DNA from: Stenotrophomonas maltophilia
GTDB taxonomy: Bacteria > Pseudomonadota > Gammaproteobacteria > Xanthomonadales > Xanthomonadaceae
Assembly (NCBI RefSeq): GCF_002799245.1
Contig: NZ_NEQV01000002.1
Coordinates: 434,001 to 498,000, forward strand
Reading direction: 5' to 3'
DNA: 64,000 nucleotides
Shown here: positions 1-64,000 of the stretch, one piece after another
How the letters are laid out: every line of letters starts with the position of its first letter
How positions within the stretch are numbered: the stretch's first letter is position 1
Program-made: the position numbers and the translations under genes
The notes under the pieces: model-generated
What the model saw: only the letters and a program-made list of their open reading frames with translations
The model's database searches: none
Told to the model about the DNA's origin: nothing

Positions 1-1350
1 GGAATGCCCGCGCAAGGCATTCATGCCACCACCGGCCACGCCGATGTTGCCCAGCAGCAGCTGCACCATGGTGCCGGCACGCACGTTCTGCGCGCCCACC
101 GAATGCTGCGTCCAGCCCAGCGCGTACAGGATGGTCATCGCCTTGTCCTTGCCGGCGGTGGACGCGATCATCTCCCAGACCTGCCGGATGCTGTCGGCCG
201 GCGTACCGCAGATGCGCTCGACCATCTCCACGGTGTAGCGCGCGTAGTGCTGCTTGAGCAGGTTGTAGACGCAGCGCGGGTCCTTCAGCGTCGGGTCGCT
301 GCGCACGTAGCCATCATCGCCGTACACGTAGTCCCAGCTGGAACGGTCGTAGCTGCGCTTCTCTTCGTTGTAGCCCGAATACAGGCCGTCCTTGAAGGCG
401 AATTCGTCCTTCACCAGGAACGACATGTCGGTGTAGTTCAGTACGTATTCGTGCTGGATGCGGTCCTCGGTCAACAGGTAGTTGATCAGTCCGCCCAGGA
501 ACACGATGTCGGTACCGGTGCGGATCGGCGCGTACACGTCGGCCACCGCGGCCGAACGGTTGAAGCGCGGATCGACCACGATCAGCCGGGCCTTGTTGTG
601 CGCCTTGGCCTCGGTCACCCATTTGAACCCGCACGGATGCGCCTCGGCGGCATTGCCACCCATGATCAGGATCAGGTCGGCATTCTTGATGTCGACCCAG
701 TGATTCGTCATCGCACCACGGCCTAGCGTCGGGGCAAGACCTGCCACCGTCGGGCCGTGTCAGACACGTGCCTGGTTGTCGAATGCCAACATGCCGAGGG
801 AGCGGACGACCTTGTGGGTCAGTACCGCAGTTTCATTGCTGGTGGCCGAGGCCGCCAGCATGCCAGTGGTCAGCCAGCGGTTGACCGTCTGCCCGGCTTC
901 GTTCTTCTGCACGAAGTTGGCATCGCGGTCTTCCTTCATCAGCCGCGCGATGCGGTCCAGCGCATCGTCCCAGCTCAGCCGCTTCCACTCGTTCGAGCCC
1001 GGCGCCCGGTACTCGGGGTAGAGCAGGCGCGACTTGCTGTGGATGATGTCGGCCAGGCCGGCACCCTTCGGGCACAGCGTGCCGCGGTTGACCGGATGAT
1101 CCGGGTCACCCTCGATATGGAAGATGCTCGGCTCGGCGTTCTTGGCGCCATCGCCGAGGCTGTACATCAGGATGCCGCAGGCCACCGAACAGTACGTACA
1201 GGTGTTGCGGGTCTCGGTCGCGCGGGTCAGCTTGTATTGCCGGACCTCCGCGAGCGCGATGCCGGGCGCGAAGCCCATCAATGCCAGACTGGAGCCGACC
1301 AGGGTTGTCCCGGTCACTTTCAGGAACTGGCGGCGGCTCATCGATGGCAT
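1..1350 (-). CDS. fdnG: Formate dehydrogenase-N major subunit, selenoprotein (5' part, runs off window)
   Basis: This is the catalytic molybdopterin subunit of the respiratory, periplasm-facing formate dehydrogenase, which oxidises formate to CO2 and passes electrons through an Fe-S subunit and cytochrome b to quinone. The start ATG at 1350 follows AGGAGA with good spacing. The N-terminus has a twin-arginine signal (SRRQFLKV, residues 4-11) and then an Fe4S4 cysteine motif (CTYCSVAC). Codon 197 is an in-frame UGA at 760-762. The frame continues without interruption on both sides of it (NQARV-U-HGPTVAGLAP), exactly where E. coli FdnG carries selenocysteine. Reading through gives 450 codons to base 1, ending ALRGHS. 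A naive gene caller would split this gene or start it downstream of the UGA. The remaining subunits should lie to the left of the window. Confidence 0.95.
733..745 (-). promoter_or_regulatory. Bacterial SECIS hairpin for Sec197 of fdnG
   Basis: Read on the minus strand, the RNA after the UGA folds into a small hairpin, GGCA-GGUCU-UGCC. The loop GGUCU and its distance from the UGA (18 nt) match the E. coli fdhF SECIS that SelB binds. It lies inside the coding sequence. The hairpin and spacing are seen in the sequence; the SelB role is inferred from the family. Confidence 0.85.
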
Positions 1351-1410
1351 GCCGTTCTCCTGGGATGGCGGGGAGGCGCAGGCCTCCGGGCTGTCGTTGG
1401 GTACGGCCCG

Positions 1411-1416
1411 GTTATA
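1411..1416 (-). promoter_or_regulatory. Possible -10 box for fdnG
   Basis: TATAAC on the minus strand lies about 60 nt upstream of the fdnG start in an otherwise GC-rich intergenic stretch. No convincing -35 hexamer is visible. The rest of 1351-1640, between fdnG and gmk, shows no other clear feature. Confidence 0.35.
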
Positions 1417-1640
1417 GCACAGGCCCCCGGATGCCCATGTGGCACAAGGCCCTGCGCCTGCCGGACGGGCGCGCAACGGGGCCGCTCTGGTAAAGTTGCG
1501 TGCCCGCACCCCGGGGAGCCGTCTGCCGGGCCTGGTTCCAGGATGTTCCGCGCAGCCCCCGCCGTCCTGGCGCGATCCTCCGCGCCGGATCTGGAACATC
1601 GAGGAAAAATTTTGCGAAATCAACCAGTTGGGTTCCGTGC

Positions 1641-2306
1641 ATGAGCGCCCCGTCGAAGCCGTCGGACGCCGTTGCGCGCGGCACGCTGTACATCGTTGCC
1701 GCGCCCTCCGGTGCCGGCAAGAGCAGCATCGTCAACGCCACCCTGGCGCGTGACCCGCAGATCGCCCTGTCGATTTCCTTCACCTCGCGTGCGATGCGCC
1801 CGGGGGAAGTGAACGGCCAGCACTACCATTTCGTCTCTGCGGAAAAGTTCGAGGAGATGATCGCCGCCGGCGACTTCTTCGAGCATGCCTGGGTGCACGG
1901 CGACTGGAAGGGCACCGCCCGCCAGTCGGTGGAGCCGCAGCTGGCCGCTGGCCAGGACGTGCTGCTGGAGATCGACTGGCAGGGCGCGCAGCAGGTGCGC
2001 CAGCTGGTGCCGGGTACGGTCACTGTGTTCATCCTGCCGCCGTCCAAGCAGGCCCTGCAGGACCGCATGCGCAAGCGCGGCCAGGACAGCGAGGCAGTCA
2101 TCGCCCAGCGCCTGGGTGCGGCCCGTGACGAGATGCTGCACTTCAACGAGTTCGATTACGTCATTGTCAACGAGGTGTTCGACACCGCGGTGGACGAGCT
2201 GTGCGCCATCTTCACCGCCAGCCGCCTACGCCGGGAGGCCCAGAAGGTCCGCCACGCCGGCCTGATCCAGGCCCTGCTGACCCCCGATCCGGGCGCAACT
2301 GACTGA
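1641..2306 (+). CDS. gmk: Guanylate kinase
   Basis: This cytoplasmic enzyme phosphorylates GMP to GDP with ATP in purine nucleotide synthesis. The 221-residue product has the P-loop APSGAGKS at residues 21-28. It is followed by the GMP-binding part (SFTSRAMRPGEVNGQHYHFVS) and the lid region with RxxxR-type arginines (RMRKRG). Length is normal for the family. The ATG at 1641 is chosen because the frame upstream of it has no kinase homology and the protein then begins about 20 residues before the P-loop, as in relatives. No strong Shine-Dalgarno is visible. It is followed by rpoZ and spoT, a common gammaproteobacterial order. Confidence 0.96.
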   Translation: MSAPSKPSDAVARGTLYIVAAPSGAGKSSIVNATLARDPQIALSISFTSRAMRPGEVNGQHYHFVSAEKFEEMIAAGDFFEHAWVHGDWKGTARQSVEPQLAAGQDVLLEIDWQGAQQVRQLVPGTVTVFILPPSKQALQDRMRKRGQDSEAVIAQRLGAARDEMLHFNEFDYVIVNEVFDTAVDELCAIFTASRLRREAQKVRHAGLIQALLTPDPGATD

Positions 2307-2333
2307 TTCCAAAAGAATCGGGTGGGGGTTGGC

Positions 2334-2363
2334 TTGATTTTGTCCAGCCCCTGCCAGTACACT
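2334..2363 (+). promoter_or_regulatory. Predicted sigma70 promoter of rpoZ
   Basis: TTGATT (2334-2339) and TACACT (2358-2363) are separated by 18 nt, about 55 nt upstream of the rpoZ start, in the gap after gmk. Confidence 0.5.
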
Positions 2364-2416
2364 CCGTCCCCTTTCCCTCATTCGACTGAGCGGCCGACCG
2401 GTCGCCGGGAGCCCGT

Positions 2417-2716
2417 ATGGCCCGCATCACCGTAGAAGATTGCCTGGAAGTCGTTAACAACCGTTTCGAGCTGGTCATGATGGCATCCAAGCGTGCCCGC
2501 CAGCTCGCCAACGGCGTGCAGGCCACGCTGGACAACAGCGAGACCGAGGACAAGCCGACCGTGCTGGCGCTGCGCGAAATCGCCGCCCGCAAGATCGACA
2601 ACGCGCTGATCGACGAAGTCGAGAAGGCCGAGCGTGAGCGCGCCGAGCGCGAAGCGCTGGAGTGGGCTGCCGCGGAAGTGGTCGCCGACGAAGACATGTC
2701 CAAGAACGACGATTGA
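2417..2716 (+). CDS. rpoZ: RNA polymerase omega subunit
   Basis: Omega helps fold and assemble the beta' subunit and contributes to the first ppGpp-binding site of RNA polymerase. The 99-residue protein starts [20 protein letters not shown] and carries the conserved segment [10 protein letters not shown] followed by [15 protein letters not shown], both diagnostic of the family. The C-terminus is acidic and charged ([13 protein letters not shown]). It sits directly upstream of spoT, whose alarmone acts on the polymerase that omega belongs to. A strong hairpin after it suggests transcription largely ends before spoT. Confidence 0.97.
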
Positions 2717-2748
2717 TCGCATCGATCAACGTAATCGTTGGATGTGCT

Positions 2749-2777
2749 GAAACAGCCCGCCCCGTGCGGGCTGTTTC
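2749..2777 (+). terminator. Hairpin terminator after rpoZ
   Basis: A 12-bp perfect stem, GAAACAGCCCGC with GCGGGCTGTTTC, closes on a 5-nt loop. The T residues fall within the distal stem rather than in a long tract, so termination may be partial. Confidence 0.7.
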
Positions 2778-2823
2778 GCATTCAGGATTTGCCGTAAACG
2801 TCGCGCTGGAATAGGCTGCGGGC

Positions 2824-4986
2824 ATGAACCCAGGCCCCACTGCCAAGGTCGCCGCAGCCCCGGCTGCCGCCGTACCCGACTACGTCCTCCAGCTTGAACG
2901 CGCCGCCCACTACCTGCCGCCGGAACAGCTGCCGCTGTTGCGCCGTGCCTGGGAAGTCGGAGCCTCCGCGCACGCTGGGCAGACGCGCAAGTCGGGCGAG
3001 CCCTATATCACCCATCCGGTGGCGGTGGCCCAGGTGCTGGCCGAGCTCGGCCTGGACGTGGAAGCGCTGATTGCTGCGATCCTGCACGACACCATCGAAG
3101 ATACCCCGCTGACCCGTGAGGCATTGGCTGCCGAGTTCGGCGAAGCTGTGGCCGAACTGGTCGACGGCGTCACCAAGCTGGACAAGCTGAAGTTCCGCGA
3201 CCGCCAGGAAGCGGCCGCCGAGAGCTTCCGCAAGATGCTGCTGGCGATGTCGCGCGACCTGCGCGTGATCATGATCAAGCTGGCCGACCGCCTGCACAAC
3301 ATGCGCACGCTGGGCGCGCAGAGCCGCGAAGCGCGCGGCCGCATCGCGCGCGAGACGCTGGAGATCTACGCGCCCATCGCCCAACGCCTGGGCATGAGCC
3401 TGGTCAAGAGCGAGCTGCAGAACCTGGGGTTCAAGGCGCTGTACCCGTGGCGCCACGCCATCATCGAAAAGCACATCCGCAGCCAGCCGGTGGTGCGCCG
3501 CGAAGCAATGGCGCAGGTGGAAGTGCAGCTGTCGCAGCGCCTGGCCAAGGAGGGGATCGAGCATCGGCTGATCAGCCGCATCAAGACCCCGTGGAGCATC
3601 TACAACAAGATGCGCGACGAGAACAAATCCTTCGACCAGGTGATGGATGTGTTCGGCTTCCGCCTGGTCGTGCGCAGCGTGCCCAGCTGCTACCACGCGC
3701 TGGGTTCGGTGCACGCCACCTTCAAGCCGCTGGACGGCCGCTTCCGCGACTTCATCGCCATTCCCAAGGCCAACGGTTACCAGTCGCTGCACACCGTGCT
3801 GTTCGGGCCGTATGGCTCTCCGATCGAAGTGCAGATCCGTACCGAGGAAATGGACCTGATCGCCGAACGCGGCGTGGCCGCGCACTGGACCTACAAGTTC
3901 GGTGGCGATTCGCCCAACAGCGCGCAGAGCCGCGCGCACGCCTGGATCGTCGAGCTGATCGACTCGCAGCGCGCTGCGGGGTCCTCGCTGGAGTTCCTCG
4001 ACAACGTCAAGGTCGACCTGTTCCCGGACGAGGTCTACCTGTTCACCCCGAAGGGCAAGATCCTGGCCCTGCCGCGCAATTCCACCGCGCTCGATTTCGC
4101 CTACGCCGTGCATACCGATGTCGGCAACATGGCCGTGGCCTCGCGCGTGGACAAGAAGCTGGTACCGCTGCGCACCAAGCTGGTGTCCGGGCAATCGGTG
4201 GAGATCATCACCGCACGCTCGGCCACGCCGAAGCCGCAGTGGCTGGAATTCGTGGTCACCAGCAAGGCACGCACCGCCATCCGCCACCAGCTCAAGCAGC
4301 TGGAGCACGAAGATGCCGTGCAGCTGGGCCACCGCATGCTCGACCGTGCGCTGGAGGCGATGGATTCGTCGCTGGAGCGGCTGCCGAAGGGGCGCCTGGA
4401 TGCGTTCCTGGCCGAGCACCGTTTCCCGCGCCTGGAGGCGCTGCTGGCCGAGGTCGCGCTGGGCAACTGGATGCCGACCCAGGCCGCGCAGGCGCTGATG
4501 GCCTACGCCGAACTGCGTGGCGGCCCGCATTCGCGCCACCACTCGCAGGAAAAGATCCTGATCAACGGCAGCGAGCGTGGCGTGGTCACCTTCGCCGGCT
4601 GCTGCCAGCCGATTCCCGGCGACGAGATCATGGGTTACCACACCGCCGGCAAGGGCATCGTGGTGCACCGCATGGACTGCCCGAACCTGGCCGAGCTGCG
4701 CAAGTCGCCCGAGCGCTGGGTGCCGATCGGCTGGGACACCACCGTCTCCGGCGACTACGACACCTCGCTGGTGGTGGAAGTGGAGAACGGCACCGGCGTG
4801 CTGGCGCAGCTGGCCGCCGCCATCGCGCAGAGCCATTCCAACATCGAGCGCGTGGACTACCTGGACCGCGACTTCAACGCCGCGGTGCTGGCGTTCAACA
4901 TCCAGGTGCGCGACCGCAATCACCTGGCCGAAGTGATGCGCCGCCTGCGCCGCCTGTCGGTCGTGCAGTCGGTGCGTCGCCAGTAA
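2824..4986 (+). CDS. spoT: Bifunctional (p)ppGpp synthetase/hydrolase
   Basis: This cytoplasmic enzyme makes and degrades the alarmones ppGpp and pppGpp in the stringent response. The 720-residue protein has the standard long RSH order. The HD hydrolase domain has H64 and the HDxxED motif (HDTIED, residues 88-93) intact, so hydrolase activity is expected. The synthetase domain lies around 250-340 (GFRLVVRSVPSCYHALG; FRDFIAIPKANGYQSLH), the TGS domain from about 400 (DEVYLFTPKGKI), a conserved CC-containing segment near 595 (FAGCCQPIPGDE) and a C-terminal ACT domain from about 645. The intact hydrolase motif favours SpoT over RelA. The ATG at 2824 is a few bases after the rpoZ terminator region. 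Confidence 0.96.
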   Translation: MNPGPTAKVAAAPAAAVPDYVLQLERAAHYLPPEQLPLLRRAWEVGASAHAGQTRKSGEPYITHPVAVAQVLAELGLDVEALIAAILHDTIEDTPLTREALAAEFGEAVAELVDGVTKLDKLKFRDRQEAAAESFRKMLLAMSRDLRVIMIKLADRLHNMRTLGAQSREARGRIARETLEIYAPIAQRLGMSLVKSELQNLGFKALYPWRHAIIEKHIRSQPVVRREAMAQVEVQLSQRLAKEGIEHRLISRIKTPWSIYNKMRDENKSFDQVMDVFGFRLVVRSVPSCYHALGSVHATFKPLDGRFRDFIAIPKANGYQSLHTVLFGPYGSPIEVQIRTEEMDLIAERGVAAHWTYKFGGDSPNSAQSRAHAWIVELIDSQRAAGSSLEFLDNVKVDLFPDEVYLFTPKGKILALPRNSTALDFAYAVHTDVGNMAVASRVDKKLVPLRTKLVSGQSVEIITARSATPKPQWLEFVVTSKARTAIRHQLKQLEHEDAVQLGHRMLDRALEAMDSSLERLPKGRLDAFLAEHRFPRLEALLAEVALGNWMPTQAAQALMAYAELRGGPHSRHHSQEKILINGSERGVVTFAGCCQPIPGDEIMGYHTAGKGIVVHRMDCPNLAELRKSPERWVPIGWDTTVSGDYDTSLVVEVENGTGVLAQLAAAIAQSHSNIERVDYLDRDFNAAVLAFNIQVRDRNHLAEVMRRLRRLSVVQSVRRQ

Positions 4987-5005
4987 CCCGCGCCGGCACC
5001 GATCC

Positions 5006-5068
5006 GTAGAGCCGAGCCCATGCTCGGCTGCTCTTGCCTGAAGCAGCCGAGCATGGGCTCGGCTCTAC
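5006..5068 (+). repeat. GTAG palindromic repeat (SMAG-type dimer)
   Basis: The element starts GTAGAGCCGAGCCCATGCTC and ends with the mirror image GAGCATGGGCTCGGCTCTAC around a short centre, giving a stable cruciform or RNA hairpin. It lies between spoT and the ridA promoter. Related copies recur throughout the window. Confidence 0.92.
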
Positions 5069-5142
5069 AGAGAGCGCACGGGGGCAGAGCCGTCTCCCGG
5101 CAGGCGTCGGATCCGCCCCCTGCCGATGCCGCCCCCACCCGG

Positions 5143-5148
5143 TACAAT
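5143..5148 (+). promoter_or_regulatory. Predicted -10 box of ridA
   Basis: TACAAT lies 37 nt upstream of the ridA ATG. The expected -35 position (around 5120-5126, TGCCGA) is a poor match. Confidence 0.45.
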
Positions 5149-5184
5149 CACCGCTCTGTTTTCCCCCAAGTACCGGAGCGACCC

Positions 5185-5571
<387 letters not shown>

Positions 5572-5578
5572 CCGCAAC

Positions 5579-7690
5579 GTGGCACGCAAGGCGGCGGTCA
5601 CCCCGGTCCTGTCACCGTCCGGCGAAGCATCCCTGGCGATGCTCGCGGGCGTCGGTCCGGCCGTGGCCGCCAAGCTGCAGGCGCGTGGCCTGGCCACACT
5701 GCAGGATCTCTGGCTTCACCTGCCGCTGCGCTATGAAGACCGGACCCGGCTGACCCGCATCGAAGACCTGCGTTCGGGCGTGCCGGCGCAGGTGGAAGTG
5801 CGGGTGGTCGCGGTCGAACGTGGCATGCGCTACCGGCCGATGCTGAAGGTGGCCGTGGAGGACGAAGGGCAGGGCAGCCTGGTGCTGCGCTTCTTCCATT
5901 TCCGCCAGCAGCAGGTCGGGCAGTTCGCGGTCGGCAACCGGCTGCGCTGCTTCGGCACGCCCAAGCCCGGCCACCTCGGCCTGGAAATCGTCCATCCCAG
6001 CTACCAGGTGCTGGGCCGCAACGATGATCCCGAACTCGGCGACCGCCTCGACCCGGTGTATCCCACCGTCGAAGGCGTCGGGCCGATGACGATGCGCAAG
6101 CTGATCGGCCAGGCCCTGGACCGCCTGCCCGAGGAAAGCACGCTGGAACTGCTGCCCAGCGGCTGGCTTGATGGCCTCGGACTGCCGTCGCTGCGCAGCG
6201 CGCTGCTGACCGTGCACCGGCCGCCGCCGGATGCCGACCTGGCTGCACTGGCCGCCGGCACCCACCCGGCGCAGCGCCGCCTGGCGATGGAAGAGCTGCT
6301 GGCCCATCACCTCAGCCTGCGTCGCCAGCGCATTGCGTTGCAGGCACACCATGCCCCGCCGCTGGCCGGCCCCGGCAAGCTGGCCAAGGCGCTGTTGAAG
6401 CAGCTGCCATTCGCCCTGACCGGTGCGCAGGCGCGTGTGTTCAAGCAGATCCGCGAAGACCTGTCGCGCCCCAGCCCGATGCTGCGGCTGGTGCAGGGCG
6501 ACGTCGGTTCGGGCAAGACCGTGGTCGCCGCGCTGGCCGCCATGCTGGCAGTGGAGCAGGGCAAGCAGGTCGCGCTGGCCGCACCCACCGAGCTGCTGGC
6601 CGAACAGCATCTCAACAACCTGCGCGGCTGGCTGGAGCCGCTGGGCGTGCGCATTGCCTGGCTGGCCGGCAAGGTCACCGGCAAGGCGCGCGCCAGGGTG
6701 ATGGAGCAGGTCGCCAACGGCGAAGCGCAGGTGGTGGTCGGTACCCACGCGCTGATGCAGGAGGCGGTGGTGTTCCAGGATCTGGCGCTGGCCATCGTCG
6801 ACGAACAGCACCGCTTCGGCGTGCATCAGCGGTTGGCCCTGCGCGACAAGGGCGCGGGCGGCAACAGCGTCCCGCACCAGCTGGTGATGACCGCCACGCC
6901 GATTCCGCGCACGCTGGCGATGTCCGAATACGCAGACCTGGATGTGTCGGCCATCGACGAGCTTCCGCCAGGGCGCACGCCGGTGCAGACCGTGGCACTC
7001 AACAATGACCGGCGCCCGGAGCTGATCGAGCGCATCGCGCTGGCCTGCCAGGAAGGGCGGCAGGTGTACTGGGTGTGCACGCTCATCGAGGAAAGCGAAG
7101 AGCTGGATGCCACCCCGGCGCAGGCCACCTACGAATCACTGCAGGCACTGCTGCCAGGTGTTCGCGTGGGGCTGGTGCATGGCCGCCTGAAAGCCGCCGA
7201 AAAGCTGGCGACGATGGTGGCGTTCAAGGCCGGCGATATCGACCTGCTGGTGGCAACCACGGTCATCGAAGTGGGTGTGGATGTACCGAATGCTTCGTTG
7301 ATGGTGATCGAGAACGCCGAGCGCCTCGGCCTGGCCCAGCTGCACCAGCTGCGCGGCCGCGTCGGTCGTGGTTCGGCGGTATCGCGTTGCGTGCTGCTGT
7401 ACCAGGCGCCGCTTTCGCAGATGGCGCGCGAGCGCCTGCAGACCATGCGCGAAACCAACGATGGTTTTGTCATCGCCGAGAAGGATCTGGAACTGCGTGG
7501 CCCCGGCGAACTGCTCGGCACGCGGCAGACCGGCCTGGCCGGTTTCCGCATTGCCGATCTGGCCCGCGACGCCGGCCTGCTGCCCGGCGTACACGACTTG
7601 GCCGAGCGCCTGCTGGCCCAGCAACCGGCGCTGGCGGATCGCGTGGTTGCACGCTGGATCGGCACCGCCGTGCGTTACGCCTCGGCCTGA
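5579..7690 (+). CDS. recG: ATP-dependent DNA helicase RecG
   Basis: RecG reverses stalled replication forks and branch-migrates Holliday junctions and R-loops. The 703-residue protein has an N-terminal wedge/OB domain (about 50-160), then superfamily 2 helicase motifs: Walker A GDVGSGKT near residue 306, the DEQH box (VDEQHRFGV) near 407, TATPIPRT (motif III) and the C-terminal motifs with QLRGRVGRG. The TRG motif region follows near GPGELLGTRQTG. A GTG at 5579, 7 nt after ridA, gives the normal N-terminus MARKA; no strong Shine-Dalgarno is present, which would fit translational coupling to ridA. A GTAG repeat array starts 5 nt after the stop. Confidence 0.94.
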   Translation: MARKAAVTPVLSPSGEASLAMLAGVGPAVAAKLQARGLATLQDLWLHLPLRYEDRTRLTRIEDLRSGVPAQVEVRVVAVERGMRYRPMLKVAVEDEGQGSLVLRFFHFRQQQVGQFAVGNRLRCFGTPKPGHLGLEIVHPSYQVLGRNDDPELGDRLDPVYPTVEGVGPMTMRKLIGQALDRLPEESTLELLPSGWLDGLGLPSLRSALLTVHRPPPDADLAALAAGTHPAQRRLAMEELLAHHLSLRRQRIALQAHHAPPLAGPGKLAKALLKQLPFALTGAQARVFKQIREDLSRPSPMLRLVQGDVGSGKTVVAALAAMLAVEQGKQVALAAPTELLAEQHLNNLRGWLEPLGVRIAWLAGKVTGKARARVMEQVANGEAQVVVGTHALMQEAVVFQDLALAIVDEQHRFGVHQRLALRDKGAGGNSVPHQLVMTATPIPRTLAMSEYADLDVSAIDELPPGRTPVQTVALNNDRRPELIERIALACQEGRQVYWVCTLIEESEELDATPAQATYESLQALLPGVRVGLVHGRLKAAEKLATMVAFKAGDIDLLVATTVIEVGVDVPNASLMVIENAERLGLAQLHQLRGRVGRGSAVSRCVLLYQAPLSQMARERLQTMRETNDGFVIAEKDLELRGPGELLGTRQTGLAGFRIADLARDAGLLPGVHDLAERLLAQQPALADRVVARWIGTAVRYASA

Positions 7691-7695
7691 TTCCT

Positions 7696-8451
7696 GTAGA
7701 GCCGGGCCCATGCTCGGCTGCCGTTCGCGTGGATGTGTCGACCAAGGTCGCCACCTGCCAACAGCCGCGGAAATCCACTGTAGAGCCGAGCCCGTGCTCG
7801 GCTGCCGTTCGCGCGGATGTGTCGACCAAGGTCGACACCTGCCAACAGCCGCGGAAATCCACTGTAGAGCCGAGCCCGCGCTCGGCCGCCGTTCGCGCGG
7901 ATGTGTCGACCAAGGTCGACACCTGCCAACAGCCGCGGAAATCCACTGTAGAGCCGAGCCCGCGCTCGGCTGCCGTTCGCGTGGATGTGTCGACCAAGGT
8001 CGACACCTACCAACAGCCGCGGAAATCCACTGTAGAGCCGAGCCCACGCTCGGCTGCCGTTCGCGTGGATGTGTCTACCAAGGTCGACACCTAGCAACAG
8101 CCGCGGAAATCCACTGCAGAGCCGAGCCCACGCTCGGCTGCCGTTCGCGCGGATGTGTCGACCAAGGTCGACACCTGCCAACAGCCGCGGAAATCCACTG
8201 TAGAGCCGAGCCCACGCTCGGCTGCCGTTCGCGTGGATGTGTCTACCAAGGTCGACACCTAGCAACAGCCGCGGAAATCCACTGCAGAGCCGAGCCCGCG
8301 CTCGGCTGCCGTTCGCGCGGATGTGTCGACCAAGGTCGACACCTGCCAACAGCCGCGGAAATCCACTGTAGAGCCGAGCCCATGCTCGGCTGCCGTTCGC
8401 GTGGATGTGTCGACCAAGGTCGACACCTGCCAACAGCCGCGGCATCCATGC
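7696..8451 (+). repeat. Tandem array of nine 84-bp composite GTAG units
   Basis: Units start at 7696, 7780, 7864, 7948, 8032, 8116, 8200, 8284 and 8368, an exact 84-bp period. Each contains a GTAG-type half element (GTAGAGCCGAGCCCATGCTC, with base changes) and, 25 nt on, the palindrome GTGTCGACCAAGGTCGACAC followed by CCTGCCAACAGCCGCGG. Units 5 and 7 (8032, 8200) are identical and share two changes (GTGTCTACC and CCTAGCAAC). Units 6 and 8 both begin GCAG and differ by one base. This shows that a two-unit, 168-bp block was duplicated. There are no unique spacers, so it is not a CRISPR array. It fills the gap between recG and the nucleoside hydrolase. Confidence 0.95.
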
Positions 8452-8532
8452 CCCGGCCGGCCGCCCCAACCCCGGTCTTGCAACGGTCATCATCCAGGTC
8501 CACACTTCGTTGCCGATCTGAAGACGGCAACG

Positions 8533-9471
8533 ATGACCCACAAGATCCCCCTGTTGATCGACACCGATCCCGGTGTGGACGACGCCCTGGCCCTGCTGAT
8601 GGCCTTTGCCGATGAACGGCATGACGTGGTCGCCCTGACCATCGCCGCCGGCAATGTCGGCCTGCAGTACACCGTCCGCAATGCCCTCAAGCTCTGCGAC
8701 ATCGTCGGCCGCGCCGACGTGCCGGTGTTTGCCGGCAGCCCGGATCCGCTGCTGCATCCCTCCGTCGACGCTGCCCACGTGCATGGCCGTGATGGCTACG
8801 GCGACGTGGACCTGCCGCCGCCGAGCCGCCAGGCTGAAGCCGAGCACGCTGCCCTGGCCATCCTGCGCCTGTCGCACGAACACGCCGGCGAACTGATGCT
8901 GGTGATGCTCGGCCCGCTGACCAACCTGGCGCTGGCGCTGAAGCTGGACCCGACCCTGCCCCAGCGCATCAAGCGCATCGTGGTGATGGGCGGTGCAGTC
9001 ACCTGCCACGGCAACATCACCCCGGCGGCCGAATTCAACATCGCCTTCGATCCGGAAGCCGCGCACGTGGTGTTCACCTCGTTCAAGCACCTGCTGGTGT
9101 CGGACTGGGAGGCCACGGTTGCCCACGGGCTGCCGCTGGAGGAGGCCGAAAAGTGGCTGCAGGCCGATTCCGATCGCGCCCGCTTCTACGAGCTGATCTC
9201 GCGCAAGACCCGTGGCCTGTCCGAAGACAGCAAGGGTGGCCGCTGGTATACCGCCGACGCAGTGGCCATGGCCTGGGCGCTGAACCCGGAAGGGCAGCTG
9301 CAGGTCGAGTCGCGGCCGCTGAACGTGGAGCTGAACGGAACGTTCAGCCGCGGGGCCACCATCGTCGACTGGAACCGCCAGACCGGCCAACCGGACAACT
9401 GCGATCTGCTGATGGCCTACGATCAGGGGCGTTTCGAGGCCCTGGTGCGCCAGGCCCTGGGCGCGGATTGA
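8533..9471 (+). CDS. Inosine-uridine preferring nucleoside hydrolase family protein
   Basis: Members of this family split ribonucleosides into base and ribose with a calcium-bound active site, for nucleoside salvage. The 312-residue protein has the diagnostic N-terminal metal-binding motif LIDTDPGVDDALAL (Asp10, Asp12, Asp16/17). It also has the conserved LGPLTNLA and VVMGGAV segments, NITPAAEFNIAFDPEAA, and a late metal Asp near 241 (RWYTADAVAMAWAL). The start ATG at 8533 is the last one before the DTDPG motif; earlier in-frame codons translate the 84-bp repeat array. Substrate preference (pyrimidine, purine or mixed) cannot be read from sequence alone. Confidence 0.9.
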   Translation: MTHKIPLLIDTDPGVDDALALLMAFADERHDVVALTIAAGNVGLQYTVRNALKLCDIVGRADVPVFAGSPDPLLHPSVDAAHVHGRDGYGDVDLPPPSRQAEAEHAALAILRLSHEHAGELMLVMLGPLTNLALALKLDPTLPQRIKRIVVMGGAVTCHGNITPAAEFNIAFDPEAAHVVFTSFKHLLVSDWEATVAHGLPLEEAEKWLQADSDRARFYELISRKTRGLSEDSKGGRWYTADAVAMAWALNPEGQLQVESRPLNVELNGTFSRGATIVDWNRQTGQPDNCDLLMAYDQGRFEALVRQALGAD

Positions 9472-9484
9472 AGTTCATTGCCCG

Positions 9485-9521
9485 GCACCGGTTGCCCAGA
9501 GCGGCAACCGGTGCTTATAAT
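9485..9521 (+). promoter_or_regulatory. rpmE2 promoter overlapped by a perfect 12-bp palindrome
   Basis: The inverted repeat GCACCGGTTGCC (9485-9496) / GGCAACCGGTGC (9503-9514) has a 6-nt centre and ends 1 nt before a perfect -10, TATAAT (9516-9521). A -35-like TTGCCC (9492-9497) lies 18 nt upstream of the -10, inside the palindrome. The palindrome could be a terminator for the nucleoside hydrolase gene, but it lacks a T tract. Its position over the promoter fits an operator equally well. It does not resemble a Zur box. Confidence 0.6.
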
Positions 9522-9559
9522 GCCGCTCTTGACCACCAGCCCATTTACGGTGTGAGCCC

Positions 9560-9802
9560 ATGAAGGCCGATATCCATCCGAACTACCGCGACGTCGTCTT
9601 CCATGACGTCACCTCCGATTTCAAGTTCCTGACCCGCTCGACCATGGGCACGAAGGAAACCATCAAGTGGGAAGACGGCAACGACTACCCGCTGGTGAAG
9701 GTTGAAATTTCCTCTGCTTCGCACCCGTTCTACACGGGCAAGCACAAGGTCATCGACACCTCGGGCCGTATCGACAAGTTCCAGAAGCGCTACGCGCGCT
9801 GA
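9560..9802 (+). CDS. rpmE2: Ribosomal protein L31, type B (zinc-independent)
   Basis: This is an 80-residue large-subunit ribosomal protein that contacts the central protuberance and the 30S head. It contains no cysteine at all, so it is the C-minus (type B) paralogue that replaces zinc-binding L31 when zinc is scarce. The family signatures [14 protein letters not shown] and [28 protein letters not shown] are intact. In many proteobacteria the gene is repressed by Zur; here the promoter carries a different, GC-rich palindrome, so that control is not evident. A classic intrinsic terminator follows. Confidence 0.96.
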
Positions 9803-9825
9803 TCTGTTGATCCAGCTTCGAACCG

Positions 9826-9857
9826 ACGGCCGCGCTCTGCGCGGCCGTTTGTTTTTC
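9826..9857 (+). terminator. Intrinsic terminator after rpmE2
   Basis: A 9-bp stem, ACGGCCGCG with CGCGGCCGT, encloses the loop CTCTG and is followed by TTTGTTTTT. Confidence 0.9.
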
Positions 9858-10003
9858 CCCAACGCCTGCCAAACGGGCGTTTGGATGGACGGAACACTGC
9901 GTTCGTGTGACAACGCTTTTGCCGATCCGGGCCGCTTGCTGGCCGGGTTCTGGCCGCCTGCCGTCTACGACTTCTGTCTAGCGCCGGGCAAATGCTGCTG
10001 TGC

Positions 10004-10009
10004 GATAAT
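10004..10009 (+). promoter_or_regulatory. Possible -10 box of gltA
   Basis: GATAAT lies about 90 nt before the gltA GTG, in the gap between the rpmE2 terminator and gltA. No good -35 is visible. Nothing else clear is seen in 9858-10098 apart from the gltA Shine-Dalgarno (AAGGAG at 10085-10090). Confidence 0.4.
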
Positions 10010-10098
10010 GGCGTGATCCCCGGCACAGGCCGAGGACGTCATTCACGTGCCTGACCAATGCGCTTGGGCAGGCGCCTTCCCATGAAGGAGCGCACACA

Positions 10099-11376
10099 GT
10101 GTCCGATCTTGATCAGGTCACGCTCAACGCCGGCGATAAGTCGGTCGTTCTGCCCGTCATCAAACCCACCCTTGGCAACGATTGTGTCGACATCGCGAAG
10201 CTGACCAAGGAAACGGGGTTCTTCACCTACGATTCCGGCTTCACCGCGACGGCCAGCTGCAAGTCCGCCATCACCTACATCGACGGCGACAAGGGCGTGC
10301 TGCTGTACCGCGGCTACCCGATCGAACAGTTGTCGGAAAAGTCGAGCTACGTCGAAGTGGCCTACCTGCTGATCAACGGCGAGCGCCCGAGCGCCGAGCA
10401 GCTGAAGGCCTTCACCGATGAGCTGACTGCCGAAGCCAACGTCGATGATTCGATCAACACCCTGATCGGCAGCTTCGCCAAGGATGCCCACCCGATGGCC
10501 ATCCTGGCTGCTGCGATCGCGCAGCTGTCGGCCATCTACCACGACTCGCTGGACCTGTCCGACGCCGAACAGCGTCGCCAGGCCGCCGTGCGCCTGATCG
10601 CCAAGGTGCCGACCCTGTCGGCGCTGATCTACCGCCACGGCAAGGGCCTGCCGGCCAACAAGCCGGACACCTCGCTGGACTACGTCAGCCGCTTCCTGAA
10701 GCAGACCTTCGAGTCGGCCGACGGCCAGTACGATCTGAACCCGGACGTGGTCAAGGCACTGGACCTGCTGTTCATCCTGCACGCCGACCACGAGCAGAAC
10801 GCTTCGACCTCGACCGTGCGCCTGGTCGGCTCGACCGGTGCCAACCCGTACGCGTCGGTCGCCGCTGGCGTCACCGCGCTGTGGGGTCCGGCCCACGGCG
10901 GTGCCAACGAAGCCGTGCTGAAGATGCTGGAAGAGATCGGCAGCGCCGACAACGTCGAGTCCGCCGTGGTCAAGGCCAAGGACAAGACCTCCGGCTTCCG
11001 CCTGATGGGCTTCGGCCACCGCGTCTACAAGAACTTCGATCCGCGTGCCAAGGTCATCGGTGAGATGACCAGCAAGGTGCTCAAGCAGCTGGGCGTGCAG
11101 GATCCGCTGCTGGACGTGGCCGTGAAGCTGGAACAGGCCGCGCTGCAGGACGAGTACTTCGTCGCCCGCAAGCTGTACCCGAACGTCGATTTCTACAGCG
11201 GCATCATCTACAAGGCGCTGCAGATCCCGACCGAAATGTTCACCGTCATGTTCGCCCTGGGCCGTACCTCCGGCTGGGTGTCGCATTGGCTGGAACAGCA
11301 GGTTGATCCGGAAATGAAGATCGGCCGTCCGCGCCAGGTCTACACCGGCAGCGACGTGCGCGACTACCAGGGCTGA
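10099..11376 (+). CDS. gltA: Citrate synthase (type II)
   Basis: This enzyme condenses acetyl-CoA with oxaloacetate at the entry to the TCA cycle. The 425-residue length and the N-terminal beta-rich segment (residues 1-50, VLPVIKPTLGNDCVDI) match the hexameric, NADH-regulated type of Gram-negative bacteria. Catalytic residues are in HADHEQN (near 228), GFGHRVYKNFDPRA (near 306) and VDFYSG (near 363). The GTG at 10099 is taken as the start because AGGAG sits 8 nt upstream and the protein then begins MSDLDQVTL, as in relatives. It is a single-gene unit bounded by terminators. Confidence 0.97.
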   Translation: MSDLDQVTLNAGDKSVVLPVIKPTLGNDCVDIAKLTKETGFFTYDSGFTATASCKSAITYIDGDKGVLLYRGYPIEQLSEKSSYVEVAYLLINGERPSAEQLKAFTDELTAEANVDDSINTLIGSFAKDAHPMAILAAAIAQLSAIYHDSLDLSDAEQRRQAAVRLIAKVPTLSALIYRHGKGLPANKPDTSLDYVSRFLKQTFESADGQYDLNPDVVKALDLLFILHADHEQNASTSTVRLVGSTGANPYASVAAGVTALWGPAHGGANEAVLKMLEEIGSADNVESAVVKAKDKTSGFRLMGFGHRVYKNFDPRAKVIGEMTSKVLKQLGVQDPLLDVAVKLEQAALQDEYFVARKLYPNVDFYSGIIYKALQIPTEMFTVMFALGRTSGWVSHWLEQQVDPEMKIGRPRQVYTGSDVRDYQG

Positions 11377-11402
11377 TCGCCCCGCGTAGGTTGTGCTGGA
11401 AG

Positions 11403-11430
11403 CGCCCCGCATCCGCGGGGCGTTTTCGTT
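11403..11430 (+). terminator. Intrinsic terminator after gltA
   Basis: An 8-bp GC stem, CGCCCCGC with GCGGGGCG, has a 4-nt loop and is followed by TTTTCGTT. The segment to 11490 holds degenerate GTAG-repeat remnants (GCCGGGCCCATGCCCGGC). Confidence 0.85.
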
Positions 11431-11493
11431 GGTGGAGCCGGGGCCCGCGCGCGGGCGCTACAGCAATGGCCGGGCCCATGCCCGGCCTCGCGG

Positions 11494-12138
11494 TCAGGCG
11501 CCGATATAGGCAGTGATCTCGGCTTCGGCCAACAGCTGCCGCAACTGCGCGACAGACGCGCGCCGCATCGGCTTCTCATCCACCGGCGACAGTGGCGCCT
11601 GGCGCAGGGCGTCGTACGGCAGCACGGCCAGATCGAAGGTCAGCTCTTCGGCACTGAACACCCACACCGGCACATCCAGGCAGCGTTCGCGGTCCATGCG
11701 CAGGCGGCGCGTGCGCGATTCGGCGGGAATGCCGTGTTCGTCCAGGAAGCGATGCACGGCTTCCGGGTCGTCGCTGTGCAGGTGCAGCTGCACGGGGCTG
11801 TTGGCATCGGCGGTGCCATCCAGCACCGGGCCGGCCAGGCGTGGGGCGAAGCCGTGCAGGAACTCCAGTGCACGCATCGCGGCTTCGCGGCGACGCTGCA
11901 GTTCGTTGCCGTGCCGGGGCCCGGAGAACAGCCGCTGGTACTCGCGCAGCGCGTCTTCGATCTCGGTGTTGCGGGGCAGGGAGGCATCGTCGTGGATGCC
12001 GAGCCGGCTGGCGGCCTTCAACTTGGCCTGGTGGTAGTCGCGGATGCCGCCTTCGGCCATCAGGCGGGCGGCTTCGTGGGCGAGGCGGTGGCGCCGCTCG
12101 CGGGTCTGGCTGGCAGCATGCTGCTGGGCGCGATGCAT
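11494..12138 (-). CDS. Conserved hypothetical protein
   Basis: The 214-residue product has no recognised catalytic motif. The basic N-terminus (residues 1-60, with ARLMAEGGIRDYHQAKLKAASRLG) resembles the opening of a family found across gammaproteobacteria as an unnamed cytoplasmic protein. The middle part (about 115-145) contains QLHLHSDDPEAVHRFLDEHGIP, reminiscent of small-molecule or nucleotide-handling folds, but that is only a visual impression. No signal peptide or membrane segment is present. It stands alone, convergent with gltA and followed on its 5' side by a repeat cluster. Function unknown. Confidence 0.75.
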   Translation of the reverse strand: MHRAQQHAASQTRERRHRLAHEAARLMAEGGIRDYHQAKLKAASRLGIHDDASLPRNTEIEDALREYQRLFSGPRHGNELQRRREAAMRALEFLHGFAPRLAGPVLDGTADANSPVQLHLHSDDPEAVHRFLDEHGIPAESRTRRLRMDRERCLDVPVWVFSAEELTFDLAVLPYDALRQAPLSPVDEKPMRRASVAQLRQLLAEAEITAYIGA

Positions 12139-12189
12139 GCGATGACTCCTGTTGCGACCTGGCTACAGACTAGCGCAAGGATGTGACAT

Positions 12190-16169
<3,980 letters not shown>

Positions 16170-16170
<1 letters not shown>

Positions 16171-17051
16171 TGGCACGCATCAATCTATTGCCCTGGCGCG
16201 CCGAGCGGCGCAAGCAACGCCAGCGCGAGTTCTACGCAATGCTGGGCATGGCCGCCGTCGGTGGCCTGCTGCTGTCGCTGATGATCTGGTTCTATTACGA
16301 CCGCCAGGTGAGCGGCCAGATGGACCGCAATGCCTATCTGGAAGCCGAGATCGAGAAGGTCAAGGAACAGAACAAGGAGATCGATCGCCTCGACGCGCAG
16401 AAGGAACGCCTGCTGGCCCGCAAGAAGGTGATCGAGGAACTGCAGGCCAAGCGCTCGCAGATGGTCCACCTGTTCGACGCGCTGGTGCGCACCATCCCCG
16501 ATGGCGTGGTGCTGACCGCGCTGAAGCAGGAAGGTGATGTGCTGACGCTGGAAGGCCGCACCCAGTCCAACGCCCGTGTTTCGGCCTACATGCGCAACCT
16601 GGAGACCTCCGGCTGGATGACCAACCCGGAGCTGTCGATCATCGAAGCGCGTGACCCGGAGAAGGACAAGGACGGCAAGGCCGGCCCGCTGGCCGACATC
16701 AAGGCGCTGCCCTACGTGTTCGTGGTCAAGGTGAAGCTGCCGGCACAGAGCGAAGAGGTATCGGCGACGCCGGGCCTGAACGCCGATGGCTCGGTGGCGA
16801 CGGCTGCCCCGGCACCGGTGGCACCGTTGGCTGCAGGCCCGGATGCTGCGACGCCTGCCGCTCCGGCGGCTGGCCAGCCGCCGGCACCTGCCGCACCTGC
16901 CGCTGCACCGGCGGCCGCTCCGGCCAAGCCGAACCAGCCAGCCGCGCCGGCCGCCGCGCCGGCCCCGGCACCTGCCCCGAAGCCTGAGGGCAGCCGCCTG
17001 GCGCAGCCGCCGCAGGCCTTCAATGCGCTGCTGCAGGGGGACCGCGCATGA
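16170..17051 (+). CDS. pilN: Type IV pilus inner-membrane protein PilN with long Ala/Pro-rich tail
   Basis: PilN binds PilM through its first residues; MARINLLPWR here matches the canonical INLLPWR tail. It has one membrane helix (about 25-45), a coiled coil (about 50-95) and a periplasmic ferredoxin-like domain to about 195 that pairs with PilO. The protein is 293 residues, clearly longer than the usual 180-220. The excess is a low-complexity Ala/Pro tail (about 205-275) ending EGSRLAQPPQAFNALLQGDRA. Such a tail might span periplasm or peptidoglycan, but that is inference. It overlaps pilO by 4 nt. Confidence 0.95.
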
Positions 17052-17704
17052 GCCAGAAGATCGACATCAAGAACCTGGATTTCAACGACATCGGCAACTG
17101 GCCGCAGAAGGCCAAGATCGTCTTCTGCTCGTTGCTGGCACTGGTCATCATGTTCGTGGCGTGGATGCTGCTGATCAGCGGCAAGCGCGAGGAACTGGCC
17201 GGCCTGGAATCGAAGGAAGTCGAGCTGCGTACCGAGTTCACCAAGCAGCAGGAACGCGCGGTGAACCTGGGGCCGCTGAAGCAGCAGCTGGCGCAGATGG
17301 AGCAGGTCCTGCAGCAGATGCTGCGGCAGCTGCCGAGCAAGACCGAAATGCCCGACCTGATCATCGACATCTCGCAGACCGCGCTGTCCAGCGGCCTGAC
17401 CAACGAGCTGTTCGAGCCGGAGCAGGAGCAGATCAAGGAGTTCTACGCCGAGAAGCCGATCAAGCTGCGGATGGTGGGCAGTTACCACCAGTTCGGCGCG
17501 TTCGTCAGTGGCGTGGCCTCGTTGCCGCGGGTGGTGATCCTGACCATGCATGACATCAACCTCAAGCCCAAGGAAAAGACCGGCGGCAACGTCCGCAGCG
17601 GTGCACTGGAACTGTCCGGTACGGTCAAGACCTATCGCTACCTGGACGAGACCGAGGTGCAGGCGCAGCAGGCGGCCGACGCTGGCAAGGAGGGCAAGAA
17701 GTGA
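17048..17704 (+). CDS. pilO: Type IV pilus inner-membrane protein PilO
   Basis: PilO forms a heterodimer with PilN in the periplasm and connects to the lipoprotein PilP. The 218-residue protein has a short cytoplasmic N-terminus, a membrane helix (about 25-45, VFCSLLALVIMFVAWMLLI), a coiled coil (about 50-105) and a C-terminal ferredoxin-like domain. The signature GSYHQFGAFVSGVASLPRVV lies near 140-160. The ATG overlaps the end of pilN by 4 nt, implying translational coupling. The last residues are Lys/Gly-rich. Confidence 0.96.
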   Translation: MSQKIDIKNLDFNDIGNWPQKAKIVFCSLLALVIMFVAWMLLISGKREELAGLESKEVELRTEFTKQQERAVNLGPLKQQLAQMEQVLQQMLRQLPSKTEMPDLIIDISQTALSSGLTNELFEPEQEQIKEFYAEKPIKLRMVGSYHQFGAFVSGVASLPRVVILTMHDINLKPKEKTGGNVRSGALELSGTVKTYRYLDETEVQAQQAADAGKEGKK

Positions 17705-18237
17705 TGCGCGCGCAGACCGTACGTGGTGCGATGGTGCTGGCGGTATTGCTGCTGGCCGGTTGCGGCCGTGGCGTGACCAGCACGCCCGGCGACGCACCGA
17801 ATCTTGAGAAGTGGGTGGAAGGCGAGCGTGCGCGACCGGCGCAACCGCTGGAGCCGCTGCCGGTGATGCAGCAGTTCGAGACCTTCGAGTACTCCGCGCA
17901 GGGCATGCGCGATCCGTTCACCGATGCCTGGACCAATCCGCAGCAGGGGAACGGCGGATTGCGACCGGATCCGAACCGGCGCAAGGAGCCGCTGGAAGGC
18001 TTCCCGCTGGATGCGCTGGACATGGTCGGCACCATCGGCACCGGTGCAGGCACCGTGGCGCTGGTGATGGGGCCGGACAAGGTCACCTACCGGGTTCGCC
18101 CGGGCGGTTACCTGGGGCAGAGCGACGGGCGGGTCACGGCGGTCTTCGAAGACCGCGTGGAGCTGATCGAACTGGTGCCGGATGGCGCGGGTGGCTGGCT
18201 GGAACGGCCGGCAACGCTCTCGCTTGAAGATCAATGA
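17704..18237 (+). CDS. pilP: Type IV pilus lipoprotein PilP
   Basis: PilP is an inner-membrane-anchored periplasmic lipoprotein that links PilNO to the PilQ secretin. The lipobox LLAGC places the lipidated Cys at residue 20. A flexible region follows, then the beta-sandwich domain (about 100-175) with LDMVGTIGTGAGTVALV and YRVRPGGYLGQSDGRV. Two starts are possible: GTG at 17701 or ATG at 17704. The ATG, overlapping the pilO stop by one base, gives the tidier 177-residue product. pilQ starts 21 nt downstream. Confidence 0.94.
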   Translation: MRAQTVRGAMVLAVLLLAGCGRGVTSTPGDAPNLEKWVEGERARPAQPLEPLPVMQQFETFEYSAQGMRDPFTDAWTNPQQGNGGLRPDPNRRKEPLEGFPLDALDMVGTIGTGAGTVALVMGPDKVTYRVRPGGYLGQSDGRVTAVFEDRVELIELVPDGAGGWLERPATLSLEDQ

Positions 18238-18258
18238 TCGTTTACTGGGGATAGCACG

Positions 18259-20229
18259 ATGACCTTTCACCAAGCCAAGGGGCTGCGTCCCATCCGGCGC
18301 TCTACCTTGAACCGTGTCAGCGCGCTGGGAGTCGCGCTGATGCTGGCCTGCGCTCCGGCGCTGGCTGCCGCACCGGCGGAAAAGCCGGTGGGCGCCACCG
18401 TGGCACCGGCCGCTGCGCCGGCCGGCCTGTCGGTGGCCAAGATCGATTTCAAGCGCGGCGATGACGGCGCCGGGCGCCTGATCGTGCAGTTCGACGGGCA
18501 GGGCGCGATCCCTGACCTGCGCACGCAGGGCAACAGCGTTGTGGTCGACGTCGGCAATGCCCGGCTGCCGGCCAACCTGCAGAAGCCGATGAACGTCACC
18601 GACTTCGCCACGCCGGTACAGCGCATCGACGCCAAGCCGTCCGGTGCCGGCACCCAGCTGGTGCTGAGCACCGGTGGTGCGGTGGAATCGCTGGCCTACC
18701 AGAGCGGCAACGAGTACGTGGTCGAGATCAGCCCGCGGCAGGCCCAGGCCGCCGTCGGCGCGGTCACCGCCGGCAGCGTCACCCAGGCGGCCAAGGCCGT
18801 CGGCCAGCGCGGTTTCACCGGCAAGCCGGTGACCTTCAACTTCCAGGACGTGCCGGTGCGCACCGTGCTGCAGTTGATCGCCGAGGAGTCCAACCTGAAC
18901 GTGGTTGCGTCCGACTCGGTGCAGGGCAATGTGACCCTGCGCCTGGTCAATGTGCCGTGGGACCAGGCGCTGGACATCGTCCTGCGCGCCAAGGGCCTGG
19001 ACAAGCGTCGCGACGGCAGCGTGATCTGGGTGGCACCGCAGGCTGAACTGGCCAAGTTCGAGCAGGAGAAGGAAGACGCGCGCATCGCCATCGAGAACCG
19101 CGAAGACCTGCAGACCGACTACATCCAGATCAACTACCACAGCGCCACGCAGATCTTCAAGGCACTGACCGAGGCCAAGGGCATCGGCGGCAGTGGTGGT
19201 GGCGGCAGTGGCGGTGGTTCGGGTGGTTCGTCGCAGGAAGACAGTGGCTTCCTGTCCTCGCGCGGCCGCATCGTGGCCGACGAGCGCACCAACACGCTGA
19301 TGATCAGCGACATCCCGAAGAAGATCGCGCGCATGCGCGAGCTGATCAACGTGATCGACCGCCCGGTCGACCAGGTGCTGATCGAAAGCCGCATCGTCAT
19401 CGCCACCGATACCTTCGCCCGTGAACTGGGCGCGAAGTTCGGTGTCAGTGGCAGCCGCGACAACGTGTACTTCAGTGGCAGCCTGGATGCCAATGCCGAG
19501 ACCCGCAAGTCGCAGGTTGCGACCGACCTGGCCAATGCCAAGGCCGAGCGCGACTGGGAAGCCGGTGGCCGGGTTGGCCCGCCGCCGGTGAAGTCCGGCT
19601 CGGCGATCACCCGTGGCCTGAACTGGAACCTGCCGGTGGCCGCCGCCAGCAACCCGGGTTCGCTGGCACTGTCGATCCTCAATGCCGGTTACCTGCTGGA
19701 CGTGGAGCTGTCGGCCATGCAGCAGGAATCGCGAGGCGAGGTGATCTCCAACCCGCGCGTGGTCACCACCAACCAGCGCGAAGCGATGATCAAGCAGGGC
19801 AAGGAAATCGGTTACGTCACCATCAGCGGTGGTACCGCTGGCGGCGTGGCTACGCCGAACGTGCAGTTCAAGGAAGTGGTGCTGGAACTGAAGGTCACCC
19901 CGACCATCACCAACGACAACCGCGTGTTCCTCAACATGCAGGTGAAGAAGGATGAAGTCGACCAGCTGATCCAGCTGGAGGGCTACGGCACCGTGCCGTC
20001 GATCAACCGTCGCGAAGTCAATACCGCGGTGCTGGTCGAGGATGGGCAGACCGTGGTGATCGGTGGTGTCTACGAGTTCACCGATCGCAACAGCATCAGC
20101 AAGGTGCCGTTCCTGGGCGACGTGCCGTTCCTGGGCAACCTGTTCAAGAAGCGCGGCCGCAACAAGGACAAGGCCGAGCTGCTGGTGTTCGTCACCCCGA
20201 AGGTGCTGCGCGTGGCCAAGCAGAACTGA
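18259..20229 (+). CDS. pilQ: Type IV pilus secretin PilQ
   Basis: PilQ forms the outer-membrane channel through which the pilus passes. The 656-residue precursor has a signal peptide (about 1-37, ALMLACAPALAAA). An AMIN peptidoglycan-binding domain follows (about 55-150), then an STN/N0 domain starting FNFQDVPVRTVLQLIAEESNLN, an N1 domain and the secretin domain (about 430-650). The secretin domain contains VISNPRVVTTNQREA and GGVYEFTDRNSISKVPFLGDVP. A Gly/Ser linker sits at about 310-326. It appears to carry one AMIN domain, fewer than some orthologues. It is the last gene of the pil operon. Confidence 0.96.
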   Translation: MTFHQAKGLRPIRRSTLNRVSALGVALMLACAPALAAAPAEKPVGATVAPAAAPAGLSVAKIDFKRGDDGAGRLIVQFDGQGAIPDLRTQGNSVVVDVGNARLPANLQKPMNVTDFATPVQRIDAKPSGAGTQLVLSTGGAVESLAYQSGNEYVVEISPRQAQAAVGAVTAGSVTQAAKAVGQRGFTGKPVTFNFQDVPVRTVLQLIAEESNLNVVASDSVQGNVTLRLVNVPWDQALDIVLRAKGLDKRRDGSVIWVAPQAELAKFEQEKEDARIAIENREDLQTDYIQINYHSATQIFKALTEAKGIGGSGGGGSGGGSGGSSQEDSGFLSSRGRIVADERTNTLMISDIPKKIARMRELINVIDRPVDQVLIESRIVIATDTFARELGAKFGVSGSRDNVYFSGSLDANAETRKSQVATDLANAKAERDWEAGGRVGPPPVKSGSAITRGLNWNLPVAAASNPGSLALSILNAGYLLDVELSAMQQESRGEVISNPRVVTTNQREAMIKQGKEIGYVTISGGTAGGVATPNVQFKEVVLELKVTPTITNDNRVFLNMQVKKDEVDQLIQLEGYGTVPSINRREVNTAVLVEDGQTVVIGGVYEFTDRNSISKVPFLGDVPFLGNLFKKRGRNKDKAELLVFVTPKVLRVAKQN

Positions 20230-20249
20230 GCCAACGCACGCTCGTGCTG

Positions 20250-20284
20250 GAAGAAGGGCCGCCCTGTGCGGCCCTTCTTCGTTT
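20250..20284 (+). terminator. Terminator after pilQ
   Basis: A perfect 13-bp stem, GAAGAAGGGCCGC with GCGGCCCTTCTTC, has a 5-nt loop and is followed by GTTTG. It closes the pil operon. Confidence 0.8.
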
Positions 20285-20405
20285 GCGCCGCCCTGTCGAT
20301 CCATGGCCTGCGTGGAGGGCTGTTCAGCCGTTCTTGATGCCATTCGCAAGGCACCCTGCGATGATGTCGGGAACCCGTGCCGTCCTGCGCCGGTCAAAGG
20401 CCCCC

Positions 20406-21431
20406 ATGAACCTGCCACCGCCGATGCCCGAATCCGTCTCGCCGCCGCCCGCGCCGGCCATCTCCCGCCTGCATGCGGCATTCACCCAGCTGCGCGATGC
20501 GTTGTCGGCCGAGATCGTCGGCCAGTCGGCACTGGTCGAACGCTTGCTGATCGCGCTGCTGGCCGACGGCCATCTGCTGGTGGAGGGCGCACCGGGCCTG
20601 GCCAAGACCACGGCGATCCGTGCACTGGCGTCCCGCCTGGAAGCGGACTTTGCCCGTGTGCAGTTCACGCCCGACCTGCTGCCGGCCGACCTTACCGGCA
20701 CCGAGATCTGGCGCCCGCAGGAAGGCCGCTTCGAGTTCGTGCCCGGCCCGATCTTCCACCCGATCCTGCTGGCCGATGAGATCAACCGTGCACCGGCCAA
20801 GGTGCAGTCGGCGCTGCTGGAGGCCATGGGCGAACGCCAGGTCACGGTTGGCCGCCATACCTATGCGCTGCCGCCGCTGTTCCTGGTGATGGCCACGCAG
20901 AACCCGATCGAGCAGGAAGGCACCTTCCCGTTGCCGGAAGCGCAGCTGGACCGCTTCCTGATGCATGTGCGCATCGGTTACCCGGACCAGGCGGCCGAAT
21001 CGGAAATCCTGCGGCTGGCACGCGAGCGCGCCCGCGGTGCGTTGGGCGAGGCTGCACCGGCCCCGGACAAGATGCCGATGCAGGACGTGTTCGATGCCCG
21101 CCGCGAAGTGCTGGACCTGCACATGGCGCCGGCGCTGGAGCGCTACCTGATCGAACTGGTGCTGGCTTCGCGCGATCCATCGCGCTACGACGCCGGCCTG
21201 GGCCGCCGCATCGCCTGGGGGGCAAGCCCGCGCGGTTCCATCGCACTGGAGCGCTGCGCCCGTGCTCGAGCCTGGCTGGCTGGCCGCGACTTCGTCACGC
21301 CCGACGATGTGCGTGCAGTCGCCGCTGACGTGCTGCGCCATCGCGTGCTGCCCAGCTATGAAGCCACCGCCGAGGGCTGGGATGGCGAACGCCTGGTGCA
21401 GGAGCTGCTGGCCCGGGTGCCGGCACCCTGA
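20406..21431 (+). CDS. MoxR-family AAA+ ATPase
   Basis: MoxR ATPases act as chaperone-like partners of VWA-domain proteins encoded beside them. The 341-residue protein has Walker A EGAPGLAKTT (60-69), Walker B LLADEINRAP (near 121), the sensor-1 region LVMATQNPIEQEGTFPLPEAQLDRF and a C-terminal lid domain. The ATG at 20406 is preferred over an in-frame ATG at 20361 because AAAGG lies 5 nt upstream of it. It opens a seven-kilobase operon with DUF58, DUF4381 and Bat proteins, the usual MoxR/Bat layout, so its clients are probably BatA and BatB. Confidence 0.93.
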   Translation: MNLPPPMPESVSPPPAPAISRLHAAFTQLRDALSAEIVGQSALVERLLIALLADGHLLVEGAPGLAKTTAIRALASRLEADFARVQFTPDLLPADLTGTEIWRPQEGRFEFVPGPIFHPILLADEINRAPAKVQSALLEAMGERQVTVGRHTYALPPLFLVMATQNPIEQEGTFPLPEAQLDRFLMHVRIGYPDQAAESEILRLARERARGALGEAAPAPDKMPMQDVFDARREVLDLHMAPALERYLIELVLASRDPSRYDAGLGRRIAWGASPRGSIALERCARARAWLAGRDFVTPDDVRAVAADVLRHRVLPSYEATAEGWDGERLVQELLARVPAP

Positions 21432-21439
21432 GCCTGCGC

Positions 21440-22369
21440 ATGACCGATCCTTCCCTGGAACAGGCACCGTCTGTGGTCGAAGGTGACGGGCTGCGCCCGC
21501 AGCTGGCCGAACTGGTCGCGCTGCGGCGGCTGGCACAGCGTCCGCCGCCGCCACGCCGTGGCCGCACCGGCAACGCGGGCCAGGCACCGTCCCCGCTGCG
21601 TGGCCGCGGCATGGAGTACGCCGAGTCGCGCGAATACGTGGCCGGCGACGACGCGCGCCACATCGATTGGCGCGTGACCGCGCGCACCGGTCGCGCCCAC
21701 ACCAAATTGTTCCAGGCCGAGCGCGAGCGGGTCAGCCTGATCGTGGCCGATACGTCGCCAGCGCTGTACTTCGGTACCCGCGTGCGCTTCAAATCGGTGC
21801 AGGCCGCACGTGCCGGCGCTGTTGCCGCGTGGTCGGCGCAGCGCCGTGGGGACCGCGTAGGCGCGCTGCGTGGCAGCGACTGCGAAGCGCCGATCGCCCC
21901 CGCAGGCGGGCCACGCGGCGTGTTGCGCGTGCTCGACGCGCTGACCCGCTGGTATGCGCAGCCGCCGGCGGACGACCTGGGCCTGGAGCGTGCGCTGGAT
22001 CATGCAGGCCGCGTGTTGCGCCCGGGGGCGCGCATGCTGGTGCTGGCCGATCCGCAGCAGGCCATCCGCATTCCACCGGCGCGATGGAGCGCGCTGGCCC
22101 AGCATCACGACCTCAGCCTGGTGCTGCTGGTCGATCCCCTGGAACTGCACCCGCCCTCGGCGGCGCTGCAGTTCCAAGCCGCACAGCAGCGTATCGGTCT
22201 CGACCTGCGGCGCAGCGAGGTGCAGGCGCACTGGCAGTCGCATTTCGTTGAACCGCTGCATGCGCTGCGCCGCCAGCTCGGTGCGCGCCGGGTCGACGTG
22301 CAGGTGCTGTCCACCGATGCGCCCAGCGACGCCTGGCTGGCGCCGTCGCCGACCGAGGTGCCGGCATGA
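21440..22369 (+). CDS. DUF58 domain protein of the MoxR/Bat operon
   Basis: DUF58 proteins are cytoplasmic, VWA-like fold proteins always found beside MoxR; their biochemical role is not established. The 309-residue product carries the family signature GMEYAESREYVAGDDARHIDWRVTARTGRAHTKLF (about 58-92, given here in key part: SREYxxGDDxRxIDW) and then a VWA-like core with LIVADTSPALYFGTR in the MIDAS position. No signal peptide or clear membrane helix is present, unlike some DUF58 relatives with two N-terminal helices. It starts 8 nt after moxR and overlaps the next gene by 4 nt. Confidence 0.92.
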   Translation: MTDPSLEQAPSVVEGDGLRPQLAELVALRRLAQRPPPPRRGRTGNAGQAPSPLRGRGMEYAESREYVAGDDARHIDWRVTARTGRAHTKLFQAERERVSLIVADTSPALYFGTRVRFKSVQAARAGAVAAWSAQRRGDRVGALRGSDCEAPIAPAGGPRGVLRVLDALTRWYAQPPADDLGLERALDHAGRVLRPGARMLVLADPQQAIRIPPARWSALAQHHDLSLVLLVDPLELHPPSAALQFQAAQQRIGLDLRRSEVQAHWQSHFVEPLHALRRQLGARRVDVQVLSTDAPSDAWLAPSPTEVPA

Positions 22370-22815
22370 GCGCCGCTCTGCCGTTGCGCGATGTGCAGCT
22401 GCCACCGGCACCATCATGGTGGCCGCCCGCCCCCGGCTACCTGATGATCGGCGTGGCGGTCGTGCTGGTGCTGCTGGTGATCAGCGTGGTGATGTGGCGG
22501 CGTCGCCGCCGTCGCCAGCGTTGGTTGCAGCTGTTCGACAGGGAACTGGAAAAAGCCACCGACGCTGCGGCCGAACTGGCGGCCATCGCGGGACTGCTGC
22601 GCCGTGCCGCACGCCATGCAAAGCCGGGCAGCGAATCGCTGCGCGATGACGCCTGGTGGCAACGCCTGGATCCGCAGGGCGCGTTGCCCGGTGCGCAGCG
22701 CAGCCTGCTGGCCGAAGGCGCCTATCGCCCGCGCGTGAACAGCAACGACGTGGCGGCCGTGCGCCGCTGGGCCCGCGAGCGCTATCTGGCGATGCTGCTG
22801 GAGCGTCGCCGATGA
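22366..22815 (+). CDS. DUF4381 membrane protein
   Basis: This small, 149-residue protein is a standard member of proteobacterial MoxR/Bat operons, with unknown function. It has a short N-terminal periplasmic segment rich in Pro and Trp (LPPAPSWWPPAPGY), one transmembrane helix (about 23-43, LMIGVAVVLVLLVISVVMWRR) followed by arginines, and a cytoplasmic helical domain (LFDRELEKATDAAAELAAIAGLLRRAARH) with a late DDAWWQRLD motif. It overlaps both neighbours by 4 nt. Confidence 0.88.
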   Translation: MSAALPLRDVQLPPAPSWWPPAPGYLMIGVAVVLVLLVISVVMWRRRRRRQRWLQLFDRELEKATDAAAELAAIAGLLRRAARHAKPGSESLRDDAWWQRLDPQGALPGAQRSLLAEGAYRPRVNSNDVAAVRRWARERYLAMLLERRR

Positions 22816-23816
22816 ACCTGTGGGCAACCTATTGGCCATGGCCGGATCTACAGCTGGCGTGGCCGCTGGCCCTGCTGGCGCTGCCGTTGCCGCTGCTGAT
22901 GCGCTGGTGGAAGCGGCGGGCAGAGCCGGGAGCTGCGCTGCGTGTGCCCTATGCCGCTGCCGAACTGGAAGCACTGTCCGGTGGTGGCCGTGTCGACGTG
23001 TCGTGGTTGCGTACGCTGCTGCTGTGGCTGGGGTGGTGCGCACTGTGCATCGCGCTGGCACGACCGCAGCAGCTGGGCGAAGCCATCACACCGCCGCAGC
23101 AGGGGCGGCAGATGATGCTGGCCATGGATGTGTCCGGCAGCATGGGCGAGGGCGACATGGTGCTGGGCGGCCAGGCGGTCGATCGTCTCACCGCCGCCAA
23201 GGCCGTGCTTGCCGATTTCCTTGATCGTCGTGCGGGCGATCGCGTCGGCCTGCTGATCTTCGGCGACCGCGCCTACACGCTCACGCCGCTTACCGCGGAT
23301 CTGGCCAGCGTGCGCGACCAGCTGCGCGACAGCGTGGTCGGCCTGGCCGGGCGCGAGACCGCCATCGGTGATGCCATCGGCCTGGCGGTGAAGCGCCTGC
23401 GCAGCCAGCCGGAGGGGCAGCGGGTACTGATCCTGTTGACCGATGGTGTCAGCAATGCCGGCGTGCTGGAGCCGTTGCGTGCCGCGGAAGTCGCGCGCGC
23501 CGAGGGCGTGCGCATCCACACGGTTGCGTTTGGCGGCGATGGCAGCATGCGGTTGTTTGGCATTCCGATTTCCACCGACCAGGATCCGGTCGATGAGGCC
23601 ACCCTGAAGAAGATCGCCAGCATGACCGGTGGCCAGTTCTTCCGCGCACGTGACACCGCGCAGCTGGCCGGGATCTACGCCGAGCTCGATCGCCTGGAGC
23701 CGGTTGCCGCGAAGGGGCCGAGCCTGCGCCCGCGCGAAGAACGTTATGCCTGGCCATTGGGGATTGCGTTGCTGCTGGGTGTGCTGGCCTGGCTGTGGCC
23801 GGAGCGTCGCCGATGA
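22812..23816 (+). CDS. batA: BatA-like VWA domain membrane protein
   Basis: This 334-residue inner-membrane protein has two N-terminal hydrophobic helices (about 15-35 and 65-85). A von Willebrand A domain follows with an intact MIDAS motif DVSGSM near residue 106, the later Thr (GRETAIGDAIGLAVKRL) and Asp (LLTDGVSNAG). A C-terminal helix (about 312-330) ends with arginines. An intact MIDAS implies metal-dependent ligand binding, consistent with being a MoxR client. The ATG at 22812 overlaps the preceding stop by 4 nt; longer in-frame extension upstream is antisense-free noise within DUF4381. Confidence 0.92.
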   Translation: MNLWATYWPWPDLQLAWPLALLALPLPLLMRWWKRRAEPGAALRVPYAAAELEALSGGGRVDVSWLRTLLLWLGWCALCIALARPQQLGEAITPPQQGRQMMLAMDVSGSMGEGDMVLGGQAVDRLTAAKAVLADFLDRRAGDRVGLLIFGDRAYTLTPLTADLASVRDQLRDSVVGLAGRETAIGDAIGLAVKRLRSQPEGQRVLILLTDGVSNAGVLEPLRAAEVARAEGVRIHTVAFGGDGSMRLFGIPISTDQDPVDEATLKKIASMTGGQFFRARDTAQLAGIYAELDRLEPVAAKGPSLRPREERYAWPLGIALLLGVLAWLWPERRR

Positions 23817-25657
23817 TTGCCCTGGCCACCCACTTTCCCGATTGGAACGCGCTGCACTTCCTGCGACCGGAATGGTTGTGGGCGTTGCTGGCGCTGCCGC
23901 TGATCGTTGCGCTGGCGCTGTACCGGCAACGACGCAGTGACGCGTGGCGGCAGGCGGTGGATGCACACCTGTTGCCGCACCTGCTGGCGGCTGGCGCGAA
24001 GCGTCGCGTGCGCCTGCCCTGGGTGCTGCTGCTGGGCTGGGCACTGGCATCGCTGGCGATGGCCGGACCCAGCTGGCGGCAGCAGGCACAACCGATGTTC
24101 CAGGCCAGCGCGCCCCTGCTGGTGGTGCTGGACTTGTCCAGCCGGATCACTGCAACCGATCTGCCACCGTCGCGCCTGCTGCAGGCGCGGGCGAAAGTGG
24201 GCCAGCTGCTGCGCGCGCGCCAGGGCGGGCAGGTGGGCCTGGTGGTGTACGCCGATGATGCCTACACCGTGGCACCGCTCACCGACGACGGCAGCAACGT
24301 CGCGCTGTATCTGGATGCCCTTTCACCGGACGTGATGCCACGCGATGGCCAGCGTGCCGACCGTGGCATCGACTGGGCAGCACGGCTGATGCGGCAGATT
24401 GGCGCGTTGCGGGGGCAGATCCTGCTGGTCAGCGATCAGGCCGAGGGTGAGGCTGCACTAGCCGCAGCGCAGGCACGCGGGCTGGGCCTGCAGGTGTCGG
24501 TGCTGGGCCTGGGCACGCCTGCCGGTGCCGCCTACCGCGATGGCAGCGGGCAGATCCGCCAGGCTGCGCTGGATGAGGGCAGCCTGCGTGCGGTGGCTAC
24601 GGCAGGTGGCGGCCGCTATGCACGCATCTCCGCCGATGACAGCGACCTGCGTGCGCTCGGCGTGCTTGACGCGCGCGATGGCATGGCGGCGCAGCGGCCG
24701 GGCGAAGGCAAGCAGTGGCGTGACGAGGGCTTCTGGTTGCTGCCGCCGGTGATGCTGCTGGCATTGCTGGCCTTCCGCCGTCGCGCGGTGCTGGCAGCGG
24801 TGCTCGCGGTCGGCCTGCTGCCGTGGATGAATGACGCGCAGGCGCAGGCGCAGGCGCCTGCGACGCACGCCTCTGCGCCCGCGCAGGGCACGCTGTGGAA
24901 GCGTGGCGACCAGGTGCAGCATCAGCGCCTGGCCGAGGGGGTTCAGGCTTACCGCAAGGGCGACTTCGCCACTGCACGCAGACAGTTCGAAGGCATCGAC
25001 AACGATGCCGGTTGGTACAACCTGGCCAACACGCTGGCACGAGAAGGCAACTACGACGAAGCGATCGCCGCCTACGACCGCGCGCTGGCACTGCATCCGG
25101 GCATGGCCGATGCGGTGGCCAACCGTGCCGTGGTCGATGCCGCACGCAAGCGCAGGCCATCCGGTGGTGGCCAGGGCCAGGATCAGCAGAAGCCGCCGCA
25201 GAACGGGCAGCAGAAGCAACCGCAGAGCCCGCAGGGCCAGCACAATCCACAGGGGCAGCCGCAGCAGGGCCAGACGTCGCCCGGGCAGGGCCAGCCGTCG
25301 TCCGGCCAGCAAGCGCCACCCAAGCCCGGCGACGACGCCTCGCAGTCGAACCCGCAGACCGGCGAGCGTGGCCGCGATGGCCAGCAGGCACCGCCGCAGG
25401 CAGAGGACACCAGGGCGCAGGCACAGGCCGACGAACAGCAGCGCCAGCGCATGCAACAGGCGATGCAGCAGGCACGCGAAGGTGAGGCCGACAAGGATGG
25501 CAAGCCGGTGCCGGCCAGCGATGGCCGCACCCCGCGTCAGCGTGAGGAGCAACAGGCGGTCGAGGCGTGGATGCGTCGCGTGCCGGATGATCCGGGCGCG
25601 TTGCTGCGGGCCAAGTTCCAGCTGGAAAACGAACGCAGGAAGAGGGAAGGGCGATGA
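23813..25657 (+). CDS. batB: BatB/BatC-like fusion: VWA domain plus TPR and low-complexity tail
   Basis: The 614-residue protein starts like BatB, with two hydrophobic helices (about 22-42 and 62-82) and a VWA domain. Its MIDAS is degenerate: DLSSR near residue 105 in place of DxSxS. After another helix pair (about 310-340) comes a TPR-like segment (about 365-445, GWYNLANTLAREGNYDEAIAAYDRALALHP), as in separate BatC proteins elsewhere. A long Gln/Pro/Gly-rich disordered stretch (about 450-570) and a conserved end (EEQQAVEAWMRRVPDDPGALLRAKFQLE) follow. This architecture, a BatB-BatC fusion, is common in gammaproteobacteria. It overlaps both neighbours by 4 nt. Confidence 0.9.
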   Translation: MIALATHFPDWNALHFLRPEWLWALLALPLIVALALYRQRRSDAWRQAVDAHLLPHLLAAGAKRRVRLPWVLLLGWALASLAMAGPSWRQQAQPMFQASAPLLVVLDLSSRITATDLPPSRLLQARAKVGQLLRARQGGQVGLVVYADDAYTVAPLTDDGSNVALYLDALSPDVMPRDGQRADRGIDWAARLMRQIGALRGQILLVSDQAEGEAALAAAQARGLGLQVSVLGLGTPAGAAYRDGSGQIRQAALDEGSLRAVATAGGGRYARISADDSDLRALGVLDARDGMAAQRPGEGKQWRDEGFWLLPPVMLLALLAFRRRAVLAAVLAVGLLPWMNDAQAQAQAPATHASAPAQGTLWKRGDQVQHQRLAEGVQAYRKGDFATARRQFEGIDNDAGWYNLANTLAREGNYDEAIAAYDRALALHPGMADAVANRAVVDAARKRRPSGGGQGQDQQKPPQNGQQKQPQSPQGQHNPQGQPQQGQTSPGQGQPSSGQQAPPKPGDDASQSNPQTGERGRDGQQAPPQAEDTRAQAQADEQQRQRMQQAMQQAREGEADKDGKPVPASDGRTPRQREEQQAVEAWMRRVPDDPGALLRAKFQLENERRKREGR

Positions 25658-27369
25658 CGCGGGCGATCTCTATGCATGGGCGCTGGCCATGGCAGCTGTT
25701 GGCGGCGCTGCTGGTGTGGCTGCCGCTGCTGGCCTGGGCGCAGCCGCGCGCCTGGCTCGACCGCGACCGCATCGCGATGGGCGATACGGTCACCCTCAAT
25801 GTCGAGAGCGATCAGGGTGCCCCTGACTTCACGCCGTTGCGCAGCGACTTCGACCTGAGCGGCCAGACCAGCAGCCGCCAGGTGGAGTGGAGCAATGGCA
25901 GCATGCAGCAGCGCAATCTGTATGGGGTGGCGCTGACGCCACGGCGCAGTGGTGCGCTGGTGGTGCCGGGCCTGCAGGTGGGCAGCGTGCGCACCGCGCC
26001 GCTGACGCTGCAGGTGGATGCGGCCGCCGTGGCCGCGCCCGGCAGCAATGCGATGGCCTTCATTGAAACCGTTGTCGATGACGATACGCCCTATGTGCAG
26101 CAGAGCGTGGGCGTGGTGGTGCGGCTGTATTTCGCCTCGCAGCTGGCCTCCGGCGAGCTGGTGCTGGATACCCCGGCGGGTGCGTCGCTGCAGCGCGTGG
26201 GCGATGACCACACCGACGTGCGCCAGGTCAACGGCCGCCGCTACAACGTGGTCGAACGGCGTTTCCTGCTGATCCCCGAGCGCAGCGGCGCGTTGCGGCT
26301 GGCAGGTGCGCGTTTCAGCGGGCGCAGCGCCGGTGGCTTCTTCGATGATTTCTTCGGCGGTGGCGACGGACGCATGAATGCCACCAGCGCCGACCGCACG
26401 CTGCAGGTGCAGGCACAGCCGGCACAGGCGCCGCAGCCGTGGTTGCCCCTGCAGAGCCTGCAGCTGCGCTACACCAGTGCGCCGACCAGTGCCCGTACCG
26501 GTGAGGCGGCCAACGTGGTCGTCGAGGCGGTTGCCGAAGGCGCGACCCGTGCACAGTTCACCGACCTGCCGGTACCCGATGTCGGCAACGCCGCGCAGGT
26601 GTTCGCCGAACCCGCGCAGTACGAGGAGACCTTCAACGGCAGTACGCCGCGCCTGAAGATCACCCGCCGCTATTCGATCGTGCCGCGCCAGCCGGGTTCG
26701 CTGGTGGTGCCGGGACCGCGCCTGCCCTGGTGGGATGTACGCAACGGCAAGGCACAGGAAGCGAAGCTGCCGGACCTGACGCTGGCCGTTGCGGCCGGCA
26801 CCGGCGCTGGCACTGCCTCGCCGGCACCGCTGCCGCCGATCGACACCGATGCCGCGCTGCCCGGCACCGACGGACAGGACGCGCGTATTGCCGCGACCGA
26901 TCCACGTGCCAGTGGCCTGTCCGAGCGTCCGTGGCCGTGGATGGCGGCGGCCATCGGCCTGGCGCTGCTGTGGCTGTTGACCCTGGTGTGGGGCTGGCAG
27001 AGAGGTCGCCGCCCGCGTGCGGCGGCACCTGCAGCCGGCAAGCCCTCTGTGCCGACTGTGGCGGCCGGTCGTGCCGGCCTGGCCGAACTGCGCCGCGCGC
27101 TCGATGGCGAAGGCTTCGATCAGGTGGAAGCACGGCTGTGCGCGATGGCCGGTGTCGAACGCATCGAGCAGGTCATCGCCCGGCTTGAGGATGCAGCCCA
27201 GCGTCAGGTGCTGCATGACCTCCAGCAGGCACGCTGGGGCGGGCAGGGCGAACTGGCATCGCTGCGCACGCGCCTGCGCGAGGTCTTCCGTGACGGACCG
27301 CACTGGTCGGCGGCTGCGGGTACCGCCGAAACTGGCCTGGCACCGCTGTATCCACCGCGGCGAACCTGA
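25654..27369 (+). CDS. batD: BatD-like periplasmic/membrane protein
   Basis: BatD proteins are mostly beta-sandwich periplasmic proteins anchored by a C-terminal helix. The 571-residue product has a signal peptide (about 1-29, LLAALLVWLPLLAWAQ). Repeated Ig-like segments follow, beginning RAWLDRDRIAMGDTVTLNVES and IETVVDDDTPYVQQSVGVVVRLY, and a Gly/Phe-rich loop (GGFFDDFFGGGDG). A transmembrane helix lies near 426-446 (WMAAAIGLALLWLLTLVWGW), and a cytoplasmic C-terminal helical domain follows. It is the last gene of the MoxR/Bat operon. Relatives are named for aerotolerance in Bacteroides, but the role in this lineage is not known. Confidence 0.9.
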   Translation: MTRAISMHGRWPWQLLAALLVWLPLLAWAQPRAWLDRDRIAMGDTVTLNVESDQGAPDFTPLRSDFDLSGQTSSRQVEWSNGSMQQRNLYGVALTPRRSGALVVPGLQVGSVRTAPLTLQVDAAAVAAPGSNAMAFIETVVDDDTPYVQQSVGVVVRLYFASQLASGELVLDTPAGASLQRVGDDHTDVRQVNGRRYNVVERRFLLIPERSGALRLAGARFSGRSAGGFFDDFFGGGDGRMNATSADRTLQVQAQPAQAPQPWLPLQSLQLRYTSAPTSARTGEAANVVVEAVAEGATRAQFTDLPVPDVGNAAQVFAEPAQYEETFNGSTPRLKITRRYSIVPRQPGSLVVPGPRLPWWDVRNGKAQEAKLPDLTLAVAAGTGAGTASPAPLPPIDTDAALPGTDGQDARIAATDPRASGLSERPWPWMAAAIGLALLWLLTLVWGWQRGRRPRAAAPAAGKPSVPTVAAGRAGLAELRRALDGEGFDQVEARLCAMAGVERIEQVIARLEDAAQRQVLHDLQQARWGGQGELASLRTRLREVFRDGPHWSAAAGTAETGLAPLYPPRRT

Positions 27370-27426
27370 ACCGGCGCCGCTTGCGGGCTTTGTTAGAGTG
27401 CATTCATTTTTCGAGGAAACCCGCGT

Positions 27427-28746
27427 ATGACAGCAGCTGCTGCCGGCAAGAAGAAGTTGCCCCTGCATTGGAAGATGGGCATCGGCTTTGCGATCGGCCT
27501 GGTCCTGGGACTGATCGTGCACGCCCTGGGCGGCAGCGTCGATGGTCTGCAGGCCGGTGCCAAGTGGGTAATGGACTACGTCACCACCCCGGCGTCGGGC
27601 CTGTTCCTCAACCTGATCTTCATGCTGATCGTGCCGCTGATCTTCTCGGCGCTGATCATGGGCGTGTCGGAAATGGGCGACATCCGCGCCCTCGGCCGCA
27701 TCGGCTGGAAGACGCTGGCCTACACCGTGCTGCTGTCCGGCATCGCGGTAGGCATCGGCCTGGTGCTGGTCAACGTGCTCAAGCCGGGCGCGGGCGTCGA
27801 TCCGCAGACGGCGGCACTGATGCTGTCGGAGAATGCCGAGCGCAGCAAGGAAATCGTCGCTGGCATCCATGGCACGCCGAAGGGCATGGACATGCTGCTG
27901 TCGATCGTGCCGAGCAATGTGCTGCAGGCGGCGTCGGACAACGGCGCGATCCTGTCGCTGATGTTCTTCGCGCTGATGTTCGGCATCGGCATGGTGCTGA
28001 CCGACAATGAGAAGGTCGCCCCGCTGCGCCGCGCCATCGAAGGCGTGTTCGAAATCTCGATGACCCTGATCAACCTGGTCATCCGCCTGGCCCCGTACGC
28101 GGTGGCCTGCTTCATGTTCAACCTGGCCGCACTGTTCGGTTTCGAGCTGATCATCCGCCTCGGTGCCTACGTGGGCGTGGTGGTGCTGGCGCTGGGCCTG
28201 CACATGATCGTGACCTACGGCGCCGCGGTGTGGCTGTCGGGCCGCTCGCCGCTGTCGTTCTTCCGCGATACCCAGGAAGCGACGGTGATGGCGTTCTCCA
28301 CCGCCTCCAGCAATGCGACCCTGCCGACCGCACTGCGCGTGGCCGACCAGATGGGCCTGCCGCAGCGCGTGTCGCGCTTCGTGCTGACCGTGGGCGCCAC
28401 CGCCAACCAGAACGGCACCGCGCTGTTCGAGGGCGTGACGGTGATCTTCCTGGCCCAGTTCTTCGGTGTGGACCTGAGCATCGGCCAGCAGTTCATGGTG
28501 ATGGCGGTCTGCATCCTCGGTGGCATCGGAACCGCGGGTGTGCCGTCGGGCTCGCTGCCGGTGGTGGCGATGATCTGCGCGATGGTCGGCGTGAACCCGT
28601 TGGGCATCGGCCTGATCCTGGGCGTGAACCACTTCCTGGACATGTGCCGCACCGCGCTGAACGTGACCGGCGACCTGGCCCTGACCACGCTGGTGGCCAA
28701 GGGCGAGTCCCACGACGGCCCGGCGCTGACCCCGCACGACGACTGA
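27427..28746 (+). CDS. Dicarboxylate/amino acid:cation symporter (DAACS family)
   Basis: This 439-residue inner-membrane transporter belongs to the glutamate/aspartate/C4-dicarboxylate symporter fold, with eight helices and two re-entrant loops. Hairpin 1 carries STASSNATLPTAL and hairpin 2 GTAGVPSGSLP. TM8 has FLDMCRTALNVTGD, keeping the substrate-binding Asp, Arg, Thr and Asn. In TM7 the usual NMDGT motif reads NQNGT (327-331), so the Asp that contributes to a sodium site is Asn here. This suggests altered cation coupling and makes the substrate hard to assign. It appears monocistronic, between the Bat operon and tkt. Confidence 0.92.
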   Translation: MTAAAAGKKKLPLHWKMGIGFAIGLVLGLIVHALGGSVDGLQAGAKWVMDYVTTPASGLFLNLIFMLIVPLIFSALIMGVSEMGDIRALGRIGWKTLAYTVLLSGIAVGIGLVLVNVLKPGAGVDPQTAALMLSENAERSKEIVAGIHGTPKGMDMLLSIVPSNVLQAASDNGAILSLMFFALMFGIGMVLTDNEKVAPLRRAIEGVFEISMTLINLVIRLAPYAVACFMFNLAALFGFELIIRLGAYVGVVVLALGLHMIVTYGAAVWLSGRSPLSFFRDTQEATVMAFSTASSNATLPTALRVADQMGLPQRVSRFVLTVGATANQNGTALFEGVTVIFLAQFFGVDLSIGQQFMVMAVCILGGIGTAGVPSGSLPVVAMICAMVGVNPLGIGLILGVNHFLDMCRTALNVTGDLALTTLVAKGESHDGPALTPHDD

Positions 28747-28774
28747 GTCCAGCGCCGCTGCTGGCGACCTGATC

Positions 28775-28814
28775 GGGGTCGGATTCCTTTCCACAGGGAA
28801 AGGGCTCCGACCCC
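28775..28814 (+). repeat. GGGGTC...GACCCC dispersed palindrome
   Basis: An 18-bp imperfect inverted repeat, GGGGTCGGATTCCTTTCC with GGAAAGGGCTCCGACCCC, closes on a 4-nt loop. It lies between the symporter and tkt. The same family recurs at 51169-51264 and 61129-61169, as a half copy at 44226-44244, and as a variant at 47883-47954. Confidence 0.85.
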
Positions 28815-28961
28815 GTTTCACATGCGGAATCCGGCGGAAATCCTGACGTTGCCGGCCAGCGGCCGGCACGACCGGGCAAGGCGGACTGACCCCCCGCCCG
28901 GCGACTATGGGACAATAGGCCGCCCGCACGTCCGCGGCCGCCTCCCGATTCCGACAGAACC

Positions 28962-30959
28962 ATGACGCAGCCTACCCGTCGCCAGTTGGCCAACGCCATC
29001 CGCTTCCTTGCCGCCGATGCGGTTGAAACCGCAAAGTCCGGCCACCCCGGCATGCCCATGGGCATGGCCGACATCGCCGAAGTCCTCTGGAACGACTACC
29101 TCCGCCATAACCCGAGCAATCCGCACTGGTTCAACCGCGACCGTTTCGTGCTGTCCAACGGCCACGGTTCGATGCTGCAGTACGCATTGCTGCACCTGAG
29201 TGGTTACGACCTGCCGATCGAGCAGCTGAAGCTGTTCCGCCAGCTGGGCAGCCACACCGCTGGCCACCCGGAGCGCCACGAGACCCCGGGCGTGGAAACC
29301 ACCACCGGCCCGCTGGGCCAGGGTTTCGCCAATGCCGTGGGCTTCGCCCTGGCCGAGAAGCTGCTGGCACAGCGCTTCAACCGCCCGGAGCTGGAAGTGG
29401 TCGACCACCGCACCTGGGTGTTCATGGGCGATGGCTGCCTGATGGAAGGCGTGTCGCATGAAGCCGCATCGCTGGCCGGCACCTGGGGCCTGCACAAGCT
29501 GGTCTGCTTCTGGGACAACAACCACATCTCCATCGACGGCAACGTCGAGGGCTGGTTCACCGACAACACCCCGGAGCGTTTCGAGGCCTACGGCTGGAAC
29601 GTGGTCCGCGATGTCGATGGCCATGACCCGGAAAGCATCAAGGCCGGCATCGAGGCTGCGCTGTCGCAGAGCGACAAGCCGACCCTGATCTGCTGCCGCA
29701 CTACCATTGGTTTTGGTTCGCCGAACAAGGCGGGCAAGGAATCCAGCCACGGCGCCCCGCTGGGCAAGGACGAGCTGGAAGCCACCCGCAAGCAGCTGGG
29801 CTGGGAATACGGTCCGTTCGAGATCCCGCAGGCGATCTACGACGGCTGGCGTGCCAATGGCGCCGGCACCCTGCGCCAGGCCGAGTGGGAACAGCTGTTC
29901 GACAAGTACGCCAGCCAGTACCCGGGCGAAGCGGCCGAGCTGACCCGTCGCTCGCACGGCGAGCTGCCGGCCGACTTCGTTGCCAAGGCCGATGCCTACA
30001 TCGCCCAGGTGGCCGCTGAAGGCCCGACGATCGCCTCGCGCAAGGCCTCGCAGCTGGCCATCGAAGCCTACGCCCCGCTGCTGCCGGAAATCGTCGGCGG
30101 CTCGGCCGACCTGGCGCACTCCAACCTGACCCTGTGGAAGGGCAGCAAGTCGGTTGCCAGCGACGACGCCAACGCCAACTACGTGTATTACGGCGTGCGC
30201 GAGTTCGGCATGACCGCGATCGCCAATGGCCTGGCGTTGCACGGTGGCTTCATTCCGTTCGACGCCACCTTCCTGGTGTTCAGCGACTACGCCCGCAACG
30301 GTGTGCGCATGAGCGCGCTGATCCCGGCCCACGCCATCCACGTCTACACCCACGACTCGATCGGCCTGGGCGAAGACGGCCCGACCCACCAGCCGGTGGA
30401 GCACCTGGCCTCGCTGCGCTACATCCCGAACAACGACGTGTGGCGTCCGTGCGATGCGGTCGAGTCGGCGGTGAGCTGGAAGGCCGCGATCACCCGCCAG
30501 GACGGCCCGAGCTGCCTGGTGTTCAGCCGCCAGAACCTGCCGCACCAGCCGCGCAACGCCGAGCAGATCGCCCAGATCGAGCGCGGCGGCTATGTGCTGG
30601 CCGATGCGGCCGGCACCCCGGACGTGATCCTGATCGCCACCGGTTCGGAAGTCTCGCTGGCCACTGAAGCGAAGGCCCAGCTGGACGCGGCTGGCCTCAA
30701 GACCCGCGTGGTCTCGATGCCGTCCACCGACGTGTTCCTGCGTCAGGATGCGGCCTACCGTGAATCGGTGCTGCCGAACGCGGTGCGCAAGCGCGTGGCC
30801 GTGGAAGCCGGCGTCACCGGTTTCTGGCGCCAGTTCGTCGGCCTGGACGGCGCGGTGATCGGTATCGACACCTTCGGTGCTTCGGCCCCGGCCGACCAGC
30901 TGTACAAGCACTTCGGCATCACCACCGCCCACGTGGTGGAAGCCGCCAAGGCGCTGTAA
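28962..30959 (+). CDS. tkt: Transketolase
   Basis: Transketolase moves two-carbon ketol units between sugar phosphates in the pentose phosphate pathway using thiamine diphosphate. The 665-residue protein has the N-terminal signature [25 protein letters not shown]. The TPP motif [18 protein letters not shown]...WDNN lies near 155-186, the pyrimidine domain has [22 protein letters not shown] near 465-486, and a C-terminal transketolase domain follows. Length is typical. It lies in a region rich in glycolytic genes but has its own strong terminator. Confidence 0.97.
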
Positions 30960-30985
30960 GCAGCCTCGCGGAGCAATGAAGAAGG

Positions 30986-31011
30986 GGCCGGCGCAAGCCG
31001 GCCTTTTCTTT
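30986..31011 (+). terminator. Intrinsic terminator after tkt
   Basis: A 7-bp stem, GGCCGGC with GCCGGCC, has a GCAA loop and is followed by TTTTCTTT. Confidence 0.92.
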
Positions 31012-31019
31012 GCCGCAAG

Positions 31020-31093
31020 AAAAAGGGGACGGAGGGGATTAAGTCGTTTGTGCCACGTGCCGCAAACGACTTAATCCCCTCCGTCCCCTTTTT
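31020..31093 (+). repeat. Perfect 31-bp inverted repeat between convergent genes
   Basis: The left arm (31020-31050) starts AAAAAGGGGACGGAGGGG and continues ATTAAGTCGTTTG. The right arm (31063-31093) is its exact complement, around a 12-nt centre. It abuts the stop codon of the minus-strand CoA-hydrolase gene. With A and T runs at the two ends it can act as a terminator on both strands. The sequence differs from the GTAG and GGGGTC families. Confidence 0.9.
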
Positions 31094-33046
31094 TCAGGCG
31101 GTGCGTGCCAGCGCGAGACGCAGCAGTCGTGCGTCCAGGCGTTCGGCGAAATCCCTGGGTGCCTGCAGGCCCATGCGCTGCAGGTACACCGCATCGCCGT
31201 CGCCAGCGGGTTGGCGCAGTGCCGCCCAGACCGTACGCAGCTTGTCGCCGCGGGTCTGCGTGTTGGCCTTCAGCCAGGCCAGCGCTTTCACCAGCACCTG
31301 CTCGATCTCGTTGAAGTCGCTGCCCAGTGGATAGTCCGGCAGGCTGCCATCGGCACGGAACGGTGCCAGCGCCCTGGCCAATGCCTGCGGCGTGTTGCGC
31401 TGCTGCCGCTCCGGATCCGGTTGCGTGGCCACCAGCAGCTTGCGCGAAGCATGCGCCTGCAGCAGCAGGTCGCCCTGGAACGGGGCCTCGGTGATTGCGG
31501 TCATCGCATGCACGCAGTCTTCGTCGGTCATGCCGCGCAGGTCGGCGATGCCATACTCGTTGAGGTAGATGTCGCGCAGGTGGCGCGGGATGGTGGTGTG
31601 GCCGTAGTTCCAGCGCACATTCGATTCGCGCCGGCCCTTGTCATCGCGCGCGGCACGGAACATCAGCACGCTGCGCGCTTCCGGCAGGGCATGGGCCATC
31701 GCCACGAAGTTGTACTGTCCGCCCACGCCGGACACCACGCGGCCATCGTCCAGCGCATCCGACACCGCCGCGCCCAGCGCGGTGGCCATCATGCAGGAGT
31801 TGAAGAAGCGCGCATGGCGGCGCTGCAGGCGCTCCAGCGTCTCGTTGCCGCCGTATAGCTGGTTGATCTCGCTGATGCGGCGCATGCCGATCGCACGGCA
31901 CTCGTCTTCCGGCAGCGTGCGCAGCCACTCGTAGAATTCCGGCGAGCCCAGGTAGAACGCGCCGTGCAGGTACTCGCCTTCGGCGGCCAGGGTGGCGTGG
32001 TCGATCGACAACGTGCTGCCATTCTCGATGCGCTGCATCAGCGCCAGGTCGTCGTGCACCTTGCGCTTGATCACCCCGGTCTGCACCAGTCGGCGGAAGC
32101 CTTCGTTGAGCATCTCGCTGCAGCCGTACAGTCCAACTTCGAACGGATCCAGTCCGCCGATCTCCTGCACCAGCGGGTGGCTGGCCAGCTGCGGATCCAG
32201 TGCATGCAGCACGCGGCGGTAGCGCGCGTTGTCGGTGTGCCGCAGCACCAGCGCATGGCTGAGCGCGTCGGCCAGCGTGCCGATGCCGATCTGCAGGGTG
32301 CCGCCGTCGCGTACCAGCGTGCTGGCATACAGGCCAATGGCGTAGTCGGCGTCGCCGACCGGCTGCCGCGGCAGGCCGAACAGTGCCGGATACGGCGGCG
32401 GCGGGGTGATCACCAGATCGAAGAACGACACATCGACCGTGGCCGAGCCGCCCAGATAAGGCAGTTGCGGATCGATCTCGGCGACCAGCAATGGCCGCGG
32501 CAGGCCCCGCGCGGTCATCGCATCCAGCGTGTCCTGGGTGATGTCGTTGTTGCACGACAGCGAAAGCCGGCGGTCGTTCGGCCGCATCGCCACCTTCTGC
32601 ACGATCACCTGCGGTGCGCGCTGCGCCACCGCGTCGGCGGCGTGGGTGTAGTTCAGGCTGGTATAGCTGGACTGCGCCTGGCGCGAGCCGAGCAGGGCGC
32701 CGGACTGCATGTAGAACTCTTCCACCTGCACGTGGGCCGGCAGCGCGTCGCGCGCGATCGCATCGGCATAGGCCAGGCGCGGGAAATCATCGCCGAAATG
32801 GCGCTGTGCGAACGGCGCCAGGAAGCGCGCTTCCAGGCCGTTGCCGCGTGCCTTCGGCGGATTCAGCGACAGTGCGGTATACAGCTGCAACGGCCGCGCC
32901 GGATCGCGCTCCACGCGTGCATACAGGGCATTGAGCAGCCGATGCGGCTTGCCCAGCGCCAGCGGTGCCCCGATCCGCAGCGGCCCTTCCACGCGCGCAA
33001 ACAACCAGTCGACGGCGGCGTCCAGGTCGGTGAGGTGTTCGGTCAT
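31094..33046 (-). CDS. Acetyl-CoA hydrolase/transferase family protein
   Basis: Members of this family I CoA-transferase group hydrolyse or exchange CoA between short-chain acids, often acetate and succinate. The 650-residue protein contains the two-domain fold. The C-terminal catalytic part holds DDGRVVSGVGGQYNFVAMAHALPEARSV and further on YLNEYGIADLRGMTDEDCV. It is longer than typical 430-540-residue members because of an extra N-terminal stretch and a long middle segment. ATG at 33046, with AGGA 9 nt upstream, is chosen over a longer frame that translates the neighbouring gene. The 34-nt gap to the upstream flavin reductase gene suggests an operon. The true acyl donors are unknown. Confidence 0.85.
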   Translation of the reverse strand: MTEHLTDLDAAVDWLFARVEGPLRIGAPLALGKPHRLLNALYARVERDPARPLQLYTALSLNPPKARGNGLEARFLAPFAQRHFGDDFPRLAYADAIARDALPAHVQVEEFYMQSGALLGSRQAQSSYTSLNYTHAADAVAQRAPQVIVQKVAMRPNDRRLSLSCNNDITQDTLDAMTARGLPRPLLVAEIDPQLPYLGGSATVDVSFFDLVITPPPPYPALFGLPRQPVGDADYAIGLYASTLVRDGGTLQIGIGTLADALSHALVLRHTDNARYRRVLHALDPQLASHPLVQEIGGLDPFEVGLYGCSEMLNEGFRRLVQTGVIKRKVHDDLALMQRIENGSTLSIDHATLAAEGEYLHGAFYLGSPEFYEWLRTLPEDECRAIGMRRISEINQLYGGNETLERLQRRHARFFNSCMMATALGAAVSDALDDGRVVSGVGGQYNFVAMAHALPEARSVLMFRAARDDKGRRESNVRWNYGHTTIPRHLRDIYLNEYGIADLRGMTDEDCVHAMTAITEAPFQGDLLLQAHASRKLLVATQPDPERQQRNTPQALARALAPFRADGSLPDYPLGSDFNEIEQVLVKALAWLKANTQTRGDKLRTVWAALRQPAGDGDAVYLQRMGLQAPRDFAERLDARLLRLALARTA

Positions 33047-33080
33047 GCGCGGCGGTCCTGCGTGTGGGGGAGTGCTGGCA

Positions 33081-33638
33081 TTACAGCATGTCGGGCTTGA
33101 ACCGCCGTCGACGCGAGACCTCCGCACCGGACACCATGAACTGCCCATCGCCGCGGTAATGCACCGTGCGCGGCAGTTTCGGCCGGGGCGCAACGTGGGC
33201 GCGCACGATTTCCCAGATGAACAGGTTGCTCGACGCCACCTGGCTGTCGTCGTACAAGCGGCATTCGAAGCACGAATGGCATTGGCCGACCAGCGGCGCA
33301 CCGACCTCGCGCGCGGGCAGCGCATCGAGCCCGAAACGGGCGAACTTGTCGACCTCGCGGCCGCTGCAGTTGCCGATGTCCACCACGGTATCGAGCAGCT
33401 CCACGCCGGGCACGTTGATCACGCACTCGCCGCTGCCTCGGGCCAGCGCGTGGCTGTGGTTCGCGTCCCACAGGTAGGTGGCGACCAGCGAGGGCGAGAA
33501 ACCCATCACCATGTGCCAGCCCATCGTCATCAGGTTGCGCTGGCCACGCCAGGCGGTGCTGACCAGCACGATCGGGCCGGGTTCAAGGAAGCGGCGGGCC
33601 TGTTCGACCGGGAAATCCTTCTTGGGCAGCGCTTTCAT
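33081..33638 (-). CDS. Flavin reductase family protein (FMN-binding split barrel)
   Basis: The 185-residue protein has the split-barrel flavin-reductase fold. The N-terminal part includes PGPIVLVSTAWRGQRNLMTMGWHMVMGFSPSLVATYLW (key motif VLVST...NLMTMGWHMVMGFSP), typical of the FMN-binding face. ECVINVP and VGQCHSCFECRLYD follow. It probably reduces or merely binds FMN with NAD(P)H; the electron acceptor is unknown. It lies upstream of the CoA hydrolase in the same direction and diverges from the BlaI/M56 operon, sharing a 118-nt gap with its operators. Confidence 0.85.
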   Translation of the reverse strand: MKALPKKDFPVEQARRFLEPGPIVLVSTAWRGQRNLMTMGWHMVMGFSPSLVATYLWDANHSHALARGSGECVINVPGVELLDTVVDIGNCSGREVDKFARFGLDALPAREVGAPLVGQCHSCFECRLYDDSQVASSNLFIWEIVRAHVAPRPKLPRTVHYRGDGQFMVSGAEVSRRRRFKPDML

Positions 33639-33701
33639 CCGGGGCCTGGGGCGGGAGGAATCGATGCTGGCGCAGCGGCGATGAACCCGGAGTCGAGGGG
33701 C

Positions 33702-33756
33702 TTGACAGCCAATTCGATTACGCGCGTAATCGGGGTGTCGATTACGGATGTAAATC
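33702..33756 (+). promoter_or_regulatory. Promoter with two BlaI-type operators
   Basis: A consensus -35 TTGACA (33702-33707) is followed after 17 nt by CGTAAT (33725-33730). The perfect palindrome GATTACGCGCGTAATC (33716-33731) overlaps the -10. A second, imperfect copy, GATTACGGATGTAAATC, covers 33740-33756 and ends at the start codon, with centres 24 bp apart. This layout is what an autorepressed BlaI/MecI-like gene would have. Confidence 0.75.
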
Positions 33757-34122
33757 ATGACCCCGATCAGCGAAGCCGAAGCCGTTGTGATGGAGGTGTT
33801 GTGGCAGCAGGCGCCGCGTAGTGCCGACGAAGTGGTGGCCGCACTGGCCCACCGCGACTGGGCCGAACCGACCATCAAGACCCTGCTCAACCGCCTGCTG
33901 ACCAAGGGCGCGATCGCCGCCGAGCGCGACGGCCGGCGCTACCTGTACCGGCCGCTGCTGCAACGCCAGGCGTGGGTGGAGGCGCAGAGCCAGGACTTCA
34001 TCGGCCGCGTGTTCGAAGGGCGTGTGGCGCCGTTGGTCGCGCACTTCAGCGAACGCGGCCAGTTGAGCGCGCAGGACATCGCCGACCTGAAGAAGCTGAT
34101 CCAGGAGCTGGACCATGACTGA
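33757..34122 (+). CDS. BlaI/MecI/CopY family transcriptional repressor
   Basis: This 121-residue winged-helix repressor starts MTPISEAEAVVMEVLWQQAPRSADEVVAAL. It has the recognition part TIKTLLNRLLTKGAIAAERDGRRYLYRPL (about 38-66) and a C-terminal dimerisation helix region ending LKKLIQELDHD. In characterised systems the repressor is cleaved after a membrane M56 metalloprotease senses a signal; the next gene encodes that partner, overlapping by 8 nt. The two palindromes immediately upstream are the likely operators. No beta-lactamase gene is nearby, so the regulated output is probably the operon itself and possibly the divergent flavin reductase. Confidence 0.92.
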   Translation: MTPISEAEAVVMEVLWQQAPRSADEVVAALAHRDWAEPTIKTLLNRLLTKGAIAAERDGRRYLYRPLLQRQAWVEAQSQDFIGRVFEGRVAPLVAHFSERGQLSAQDIADLKKLIQELDHD

Positions 34123-35317
34123 GCTGCTCGACGGATTGTTGCAGGCCAGCCTGTGGCTGGCAGCGGGTGTGGCCCTGCTGGCAGTGCTGCGGCCGCTGCT
34201 GGTGCGGATGGGCGGTGCCGGGCTGGCCTACCGCAGCTGGTGGCTGCTGCCGCTGCTGCTGGTGGCCCTGCTGCTGCCGTTGCCGCAGGCCGCGCTGCTG
34301 CAGCATGTACCGGCGTTGCCGCTGAAAGTGCTGCCGGGGGCCAGCGACAGTGTGGATGGGCAGTCGCTGCCCGGGGCCTGGCTGTTGCTGATGGCCTGGG
34401 CGCTGGGCATGGGCATCTGCCTGCTGCGCGACCTGCGCGCGCAGCGTCGTTTTGAACGGAACATGGGCCCGCTGAAGCCACGCGCCGATGGCAGCTGGCA
34501 GGCCAGTGGCGATCCTGGCCTGCCGGCACTGGTCGGTCTGTGGCGCCCACGCATCGTGGTCGGCCCCGATTTCGATCAGCAGTTCACTGTGCAGGAACAG
34601 GGCCTGATCCTGCAGCACGAGCGCAGCCACCAACGCAACGGCGATCACTGGGCCAATGGTGCCCTGCTGCTGATACGCGCCGTGTTCTGGTTCCATCCTC
34701 TTCTGTCTTGGGCTGCGCGCTGCTTCCTGCGCGACCAGGAACTGGCCTGCGATGCGCGCACCATGGCCCCGCAGCCGTCGCTGCGCGGCCTCTACGCCAG
34801 CACGCTGCTGAAGGCGCAGCTGGTCCACCCGGTTGCGCCGGCGGTCTGCCATTGGCGCAGCCAACCCGTGTTGAAGGAGCGTATCGCCATGTTGAAGCAG
34901 TCCAGGCGGAAGGCATTGCCGTGGGTGTCGGGGCAGGTGCTGGTGGTCGGGGTGTGCGTGGGAATGGGAGCGGTGGCGTGGGCCAGCCAGGGCAGTACGA
35001 TGGCCGGCAGCCCTGCAGCGGCCGTCGTGGATCGGGAGATCCAGGTCGACAAGATGCCACCGCCGTCCTACCCGAAGTCTGCGATCGAGCAGCGTCAGGT
35101 CGGCGTGGTGAACCTGCGTGTGGAAGTGGATGCGCAAGGGCACCCCAGCGATGTCCGCGTGCTCAGCGCCTCCAATCCGGGGGTGTTCGATGCGGTGTCG
35201 ATCGCCGCTGCGCGCAGCTGGACCTATCGGCCGGCGATGAAGAATGGCAAGCCGGTGGCAGGGGCAGTGAAGATTCCGATCAACTACGCCATGGACGACA
35301 CCGAGGACACGAAGTGA
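34115..35317 (+). CDS. M56 (BlaR1-like) membrane metallopeptidase with C-terminal TonB-like domain
   Basis: The 400-residue protein has N-terminal membrane helices (about 10-30, 38-57, 85-103) and a cytoplasmic zinc protease domain with HERSH at 168-172. A further helix lies near 270-290. BlaR1 has a penicillin-binding sensor after its last helix. Here the periplasmic end is a TonB C-terminal-like domain (about 310-395), MPPPSYPKSAIEQRQVGVVNLRVEVDAQGHPSDVRVLSAS. No serine-lysine penicillin-binding motif is seen. It is probably the signal-transducing partner of the BlaI-like repressor, with a sensor not based on beta-lactam acylation. It overlaps the downstream lipoprotein gene. Confidence 0.88.
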   Translation: MTELLDGLLQASLWLAAGVALLAVLRPLLVRMGGAGLAYRSWWLLPLLLVALLLPLPQAALLQHVPALPLKVLPGASDSVDGQSLPGAWLLLMAWALGMGICLLRDLRAQRRFERNMGPLKPRADGSWQASGDPGLPALVGLWRPRIVVGPDFDQQFTVQEQGLILQHERSHQRNGDHWANGALLLIRAVFWFHPLLSWAARCFLRDQELACDARTMAPQPSLRGLYASTLLKAQLVHPVAPAVCHWRSQPVLKERIAMLKQSRRKALPWVSGQVLVVGVCVGMGAVAWASQGSTMAGSPAAAVVDREIQVDKMPPPSYPKSAIEQRQVGVVNLRVEVDAQGHPSDVRVLSASNPGVFDAVSIAAARSWTYRPAMKNGKPVAGAVKIPINYAMDDTEDTK

Positions 35318-35877
35318 AGCGGGCGCCGCTGTTGATGATGGCGGCGCTGCTGGCAGGATGCGCAACCCAGGATCGCCTGGCCACCGTCGATACCCGCAGC
35401 GAGAATGTCGGCCACCAGCGACTGCAGCCGCAGGCGGGCGGTGGCAGCGGGCAGCTGCAGGCGTATTCGCTGGGTGCGACCGAGGGCTACCGGATGCCGC
35501 AGCTGTACGCGGCGCCGGACCCGGAGGTCGGCGATCGTGATCCGCGCGCGGAGCTGGCCCCGACCACCATCTGCCTGCAGGTGGTGGTTGATGCCAACGG
35601 TGCTGTGGAGCGCAGCCTGCCGTTGACCGATCGCGCTGGGTGCGCGGCAGGTGCCATGCGCGAGAACGCCCCCCTGCTGCAGGCTGCGCAGGAAGCCGTG
35701 GCGATGTGGAAGTACTCGTCAGCAGCGGTCTGCCACTTCGCGGCTGGCAAGGTGCCGGCTGATCGCGGCGACTGCCGCGGCGCCGAGCGGGTTGAGCCGG
35801 TGGCGGTCACCCTGCAGTACGCCTTCACCTTCGAGATCGTGAAGGGCCAGCATGTGGTGCGGATGCAGGGGAAATGA
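35314..35877 (+). CDS. Predicted lipoprotein with TonB-like C-terminal region
   Basis: This 187-residue product of the BlaI/M56 operon begins with GTG at 35314, overlapping the M56 stop by 4 nt. It has the lipobox LLAGC with Cys at 16. After a linker the segment TTICLQVVVDANGAVERSLPLTDRAGC resembles the TonB C-terminal fold present on the preceding M56 protein, and the end (VEPVAVTLQYAFTFEIVKGQH) is beta-rich. Four cysteines in the mature part (in ICLQ, GCAAG, VCHFA and DCRGA) may form disulphides. Function unknown; the shared fold suggests it works at the same periplasmic interface. Confidence 0.78.
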   Translation: MKRAPLLMMAALLAGCATQDRLATVDTRSENVGHQRLQPQAGGGSGQLQAYSLGATEGYRMPQLYAAPDPEVGDRDPRAELAPTTICLQVVVDANGAVERSLPLTDRAGCAAGAMRENAPLLQAAQEAVAMWKYSSAAVCHFAAGKVPADRGDCRGAERVEPVAVTLQYAFTFEIVKGQHVVRMQGK

Positions 35878-35898
35878 TCGCCCACGCTGCCTGGGCAG

Positions 35899-35917
35899 CG
35901 CCGGGCACTGCCCGGCG
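35899..35917. terminator. Hairpin between convergent genes
   Basis: GCCGGGC (35900-35906) and GCCCGGC (35910-35916) form a tight stem of the degenerate GTAG type. It lies between the lipoprotein stop and the stop of the convergent MBL gene, so it may end both transcripts, although no T tract is present. Confidence 0.45.
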
Positions 35918-35933
35918 AGCACAGCGGCGCGAC

Positions 35934-36734
35934 TCAGGCCCCACCCTGGATATTGGCCTTCACCGCCGGCTGCATCAGCTTCGGTTCTTCCAGCGTGGCA
36001 TCACGGGCCTGGCGCACGCTGACGAACTCCGCCTCGGCCACGCCGTCGTGCACATGGATGTTGTGCGCGCGCTGTTCGCCGATGGTGGTTTCGTTGGCGA
36101 AGTCGCGGCCGCCCGGGCCGTAGTCGTGGCAGACGAATACGCGGGTGGCGTCGGGCAAGGCCAGCAGGCGCTGGATCGAGCGGTACAGCTGCGCGGCATC
36201 ACCGCCCGGGAAATCGCAGCGGGCGGTGCCGCCGTCGGGCATGAACAACGAATCGCCGGTGAACAGTGCATCGCCGATCAGGTAGGCGATGCTGTCGCTG
36301 GTGTGGCCGGGCACGGCGATCACCTGGCCATGCAGCTCGCCAACGGCAAAGCTTTCGCCATCGCTGAACAGGTGGTCGAAGATTTCGTCGGCTGCTGGAA
36401 GCTGCAGGCCATAGCGCGGTGCGAACGTGGCCTGCACCGCGCGGATGCCTTCACCGATGGCCAGCGTGGCCTGCGGGAAGCGCTGCTTGAGCCGGCGCCC
36501 GGCCGATACATGGTCGGCATGGGCATGCGTCTCCAGCAGCCAGCGCAGCTGCAGGCCCTGCTGTTCGATGGCCTGCAACGCCGCGCGCAGCGGTGACTCG
36601 CTGCTGGCGTCGGTATCCGGGTCGTAGTCCAGGACCGGATCGATCAACGCCGTCTCGCCACTGGCCGGATCGCTGACCAGGTAGCTGAACGTGTTGCTGT
36701 CACGGTGGAAGAACGACTGCACCCGGACCGGCAT
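35934..36734 (-). CDS. MBL-fold hydrolase, persulfide dioxygenase/Blh-like
   Basis: The 266-residue metallo-beta-lactamase-fold protein has the metal motif THAHADH (69-75), then PGHTSDSIAYLIGDALFTGDSLF with the second His and Asp ligands, and VCHDYGPGGRDFANETTIGEQR near 205. These features match the ETHE1/Blh group, which oxidises glutathione persulfide in sulfide detoxification; the C-terminal EEPKLMQPAVKANIQGG is typical of Blh. A strong Shine-Dalgarno (GAGGAGA) overlaps the end of the upstream nuclease gene, 11 nt away, so the two may be cotranscribed. No sulfide-responsive regulator is next to it. Confidence 0.88.
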   Translation of the reverse strand: MPVRVQSFFHRDSNTFSYLVSDPASGETALIDPVLDYDPDTDASSESPLRAALQAIEQQGLQLRWLLETHAHADHVSAGRRLKQRFPQATLAIGEGIRAVQATFAPRYGLQLPAADEIFDHLFSDGESFAVGELHGQVIAVPGHTSDSIAYLIGDALFTGDSLFMPDGGTARCDFPGGDAAQLYRSIQRLLALPDATRVFVCHDYGPGGRDFANETTIGEQRAHNIHVHDGVAEAEFVSVRQARDATLEEPKLMQPAVKANIQGGA

Positions 36735-36745
36735 CGGAACTCTCC

Positions 36746-37564
36746 TCAGCGCGTGCCGAGCACGCGGTTCAGCAACTGCGCCAGGTTCTCACCGGCCAGT
36801 CGCAGCTGCGCTTCGGCCAGCGGCCGGTAGCGCTCGGTGTATTCGTCACCGATTTTATGCGAGGCCGGATAAACGCCAGCTTGCATGGAGATGCGGCAGC
36901 TGGCTTCGGCCCAGGTCTGCGGGTCGCGCTGCGGGTTGGACTGGCGCGCCAGCTTCGGTGCGCGCTGGCTCTGCAGCAGCGGCAGGTAGCCGGCATCGTC
37001 CAGCTTGCGGGTGTTGAGCATGCCGCTGTCCCACAGTGAGTGCAGGTTGGTACCGCGGTTGCCGAACTGCAGCTGGAAATCGTTGCCGCCCTTGTCGTGC
37101 GCATAGCCAGCGTGCATTGGCTGGTGGATGTCGCCGACCAGGTGCACGACGAACTTCAGCGCCTGCAGGCGCTCGCCGTCGGTCAGGCTGCGGTCGCCAA
37201 GGATGGCGCTCTGTGCCTTCAGGGCTTCGACGATGCAGTTGCCGTTCTTGCAGTGCTTCGGTGCTTCGTAGTGGCAGTTGTCTTCGGCGATGTTGACGTA
37301 GTGCCAGCCGGCCGAGCGACGGCCCAGGCCCGGGTCCTTGGCGCGCAGCTGGTCGGCCCACGGCGCGATGCTGGCCAGGGTGGCGTCCGGTTCGGTGGCC
37401 AGCAGGCGGTCCACTTCGGCACGGGCGGTGGGGGTGAGGCGGGCGTCGGCGACTTCGGCAACCAGGCGGTGGCCTTGCGCGCCCCAAGCGTGTGCGGGGG
37501 CGGAGACGGACAGCAGGGCCGGCGCCAGGGCGGCGGCGAGGAAGAGGGAGTGCAGGGCGTTCAT
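36746..37564 (-). CDS. Secreted S1/P1-type zinc nuclease
   Basis: S1/P1 nucleases cut single-stranded nucleic acids and remove 3' phosphates, using a three-zinc cluster. The 272-residue precursor has a signal peptide ending SAPAHA, leaving Trp27 as the mature N-terminal residue, which ligates zinc in this family. The other ligands are in place: His32, Asp71 (APWAD), His88 (WHYVN), His141/Asp145/His151 (HLVGDIHQPMH) and His175/Asp179 (HSLWD). Several cysteines (CHYE, HCKNGNC) could form disulphides. ATG 37564 is preferred to a GTG two codons earlier. A crystallised S. maltophilia nuclease of this family is known. Confidence 0.93.
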   Translation of the reverse strand: MNALHSLFLAAALAPALLSVSAPAHAWGAQGHRLVAEVADARLTPTARAEVDRLLATEPDATLASIAPWADQLRAKDPGLGRRSAGWHYVNIAEDNCHYEAPKHCKNGNCIVEALKAQSAILGDRSLTDGERLQALKFVVHLVGDIHQPMHAGYAHDKGGNDFQLQFGNRGTNLHSLWDSGMLNTRKLDDAGYLPLLQSQRAPKLARQSNPQRDPQTWAEASCRISMQAGVYPASHKIGDEYTERYRPLAEAQLRLAGENLAQLLNRVLGTR

Positions 37565-37780
37565 GCGCACATTCTAGCGGGGTAGGTGGATGGAAGAGCG
37601 CCTGCCCCTGCAGCCCCCATCCAACATGGCCGCGGAGGCGGATGCAAACGTCAAAGGCAACATCAAGAACAAATGCAGGATCAAAATCCGCATCCTGCAA
37701 TTGCAGGCAGCCATTACGCCTCGGATGTACAGGTTCAGCTCTTGCCTTTGCTTGAGCTGGCACGCGCGCGCAGATCGGAA

Positions 37781-37886
37781 GGGTGGAGAGGGTGGAGTGA
37801 TCGGGACCGTTCGCCGCATGGAGGCGGCGATCGAGCCTGCAGGGACGCATTTACGGTGTTTCCCGATCACTCCACCCTCTCCGCCC
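37781..37886. repeat. Long hairpin element, copy A
   Basis: 26-nt arms (37781-37806 and 37861-37886) pair along their length with one G-T wobble. They enclose a 54-nt centre that contains CGCCGCATGGAGGCGGCG, GAGCCTGCAGGGACGCATTT and ACGGTGTT. The centre is homologous to the centres of copies B (53516-53611) and C (53778-53879), but the arm sequences differ between copies. The rest of the 443-nt gap 37565-38007 contains the ompW terminator and no visible gene. Confidence 0.85.
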
Positions 37887-37913
37887 AACTGCAGAAGCCT
37901 GTGCTTCTCGCAC

Positions 37914-37940
37914 AAAAAAAGCCCCGGCAATCACCGGGGC
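37914..37940 (-). terminator. Intrinsic terminator of ompW
   Basis: Read on the minus strand, the 7-bp stem GCCCCGG / CCGGGGC has a 6-nt loop and is followed by seven T residues. Confidence 0.9.
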
Positions 37941-38007
37941 AACATGCTGCGAGGGTTTTGCGTGTAGCGGGGGAGCGGGGGCGAAGCCCCCGCGCCCAGT
38001 ACACCGC

Positions 38008-38637
38008 TTAGAACTTGAAGACGTAGGACGCGCCGTAGACCAGCGGATCGATGTTGACCGTGCCGATCTTCTCGCCGTTCAACTTCACCTTGCTGTCGAT
38101 GTCGATCCAGCGCATGTCCACGCGCAGGGCGCCCTTCTCGCCGATCGCGAAGTCCACGCCGGCGTGTGCGGCCAGGCCCCACGAATCCTGCAGCTTCAGC
38201 TTGCTGCCGGCCAGCGCACCGGTGGTGTCTTCGCTGAAGAAGGTCGTGTAGTTCACGCCCGCGCCGACGAACGGCGACACCTTGCCCTTGCTGTTGAAGT
38301 GGTACTGCAGGGTCACCACCGGCGGCAGCTGCTTGGTGCTGCCGACGCGGCCCAGGCCGTTGATGTTGATGTCGTGCTTGAACGGCAGTGCGGCCAGCAC
38401 TTCGATGCCCAGGTTGTCGGCGATGAAGTACTCGCCGGTGATGGTCGGCTTGACGTCGTTGTCGACGTCGACCTTCAGGGTGCCGCCGGCCAGCCAGCCG
38501 TTGTTCGACTTCGGTGCCACCTGGTGCACGCCGGCCGAAACGGTCCAGTCGCCCTTGGACTGGGCCATGGCCGGGGCGGCGGCCAGGGACAGGGCGGCGG
38601 CCAGGCTGGCCACGATCAGGGGGGAGGTCTTGCGCAT
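38008..38637 (-). CDS. ompW: OmpW family outer-membrane protein
   Basis: OmpW is an eight-stranded outer-membrane barrel implicated in uptake of small hydrophobic compounds and in stress and anaerobic adaptation. The 209-residue precursor has a signal peptide (about 1-25, ending APAMAQ). It has family segments WTVSAGVHQVAPKSNNG, ADNLGIEVLAALPFKHDI and GLGRVGSTKQLPPVVTLQYHF, and the terminal Phe that BAM recognises (YVFKF). A perfect FNR-type site about 67 bp upstream and a strong terminator make it a single regulated unit, divergent from gap. Confidence 0.94.
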   Translation of the reverse strand: MRKTSPLIVASLAAALSLAAAPAMAQSKGDWTVSAGVHQVAPKSNNGWLAGGTLKVDVDNDVKPTITGEYFIADNLGIEVLAALPFKHDININGLGRVGSTKQLPPVVTLQYHFNSKGKVSPFVGAGVNYTTFFSEDTTGALAGSKLKLQDSWGLAAHAGVDFAIGEKGALRVDMRWIDIDSKVKLNGEKIGTVNIDPLVYGASYVFKF

Positions 38638-38669
38638 GGGGGTGTTCTCGCTGCTGGGTGGATGGGGCC

Positions 38670-39835
<1,166 letters not shown>

Positions 39836-39857
39836 GGCCGGCGCAGATCGCAGACGG

Positions 39858-39886
39858 ACCCCGGCCTGGCCGGGGTTCGTCGTTTA
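39858..39886 (+). terminator. Probable terminator after gap
   Basis: The stem ACCCCGGC / GCCGGGGT has a 3-nt loop and is followed by a weak T-rich run (TCGTCGTTTAT). Confidence 0.65.
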
Positions 39887-39960
39887 TGGGGCCTGCCCTG
39901 TCGTAGCATGGGGCGGTCGACCGCTGCCGCTGGGGCACGGGAACGCAATGGACGCACGCA

Positions 39961-42630
39961 ATGGAAGCACTCATAGCCCTGGTGGTACTGGTCCTGTTGG
40001 CCATCCCGCTGCTGCTGGTGGTGGCGCTGGTGATGATCGCCGGCCTGCGCCGCCGCGTCGCTGCGCTGGAAAGCGCGATGGCTGCCGCACCTGCCACCGT
40101 CAGGCCCGCCGCTACCGCGCCCACGCCTGAACGGGCTGCGCCCGCGCCCGCAGCCAGTGCCGATCCTCCGTTCCTGCGGCCGGCCGCCGCTGCTGCGCCG
40201 CAACCCCCGCAGTCACCGGTACGCGAAGCAGCGCCCAGCGAGGTGCCCGCTCCCCGTCCTGCCGCGCCACCGCCGGTACCGCCGGTGCCGATGCAGCCGC
40301 CGTTGCCTTCCGAACCGGCACTGCCCGGTTTCATCGAGCGCGGCATCGGTGCGGTCAAGCGCTGGTTCACCGAAGGCAACGTGCCGGTCAAGATCGGCAT
40401 GCTGGTGCTGCTGGCGGGTGTCGCTGCGCTGCTGAAGTACGTCAGCGACCAGGGCTGGCTGGTGTTGCCGATCGAGCTGCGCCTGGCCGGCATCACCGTG
40501 GGTGCGCTGGGCCTGCTGGCCTTCGGTTGGCACCAGCGCGAGCGCCGGCGCCTGTTTGCGCTGGCGTTGCAGGGCGGCGCCATTGGCGTACTGCTGCTGA
40601 CCATCTTCGCGGCATTCAAGCGCTTCGACCTGATTCCGCCGGGCTTGGCCTTCGTCAGCTCCATTGCACTGGTGGCCGGGCTGTGCGTGCTGGCGGTAGT
40701 GCAGAACTCGCGCACGCTGGCGGTGCTGGGCATCCTGGCCGGTTTCATGGCCCCGCTGTGGCTGTCCACCGGCAGTGGCAACCATGTGGGGCTGTTCAGC
40801 TATTACGCCGTGCTCAACGCGGGCATCTTCGCCATCGCCTGGTTCCGCCCATGGCGCGCGCTGAACCTGCTGGGCTTCGCCTTCACCTTCGGCATCGGCA
40901 CCTTCTGGGGCGCGCTGCAGTACGCACCGGACAAGTTCAGCAGCACCGAGCCGTTCCTGGTGCTGTTCTTCGTGTTCTACCTGCTGATACCGCTGTTGTA
41001 CGCGCGTCGCCAGCCGGCCGGACGTCGTGACCTGATCGATGGCAGCCTGGTGTTCGGCACGCCGCTGGTCGCGTTCTCGTTGCAGGCGGGCATGCTGCAC
41101 GAACAGCCGATGACGCTGGCACTGTGCGCGCTGGGCCTGGCCGCGATCTACGCGGTACTGGCGCGGGCACTGATCGCACGCGCGTCGTACACCGTGCTGG
41201 CGCAGTCGCATGCCGTGCTTGCGGTGGGCTTTGCCACGCTGGCGGTACCGCTGGCATTGTCGGCGCGCGCCACCGGTGCCGTGTTTGCACTGGAAGGTGC
41301 TGGCCTGGCCTGGTTGGGGCTGCGCCAGAAGCGCTGGCTGCCGCAGGTATCCGGCGCGTTGCTGCAGATTGGCGCTGCGTTCGCCTTCGTTGCCGGCGGC
41401 GACCACTGGCACGAAGACCTGCGCTTCCTGATCAACCCGACCGCCATTGGCGCCCTGTTGCTGGCCCTGGCGGGCTTCGCGTCGGCCTGGAGCTACCAGC
41501 GCAGGCCGCGTCATGAGGTCGCATTGGTGTACTACCTGTGGGGCCTGCTGTGGTGGCTGGGCGGCCTGGTCCATGAGATCACCCGTTTCTTCCCATACCG
41601 CACCGAAGTGGATGCGTTGCTGGTGCTGGCCGCGGTCACGGCATGGCTGGCCGCCGAAGTGCAGCGTCGCCAGCCGGCGCGTGCGCTGGGCGTGACTGCG
41701 CTGGCCATGCTCGCGCTGGGCTTCCCGCTGGCACTGATGCAGAGCGATGCGCACCACCAGCCGTTTGCCGGCTATGGCGCGCTGGCCTGGGCGGTGTTCG
41801 CGGTGCTGGGCGTGCGTACCCTGCTGTGCCTGCGCCAGGGCGGCGATACCGTGGCCCGCATCGCGCAGTTCCTGTGGTGGCTGCTGTGGCCGTCGCTGCT
41901 TTCGCTGCTGGCCCTGTGGGGCGGTGGCGAAGCCGATCTGGCGCAGGGCTGGACCACCCTGCTGGTGACCTTGCCGTGGCTGCTGATGGCGGCATTGTCG
42001 CTGTGGCGCTGGAACGCGCTGCGCTGGCCGCTGGGACAGGCCTTTGACAGCGTGCGCGTGCCGCTGCAGTGCGTGCTGTTCGGCCTGCTGTCGATCGGCT
42101 GGCTGTTCGGCCAGCTGCTGCCGGGCGACGCTGCGCCGCTGTTGTGGCTGCCGGTGCTGAATCCGGCCGAGATCGGCCAATGGGTGAGCCTGTTGCTGCT
42201 GGCGCGCTGGCTGTACAGCGACCAGGCACCGCAGGCATTGCTGGATATCCGCATGCCGTTGCTGGCACTGGCGGCCTTCGTCGCGCTGACCAGCCTGGTG
42301 CTGCATGGCGTGCACCAGTGGGGTGGCCTGGCGTGGAACGCGTCGATGATGCGCTTCAGCCTGGCGCAGACCAGCCTGACCGTGCTGTGGAGCGTGCTCG
42401 GCGTGATTGCCTGGGTATGGGGTTCGCGTCGTGGCCAGCGTGTGCTGTGGATGGTCGGTGCCGTGCTGATGGGCGTGGTGCTGGCCAAGCTGGTTGTTGT
42501 CGATCGCCAGCACCTGGGCAATCTGCTGGGCATCGCATCGTTCATCGCCTACGGCCTGCTGTGCACGGTCGTGGGTTATCTGGCACCGGCACCGCCGAGC
42601 GCGGCGCCGACCGTGGAGGAAAAACAATGA
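39961..42630 (+). CDS. DUF2339 polytopic membrane protein
   Basis: This large, 889-residue membrane protein has no known function. After an N-terminal helix (about 3-27) comes an Ala/Pro-rich cytoplasmic linker (about 40-120). Then follow some two dozen hydrophobic segments from residue 145 to the end, including the family landmarks GNVPVKIGMLVLLAGVAALLKY and ILAGFMAPLW. Many His, Trp and Arg residues lie near membrane edges. The start ATG has no clear Shine-Dalgarno. The 3' end has a strong Shine-Dalgarno (GGAGGA) for, and a 4-nt overlap with, the DUF3999 gene, with which DUF2339 genes commonly pair. Confidence 0.9.
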   Translation: MEALIALVVLVLLAIPLLLVVALVMIAGLRRRVAALESAMAAAPATVRPAATAPTPERAAPAPAASADPPFLRPAAAAAPQPPQSPVREAAPSEVPAPRPAAPPPVPPVPMQPPLPSEPALPGFIERGIGAVKRWFTEGNVPVKIGMLVLLAGVAALLKYVSDQGWLVLPIELRLAGITVGALGLLAFGWHQRERRRLFALALQGGAIGVLLLTIFAAFKRFDLIPPGLAFVSSIALVAGLCVLAVVQNSRTLAVLGILAGFMAPLWLSTGSGNHVGLFSYYAVLNAGIFAIAWFRPWRALNLLGFAFTFGIGTFWGALQYAPDKFSSTEPFLVLFFVFYLLIPLLYARRQPAGRRDLIDGSLVFGTPLVAFSLQAGMLHEQPMTLALCALGLAAIYAVLARALIARASYTVLAQSHAVLAVGFATLAVPLALSARATGAVFALEGAGLAWLGLRQKRWLPQVSGALLQIGAAFAFVAGGDHWHEDLRFLINPTAIGALLLALAGFASAWSYQRRPRHEVALVYYLWGLLWWLGGLVHEITRFFPYRTEVDALLVLAAVTAWLAAEVQRRQPARALGVTALAMLALGFPLALMQSDAHHQPFAGYGALAWAVFAVLGVRTLLCLRQGGDTVARIAQFLWWLLWPSLLSLLALWGGGEADLAQGWTTLLVTLPWLLMAALSLWRWNALRWPLGQAFDSVRVPLQCVLFGLLSIGWLFGQLLPGDAAPLLWLPVLNPAEIGQWVSLLLLARWLYSDQAPQALLDIRMPLLALAAFVALTSLVLHGVHQWGGLAWNASMMRFSLAQTSLTVLWSVLGVIAWVWGSRRGQRVLWMVGAVLMGVVLAKLVVVDRQHLGNLLGIASFIAYGLLCTVVGYLAPAPPSAAPTVEEKQ

Positions 42631-44003
42631 GGAAGTGGAGCAGGGCGCTGCTGCCGGCGATGCTCGGCATGCTGGCCGCCGTCGTGGTGCAGGCGGCCGA
42701 TTACCGCACCCAATATGCCGAGCAATGGCCGCTGACCTTGTCCAGTGCGCAGTCCGGTGCCTACCGTATCGTGCTGGAGCCGGCGATCTACCGCCGTGCG
42801 GTGACTGCCGACCTCAGCGATCTGCAGGTGTTCAATGCGGCCAGCCAGTTGTTGCCGTCGGCACTGCTGGCACCGGACCAGCCGCTGGCGCAGCCGCCGG
42901 TACAACGTGAACTGCCCTGGTTCGCGCTGCCGCCGCTGGCCGATGCACAGCGCAACGATCTGCAGCTGCTGACCGAGCGCGATACCGACGGACGCGTGCG
43001 CCGGGTCGAAGCACGGGTGAGTGGCGGGACGGCGGCGAACGGGCAGGGAGGCTGGCTGATCGACGCCAGCATGCTCGACCAGCAGCCGTTGGCGGCGCTG
43101 GTGCTGGACTGGGCCGACAGCGGCCAGCCGCTGCAGGCGCAGGTGCAGCTGGATGCCAGTGACGACCTGCAGCATTGGCGCTTGATTGGCCGCGACGTGC
43201 CGCTGGTGGATCTGCAGCGCGCGGGCAAGCGCCTGCTGCAGCGTCGCCTGCAGGTGGACGGCACCGCACGCTACCTGCGCATCCTGGCGCAGGGCGATTC
43301 GCGCCTGCCGACCCTGCGTGGCGTACTGGCGGAACTGCCGCCAGCGCCGGCGACGCTGCCGTGGGAATGGCTGTCGCTGGAGCCGACGTCGAAGGGCAAG
43401 GGCGAGTACACCTTCGAGATGGATGGCCGGTTCCCGGTGGCGCGCGCCGACGTGTCCAGCACCGACAACAGCCTGGTGCAATGGACGCTGTTCAGTCGCG
43501 ATGACGAGAGTGCGGAGTGGCAGCGTCGCAGCGCACCGTGGATCGCCTACCAGGTGCAGCAGGGCACGCAGGGCCAGCGCCAGCAGTCGGCGGCACAGGC
43601 GCTGGGCGGTGTGCATCGCGACCGCTACTGGAAGCTGGTGGCGAATCCGGCGGAAACCGCCACCGCACCCACGCTGCGCCTGGGTTACCAACCGGAAGTG
43701 CTGGTGTTCCTGAGCCAGGGTGCGGCGCCCTACGCACTGGCAGTGGGCAGCGCGACCGCGCGCCGCACCGACGCGCCGATCGGGGTGCTGATCGAGGAAC
43801 TGCGGCAGCGCAATGATCCGTCGTGGCAGCCGACGCTGGCGCGCCTGGAAGGCAGCCCGGAACCGCTGGCGGGCGACGCAGCGTTGAAGCCGCAGCATGA
43901 CTGGAAGGCGTGGCTGTTGTGGGCGCTGCTGGGTCTGGGCGTGCTGGTGGTGGGTGGGTTGGCGCTCAGCCTGCTGAAGCAGAAGCCTGCGCCTTCGGCG
44001 TAG
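42627..44003 (+). CDS. DUF3999 periplasmic protein with C-terminal anchor
   Basis: The 458-residue protein is the regular partner of DUF2339. A signal peptide (about 1-24, LGMLAAVVVQAAD) precedes a mainly beta-strand periplasmic part of about 400 residues, with segments such as YRIVLEPAIYRRAVTADLSDLQVFNA and LQVDGTARYLRILAQ that resemble sugar- or discoidin-like beta sandwiches. One helix near 425-447 (WLLWALLGLGVLVVGGLALSLL) anchors it, leaving a short Lys/Pro cytoplasmic end. Translational coupling to DUF2339 suggests a two-component membrane complex; its substrate or role is unknown. Confidence 0.88.
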   Translation: MRKWSRALLPAMLGMLAAVVVQAADYRTQYAEQWPLTLSSAQSGAYRIVLEPAIYRRAVTADLSDLQVFNAASQLLPSALLAPDQPLAQPPVQRELPWFALPPLADAQRNDLQLLTERDTDGRVRRVEARVSGGTAANGQGGWLIDASMLDQQPLAALVLDWADSGQPLQAQVQLDASDDLQHWRLIGRDVPLVDLQRAGKRLLQRRLQVDGTARYLRILAQGDSRLPTLRGVLAELPPAPATLPWEWLSLEPTSKGKGEYTFEMDGRFPVARADVSSTDNSLVQWTLFSRDDESAEWQRRSAPWIAYQVQQGTQGQRQQSAAQALGGVHRDRYWKLVANPAETATAPTLRLGYQPEVLVFLSQGAAPYALAVGSATARRTDAPIGVLIEELRQRNDPSWQPTLARLEGSPEPLAGDAALKPQHDWKAWLLWALLGLGVLVVGGLALSLLKQKPAPSA

Positions 44004-44142
44004 TTTGCGGCGAACGGCGCAGCCCCTCGGGGGTGGGGGCGTGTAAAGCAAAAGCCGTGCTTGGCCGGGCGGGGTGGGTTCGCGTCCACCCACGGAAGAG
44101 AAAGAAGAGCAAGAGCAAAAGCAGCTTGGCTGCGCGCTCCTT

Positions 44143-44208
44143 GTAGAGCCGAGCCCATGCTCGGCTGCTGTTCGCGGTAGATCCAGCCGAGCACGGGCTC
44201 GGCTCTAC
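44143..44208 (+). repeat. GTAG palindromic repeat (SMAG-type dimer)
   Basis: The element starts GTAGAGCCGAGCCCATGCTC and ends CGGGCTCGGCTCTAC. An internal GTAGATCCA lies between the arms. It is in the 345-nt gap between the DUF3999 gene and pgk, which also holds a purine-rich AAGAG/CAAAAGC stretch (44097-44131). Confidence 0.92.
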
Positions 44209-44225
44209 AGAACAGCAGTACCCTC

Positions 44226-44244
44226 GGGGTCAGATCCGTTTTCC
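44226..44244 (+). repeat. Half copy of the GGGGTC palindrome family
   Basis: GGGGTCAGATCCGTTTTCC matches one arm of the 51226 and 28775 elements but has no facing arm, so it is a truncated copy. Confidence 0.65.
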
Positions 44245-44293
44245 TGCGCCTCTGCCTGCCGCAGGCATCGGCCCTCCCACCACCCGCACCCGA

Positions 44294-44299
44294 TACAAT
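44294..44299 (+). promoter_or_regulatory. Predicted -10 box of pgk
   Basis: TACAAT lies 49 nt before the pgk start. No good -35 hexamer is visible at the expected distance. Confidence 0.45.
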
Positions 44300-44348
44300 G
44301 GCCGCCTGCCGTAGCCCGGCATCCCGTCCCTGAGCCAAAGAGTTGCCC

Positions 44349-45524
44349 ATGTCCATCGTCCGCATGACCGACCTCGACCTCTCCGGCAAGCGCGTGCTGA
44401 TCCGCCAGGATCTGAACGTGCCGATCGAGAATGGCCGCATCACCTCCGAACAGCGCATCACCGCTTCGCTGCCGACGCTCAAGCGCGCGCTGGAGCAGGG
44501 TGCGGCGGTGATGGTCACCTCGCACCTGGGGCGCCCGAAGGAAGGCGTGTGGAGCGAGGCCGACTCGCTGGCGCCGGTCGCCCAGCGCCTGTCCGAGCTG
44601 CTCGGCCGCGAGGTTCCGCTGGTGCGTGACTGGGTCGACGGTGTCGACGTGCAGCCGGGCCAGCTGGTGCTGCTGGAAAACTGCCGCATGAATGTTGGCG
44701 AGGGCAAGGACGACGAGGCCCTGTCGAAGAAGTACGCCGCCCTGTGCGACGTGTTCGTGATGGATGCCTTCGGTACCGCGCATCGTGCGCAGGCTTCCAC
44801 CCATGGTGTCATCCGCTTCGCCCCGGTCGCTGCCGGTGGCCCGCTGCTGATGGCCGAGCTGGACGCGCTGGCGCAGGCGCTGGATGCACCGGCCAAGCCG
44901 CTGCTGGCCATCGTCGCCGGCAGCAAGGTCAGCACCAAGCTGGAACTGCTGGCCAACCTGGTCGGCAAGGTCGACCAGCTGATCGTCGGTGGTGGCATCG
45001 CCAACACCTTCATCGCCGCTGCGGGCTACAACGTCGGCAAGTCGCTGTACGAGCCGGACCTGCTGGACACCGCGAAGAAGATCGTGGCCGACGCCAAGGC
45101 GCGTGGCGCCGACATCCCGCTGCCGGTCGACGTGGTCACCGCCAAGCAGTTCATGCCCGATGCCATTGCCGAAGTGAAGGCGGTCGACGCCGTTGCCGAA
45201 GACGACCTGATCCTGGACATCGGCCCGCAGACCGCCGCGCAGTATGCGCAGCTGATCGAGAAGGCCGGCACCGTGGTCTGGAACGGTCCGGTCGGTGTGT
45301 TCGAGTTCGAGGCCTTCAGCAAGGGCACCGAAGCGCTGGCCCGCGCCATCGCCAGCTCGAAGGCGTTCTCCATCGCCGGCGGCGGCGACACCCTGGCCGC
45401 GGTCGACAAGTTCGATATCGCCAGGCAGGTCAGCTACATCTCCACTGGCGGTGGTGCGTTCCTGGAGTTCCTGGAAGGCAAGACCCTGCCGGCCGTCGCC
45501 GCACTCGACGCGCGCGGCGCATGA
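44349..45524 (+). CDS. pgk: Phosphoglycerate kinase
   Basis: This enzyme transfers the acyl phosphate of 1,3-bisphosphoglycerate to ADP in glycolysis. The 391-residue protein has the N-domain substrate loop [25 protein letters not shown], the GSKVSTK nucleotide segment (here [12 protein letters not shown]), [10 protein letters not shown] and the hinge/ATP loop [12 protein letters not shown]. The ATG at 44349 gives [11 protein letters not shown]; a TTG two codons earlier is less likely. Its last bases overlap the start of a HAD phosphatase gene (ATGA), an unusual translational coupling for a glycolytic gene. Confidence 0.96.
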
Positions 45525-46174
45525 GTGCCGATCGCAGCAAGGATGTCCTGTTCTTCGACCTCGACGGCACGTTGATCGATTCGCAGGTGGGCATCACTGC
45601 CTGCATCGCCTATGCGTTGCAGAAGATGGACCATCCGGTGCCGCCGCAGGAGACGCTGCTGGGCTGGATCGGCCCGTCGCTGCGTACCACTTTCGCGCCG
45701 CTGTTCGTCGAACCGGCGCGGGTGGAACAGGCGGTGGGCTACTACCGTGAGCGCTTCGACGTCGAAGGCTGGCGCGAACATACGGTGTACCCGCAGGTGG
45801 AAGACACGCTGCGCACACTGCATGGCCGTGGCCACCGGTTGGCGGTGGTCACCGCCAAGAACGAGCCGCACGCGCGCCGCATCCTCGCCCACCTGCCGTT
45901 TGGCGGGCTGTTCGAGGAGATCGTCGGTTCCACCCTGGATGGCTCGCGCAGCCACAAGCCGGAACTGGTCGGCGAGGCGTTGCGCCGGCTGCAGGTGCAG
46001 CCCGCGCAGTGCTGGATGATCGGTGACCGGCGCATGGACATCGAAGGCGCGCGCCACCACGGCCTGCGCAGTGTCGGTGTGCTGTGGGGCTTTGGCGGTG
46101 AGGCGGAATTGACCGAAGCCGGTGCCAGCCAGCTCGCACGTGAGCCGGCGCAGCTGGAAACACTGCTGGCCTAG
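45521..46174 (+). CDS. HAD-superfamily hydrolase, phosphoglycolate phosphatase-like
   Basis: The 217-residue HAD enzyme has motif [13 protein letters not shown] (nucleophile and acid Asp), motif II VVTAKN, motif III Lys in [14 protein letters not shown] and motif [18 protein letters not shown]. The alpha-helical cap between motifs I and II is of the Gph/PGMB kind. Likely substrates are phosphoglycolate or a related small phosphate, but family members vary widely. The 4-nt overlap with pgk suggests it cleans up a side product of, or metabolite near, lower glycolysis; that is inference. Confidence 0.87.
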
Positions 46175-46180
46175 GCTCCT

Positions 46181-46244
46181 GTAGAGCCGGGCCCATGCTC
46201 GGCTGTTTCGGTACAGGCCCAGCCGAGGATGGGTCTGGCTCTAC
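46181..46244 (+). repeat. GTAG palindromic repeat (SMAG-type dimer)
   Basis: The element begins GTAGAGCCGGGCCCATGCTC and ends GGGTCTGGCTCTAC, with several mismatches between arms. It lies directly after the HAD gene and before the pyk promoter region. Confidence 0.88.
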
Positions 46245-46384
46245 AGAACTCCCTGCGCCAGCGTATGTCCGGACGATGTCTGTTCCATGACCCGCGAAGT
46301 CAGGTAGCACAAGGCTGTAACCGTATACATGCGGCGTGAAGGATGTGCTAATTTCCGTTCTTTATCGGGAGAGGCCCATCCACC

Positions 46385-47851
46385 ATGTTCGAGCGTCAGC
46401 GTCGCACCAAGATCCTTGCCACCCTCGGCCCGGCCACTGATCCGCCGGGCGTGCTGGAGGATCTGTTCCGCGCCGGCGTCAATGTGGTGCGCCTGAACTT
46501 CAGCCATGGTGATCCGTCCGGCCAGGCCAAGCGTGCCGCCGATGTGCGTGCTGCTGCGGCCCGCGTGGGCGTGGAAGTGGGCATCCTGGCCGACCTGCCG
46601 GGCCCGAAGATCCGCATCGAGCGCTTCGCCGAAGGCAAGGTGCAGCTGAAGGCCGGTGACCGTTTCGACCTGATCGCCAGCGAGAACGCCGGCCCGGGCA
46701 CTGCCAGCCAGGTGGGCGTGAGCTACCTCGGCCTGCCGCAGGACGTGGGCCCGGGTGATGTGCTGCTGCTCGACGACGGCCTGATGCAGTTGCAGGTGGT
46801 GGAAGTGCAGGGTGACCGCATCGTCAACACGGTGCTCAACGATGGCGTGCTGTCCGACCGCAAGGGCCTGAACAAGCAGGGTGGCGGCCTGTCGCTGGGT
46901 GCGCTGACCGAGCGCGACAAGGAACTGATCGGCATCGTTGCCAAGATCGGCGTGGACTTCATTGCCGTGTCGTTCTGCCGCAACGCGCAGGACATGAACG
47001 ACGCGCGCGACATCGCCCGCTCGCACGGCTGTGATGCCGCGCTGGTGTCGAAGATCGAGCGCACCGAGGCCATCGAGAACCTGGAAGAAATCGTCGAGGC
47101 CAGCGATGTGGTGATGGTCGCCCGTGGCGATCTTGGCGTGGAAATCGGCGATGCCGAGCTGCCGGGCCTGCAGAAGAAGATCATCAAGGCCTCGCTGGCG
47201 CAGAACAAGGTGGTGATCACCGCCACGCAGATGCTGCAGTCGATGGTGGAAAGCCCGATCCCGACCCGTGCCGAAGTGCTGGACGTGGCCAACTCGGTCA
47301 TCGACGGTACCGATGCGGTGATGCTGTCGGCGGAAACCGCCGCCGGTGCCTACCCGGTCAAGGCCGTGGAAGCGATGGCACGCATCTGCCTGGGCGCCGA
47401 GCGCCAGTTCCAGACCGAGACCGACTTCAATGCCTCGCCGCGCAATCTGGAACGTGCCGACCAGGCGATTGCCATGGCCACCATGTTCCTGTCCCAGCAC
47501 GTGGGCGTGCGCGCGATCGTGGCCATGACCGAATCCGGTGGTACCGCACGCTACCTGTCGCGTTTCCGCGCCAAGGCACCGGTGTTCGCAGTGACCCGCC
47601 ATGATGGCGCGCGTCGCCAGATGGCGCTGATGCGCGATGTCTACCCGATCAACTTCGACAGCCGCGGCCTGACCCCGCGCGAAGCCGCGCGCGGCAGCAT
47701 CCGCCTGCTGGTCGAATCCGAACTGCTGCAGGCCGGTGACCGCGTCGTGTTCACCAGCGGCGAGCACATGGAAACCCTGGGTGCGACCAACACCCTGCGT
47801 CTTCTGGAAGTGGGTGAAGACGGCCGCGCCAGCGGCCTGGGCGACCTGTAA
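46385..47851 (+). CDS. pyk: Pyruvate kinase
   Basis: This enzyme makes pyruvate and ATP from phosphoenolpyruvate. The 488-residue protein begins RRTKILATLGPATDPP and has VNVVRLNFSHGDP and ILADLPGPKIRIERF. The catalytic segment is VSKIERTEAIENLEEI with the metal-binding VMVARGDLGVEIG, and the TATQMLQSMVESPIPTRAEVLDVANSVIDGTDAVMLS block follows. A C-terminal regulatory domain runs from about 355. AGGGAGAGG-like purines lie upstream of the ATG. It is the only pyruvate kinase in this window. Confidence 0.97.
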   Translation: MFERQRRTKILATLGPATDPPGVLEDLFRAGVNVVRLNFSHGDPSGQAKRAADVRAAAARVGVEVGILADLPGPKIRIERFAEGKVQLKAGDRFDLIASENAGPGTASQVGVSYLGLPQDVGPGDVLLLDDGLMQLQVVEVQGDRIVNTVLNDGVLSDRKGLNKQGGGLSLGALTERDKELIGIVAKIGVDFIAVSFCRNAQDMNDARDIARSHGCDAALVSKIERTEAIENLEEIVEASDVVMVARGDLGVEIGDAELPGLQKKIIKASLAQNKVVITATQMLQSMVESPIPTRAEVLDVANSVIDGTDAVMLSAETAAGAYPVKAVEAMARICLGAERQFQTETDFNASPRNLERADQAIAMATMFLSQHVGVRAIVAMTESGGTARYLSRFRAKAPVFAVTRHDGARRQMALMRDVYPINFDSRGLTPREAARGSIRLLVESELLQAGDRVVFTSGEHMETLGATNTLRLLEVGEDGRASGLGDL

Positions 47852-47882
47852 GCCCTGGCGGTCGGGTCGGCGCTGCCAATCT

Positions 47883-47954
47883 GGGGTCAGAGCCCCTGCG
47901 GGGATCTGACCCCGTACTGACCAGGGGTCAGATCCCCGCAGGGGCTCTGACCCC
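47883..47954 (+). repeat. Perfect 31-bp inverted repeat, GGGGTCAG type
   Basis: Left arm 47883-47913 (GGGGTCAGAGCCCCTGCGGG...) and right arm 47924-47954 are exact complements around a 10-nt centre, GTACTGACCA. Each arm is itself palindromic in outline (GGGGTCAGA...TCTGACCCC). It may serve as a terminator after pyk. The ends match the GGGGTC family but the middle differs. Confidence 0.88.
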
Positions 47955-48076
47955 ATGCCGCAGGACATCCTTTGTCCTGCCACAGACGTGGAAGCGTTTC
48001 CATCCTGTCCTCCACGGCGAGGCAACGGGCCGCGGGGCTATACTTACGTTTTTCCCGCACCCGCCACAGGAAATAC

Positions 48077-49081
48077 ATGAGCATCGAACAGCTGGCTGAA
48101 ACCGCCCAGGCCATGGTCGCCCCGGGCAAGGGCATCATCGCGATCGACGAATCCACCGCTACCATCGCCAAGCGTTTCGCCGGCGTCGGTATCGAGAACA
48201 CCGAGGAGAACCGTCGCGCCTACCGCGAGCTGCTGCTGACCACGCCGAAGCTCAACGAGCACATTTCCGGCGCCATCCTGTACGACGAAACCATCCGCCA
48301 GTCGACCAAGGACGGCGTGCCGTTCGCCAAGTACATGGCCGACCACGGCATGATTCCGGGCATCAAGGTGGACAAGGGTGCGCACCCGCTGGCCGGCTGC
48401 CCGGGCGAGCTGGTGACCGAAGGCCTCGATGGCCTGCGTGAGCGCCTGCAGGAGTACTACAAGCTGGGCGCGCGCTTCGCCAAGTGGCGTGCGGTCATCA
48501 ACATCGGCGAGAGCATCCCGTCGGGTACCTGCATCGAGTCCAACGCCCATGCGCTGGCCCGCTATGCAGCGCTGTGCCAGGAATGCGGCCTGGTGCCGAT
48601 GGTCGAGCCGGAAGTGATCATGGACGGCGACCACGACATCGAGACCTGCTACGAAGTCACCGAAGCCACCCTGCGTTCGCTGTTCGATGCCCTGTACCAG
48701 CAGAACGTGCTGCTGGAAGGCACCATCCTGAAGGCGTCGATGGTCATCTCCGGCAAGGGCTGCGATGAGCAGGCCGACGTCGAGGAAGTGGCCGAGTCGA
48801 CCGTGATGTGCCTGAAGAGCACCGTGCCGGCGATCCTGCCGGGCGTGGTGTTCCTGTCCGGTGGCCAGAGCGACGAGCAGTCCACCGAGCACCTGAACGC
48901 GATGAACCAGCTGGGCAACCTGCCGTGGCCGCTGAGCTTCTCCTACGGCCGCGCCATGCAGCAGGCCGCGCTGAAGCTGTGGGCCAAGGACATGAAGGGC
49001 AACTACGCTGCTGCCCAGAAGACCGTGTACGAGCGCGCCAAGGACAACGGCCTGGCCGCGCTGGGCAAGTGGAACGGTTGA
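48077..49081 (+). CDS. Class I fructose-bisphosphate aldolase
   Basis: This enzyme cleaves fructose 1,6-bisphosphate into two triose phosphates through a Schiff base. The 334-residue protein resembles the class I aldolases otherwise best known from eukaryotes: GKGIIAIDESTATIAKRFAGVGIENTEENRRAYRELL at the start, KWRAVINIGE, VEPEVIMDGDHDIETC, the Schiff-base Lys219 in GTILKASMVISGKG, and FLSGGQSDEQSTEHLNAMN. AGGAA lies 6 nt before the ATG. It stands alone with its own terminator, near pyk. Confidence 0.95.
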   Translation: MSIEQLAETAQAMVAPGKGIIAIDESTATIAKRFAGVGIENTEENRRAYRELLLTTPKLNEHISGAILYDETIRQSTKDGVPFAKYMADHGMIPGIKVDKGAHPLAGCPGELVTEGLDGLRERLQEYYKLGARFAKWRAVINIGESIPSGTCIESNAHALARYAALCQECGLVPMVEPEVIMDGDHDIETCYEVTEATLRSLFDALYQQNVLLEGTILKASMVISGKGCDEQADVEEVAESTVMCLKSTVPAILPGVVFLSGGQSDEQSTEHLNAMNQLGNLPWPLSFSYGRAMQQAALKLWAKDMKGNYAAAQKTVYERAKDNGLAALGKWNG

Positions 49082-49109
49082 TCCGTCCCGTTGCAGGATG
49101 AACAGGGCA

Positions 49110-49138
49110 ACGCCGGCTTTACGCCGGCGTTTGCTTTT
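49110..49138 (+). terminator. Intrinsic terminator after the aldolase
   Basis: The 8-bp stem ACGCCGGC / GCCGGCGT has a TTTAC loop and is followed by TTGCTTTT. Confidence 0.9.
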
Positions 49139-49210
49139 GCGGGTATCTTTTCCGCCCCCGCGTGCCCGGCCGGCATGCGGGAACTACATGGAAGGCCAAG
49201 GAGAAACAAC

Positions 49211-50314
49211 ATGCGTTTGGCAGCAATCACACTGGCCGTTGCCACGGTCCTGGTCGCCGGCGGTTGCAACCGCATCGGCGGCGGCGCGGATGCGGGCAAG
49301 GCCGCATCGCTCGATTTCGACAAGCCGGTGTCCGGCGAGATCACCTCGCGCAGCGGCATCAACTACAACGACGGCAGCCACCACCAGCTCTACCAGATCA
49401 AGCTGGAAGACAAGCAGCTGGTCGGGCTGAAGCTGACCGGTTCGCTGAGCGGCTCGATCACCGTGTTCAACAACGGCAGCCTGGTGGCCAGCAGCAACAC
49501 CGGCTACGAGCGCGAAAGCGACGTCTCGCTGGCCTTCCGTGCCAACGGTGGCGGCACCTACCAGGTGGCGGTCAACGCCAACGGTTCGACCGATTACGGC
49601 CCGTACCGCCTGCGCGCCGAGAAGCTGGTGCCGTACGACGGCAAGCCGCTGGCGGGCAGTGGCGAGATCGTCGACATGCTGGCCGGTGGTTCCCAGGACT
49701 ACACCCTGCAGGTGGACAAGGCCGGCCTGTACGAGATCCGCCTGGTGTCGGATGTCTTCGATCCGGTGCTGAAGCTGTCGGGCCAGGGCGTGGATGCCGA
49801 GAATGACGATGGCGGGGACAGCACCAACTCGCGCCTGACCCTGTCACTGAAGCCGGGCAAGTACACCCTGACCGCGCGCGGCCTGGGCGATGGCGTCAAT
49901 GGCATGTTCACCCTGTCGGCCAACCGCATCGAGCTGCCCGGCAATCTGGTCGAGCGCGATGGCACGGCGCTGCCGAAGTCGGGCAGCGTGTACACGATGC
50001 TCGACAACGATGGCCGCCGCCGCTTCCTGCTGACTCTGGACCGCCCGGCCGATGTGCGCCTGGATGCGATCTCCAGCCAGGTCGATACCGTGCTGCGCGT
50101 GGTCGGCGGCGATGTCGAGCTGACCGACGACGACGGTGGCAACGGCACCAATTCGCGCCTGGAAGAGACCCTGCCGGCCGGTCACTACACCGTCGACGTG
50201 TCCAGCCTGAACAATGGCGCGGGCATGGTGGAAGTGCGCGTGCAGGTGGATGGCGCCGAAGCGGCTGCCGCCGTGGCCGATGATGCCGCCGCGGTGGAAG
50301 CCGCCAGCCGTTGA
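49211..50314 (+). CDS. Lipoprotein with three PPC-like beta repeats
   Basis: The 367-residue precursor has the lipobox VAGGC with Cys19. Three beta-sandwich repeats of about 100 residues follow (about 38-145, 150-255, 255-355), resembling bacterial pre-peptidase C-terminal (PPC) domains. Repeats 2 and 3 keep the calcium-loop-like pattern DDGGDSTNSRL / DDDGGNGTNSRL followed by L-PG-YT. Normally such domains are appended to secreted proteases; here there is no enzyme domain, only repeats on a lipid anchor. AAGGAGA precedes the ATG. The C-terminus is Ala/Asp-rich. Function unknown; a surface or periplasmic binding role is plausible. Confidence 0.8.
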   Translation: MRLAAITLAVATVLVAGGCNRIGGGADAGKAASLDFDKPVSGEITSRSGINYNDGSHHQLYQIKLEDKQLVGLKLTGSLSGSITVFNNGSLVASSNTGYERESDVSLAFRANGGGTYQVAVNANGSTDYGPYRLRAEKLVPYDGKPLAGSGEIVDMLAGGSQDYTLQVDKAGLYEIRLVSDVFDPVLKLSGQGVDAENDDGGDSTNSRLTLSLKPGKYTLTARGLGDGVNGMFTLSANRIELPGNLVERDGTALPKSGSVYTMLDNDGRRRFLLTLDRPADVRLDAISSQVDTVLRVVGGDVELTDDDGGNGTNSRLEETLPAGHYTVDVSSLNNGAGMVEVRVQVDGAEAAAAVADDAAAVEAASR

Positions 50315-50357
50315 GCGTGATCCACGCCATGCGTGGATGAGCACAACGGTGCAATGG

Positions 50358-50388
50358 AAAAGGCCGGGCAATGCCCGGCCTTTTCTTT
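50358..50388. terminator. Bidirectional terminator
   Basis: A 12-bp stem, AAAAGGCCGGGC with GCCCGGCCTTTT, has an AAT loop and is followed by CTTTC. A and T runs at the two ends let it serve both the lipoprotein and the convergent macro-domain gene. Confidence 0.9.
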
Positions 50389-50403
50389 CAGGCCGCGCAG
50401 GGT

Positions 50404-51003
50404 TCAGTGCGCAGCGGCAAAGCCGGCATCGCCCAGCGGCGGCAGCACTGCGCTGCGTGGTTCGCTGTCCAGGTTCTGCCCGGCGGCGCTCAACGCCTGT
50501 TGGTAGGCCTTGGCCGTAGCGGTGTTGAAGGCCACCAGCACGATGCGCATCGGTTGCGCATGGCTGCGCTGCCAGGCCAGTGTTTCGGTGACGGCGATCT
50601 GCGCCGCCTGGTACAGCGGATAGCCATACACGCCGCAGCTGATCGCCGGGAAGGCGATCGACTGCACACCCAGCGATTCGGCCAGCTGCAGCGACTTCCA
50701 GTAGCAGTTGGCGAGCAACGCCGGTTCATCGCGCTGGCCGTCGTGCCAGACCGGGCCAACCGTGTGCAGTACATGGCGTGCCGGCAACGCATGGGCGTCG
50801 GTGGCGCGCACTTCGCCGGTCGGGCAACGCACGCCTGGGCGCAGCTCCGGCAACTGCTCGCACTCGGCCAGCAATGCGGGGCCGGCCGCGCGATGGATCG
50901 CGCCGTCGACACCGCCGCCACCCAGCAGCGTTTCATTGGCCGCGTTGACGATCGCATCCACCGCCAGGGTCGTGATGTCGCCCTGCCAAACCTCGATCTT
51001 CAT
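50404..51003 (-). CDS. Macro-domain protein (ADP-ribose binding, probable O-acetyl-ADP-ribose deacetylase)
   Basis: The 199-residue protein is a macro domain of the YmdB/MacroD group, which binds ADP-ribose and removes O-acetyl or protein-linked ADP-ribose. The core is [41 protein letters not shown] (key residues Asn20, Asn23 and the Gly-rich loop 28-31), then [17 protein letters not shown] for the second phosphate loop. AGGAGA lies 7 nt before the ATG at 51003. It has about 25 extra C-terminal residues ([19 protein letters not shown]). It is not next to an ADP-ribosyltransferase or sirtuin here. Confidence 0.92.
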
Positions 51004-51168
51004 GCGTCCGTCTCCTGCCTGTGAGGTGATCCGCGCAGCATCTGCGCCGGCTGTTCCCACGGTAGGGGACAGGGCATCGATACTGCGTCATGACCGTCTC
51101 ACGCGCTGCGATCCAACGGTCTTCACGCACGATGGCGGGCGACGCCTTCACGCAGGCTGAAGCAGAAC

Positions 51169-51264
51169 GGGGTCGGAGCCCTTTCCCTGCGGAAAAGGGA
51201 TCCGACCCCGGGCATGCAGCAGGATGGGGTCAGATCCTTTTCCGGATGGAAAGGGATCCGGCCC
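51169..51264 (+). repeat. Two adjacent GGGGTC...GACCCC palindromes
   Basis: Copy 1 (51169-51209) pairs GGGGTCGGAGCCCTTTCC with GGAAAAGGGATCCGACCCC. Copy 2 (51226-51264) pairs GGGGTCAGATCCTTTTCC with GGAAAGGGATCCGGCCC. They lie head to tail, 16 nt apart, and end 6 nt from the cysK stop codon, so they may also terminate cysK transcription. Confidence 0.88.
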
Positions 51265-51270
51265 TGTGCA

Positions 51271-52230
51271 TCACGGCAGGCCGGCCAGCCAGTCGTCGTC
51301 GGAGCCTTCATTCACATCGGCAAACAGTGGCGTGGAGAAGTAGCGTTCACCGGTGTCCGGCAGCATCGCCAGAATCACCGAACCCGGTTCGGCGCGTGCG
51401 GCCACGTCCAGCGCGCTGGCCACCGTGGCGCCAGCGGAGATGCCGACGAAGATGCCTTCCTCGGCGGCCAGGCGGCGCGCGGTTGCGATCGCGCGGTCGT
51501 CTTCCACCGAGACCAGTTCATCCACCACATCGCGGTTGAGCACATCCGGCACGAAGTCCGGGGTCCAGCCCTGGATCTTGTGAGGCTTCCAGTCATCGCC
51601 CTTGAGCAGGGCGGCGCCCGCCGGCTCGGTGGCGATGATGCGGGTTTGCGGACGTGCCACTTTCAGTACCTCGCCTACACCGGTGAGTGTGCCGCCGGTG
51701 CCCCAGCCGCTGACGAAGTAGTCCAGCCGCTTGCCGGCGAAGTCGCGCAGGATTTCCGCGGCGGTGGTGTTGCGGTGATAGGCCGGGTTGGCCGGGTTGG
51801 CGAACTGGCTGGCCAGGAACCAGCCGTGCTGCTCGGCCAGTTCGGCGGCCTTGCGTACCATACCGCTGCCACGCTCGGCGGCCGGGGTCAGGATCACCTT
51901 GGCACCATAGGCACGCATCAGCTTGCGGCGCTCGACCGAGAAGGTCTCGACCATGGTCGCCACGAACTTGTAGCCGCGCGCGGCGGCGACCATCGCCAGT
52001 GCCACGCCGGTGTTGCCCGAGGTGGCCTCCACGATGGTGTCGCCCGGCTTGAGCAGGCCACGTGCTTCGGCATCGAGGATGATCGCCAGCGCCAGGCGAT
52101 CCTTCACCGAACCACCGGGGTTGAACGACTCGACCTTGGCGTAGACGCTGACCTGTGGCGGCGCCAGGCGCTGCAACCTGACGATGGGGGTGTTGCCGAC
52201 GGTATCGAGAATGGAGTCGTACAGGGCCAT
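51271..52230 (-). CDS. cysK: Cysteine synthase A (O-acetylserine sulfhydrylase)
   Basis: This PLP enzyme makes cysteine from O-acetylserine and sulfide. The 319-residue protein has the PLP lysine Lys43 in NPGGSVKDR, the substrate loop EATSGNTG (69-75), the phosphate-binding GTGGTLTG and the late SAGA serine (GISAGATVASA). Length and C-terminus fit CysK rather than CysM, although the two can be confused. It diverges from cysB, the sulfur regulator, and its promoter region contains an AT-rich patch suitable for CysB binding. Confidence 0.93.
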   Translation of the reverse strand: MALYDSILDTVGNTPIVRLQRLAPPQVSVYAKVESFNPGGSVKDRLALAIILDAEARGLLKPGDTIVEATSGNTGVALAMVAAARGYKFVATMVETFSVERRKLMRAYGAKVILTPAAERGSGMVRKAAELAEQHGWFLASQFANPANPAYHRNTTAAEILRDFAGKRLDYFVSGWGTGGTLTGVGEVLKVARPQTRIIATEPAGAALLKGDDWKPHKIQGWTPDFVPDVLNRDVVDELVSVEDDRAIATARRLAAEEGIFVGISAGATVASALDVAARAEPGSVILAMLPDTGERYFSTPLFADVNEGSDDDWLAGLP

Positions 52231-52348
52231 GGAAGCGCTCCGGAAACGGGGCCGCGCCGGGCTTCGGCGGGCGAAGGGAGGAGGGCTGGCTGTTCGGGCC
52301 AGCGGCTGCCGGCTGACCGTAGCGCCGGCATATGACGCCCGGAAATGA

Positions 52349-52383
52349 CCAGATACCTTTCTTAAACAACCTTTGGTTATAAG
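52349..52383. promoter_or_regulatory. AT-rich divergent control region of cysK and cysB
   Basis: In the 209-nt cysK/cysB gap this patch has a direct repeat ACCTTT (52356, 52370), the palindrome AACCTTTGGTT (52369-52379) and a -10-like TATAAG (52378-52383) toward cysB. It is the only AT-rich part of the gap and is the likely CysB binding site. Confidence 0.5.
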
Positions 52384-52439
52384 CTGGTGACGGCAATTGA
52401 CCCTAGAGTGGACCTCCGCCCCACGCCGCCTGCCTGCCC

Positions 52440-53423
52440 ATGACGCTGACCCAGCTGCGCTACCTGGTTGCCATCGCCGACGCCGAGCTGAACATCACGC
52501 TGGCCGCCTCGCGCGTACACGCCACCCAGCCCGGCTTGTCCAAGCAGCTCAAGCAGCTGGAGGACGAGCTTGGCTTCCTGTTGTTCGTGCGCAAGGGCCG
52601 CAGCCTGGAGTCGGTCACCCCGGCCGGCACCGAGGTGATCGCCCGTGCCCGCGCGGTGCTGGCCGAAGCCAACAACATCCGTACCTACGCGGCCAACCAG
52701 CGCCGCGAGAGCCAGGGCCAGCTGATCCTGACCACCACCCACACCCAGGCGCGTTTCGTGCTGCCGCCGGCCGTGGCGGCGATCAAGCAGGCCTACCCGC
52801 AGGTCAGCGTGCACCTGCAGCAGGCCGGGGAAGCCGACGCGCTGGATCGCTTGAACCAGGGGGACGCTGATATCGCCATCATCAGCACCGCTGGCGGTGA
52901 ACCCACCGATGGCATCGCGGTGCCGCTGTTCCGCTGGCGACGCCTGGTGGTGGTGCCCAAGGGCCACCCGCTGGACCGCGCCGGCCGCGCGCCGGACCTG
53001 GCCGCGCTGGCCCGCCAGCCGTTGATCAGCTACGAATCCTCGACCCGCCCGAATTCGTCGCTGCAGCGCGCCTTCGCCGCACACGGCCTGGTGCCCGACC
53101 TGGCCTTGACCGCTCTCGATGCCGACCTGATCAAGACCTATGTGCGTACTGGCCTGGGCGTGGGCCTGCTGGCCGAGATGGCGGTCAGTTCCAACGACGA
53201 AGACCTGAAAGCGTGGCCGGCGCCTGCCCCCATCGCCGAGTGCATCGCCTGGGCGGTGCTGCCGCGCGACCGGGTGCTGCGTGACTACGCGCTGGAGCTG
53301 GTGCATGTGCTGGCACCGCAGATTGATCCGCGGGATCTGCGCAGGGTGCTGGATGGCAACCAGGCCGCCGCGTGGCCGGTGCCCCCGACGTGGGAATCGC
53401 TCACCCAGACCATCACGGTCTGA
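52440..53423 (+). CDS. cysB: LysR-type sulfur regulator CysB
   Basis: CysB activates sulfate-assimilation genes in response to acetylserine. The 327-residue LysR protein has the N-terminal helix-turn-helix (MTLTQLRYLVAIADAELNITLAASRVHATQPGLSKQLKQLEDELG). An effector domain follows, with the CysB hallmark TTHTQARFVLPPAV near 99-112 that binds the inducer. STRPNSSLQRAF and IKTYVRTGLGVGLLAEMAV are also CysB-like. Placement divergent from cysK supports this over a generic LysR assignment. Confidence 0.94.
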   Translation: MTLTQLRYLVAIADAELNITLAASRVHATQPGLSKQLKQLEDELGFLLFVRKGRSLESVTPAGTEVIARARAVLAEANNIRTYAANQRRESQGQLILTTTHTQARFVLPPAVAAIKQAYPQVSVHLQQAGEADALDRLNQGDADIAIISTAGGEPTDGIAVPLFRWRRLVVVPKGHPLDRAGRAPDLAALARQPLISYESSTRPNSSLQRAFAAHGLVPDLALTALDADLIKTYVRTGLGVGLLAEMAVSSNDEDLKAWPAPAPIAECIAWAVLPRDRVLRDYALELVHVLAPQIDPRDLRRVLDGNQAAAWPVPPTWESLTQTITV

Positions 53424-53436
53424 GGGCGGGGCGAGC

Positions 53437-53611
53437 AGGGCTTGCAGCCCTGCACCTGCTGCAAACCGGAGCAACAGCAACGTCAACGTCAAAAGCTTGC
53501 TATCCGCGGGATGGCGGGGCGGTGTCGGAGTGCGGGGACGCTGCAAGTACGTCCCTGTAAGCTTGGCAGCCGCATCCATGCGGCTGACACCCCGCACTCC
53601 GACACCGCCCC
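53437..53611. repeat. Long hairpin element, copy B, with flank
   Basis: Perfect 22-bp arms (53516-53537 and 53590-53611) enclose a 52-nt centre with CAGCCGCATCCATGCGGCTG and GTACGTCCCTGTAAGCTT. On the reverse strand the centre aligns with those of copies A and C. The upstream flank (53437-53515), with CCTGCACCTGCTG and CAACGTCAACGTCAAAAGC, recurs inverted after copy C, so 53437-53940 as a whole is a large inverted structure. Confidence 0.88.
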
Positions 53612-53642
53612 ACCTCTGACAGTTCACTGCGGCTGTTGGTAG

Positions 53643-53753
53643 GTGTCGACCTTGGTCGACACGGTAGATCCACGCCATGCGTGGATGCATTTCGATTCCA
53701 ATTCGAAATATTCGTTTCCGATGGAGATTCATCCACGCATGGCGTGGATCTAC
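53643..53753 (+). repeat. GTAG repeats: two types side by side
   Basis: GTGTCGACCTTGGTCGACAC (53643-53662), preceded by GTAG, matches the second palindrome in the 84-bp array, in reverse orientation. Next to it a dimer runs from GTAGATCCACGCCATGCG (53664) to CGCATGGCGTGGATCTAC (53753), with perfect 23-bp arms. This locus looks like a single-copy relative of the array unit. Confidence 0.9.
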
Positions 53754-53777
53754 TGCAGATCACGGAGATCTGTTGAA

Positions 53778-53879
53778 GGCGGGGTGGGTCCGGTTGCGGG
53801 GGCGTGAGCCGCATGGATGCGGCGACCGAGCCTACATGGACGTATTTACGGCGTCCCCCGCAACCGGACCCACCCCGCC
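53778..53879. repeat. Long hairpin element, copy C
   Basis: Perfect 25-bp arms (53778-53802 and 53855-53879) enclose a 52-nt centre containing GAGCCGCATGGATGCGGCGA, CGAGCCTACATGGACGTATT and TACGGCGT. The arms are G-rich on the left and differ in sequence from those of copies A and B. The following flank (53880-53940), with GCTTTTGACGTTGACGTTGA, is the inverse of the copy B flank. Confidence 0.88.
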
Positions 53880-54006
53880 ATCCCACAGATTGCCCGCTTT
53901 TGACGTTGACGTTGATTCAGCAGGTGCAGGGCGCAGCCCTGCCGATACCCCCTCCTGCGACGGTTCGTCGCACGGGCAACCCTGGACCCGGCTCTACACT
54001 GGTGGG

Positions 54007-54426
54007 GTGACCCGCCTGTCCCGCCCGCAGCGCCTCCTGCTCCAGCTTGCCGTTCTGGCGACGCTGCTGATGGTGCTTGCGCCACTGGTCAGCCGCGCGC
54101 TGCAGGGGGCGCCGATGGCCCCCGCCGCGATGGCGGGCATGGACCACGCGCACATGCACCACGATGCTGACGCATCGGGTCAGGGCCCTGTGCATGGGCA
54201 AAGGGACCTGACCGCACCGGCCGACCCCCACGCCATGCATGGCGAAGCCTGCGAATACTGCGTGCTGGCCATGCGCCTGCTGCCGTGGCTGGCGGTGCTG
54301 GTGCTGCTGTTGCCGCTGCTGTGGCGGCCGCGGCTGGTGTTCCCGTGGTCACAGCAGGTATTGCCCGCGCTGCGCTGGCCGGCACATGCCGCGCGTGGGC
54401 CGCCGCATTTCTCCATCGTCTGCTGA
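54007..54426 (+). CDS. DUF2946 protein (copper-associated)
   Basis: DUF2946 proteins are small, often His/Met-rich membrane proteins found beside copper genes. This 139-residue product has an N-terminal hydrophobic helix (about 8-30), a His/Met-rich loop (MDHAHMHHDADASGQGPVHG) and the motif GEACEYC. A second hydrophobic segment (about 92-110) and a basic tail follow. GTG at 54007 is the probable start, since earlier codons translate repeat DNA; the exact start is uncertain. It lies just upstream of the TonB-dependent copper receptor and was probably selected with it. Confidence 0.8.
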   Translation: MTRLSRPQRLLLQLAVLATLLMVLAPLVSRALQGAPMAPAAMAGMDHAHMHHDADASGQGPVHGQRDLTAPADPHAMHGEACEYCVLAMRLLPWLAVLVLLLPLLWRPRLVFPWSQQVLPALRWPAHAARGPPHFSIVC

Positions 54427-54498
54427 TGTCCCTATCGAATCTGCCGCACGACGCCTGATTGGGCGCCGTGCGCGCGTGCGTACCTTGGAGCTGTTCCG

Positions 54499-56562
54499 AT
54501 GAAAATGACTTCCCGCCCTGCGGGCGCCTGTGCGCGCCTGCCGGCTGCCCTTGGCCTGGTCGTGGCTGCCACTCTGGCCCACGCTGCACCCGCCGAACAG
54601 GCGCGCACCCTCGACACCCTGGTGGTCACCGCCGCCGCGCCCTCGTCGCCCCTGCACTGGGTGACCGACCCGCGCCTGCCGCGGCAGCCGGTACCGGCCA
54701 GTGACGGCGCCGATTACCTGAAGACCGTTCCCGGCTTCTCCGCCATCCGCAACGGTGGCACCAACGGCGACCCGGTGCTGCGGGGCATGTTCGGTTCGCG
54801 CCTGAACATCCTCAGCAATGACGGCAACCTGATCGGTGCCTGCCCGTCGCGCATGGACAACCCGCTGTCCTACATCGCGCCGGAGAGCTTCGACCGGCTG
54901 ACCGTCATCAAGGGCCCGCAGAGCGTGCGCTGGGGCGCGGGTGCGTCAGCGGGCACCGTGCGTTTCGAGCGCGATGCGCCGCGCTTCGAGGAGCCGGGCC
55001 TGCGTGCCAACGCCAGCGCGCTGGTCGGTTCGCGCAACCGCAACGACCAGGTGCTGGACCTGACCCTGGGCAATCCCACCGGTTACGTGCGTGCCAGCGG
55101 CAACCGTTCCGAAGCCGATGACTACAAGGACGGCCACGGCGAGGTGGTGCCATCGAAGTGGCGGAAGTGGAACGGTGACGTGGCCTTTGGCTGGACGCCG
55201 GATGCAGACACGCTGCTGGAAATCTCCGCCGGTGCCGGCGATGCCATCGCGCGTTACGCCGGGCGCGGCATGGACGGAGCCGCGTTCGAACGCACCAGCT
55301 ATGCCGCGCGTTTCGAGAAGCGCAACCTGCCGGGTGCGTGGGACACGGTGCAGGCCAACGTGTACTACAACGAGGCCGACCACGTGATGGACAACTACAC
55401 GCTGCGCACGCCCAACCCGCACAGCATGATGCCGATGCCGATGGCATCGAACGTGGATCGCCGTACCCAGGGGGGGCGGGTCAGTTCCGAGTGGCGCTGG
55501 CAGGACGTGCAGCTGGTGGCGGGTGTGGATGGAGAAGACAGCCGCCATCGTGGCCGCATGGGCATGGGGCGCGGTACCTACCGCCAGGCAGCCTGGGAAA
55601 CCGATGCGAACTTCCGCCGCTATGGCGCATTCACCGAGTTGACCCTCGGTGCCGGCACCGACCAGCGCTGGATCAGCGGCCTGCGCATCGACCGTGCCAG
55701 CGTGCGCGACGAGCGAGCGTCGATCCGCGGAATGATGGGGAGCATGCCCAATCCGACCGCGGGGCAGCGCCGCAAGGAGTGGCTCGGCAGCGGTTTCCTG
55801 CGCTACGAGCAGGACCTGGCCGATGGCCTGACCTGGTATGCCGGCCTCGGCCACAGCGAGCGCATGCCCGACTACTGGGAGCTGTTCTCGCCCGACCACG
55901 GCCCGGCCGGTGCGGCGAACGCGTTTGCCGGCATCCAACCCGAGCGTACGACCCAGCTCGACGTCGGCCTGCAGTACAAGGGACCACGCGTGCAGGCATG
56001 GGTCTCGGCGTATGCCGGGCAGATCCGGGACTACATCCTGTTCACCTACCACGGCAGCGGCATGATGGGGATGAGCCAGGCCAGCAACGTCGATGCGCGT
56101 ATCGCCGGTGCCGAAGCGGGGCTGGAAGTGAGCCTGGCCGAGCAGTGGAAGCTGGGTGGCACGCTGGCCTATGCCTGGGGCGAGAACCGCGACCAGCAGC
56201 GTCCGCTGCCGCAGATGCCGCCGCTGGAAGCGCGCCTGAGTGCGAACTGGGAAGGCCAGCGCTGGAGCGCCGGTGTGCTGCTGCGTGCGGTGACCCACCA
56301 GCATCGTGTCGCAGATGGCCAGGGCAATGTGGTCGCACAGGACCTCGGGCCGAGTGCCGGCTTTGCCACCTTCGCGCTCAACGCGGCCTACCGTTTCAGT
56401 TCGCAGCTGCAGCTCAGCGCAGGCGTCGACAATCTGTTCGACCGCGCCTACAGCGAGCACCTGAACCTGGCCGGCAGCGCCGACTTCGGCTTCCCGGCTG
56501 ATCCGGTGCGCATCAATGAGCCGGGGCGCAGCGTGTGGATGAAGCTGAACTACCGGTACTGA
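54499..56562 (+). CDS. TonB-dependent copper receptor (OprC/NosA family)
   Basis: This 687-residue outer-membrane receptor imports copper using TonB energy. A signal peptide (about 1-29) is followed by the TonB box region (TLDTLVVTA), a plug domain (about 60-175) and a 22-strand barrel ending in an aromatic residue (KLNYRY). The plug contains CPSRM (Cys115-Met119), the CxxxM pattern that binds copper in P. aeruginosa OprC. Methionine clusters in the barrel loops (SMMPMPMASN, GRMGMGRG, GMMGSMPNP, GMMGMSQ) also fit copper binding. TTGGAG lies 8 nt before the ATG. The DUF2946 gene precedes it. Confidence 0.93.
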   Translation: MKMTSRPAGACARLPAALGLVVAATLAHAAPAEQARTLDTLVVTAAAPSSPLHWVTDPRLPRQPVPASDGADYLKTVPGFSAIRNGGTNGDPVLRGMFGSRLNILSNDGNLIGACPSRMDNPLSYIAPESFDRLTVIKGPQSVRWGAGASAGTVRFERDAPRFEEPGLRANASALVGSRNRNDQVLDLTLGNPTGYVRASGNRSEADDYKDGHGEVVPSKWRKWNGDVAFGWTPDADTLLEISAGAGDAIARYAGRGMDGAAFERTSYAARFEKRNLPGAWDTVQANVYYNEADHVMDNYTLRTPNPHSMMPMPMASNVDRRTQGGRVSSEWRWQDVQLVAGVDGEDSRHRGRMGMGRGTYRQAAWETDANFRRYGAFTELTLGAGTDQRWISGLRIDRASVRDERASIRGMMGSMPNPTAGQRRKEWLGSGFLRYEQDLADGLTWYAGLGHSERMPDYWELFSPDHGPAGAANAFAGIQPERTTQLDVGLQYKGPRVQAWVSAYAGQIRDYILFTYHGSGMMGMSQASNVDARIAGAEAGLEVSLAEQWKLGGTLAYAWGENRDQQRPLPQMPPLEARLSANWEGQRWSAGVLLRAVTHQHRVADGQGNVVAQDLGPSAGFATFALNAAYRFSSQLQLSAGVDNLFDRAYSEHLNLAGSADFGFPADPVRINEPGRSVWMKLNYRY

Positions 56563-56577
56563 CCGACGTGCGGAACG

Positions 56578-56696
56578 GTAGCGCCGGGCCATGCCCGGCG
56601 TTGCTGTCGGGCGAAAAAAACGGGGCCGGATCCCCGCCAGGATCCGTCCCCGCCCGACGCCCTCCGTCGGGCAGATCCGACTCTACGATGACGGCT
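56578..56696 (+). repeat. Degenerate GTAG-to-CTAC repeat region
   Basis: A GTAG monomer (GTAGCGCCGGGCCATGCCCG, 56578-56597) starts the region, and a facing CCGTCGGG...CTCTAC ends it at 56696. Between them GTCGGGCG...GGATCC and GGATCCGTCCCCGCCCGAC form an imperfect inverted repeat. It occupies the 312-nt gap before the efflux adaptor gene; the rest, to 56874, shows no clear feature except AGGA ahead of the start. Confidence 0.65.
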
Positions 56697-56874
56697 CCGG
56701 TGGTGCACGGCTGGATACACCCCGACACACGCCGACACCGCCCGTGGCAGCCTTGCACGGAACGGGTTCACGGCGCTATCGCGGCCTTGGTTCCACGCCG
56801 GTAAACGCTTGGCACATACCGCTTTTGCGGGCGCTTGCCTACACTCGGCGACCGTGGATCAATCAGGACCGTTC

Positions 56875-57981
56875 ATGTTGGCTCGTATCGCTTCGACCCT
56901 GGCCCTTGGCCTCAGCCTGGCCGTGTTGGCCGGGTGCGCAGGCAAACAGGAGGCCGCCGCACGTCGGCAGGGAGAAGCGGTGCCGGTCACTGCGCAGGTG
57001 GTGCAGTCCCGGCAGTGGAGCGACACCCTGCAGGCGCTGGGCACGGCCAAGGCGCGCGAATCGATCAGCGTGACCGCCAAGGTCAGCGAAATCGTCGAGA
57101 AGGTGCATTTCGAAAGCGGCCAGCACATCGCCGCCGGCGCGCCGATCGTGACCTTGCGCGGCCAGGCCCAGGAGGCCGCGCTGGTGCAGGCGCAGGCCAC
57201 CTTCCATGAAGCGGATCAGCTGTACAAGCGCCAGCGCGAGCTGGCCACCCAGCGGCTGGTGTCCAGCGCCACGCTGGATACGCAGAAGTCGATCCGCGAT
57301 GCCGCCGAAGCGCGCGTGGCGCAGATGCAGTCGGACATCGGTGACCGCCGCGTGCGTGCACCGTTCGCCGGTGTGCTCGGCATCCGCCAGGTCAGCCCGG
57401 GCACCCTGCTGACGCCGACCACGGTGATTGCCACGCTCGACGACATCGAGCACATGCACATCGACTTCCAGGTGCCTGAGGTGGAACTGGCCGCACTGGG
57501 CGTCGGTGACAAGGTCAGCGCCACCAGCGTGGCGTGGCCGGGCCGCACCTTCGAAGGCGTGGTCAGCACCATCGATGCGCGCATCGATCCGGCCACCCGT
57601 GCGGTGACCGTGCGCGCCGATTTCGCCAATGGCGACCACGCGCTGCGCCCGGGCATGCTGCTGGACGTGCGCCTGTTCCGCCCCGAGCGCCCGGCGCTGG
57701 TGGTTCCGGAAATCGCCGTGGTGCAGGTCGGGCGCGATACCTTCGTGTACCGCATCACCGCCGACGACAGCGTCGAGCGCGTGGACGTGGTCACCGGCGC
57801 GCGCCGTGCCGGCGTGGTCGAGATCAGGCAGGGCCTGGAAGCGGGCCAGCGCATCGTGGTCGATGGCACCGGCAAGTTGCGCCCGGGCCTGAAGGTCGCC
57901 GCCAAGGACGCAGCGCCAGCCAGTGGTGCCAAGCCGGCTGACGCGCCGGCGCCGGTCGCGGCCGAGGGCCACGGCGGATGA
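56875..57981 (+). CDS. RND efflux membrane fusion (adaptor) lipoprotein
   Basis: The 368-residue adaptor bridges an inner-membrane RND pump to an outer-membrane channel. The signal peptide ends in the lipobox VLAGC (Cys21). The barrel-sandwich hybrid half-motifs are VTAKVSEIVEKVHFESGQHIAAGAPIV and GDRRVRAPFAGVLGIRQVSPGTLL, with a short coiled-coil hairpin between them. A beta-barrel and a membrane-proximal domain follow, and an Ala/Pro tail ends the protein. AGGA lies 6 nt before the ATG. It overlaps the pump gene by 4 nt. It could correspond to the S. maltophilia SmeMN system, judged only by the lack of an outer-membrane gene. Confidence 0.92.
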   Translation: MLARIASTLALGLSLAVLAGCAGKQEAAARRQGEAVPVTAQVVQSRQWSDTLQALGTAKARESISVTAKVSEIVEKVHFESGQHIAAGAPIVTLRGQAQEAALVQAQATFHEADQLYKRQRELATQRLVSSATLDTQKSIRDAAEARVAQMQSDIGDRRVRAPFAGVLGIRQVSPGTLLTPTTVIATLDDIEHMHIDFQVPEVELAALGVGDKVSATSVAWPGRTFEGVVSTIDARIDPATRAVTVRADFANGDHALRPGMLLDVRLFRPERPALVVPEIAVVQVGRDTFVYRITADDSVERVDVVTGARRAGVVEIRQGLEAGQRIVVDGTGKLRPGLKVAAKDAAPASGAKPADAPAPVAAEGHGG

Positions 57982-60900
57982 AGCTGTCCGACATCTCCAT
58001 CCAGCGGCCGGTGTTCGCCGTGGTGATGAGCCTGTTGCTGCTGGTGCTGGGCGTGATGTCCTTCACCCGCCTGACCCTGCGCGAACTGCCGGCCATCGAT
58101 CCGCCGATCGTCTCGGTCTCGGTGGATTACACCGGTGCTTCGGCGGCGGTCATCGAAAGCCGCATCACCCAGGTGCTGGAAGACGCGCTGGCCGGCATCG
58201 AAGGCATCGATACGATCAACGCGCGCAGCACCAACGGCCGCTCGCAGGTCAGCATCGAGTTCACCTCCAACCGCGATATCGAAGCGGCGGCCAACGACGT
58301 GCGCGATGCAGTCAGCCGCGTTGCCGACCGCATGCCGGAAGAAGCGCGGCCGCCGGAAATCGCCAAGGTCGAGAGCGATGCAGACCCGATCATCTGGTTC
58401 AACATGGTCTCCTCGACCATGGACACGCTGGAGCTGAGCGACTACGCCGACCGTTACGTGGTCGATCGCTTTTCCAGCCTCGACGGCGTGGCCCAGGTCC
58501 GCATCGGCGGCCGCCAGCGCTACGCGATGCGGATCTGGCTGGACCGTGACCAGCTGGCCGCACGCGGCCTGACCACCGGCGACGTGGAAACCGCACTGCG
58601 CAACGAGAACGTGGAACTGCCGGCCGGCCGCATCGAGTCGACCGACCGTGATTTCACCCTGCGCGTGGAGCGCAACTACATCAAGCCGGAAGACTTCGCG
58701 ACCATCCCGCTGGGCAAGGGCCGCGACGGTTACGTGGTGCGCATGGGCGACGTGGCGAAGATCGAGCTGGCCTCGGCCGAACGCCGCGCGTACTACCGCA
58801 GCAACGGCGAGCCGGGCATCGGCCTGGGCATCGTCAAGACCTCCACCGCCAACTCGCTGGACGTGGCACGTACCGCGCGCGCTGAGGCCGAGCGGGTGGC
58901 GCTGACCCTGCCCAAGGGCACGCAGATCTTCGTCGCCTTCGACAACACCACCTTCATCGAAGCCGCCGTGGACCGCGTCTACGCCACGCTGGTGGAAGCG
59001 ATGATCCTGGTGCTGGCGGTGATCTGGCTGTTCCTCGGCAGTTTCCGCGCCGCGTTGATTCCGGCGGTGACGGTGCCGGTCTGCCTGGTCGCGGCGTTCA
59101 TCGCGCTGTATGCGTTCGACTTCTCGATCAACCTGCTGACCCTGCTGGCCCTGGTGCTGTGTATCGGCCTGGTGGTGGACGATGCGATCGTGGTGGTGGA
59201 GAACGTACAGCGCCGCATCGACCTGGGCGAACCACCGCTGGTGGCGTCCAAGCGCGGCACCGCGCAGGTCGCCTTCGCGGTGATCGCCACCACCGCCGTG
59301 CTGGTGGCGGTGTTCCTGCCGGTCGGATTCCTGGAAGGCAACACCGGGCGCCTGTTCCGCGAACTGGCGGTGGCGCTGGCCGCCGCCGTGGCGTTGTCCG
59401 CGTTCGTGGCACTGACGCTGACGCCGATGATGGCCTCCAAGCTGCTCAAGCCGCATACCGGGCAGGCACCCCGCGGCCTGCATGGCTTCATCAACCGCAA
59501 CCTGGAACGCCTGGCGGGTGCCTATGGGCGGGTGCTCGATCATCATGTCGACCGCACCTGGATCTACCTGCTGGTGATGGTCGCCGCACTGGCCGCCAGC
59601 TGGGGCCTGCTCAAGCTGCTGCCCTCCGAGCTGGCGCCGGCCGAAGACCGCGGTTCGTTCCAGATCATGATCGACGGCCCGGAAGGCGCCGGCTACGACT
59701 ACACCGTGCAGCAGGTGCAGCAGGTGGAAGCGCTGCTGGCGCCGCATGTCGGCCCGGACAAGCCGATCGTGCGCGCCAACCCGCGCGTTCCCGGTGGCTT
59801 CGGTGCCAGCGAGGAAATGCACACCGGCCGGGTCAGCATCTTCCTGCAGCCGTGGCGCCAGCGCAGCGAGGCCACCCCGGACGTGGCCAACGAACTGCAG
59901 AAGGAACTGAACACCATCCGTGGCGTGCGCGTGCGTACCCAGGTCGGTGGCGGCCTGGTGCGCAGTGGCGGCCAGCCGTTCCAGATCGTGCTGGGCGGCC
60001 CCGAGTATGCCGAGATCGCGCAGTGGCGCGACCGTATCCTGCTGCGCATGGCCGACAACCCCGGCCTGGTCGGCCCGGACTCGGACTACAAGGAAACCCG
60101 GCCGCAGATGCGGGTGAACATCGACCGCCAGCGTGCGGCCGATCTCGGCGTGCCGGTCACCGCGATCGGTTCGGCGCTGGAGACCATGATGGGTTCGCGC
60201 CGTGTCACCACCTTCGTCGACAACGGCGAGGAATACGACGTGCTGGTGCAGGCCGGGCGTGACGGTCGCGCCAGCCCGGCCGACCTGGCCGCGATCCGTG
60301 TGCGAGCCACCTCCGGCGAGCTGGTGCCGCTGTCCAACCTGGTCACGCTCAGTGAAGTGGCCGAGGCCGGCACCCTGAACCGCTTCAACCGACTGCGCTC
60401 GATCACCATCAGTGCCGGCCTGGCGCCTGGCTATCCGCTGGGCGAGGCCATTGCCTGGGCACAGAACGTGGCCCAGGAAGAACTGCCGCAGTACGCACAG
60501 GTGAACTGGAAGGGGGAATCGCGCGAGTACCAGAGTGCCGGCGGCGCCGTGCTGCTCACCTTCGCCATGGCCCTGCTGGTGGTGTACCTGGTGCTGGCCG
60601 CGCAGTTCGAGAGCTTCATCCATCCGCTGACCATCATGCTGACCGTGCCACTGGGCGTGCTCGGCGCGCTGGTGGGCCTGTGGGTGAGTGGTGGCACGGT
60701 GAACCTGTTCAGTCAGATCGGCATCGTGATGCTGGTTGGCCTGGCCGCGAAGAACGGCATCCTCATCGTCGAATTCGCCAACCAGCTGCGCGACGATGGG
60801 CGCAGCGTGCGCGAGGCGATCATCGAATCGGCGATGGTGCGCCTGCGCCCGATCCTGATGACCTCGATCGCCACCGTGGTCGGCGCCATTCCGCTGGTGG

Positions 60901-61103
60901 TGGCCGGTGGTCCCGGTTCGGCCAGCCGTGGCACGATCGGCATCGTGATCATCTTCGGCGTAACCCTGTCGACGTTCCTGTCGCTGTTCGTGGTGCCGGC
61001 GTTCTACGCGCGGCTGGCCCCGTACACCCGCTCGCCGGAAGCGGTGAAGCGCGAGCTGGAGAAGCAGGAAGCGGAATCGCCGTCGGTGGGCGGTCATGCC
61101 TGA
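57978..61103 (+). CDS. RND multidrug efflux pump (HAE-1-like)
   Basis: The 1041-residue proton-driven pump starts MKLSDISIQRPVFAVVMSLLLLVLG. It has twelve membrane helices and two large periplasmic loops. TM4 contains the proton-relay Asp pair in LVVDDAIVVVENVQ (near 400); the TM10 Lys region and the signature GNTGRLFRELAVALAAAVALSAFVALTLTP are present. Overall it resembles the MexK/VexF-type and heavy-substrate HAE-1 pumps more than AcrB. No outer-membrane factor gene follows, so it must borrow one encoded elsewhere. Substrates cannot be inferred. Confidence 0.93.
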   Translation: MKLSDISIQRPVFAVVMSLLLLVLGVMSFTRLTLRELPAIDPPIVSVSVDYTGASAAVIESRITQVLEDALAGIEGIDTINARSTNGRSQVSIEFTSNRDIEAAANDVRDAVSRVADRMPEEARPPEIAKVESDADPIIWFNMVSSTMDTLELSDYADRYVVDRFSSLDGVAQVRIGGRQRYAMRIWLDRDQLAARGLTTGDVETALRNENVELPAGRIESTDRDFTLRVERNYIKPEDFATIPLGKGRDGYVVRMGDVAKIELASAERRAYYRSNGEPGIGLGIVKTSTANSLDVARTARAEAERVALTLPKGTQIFVAFDNTTFIEAAVDRVYATLVEAMILVLAVIWLFLGSFRAALIPAVTVPVCLVAAFIALYAFDFSINLLTLLALVLCIGLVVDDAIVVVENVQRRIDLGEPPLVASKRGTAQVAFAVIATTAVLVAVFLPVGFLEGNTGRLFRELAVALAAAVALSAFVALTLTPMMASKLLKPHTGQAPRGLHGFINRNLERLAGAYGRVLDHHVDRTWIYLLVMVAALAASWGLLKLLPSELAPAEDRGSFQIMIDGPEGAGYDYTVQQVQQVEALLAPHVGPDKPIVRANPRVPGGFGASEEMHTGRVSIFLQPWRQRSEATPDVANELQKELNTIRGVRVRTQVGGGLVRSGGQPFQIVLGGPEYAEIAQWRDRILLRMADNPGLVGPDSDYKETRPQMRVNIDRQRAADLGVPVTAIGSALETMMGSRRVTTFVDNGEEYDVLVQAGRDGRASPADLAAIRVRATSGELVPLSNLVTLSEVAEAGTLNRFNRLRSITISAGLAPGYPLGEAIAWAQNVAQEELPQYAQVNWKGESREYQSAGGAVLLTFAMALLVVYLVLAAQFESFIHPLTIMLTVPLGVLGALVGLWVSGGTVNLFSQIGIVMLVGLAAKNGILIVEFANQLRDDGRSVREAIIESAMVRLRPILMTSIATVVGAIPLVVAGGPGSASRGTIGIVIIFGVTLSTFLSLFVVPAFYARLAPYTRSPEAVKRELEKQEAESPSVGGHA

Positions 61104-61692
61104 CCGGCACGCCGACGGGGTCGGATCGGGGGTCGGATCCCTTTCCCATCGGGAAAGGGCTCTGACCCCACCACTGCAAGGCGACGGCTTCCAACTTCGC
61201 CCCTGGCGCCCCGACGACCTCGAATCACTGCTGCGCCACGCCAACGACCCCGAAGTGTCGCGTGGCCTGCGCGACCGCTTCCCGTATCCCTACACGCGGG
61301 AGGATGGCGAGGCCTTCCTCGCTGGTCGCGTGCTGGCCCCCGGCACCCTGAACCTGGCCATCGAGATCGACGGCCAGGCCTGCGGCAGCGTCGCTGCCCA
61401 GCAGGGCGTGGCCGAGCGTGGGCACACCGCCGAACTGGGCTACTGGCTGGGACAGGCCCATTGGGGGCGGGGCCTGATGACCCGCGTGGTCGGGGTGTTC
61501 GCGCCGTGGGTGATGGATGAGCTGCGCCTGTTCAGGCTGCAGGCCACCGTGGTCGACTTCAACCTCGGCTCGGCCCGGGTGCTGGAGAAGAACGGCTTCC
61601 AGGAAGAGGGCGTGGAGCGCTGTGCGGTCTACAAGCGTGGCGTGCTGCACGATCTGCGCCGCTTCGCCCGGGTGCGCACGCAGCTGCCCTGA
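61096..61692 (+). CDS. GNAT N-acetyltransferase (RimJ/RimL-like) with repeat-encoded N-terminus
   Basis: The 198-residue protein acetylates an amine with acetyl-CoA; the substrate is unknown. The GNAT core begins at about residue 29 (LQGDGFQLRPWRPDDLESLLRHANDPEV). It includes HTAELGYWLGQAHWGRGLMTRVV, the Q/RxxGxG/A-type CoA loop, and RLQATVVDFNLGSARVLEKNGFQEEG near the end. The only in-frame ATG before the core is 61096, which overlaps the pump stop by 8 nt and makes residues 8-26 (GVGSGVGSLSHRERALTPP) a translation of the GGGGTC palindrome. A CTG at about 61174 is the only alternative. Either the repeat was captured or the real start is non-standard. Confidence 0.85.
   Translation: MPDRHADGVGSGVGSLSHRERALTPPLQGDGFQLRPWRPDDLESLLRHANDPEVSRGLRDRFPYPYTREDGEAFLAGRVLAPGTLNLAIEIDGQACGSVAAQQGVAERGHTAELGYWLGQAHWGRGLMTRVVGVFAPWVMDELRLFRLQATVVDFNLGSARVLEKNGFQEEGVERCAVYKRGVLHDLRRFARVRTQLP
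61129..61169 (+). repeat. GGGGTC...GACCCC palindrome inside a coding start
   Basis: GGGGTCGGATCCCTTTCCC (61129-61147) pairs with GGGAAAGGGCTCTGACCCC (61151-61169) around a 3-nt loop. A partial extra arm (GGGGTCGGAT) precedes it at 61117. It lies within the first 25 codons of the GNAT gene and just after the pump stop codon. Confidence 0.9.
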
Positions 61693-61710
61693 ACACGCGG
61701 GCTGGCCGCT

Positions 61711-61773
61711 GTAGAGCCGAGCCCATGCTCGGCTTGGTCCCCTGGCGGCAGCCGAGCATGGGCTCGGCTCTAC
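61711..61773 (+). repeat. GTAG palindromic repeat (SMAG-type dimer)
   Basis: The element runs from GTAGAGCCGAGCCCATGCTC to GAGCATGGGCTCGGCTCTAC with perfect arms. It lies 18 nt after the GNAT stop and before the AGCS gene. Confidence 0.93.
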
Positions 61774-61872
61774 CAAACAGCGCTACCGCAGCGGCCTCCG
61801 ATCAGGGAGAATCGACCGGTCCCCTCCAGCCGACGGGACGTCCTTACAACCCGCCGACTGGAGAGAGCGCGC

Positions 61873-63393
61873 GTGGAAGCAACCGTACACTTCATCAACA
61901 GCATCATCTGGAGCAAGGCACTGATCTTCGTGTGCCTGGGCGCCGGCCTGTTCTTCAGCCTGCGCACGCGCTTCATGCAGATCCGTGGCTTCTTCGAGAT
62001 GTGCCGCCTCACCGTCAAGGGTGAGAAATCCGACGCCGGCGTGTCCTCGTTCCAGGCGCTGGCCATGTCGATGGCCGGCCGCATGGGTATCGGCAACATC
62101 GCCGGCGTGGCCACCGCCATCGCCTTCGGCGGCCCCGGTGCGATCTTCTGGATGTGGGTGATGGGCTTCCTCGGCGCGTCCACCTCGTATGTGGAATGCA
62201 CCCTGGCGCAGATCTACAAGACCAAGGACGCCGAAGGCCGTTATCGCGGTGGCCCGGCGTACTACATCGAAAAGGCCATGGGCCTGAAGTGGTACGCGCT
62301 GGCCTTTGCCTTCGCCACGATCATCGCCGCCGGCTTCCTGATGCCGGGCGTGCAGGCCAATGCCATCGCCGACAGCATCATCAACGCCTGCCGCGGCACC
62401 GCACTGTGCGGCCCGCTCGATGGCCAGGCCTTCGGCATGGAATCGGTGCAGGCGCTGAAGCTGGGCATCGGCATCGTGGTCGCGCTGCTGCTGGGCGTGG
62501 TGATCTTCGGCGGCGTCAAGCGCATCGCCAACTTCGCCGAAGTGGTGGTGCCGTTCATGGCCGCCGGCTTCATCCTGATGGCCATCGCCATCATGATCAT
62601 CAACTACGACCGCGTGCCGGAGATGTTCAACATCATCTTCAGCAGCGCCTTCGGCACCCACGCCGCGTTCGGCGCGATGATGGGCCTGGCGGTGGAATGG
62701 GGCATCAAGCGCGGCATCTACGCCAACGAAGCCGGCCAGGGCTCGGGCCCGCATGCGGCGGCGGCCTCGGAAGTCTCGCACCCGGCCAAGCAGGGCTACG
62801 TGCAGGCCTTCGCGATCTACTTCGACACCATGATGGTGTGCACCGCCACCGCGTTCCTGATCCTGGCCAGCGGCACCTACAACGTGTATTCGGCGGCAGG
62901 CGCCAGCGCCCCGCCGATCTTCCAGGGCCTGGCCGGCATTCCGGAAGGTGCGGGCTACGCCCAGGCCGGTGTGGAAGCGGTGCTGCCGGGCTGGGGTTCG
63001 GCGTTCGTGTCCATCGCCATCTTCTTCTTCGCCTTCACTACCATCATGGCGTACTACTACATGGCCGAGACCAACCTCAGCTATGTGAACCACAACAAGA
63101 AGCGCCCGCTCACCGTACTGGTGCTGCGCCTGGGCATCATCGGCATGGTGGTGTTCGGCGCGTTCCACAATGCAACCCTGGCCTGGGCGCTGGGTGACAT
63201 CGGCGTTGGCCTGATGGCCTGGCTGAACATCATTGCCATCCTCATCATCCAGAAGCCGGCGATGCTGGCCCTGCGTGATTACGAACGACAGAAGAAGCTC
63301 GGCCTTGATCCGATCTTCGACCCCGATGCCCTGGGCATCAAGAACGCCGATTTCTGGCGTCAACGCAAGCTGGAGTTGTCCCGTAGTGAATGA
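61873..63393 (+). CDS. Alanine/glycine:cation symporter (AGCS family)
   Basis: This 506-residue inner-membrane carrier takes up alanine or glycine with sodium. The family signatures are MSMAGRMGIGNIAGVATAIAFGGPGAIFWMW in the first re-entrant region, SYVECTLAQIYK, and GIKRGIYANEAGQGSGPHAAAASEVSHPAKQG near the middle. About eleven helices are visible. GTG at 61873 is chosen because GGAGAG lies upstream and MEATVHFINSIIW starts the family domain. Its stop overlaps the next gene's GTG by 8 nt. Confidence 0.94.
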   Translation: MEATVHFINSIIWSKALIFVCLGAGLFFSLRTRFMQIRGFFEMCRLTVKGEKSDAGVSSFQALAMSMAGRMGIGNIAGVATAIAFGGPGAIFWMWVMGFLGASTSYVECTLAQIYKTKDAEGRYRGGPAYYIEKAMGLKWYALAFAFATIIAAGFLMPGVQANAIADSIINACRGTALCGPLDGQAFGMESVQALKLGIGIVVALLLGVVIFGGVKRIANFAEVVVPFMAAGFILMAIAIMIINYDRVPEMFNIIFSSAFGTHAAFGAMMGLAVEWGIKRGIYANEAGQGSGPHAAAASEVSHPAKQGYVQAFAIYFDTMMVCTATAFLILASGTYNVYSAAGASAPPIFQGLAGIPEGAGYAQAGVEAVLPGWGSAFVSIAIFFFAFTTIMAYYYMAETNLSYVNHNKKRPLTVLVLRLGIIGMVVFGAFHNATLAWALGDIGVGLMAWLNIIAILIIQKPAMLALRDYERQKKLGLDPIFDPDALGIKNADFWRQRKLELSRSE

Positions 63394-64000
63394 TCCCTGG
63401 AAGAATGCCCGCCGCCCGTCGTCGCGACCGCCGCGGGCCACCCCGCTGCCTCCGCGTGAGGGCGGCACTCCGCCACCACCGGGGCGTGGCAACGACGAGC
63501 TGCGCCTGTATGGCTGGAACGCCGTGCAGGCCCTGTTCGCCAAGCGTCCGCAGGCACTGCGCAAGCTGTATCTGGTGGATGAGTTGATTCCGCGCATGCA
63601 GCCGGTGTTGAAGTGGTGCGTGGCCAATCGCGTGGGCTATCGGGTCGTGGAGGAGGGTGACCTCAACAAGCTGGCAGCCACGACCCATCACGAAGGCCTG
63701 GTGGCCGACGTGCTGCGTGCCCCGGTCGTGCCGCTGGCGCAGTGGCTGGGCGATCTGGGTGAAGGCCCGGCGCTGGCGTTGTGGCTGGACGGTGTCGGCA
63801 ATCCGCACAACTTCGGCGCAATCCTGCGTTCGGCCGCGCACTTTGGCGTCAAAGCGCTGCTGCTGCCGGCCGGCAGCACCCTGGCGCTGTCGGGTGCCGC
63901 CGCGCGCGTTGCCGAGGGTGGGGCCGAGTCGGTGCCGCTGGTGCAGCTGCCGGAGAACGCACAGGCGATGGCGCAGTTGCGCGAGGCCGGTTTCGGCCTG
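63386..64000 (+). CDS. SpoU/TrmH-family RNA 2'-O-methyltransferase (5' part, runs off window)
   Basis: An open frame from GTG at 63386 continues to the last base (205 codons seen). It starts with a basic, Pro/Arg-rich stretch (NARRPSSRPPRATPLPPREGGTPPPPG). A substrate-binding domain follows (LRLYGWNAVQALFAKRPQALRKLYLVD) and then the SpoU fold with motif 1 LWLDGVGNPHNFGAILRSAAHFGV. It should methylate a ribose in rRNA or tRNA; RlmB- and YfiF-like proteins look alike here. It overlaps the AGCS stop by 8 nt, which supports translation from this GTG. The SAM-binding C-terminal knot lies beyond the window. Confidence 0.9.
   Translation, partial: MNDPWKNARRPSSRPPRATPLPPREGGTPPPPGRGNDELRLYGWNAVQALFAKRPQALRKLYLVDELIPRMQPVLKWCVANRVGYRVVEEGDLNKLAATTHHEGLVADVLRAPVVPLAQWLGDLGEGPALALWLDGVGNPHNFGAILRSAAHFGVKALLLPAGSTLALSGAAARVAEGGAESVPLVQLPENAQAMAQLREAGFGL

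Follow-up and report, generated by a model that had tools for sequence, protein, structure and literature searches.

Control by CsrA is usually pictured as a balance between its mRNA targets and a few dedicated small RNAs. The protein favours CANGGANG loops and is able to span a pair of sites approximately 18 nt apart, and sponges of the CsrB/RsmZ type are single dedicated genes whose RNAs each carry several GGA hairpin loops. In print, TwoAYGGAY (RF01731) is predicted to bind CsrA (PMC4333381), and Ysr224 (RF02770) is listed as one of the 20 bacterial sRNAs with the highest prevalence (PMC9029176). Described repeats include YPAL/RU-2 of Yersinia (PMC2759123, PMC2229807, PMC2267715), with YPAL presented as mobile and its target duplications as variable (PMC2229807), and the SMAG/GTAG REPs of Stenotrophomonas (PMC2613905, PMC3733652). 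The element described below is real, dispersed, and structured, and it belongs to a known superfamily as a variant with long arms. Its family is already in print under three names, namely YPAL/RU-2, TwoAYGGAY, and, on the opposite strand, Ysr224; no paper joining these names was found in the open-licence literature.

The window, i.e., the whole stretch of DNA analysed, comprises 64,000 nt of Stenotrophomonas maltophilia (GCF_002799245.1, contig NZ_NEQV01000002.1, positions 434,001 to 498,000 of the forward strand). A preliminary description had placed three copies of a long hairpin in it, and all three (A, B, and C) were found, B being measured as 53513-53614 on the minus strand. Copies were matched with R1, a covariance model of the core (66 nt, 22 pairs) built from 26 sequences. 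The features are as follows.

37781-37886, plus strand: element A, whole hairpin (arms, fold, and R1 match G000:C2:471801-471866)
37781-37806, plus strand: 5' arm (P1) of A, from arm pairing
37861-37886, plus strand: 3' arm (P1) of A, from arm pairing
37811-37830, plus strand: P2 hairpin of A, loop AUGGAG (sequence; structure columns 11-30)
37835-37857, plus strand: P3 hairpin of A, loop AGGGAC (sequence; structure columns 35-57)
53513-53614, minus strand: element B, whole hairpin (arms, fold, and R1 match C2:487531-487596 minus)
53567-53586, minus strand: P2 hairpin of B, loop AUGGAU (sequence and covariation structure)
53540-53562, minus strand: P3 hairpin of B, loop AGGGAC (sequence and covariation structure)
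53778-53879, plus strand: element C, whole hairpin (arms, fold, and R1 match C2:487796-487861)
53806-53825, plus strand: P2 hairpin of C with tandem G-A, loop AUGGAU (sequence and covariation structure)
53830-53852, plus strand: P3 hairpin of C, loop AUGGAC (sequence and covariation structure)
53435-53453, no strand: palindrome GCAGGGCTTGCAGCCCTGC, left of the B-C block (sequence; single in the empty site L132)
53926-53942, no strand: 17-nt near copy of palindrome GCAGGGCTTGCAGCCCTGC, right of the B-C block
53664-53753, no strand: GTAG-type palindrome pair between B and C (inverted repeat)

The long paired arms, another feature of the preliminary description, were confirmed. The 26-nt arms of A consist of 25 complementary positions and one U-G, the 25-nt arms of B (53513-53537 and 53590-53614) are 96% paired, and the 28-nt arms of C (53775-53802 and 53855-53882) are also 96% paired, with 25 perfect pairs inside 53778-53879. 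Overall, the window hairpins measure 102-106 bp, with arms of 25-26 bp. None of 200 shuffled sequences folded as stably as A (z = -9.2), B (-8.7), or C (-9.1). The centres do align when B is reversed, the shared blocks being real on the minus strand of B, and the GGA motifs start 23 nt apart in each copy. B and C are arranged head to head, with the GTAG-type palindromes in the middle. At low thresholds, Rfam also gave matches to numerous microRNA families, which were rejected as an artefact of the long, G+C-rich arms. Elsewhere in the window, SECIS_3 (RF01989) gave a full-length match at 707-765 on the minus strand (81.4 bits, cut-off 63), suggesting that a selenoprotein gene, probably formate dehydrogenase, is likely present there on that strand.

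The core forms a three-way junction of the long arms (P1) and two hairpins with ANGGAN loops, P2 (7 + 2 bp) and P3 (3 + 3 bp with a 5-nt bulge). In A3, a host alignment of 25 distinct copies drawn from A, B, and 24 of the 30 pattern loci (L002, L004, L016, L023, L025, and L027 omitted), 94.4% of cells were paired and 15 of 22 pairs had changed on both sides; double-changed cells numbered 97, compared with 33.5 after shuffling and at most 7 with the partners slid. Tandem GA/GA at P2 columns 11-12/29-30 occurred in 12 of the 25 copies and accounted for 13 unpaired cells at columns 11 and 12, while the remaining copies paired normally. An alignment of 31 distinct copies from 29 genomes, which was fitted to R1 and hence biased toward its structure, was 98.1% paired, with 18 of 22 pairs changed on both sides and 176 double-changed cells (50.0 shuffled). 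Site A supplied 14 orthologs, 11 of them distinct; in their gapless MAFFT alignment, unfitted to R1, 98.9% of cells were paired, 19 of 42 pairs had changed on both sides, and 59 cells were double-changed (17.1 shuffled). Double changes exceeded shuffles among host copies, genomes, and site-A orthologs, in agreement with the proposal that the arms differ in a compensating fashion; a lack of compensatory change among orthologs had been named as evidence against this proposal, and site A showed the opposite. The loops are closed by C-G in 31 of 31 distinct copies from the class, and GGA was present in 146 of 150 P2 loops and 149 of 150 P3 loops.

A3 columns 50 and 53, in the bulge of P3, also covaried (T occurring with A, and C with G) despite being no more than two bases apart; this pattern may reflect a tertiary contact or subfamily linkage.

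DNA palindromy alone predicts equal numbers of G-T and A-C mismatches, setting aside strand-biased C-to-T mutation. In 160 copies (165 found, arms of at least 15 bp required), the GGA strand carried 131 G-U and 21 A-C mismatches, or 85:20 by distinct context (p = 1e-10) and 90:20 by arm cluster. The ratio was 153:30 in 150 copies under the same limit, a set overlapping the first, 49:3 in class loci, and 41:11 in host copies, where L016 entered with only 4 pairs because of a one-base gap. This excess suggests that one strand is constrained, in the simplest case as RNA, rather than a cruciform. Because a duplex cruciform has no preferred strand, the protein-bound cruciform put forward in the preliminary description is disfavoured, an objection that does not extend to a single folded strand of DNA, whereas the suggestion there of selection for structure is backed by both the covariation and the G-U excess. 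From the alignments, a folded structure on a single strand is well supported. Relative to neighbouring genes, the class set showed no sense bias (19 sense and 34 antisense copies), and G-U:A-C was as biased in antisense copies (48:7) as in sense copies (21:4), indicating that the strand constraint does not act via cotranscription with neighbours; the small host numbers were 6:4 and 5:2, respectively. No conserved flank was seen beyond the arms in the four genomes compared, G059 excepted, which argues against a common promoter. The G059 copies (G805 locus, loci L216-L223) had common flanks well past the arms, suggesting that the element there sits within a longer repeat.

A pattern search of the host genome allowing up to 3 mismatches found 32 places, compared with 0 for the reversed control. 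With 150 of 6498 candidates scored, R1 matched the host genome at a minimum of 78 places (E <= 0.01); counted manually from coordinates, 46 of these are grouped into 23 head-to-head pairs, each within 400 nt. Of the gammaproteobacterial genomes sampled, 76 of 370 had R1 matches, as did 64 of 272 genera, a wide, patchy, multicopy spread in which up to 14 matches were recorded for any one genome (up to 13 in the phylum sample below); of two congeners in the sample, one had at least 14 matches and the other none. In a phylum sample whose share outside the class is unstated, 37 of 397 genomes carried matches, all within the class. The earlier statement that the core resembles no known RNA family did not hold, as RF01731 and RF02770 both match. 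RF01731 found nothing at gathering score within the window; at E <= 1 it gave three host matches, which scored 31.7-35.9 bits against a cut-off of 43 and each fell on an R1 copy in the same orientation, and none in 14 control genomes. One of 33 class loci scanned, the R1 relative L079, reached 44.0 bits and thus exceeded the cut-off. RF02770 matched 29 of 31 carrier genomes and 0 of 14 controls, and none of the 31 reached its cut-off of 70. Among the host matches listed, 21 of 22 overlapped R1 matches, all 21 on the opposite strand. A Ysr224-like match at G000:C2:913400-913505 of the host had no R1 match.

We interpret A, B, and C as copies of a dispersed structured element, likely RNA, that is predicted to capture CsrA/RsmA on two GGA-loop hairpins, and we give this reading a probability of roughly one in two. 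Of the functions considered, the predicted capture of CsrA is the likeliest. GGA in paired hairpin loops, by which CsrA-binding RNAs are recognised, is found in the element family. The long arm would hold the two loops with their GGA starts 23 nt apart and one CsrA dimer bridging them; the core would be kept in sequence, and the arms would be required only to pair. Every copy that is transcribed would supply one more site for CsrA, making the set a scattered decoy or a collection of local sites, and copies would have spread through an activity supplied in trans. Of the 76 carriers, 75 encoded CsrA, compared with 249 of the 294 remaining genomes (p = 0.0003 with kinship ignored; carriers counted by eye), making 324 of 370 in all. 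Carrier G175, a draft genome, gave no CsrA match, and its family mates G056 and G264 have CsrA. Inserted loop modules tend to preserve GGA hairpins, which counts for this reading, as do the covariation, the G-U excess on the GGA strand, the nearly universal GGA loops with their C-G closing pairs, and the published CsrA prediction for TwoAYGGAY. Counting against it are the 249 CsrA-bearing genomes without an R1 match, the absence of GGA from 4 of 150 P2 and 1 of 150 P3 loops, the lack of alignment of copies with their neighbours, and a copy between edd and eda that is antisense and absent at 12 of 56 loci.

The main rival is a nonautonomous single-stranded DNA transposon, likened to IS200/IS605, REP/RAYT, and attC sites, in which one DNA strand folds, an enzyme supplied in trans reads the loops, and CsrA is uninvolved; we consider this rather unlikely. 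A strand bias regardless of gene orientation would suit it, and G-T mismatches are milder than A-C in folded DNA too. It would also explain many near-identical cores with differing arms, as in G272, where 12 copies have 12 different arms and identity is 40% in the outer arms, 97% in the cores, and 100% in the P2 stems. A single precise empty site was found, and it falls at a palindrome: the B-C block, flanked in the window by GCAGGGCTTGCAGCCCTGC and its 17-nt near copy, is missing from L132 (G402), where a single GCAGGGCTTGCAGCCCTGC remains. L132 would be explained either by insertion at a dyad, the mode published for YPAL, or by deletion between repeats. In contrast, no linked or recurrent transposase was found beside host copies (81 flanking genes) in the 25 most frequent of 123 families. 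The loop rule ANGGAN, with its free second base, fits CsrA, and we know of no transposase signal that fits it. Long residence and compensating change at orthologous sites, described below, also speak against this rival. The preliminary description had set the element apart from transposons, which would conserve their ends and let the middle drift; the family, however, is of the YPAL/RU-2 type, printed as mobile.

Plain transcript-end hairpins, stopping transcription or shielding mRNA 3' ends, are a poor candidate. Their placement would be appropriate, with 0 of 69 host copies inside genes according to a codon-based caller (a cruder caller flagged 4 of 57) and 22 copies in convergent versus 7 in divergent settings. 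However, inspection of A, B, and C revealed no U-tract 3' of the arms, the neighbour's own terminator-like hairpin with a T-run stands between that gene and A, and a plain terminator could do without GGA loops and a conserved junction. The 58 full host copies had 45 distinct 25-nt arms, the commonest types being GGGTCCGG (17 copies, including C), GGTGGGGCGG (13, including B), and GGCCGGG (13); thus, the arms of A, B, and C do differ, as first described, but arm types recur and are not strictly copy-specific. A module common to 13 host copies (L011, L022, L025, L026, L029, L046, L047, L095, L104, L108, L109, L110, and L112) enlarges P3 and is inserted directly 3' of the loop CANGG. Nine of the 13 have a GGA tri-loop hairpin at the 3' end of the module, and 12 retain the P2 GGA. 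A different module, bearing AGGA hairpins, lies in or near P2 in L004, L025, L023, and L383, the last at the edd-eda site of another species.

At site A, the hairpin was present in 14 of 17 loci having both flanks (30 fetched), and at site L106 in 16 of 28. At site L099, the element occupies the spacer that separates edd (ILVD_EDD) from eda (KDPG aldolase) and is antisense to the two genes. The 56 genus loci of this site, the best matches from 61 genomes searched, had the core in 38 (29 of 30 and 9 of 26), a deletion or remnant in 6 (L316, L366-L369, and L382), and a short spacer without trace of the element in 12. In two genomes, the G+C-rich P2 stem at L099 was replaced by TAGAAAAC/GTTTTCTA with the same loop. 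Between nearest neighbours at the three sites, 1121 pairs were unchanged, 55 had changed on one side, and 25 on both, in comparisons that are not independent because many involve L325 or L343. Whole arm alleles differ between close species at site A and L099, and site A (L158-L171) has two unrelated, perfectly paired alleles in close species. The contrast between outer arms and cores in G272 had suggested that every insertion makes its arms afresh; this was rejected, since the three orthologous sites show small changes instead, the differing whole alleles notwithstanding. The G796 spacer orthologous to a G272 copy holds an unrelated palindrome.

Template correction of one arm by the other at the DNA level, keeping arms matched without selection on RNA, is very unlikely. 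It is favoured by G360, in which 377 of 380 counted arm pairs were Watson-Crick and nearest copies differed by 28 two-sided and 1 one-sided changes. Such a process would be strand-blind, yet G-U outnumbered A-C across the 160 copies (5 to 2 in G360 alone), and one-sided changes predominated at the three orthologous sites, several comparisons involving L325. Arm-to-arm copying, offered in the preliminary description, is thus unneeded at those sites, while G360 still speaks for it. A retroelement, with the GGA strand as the RNA intermediate of its own spread and a bacterial counterpart of SINEs, would share the RNA-like strand constraint in any gene orientation and the variable target duplications published for YPAL (PMC2229807), but it has no promoter, no reverse transcriptase came to light incidentally, and it is highly improbable.

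Returning to CsrA capture, we regard as possible, although doubtful, the broader proposal that a small repeat among the commonest in gammaproteobacteria is a CsrA decoy, dozens of junction RNAs, each showing two GGA loops on an arm whose sequence may vary provided that pairing is kept, titrating the master regulator of carbon metabolism. If this were true, YPAL, TwoAYGGAY, and Ysr224 (on its other strand) would be parts of the Csr system uncounted so far, and the CsrA balance would be changed by tens of additional RNAs in each genome, with two sites apiece. A selfish repeat would thereby gain a hold on host metabolism, three database entries would merge, and the strand of Ysr224 would be put in doubt.

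Compared with known systems, the element shares with CsrB/RsmZ-type sponges the presence of several GGA hairpin loops per RNA; it differs in that its copies are dispersed, carry two loops each, and have no known promoter. Like the SMAG/GTAG REPs, it is intergenic, abundant, and often paired, and a pair of the GTAG type separates B from C; those REPs, however, are short palindromes with a GTAG tag and without the GGA junction. RU-2 is longer than the window copies (168 bp) and has weaker outer arms, but YPAL/RU-2 is likewise intergenic and multicopy (target duplications at dyads are reported for it), and the published RU-2 core, with loops AAGGAT and ATGGAT, makes 21 of 21 junction pairs when one extra base is allowed. 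Host copies fall below the gathering score of TwoAYGGAY (43 bits) and depart from its strict loop in leaving base 2 free (T, G, A, or C; ANGGAY), and the tandem G-A reported for TwoAYGGAY occurs in 12 of the 25 distinct A3 copies, whereas the outer stem, the two AYGGAY hairpins, and the strand are the same.
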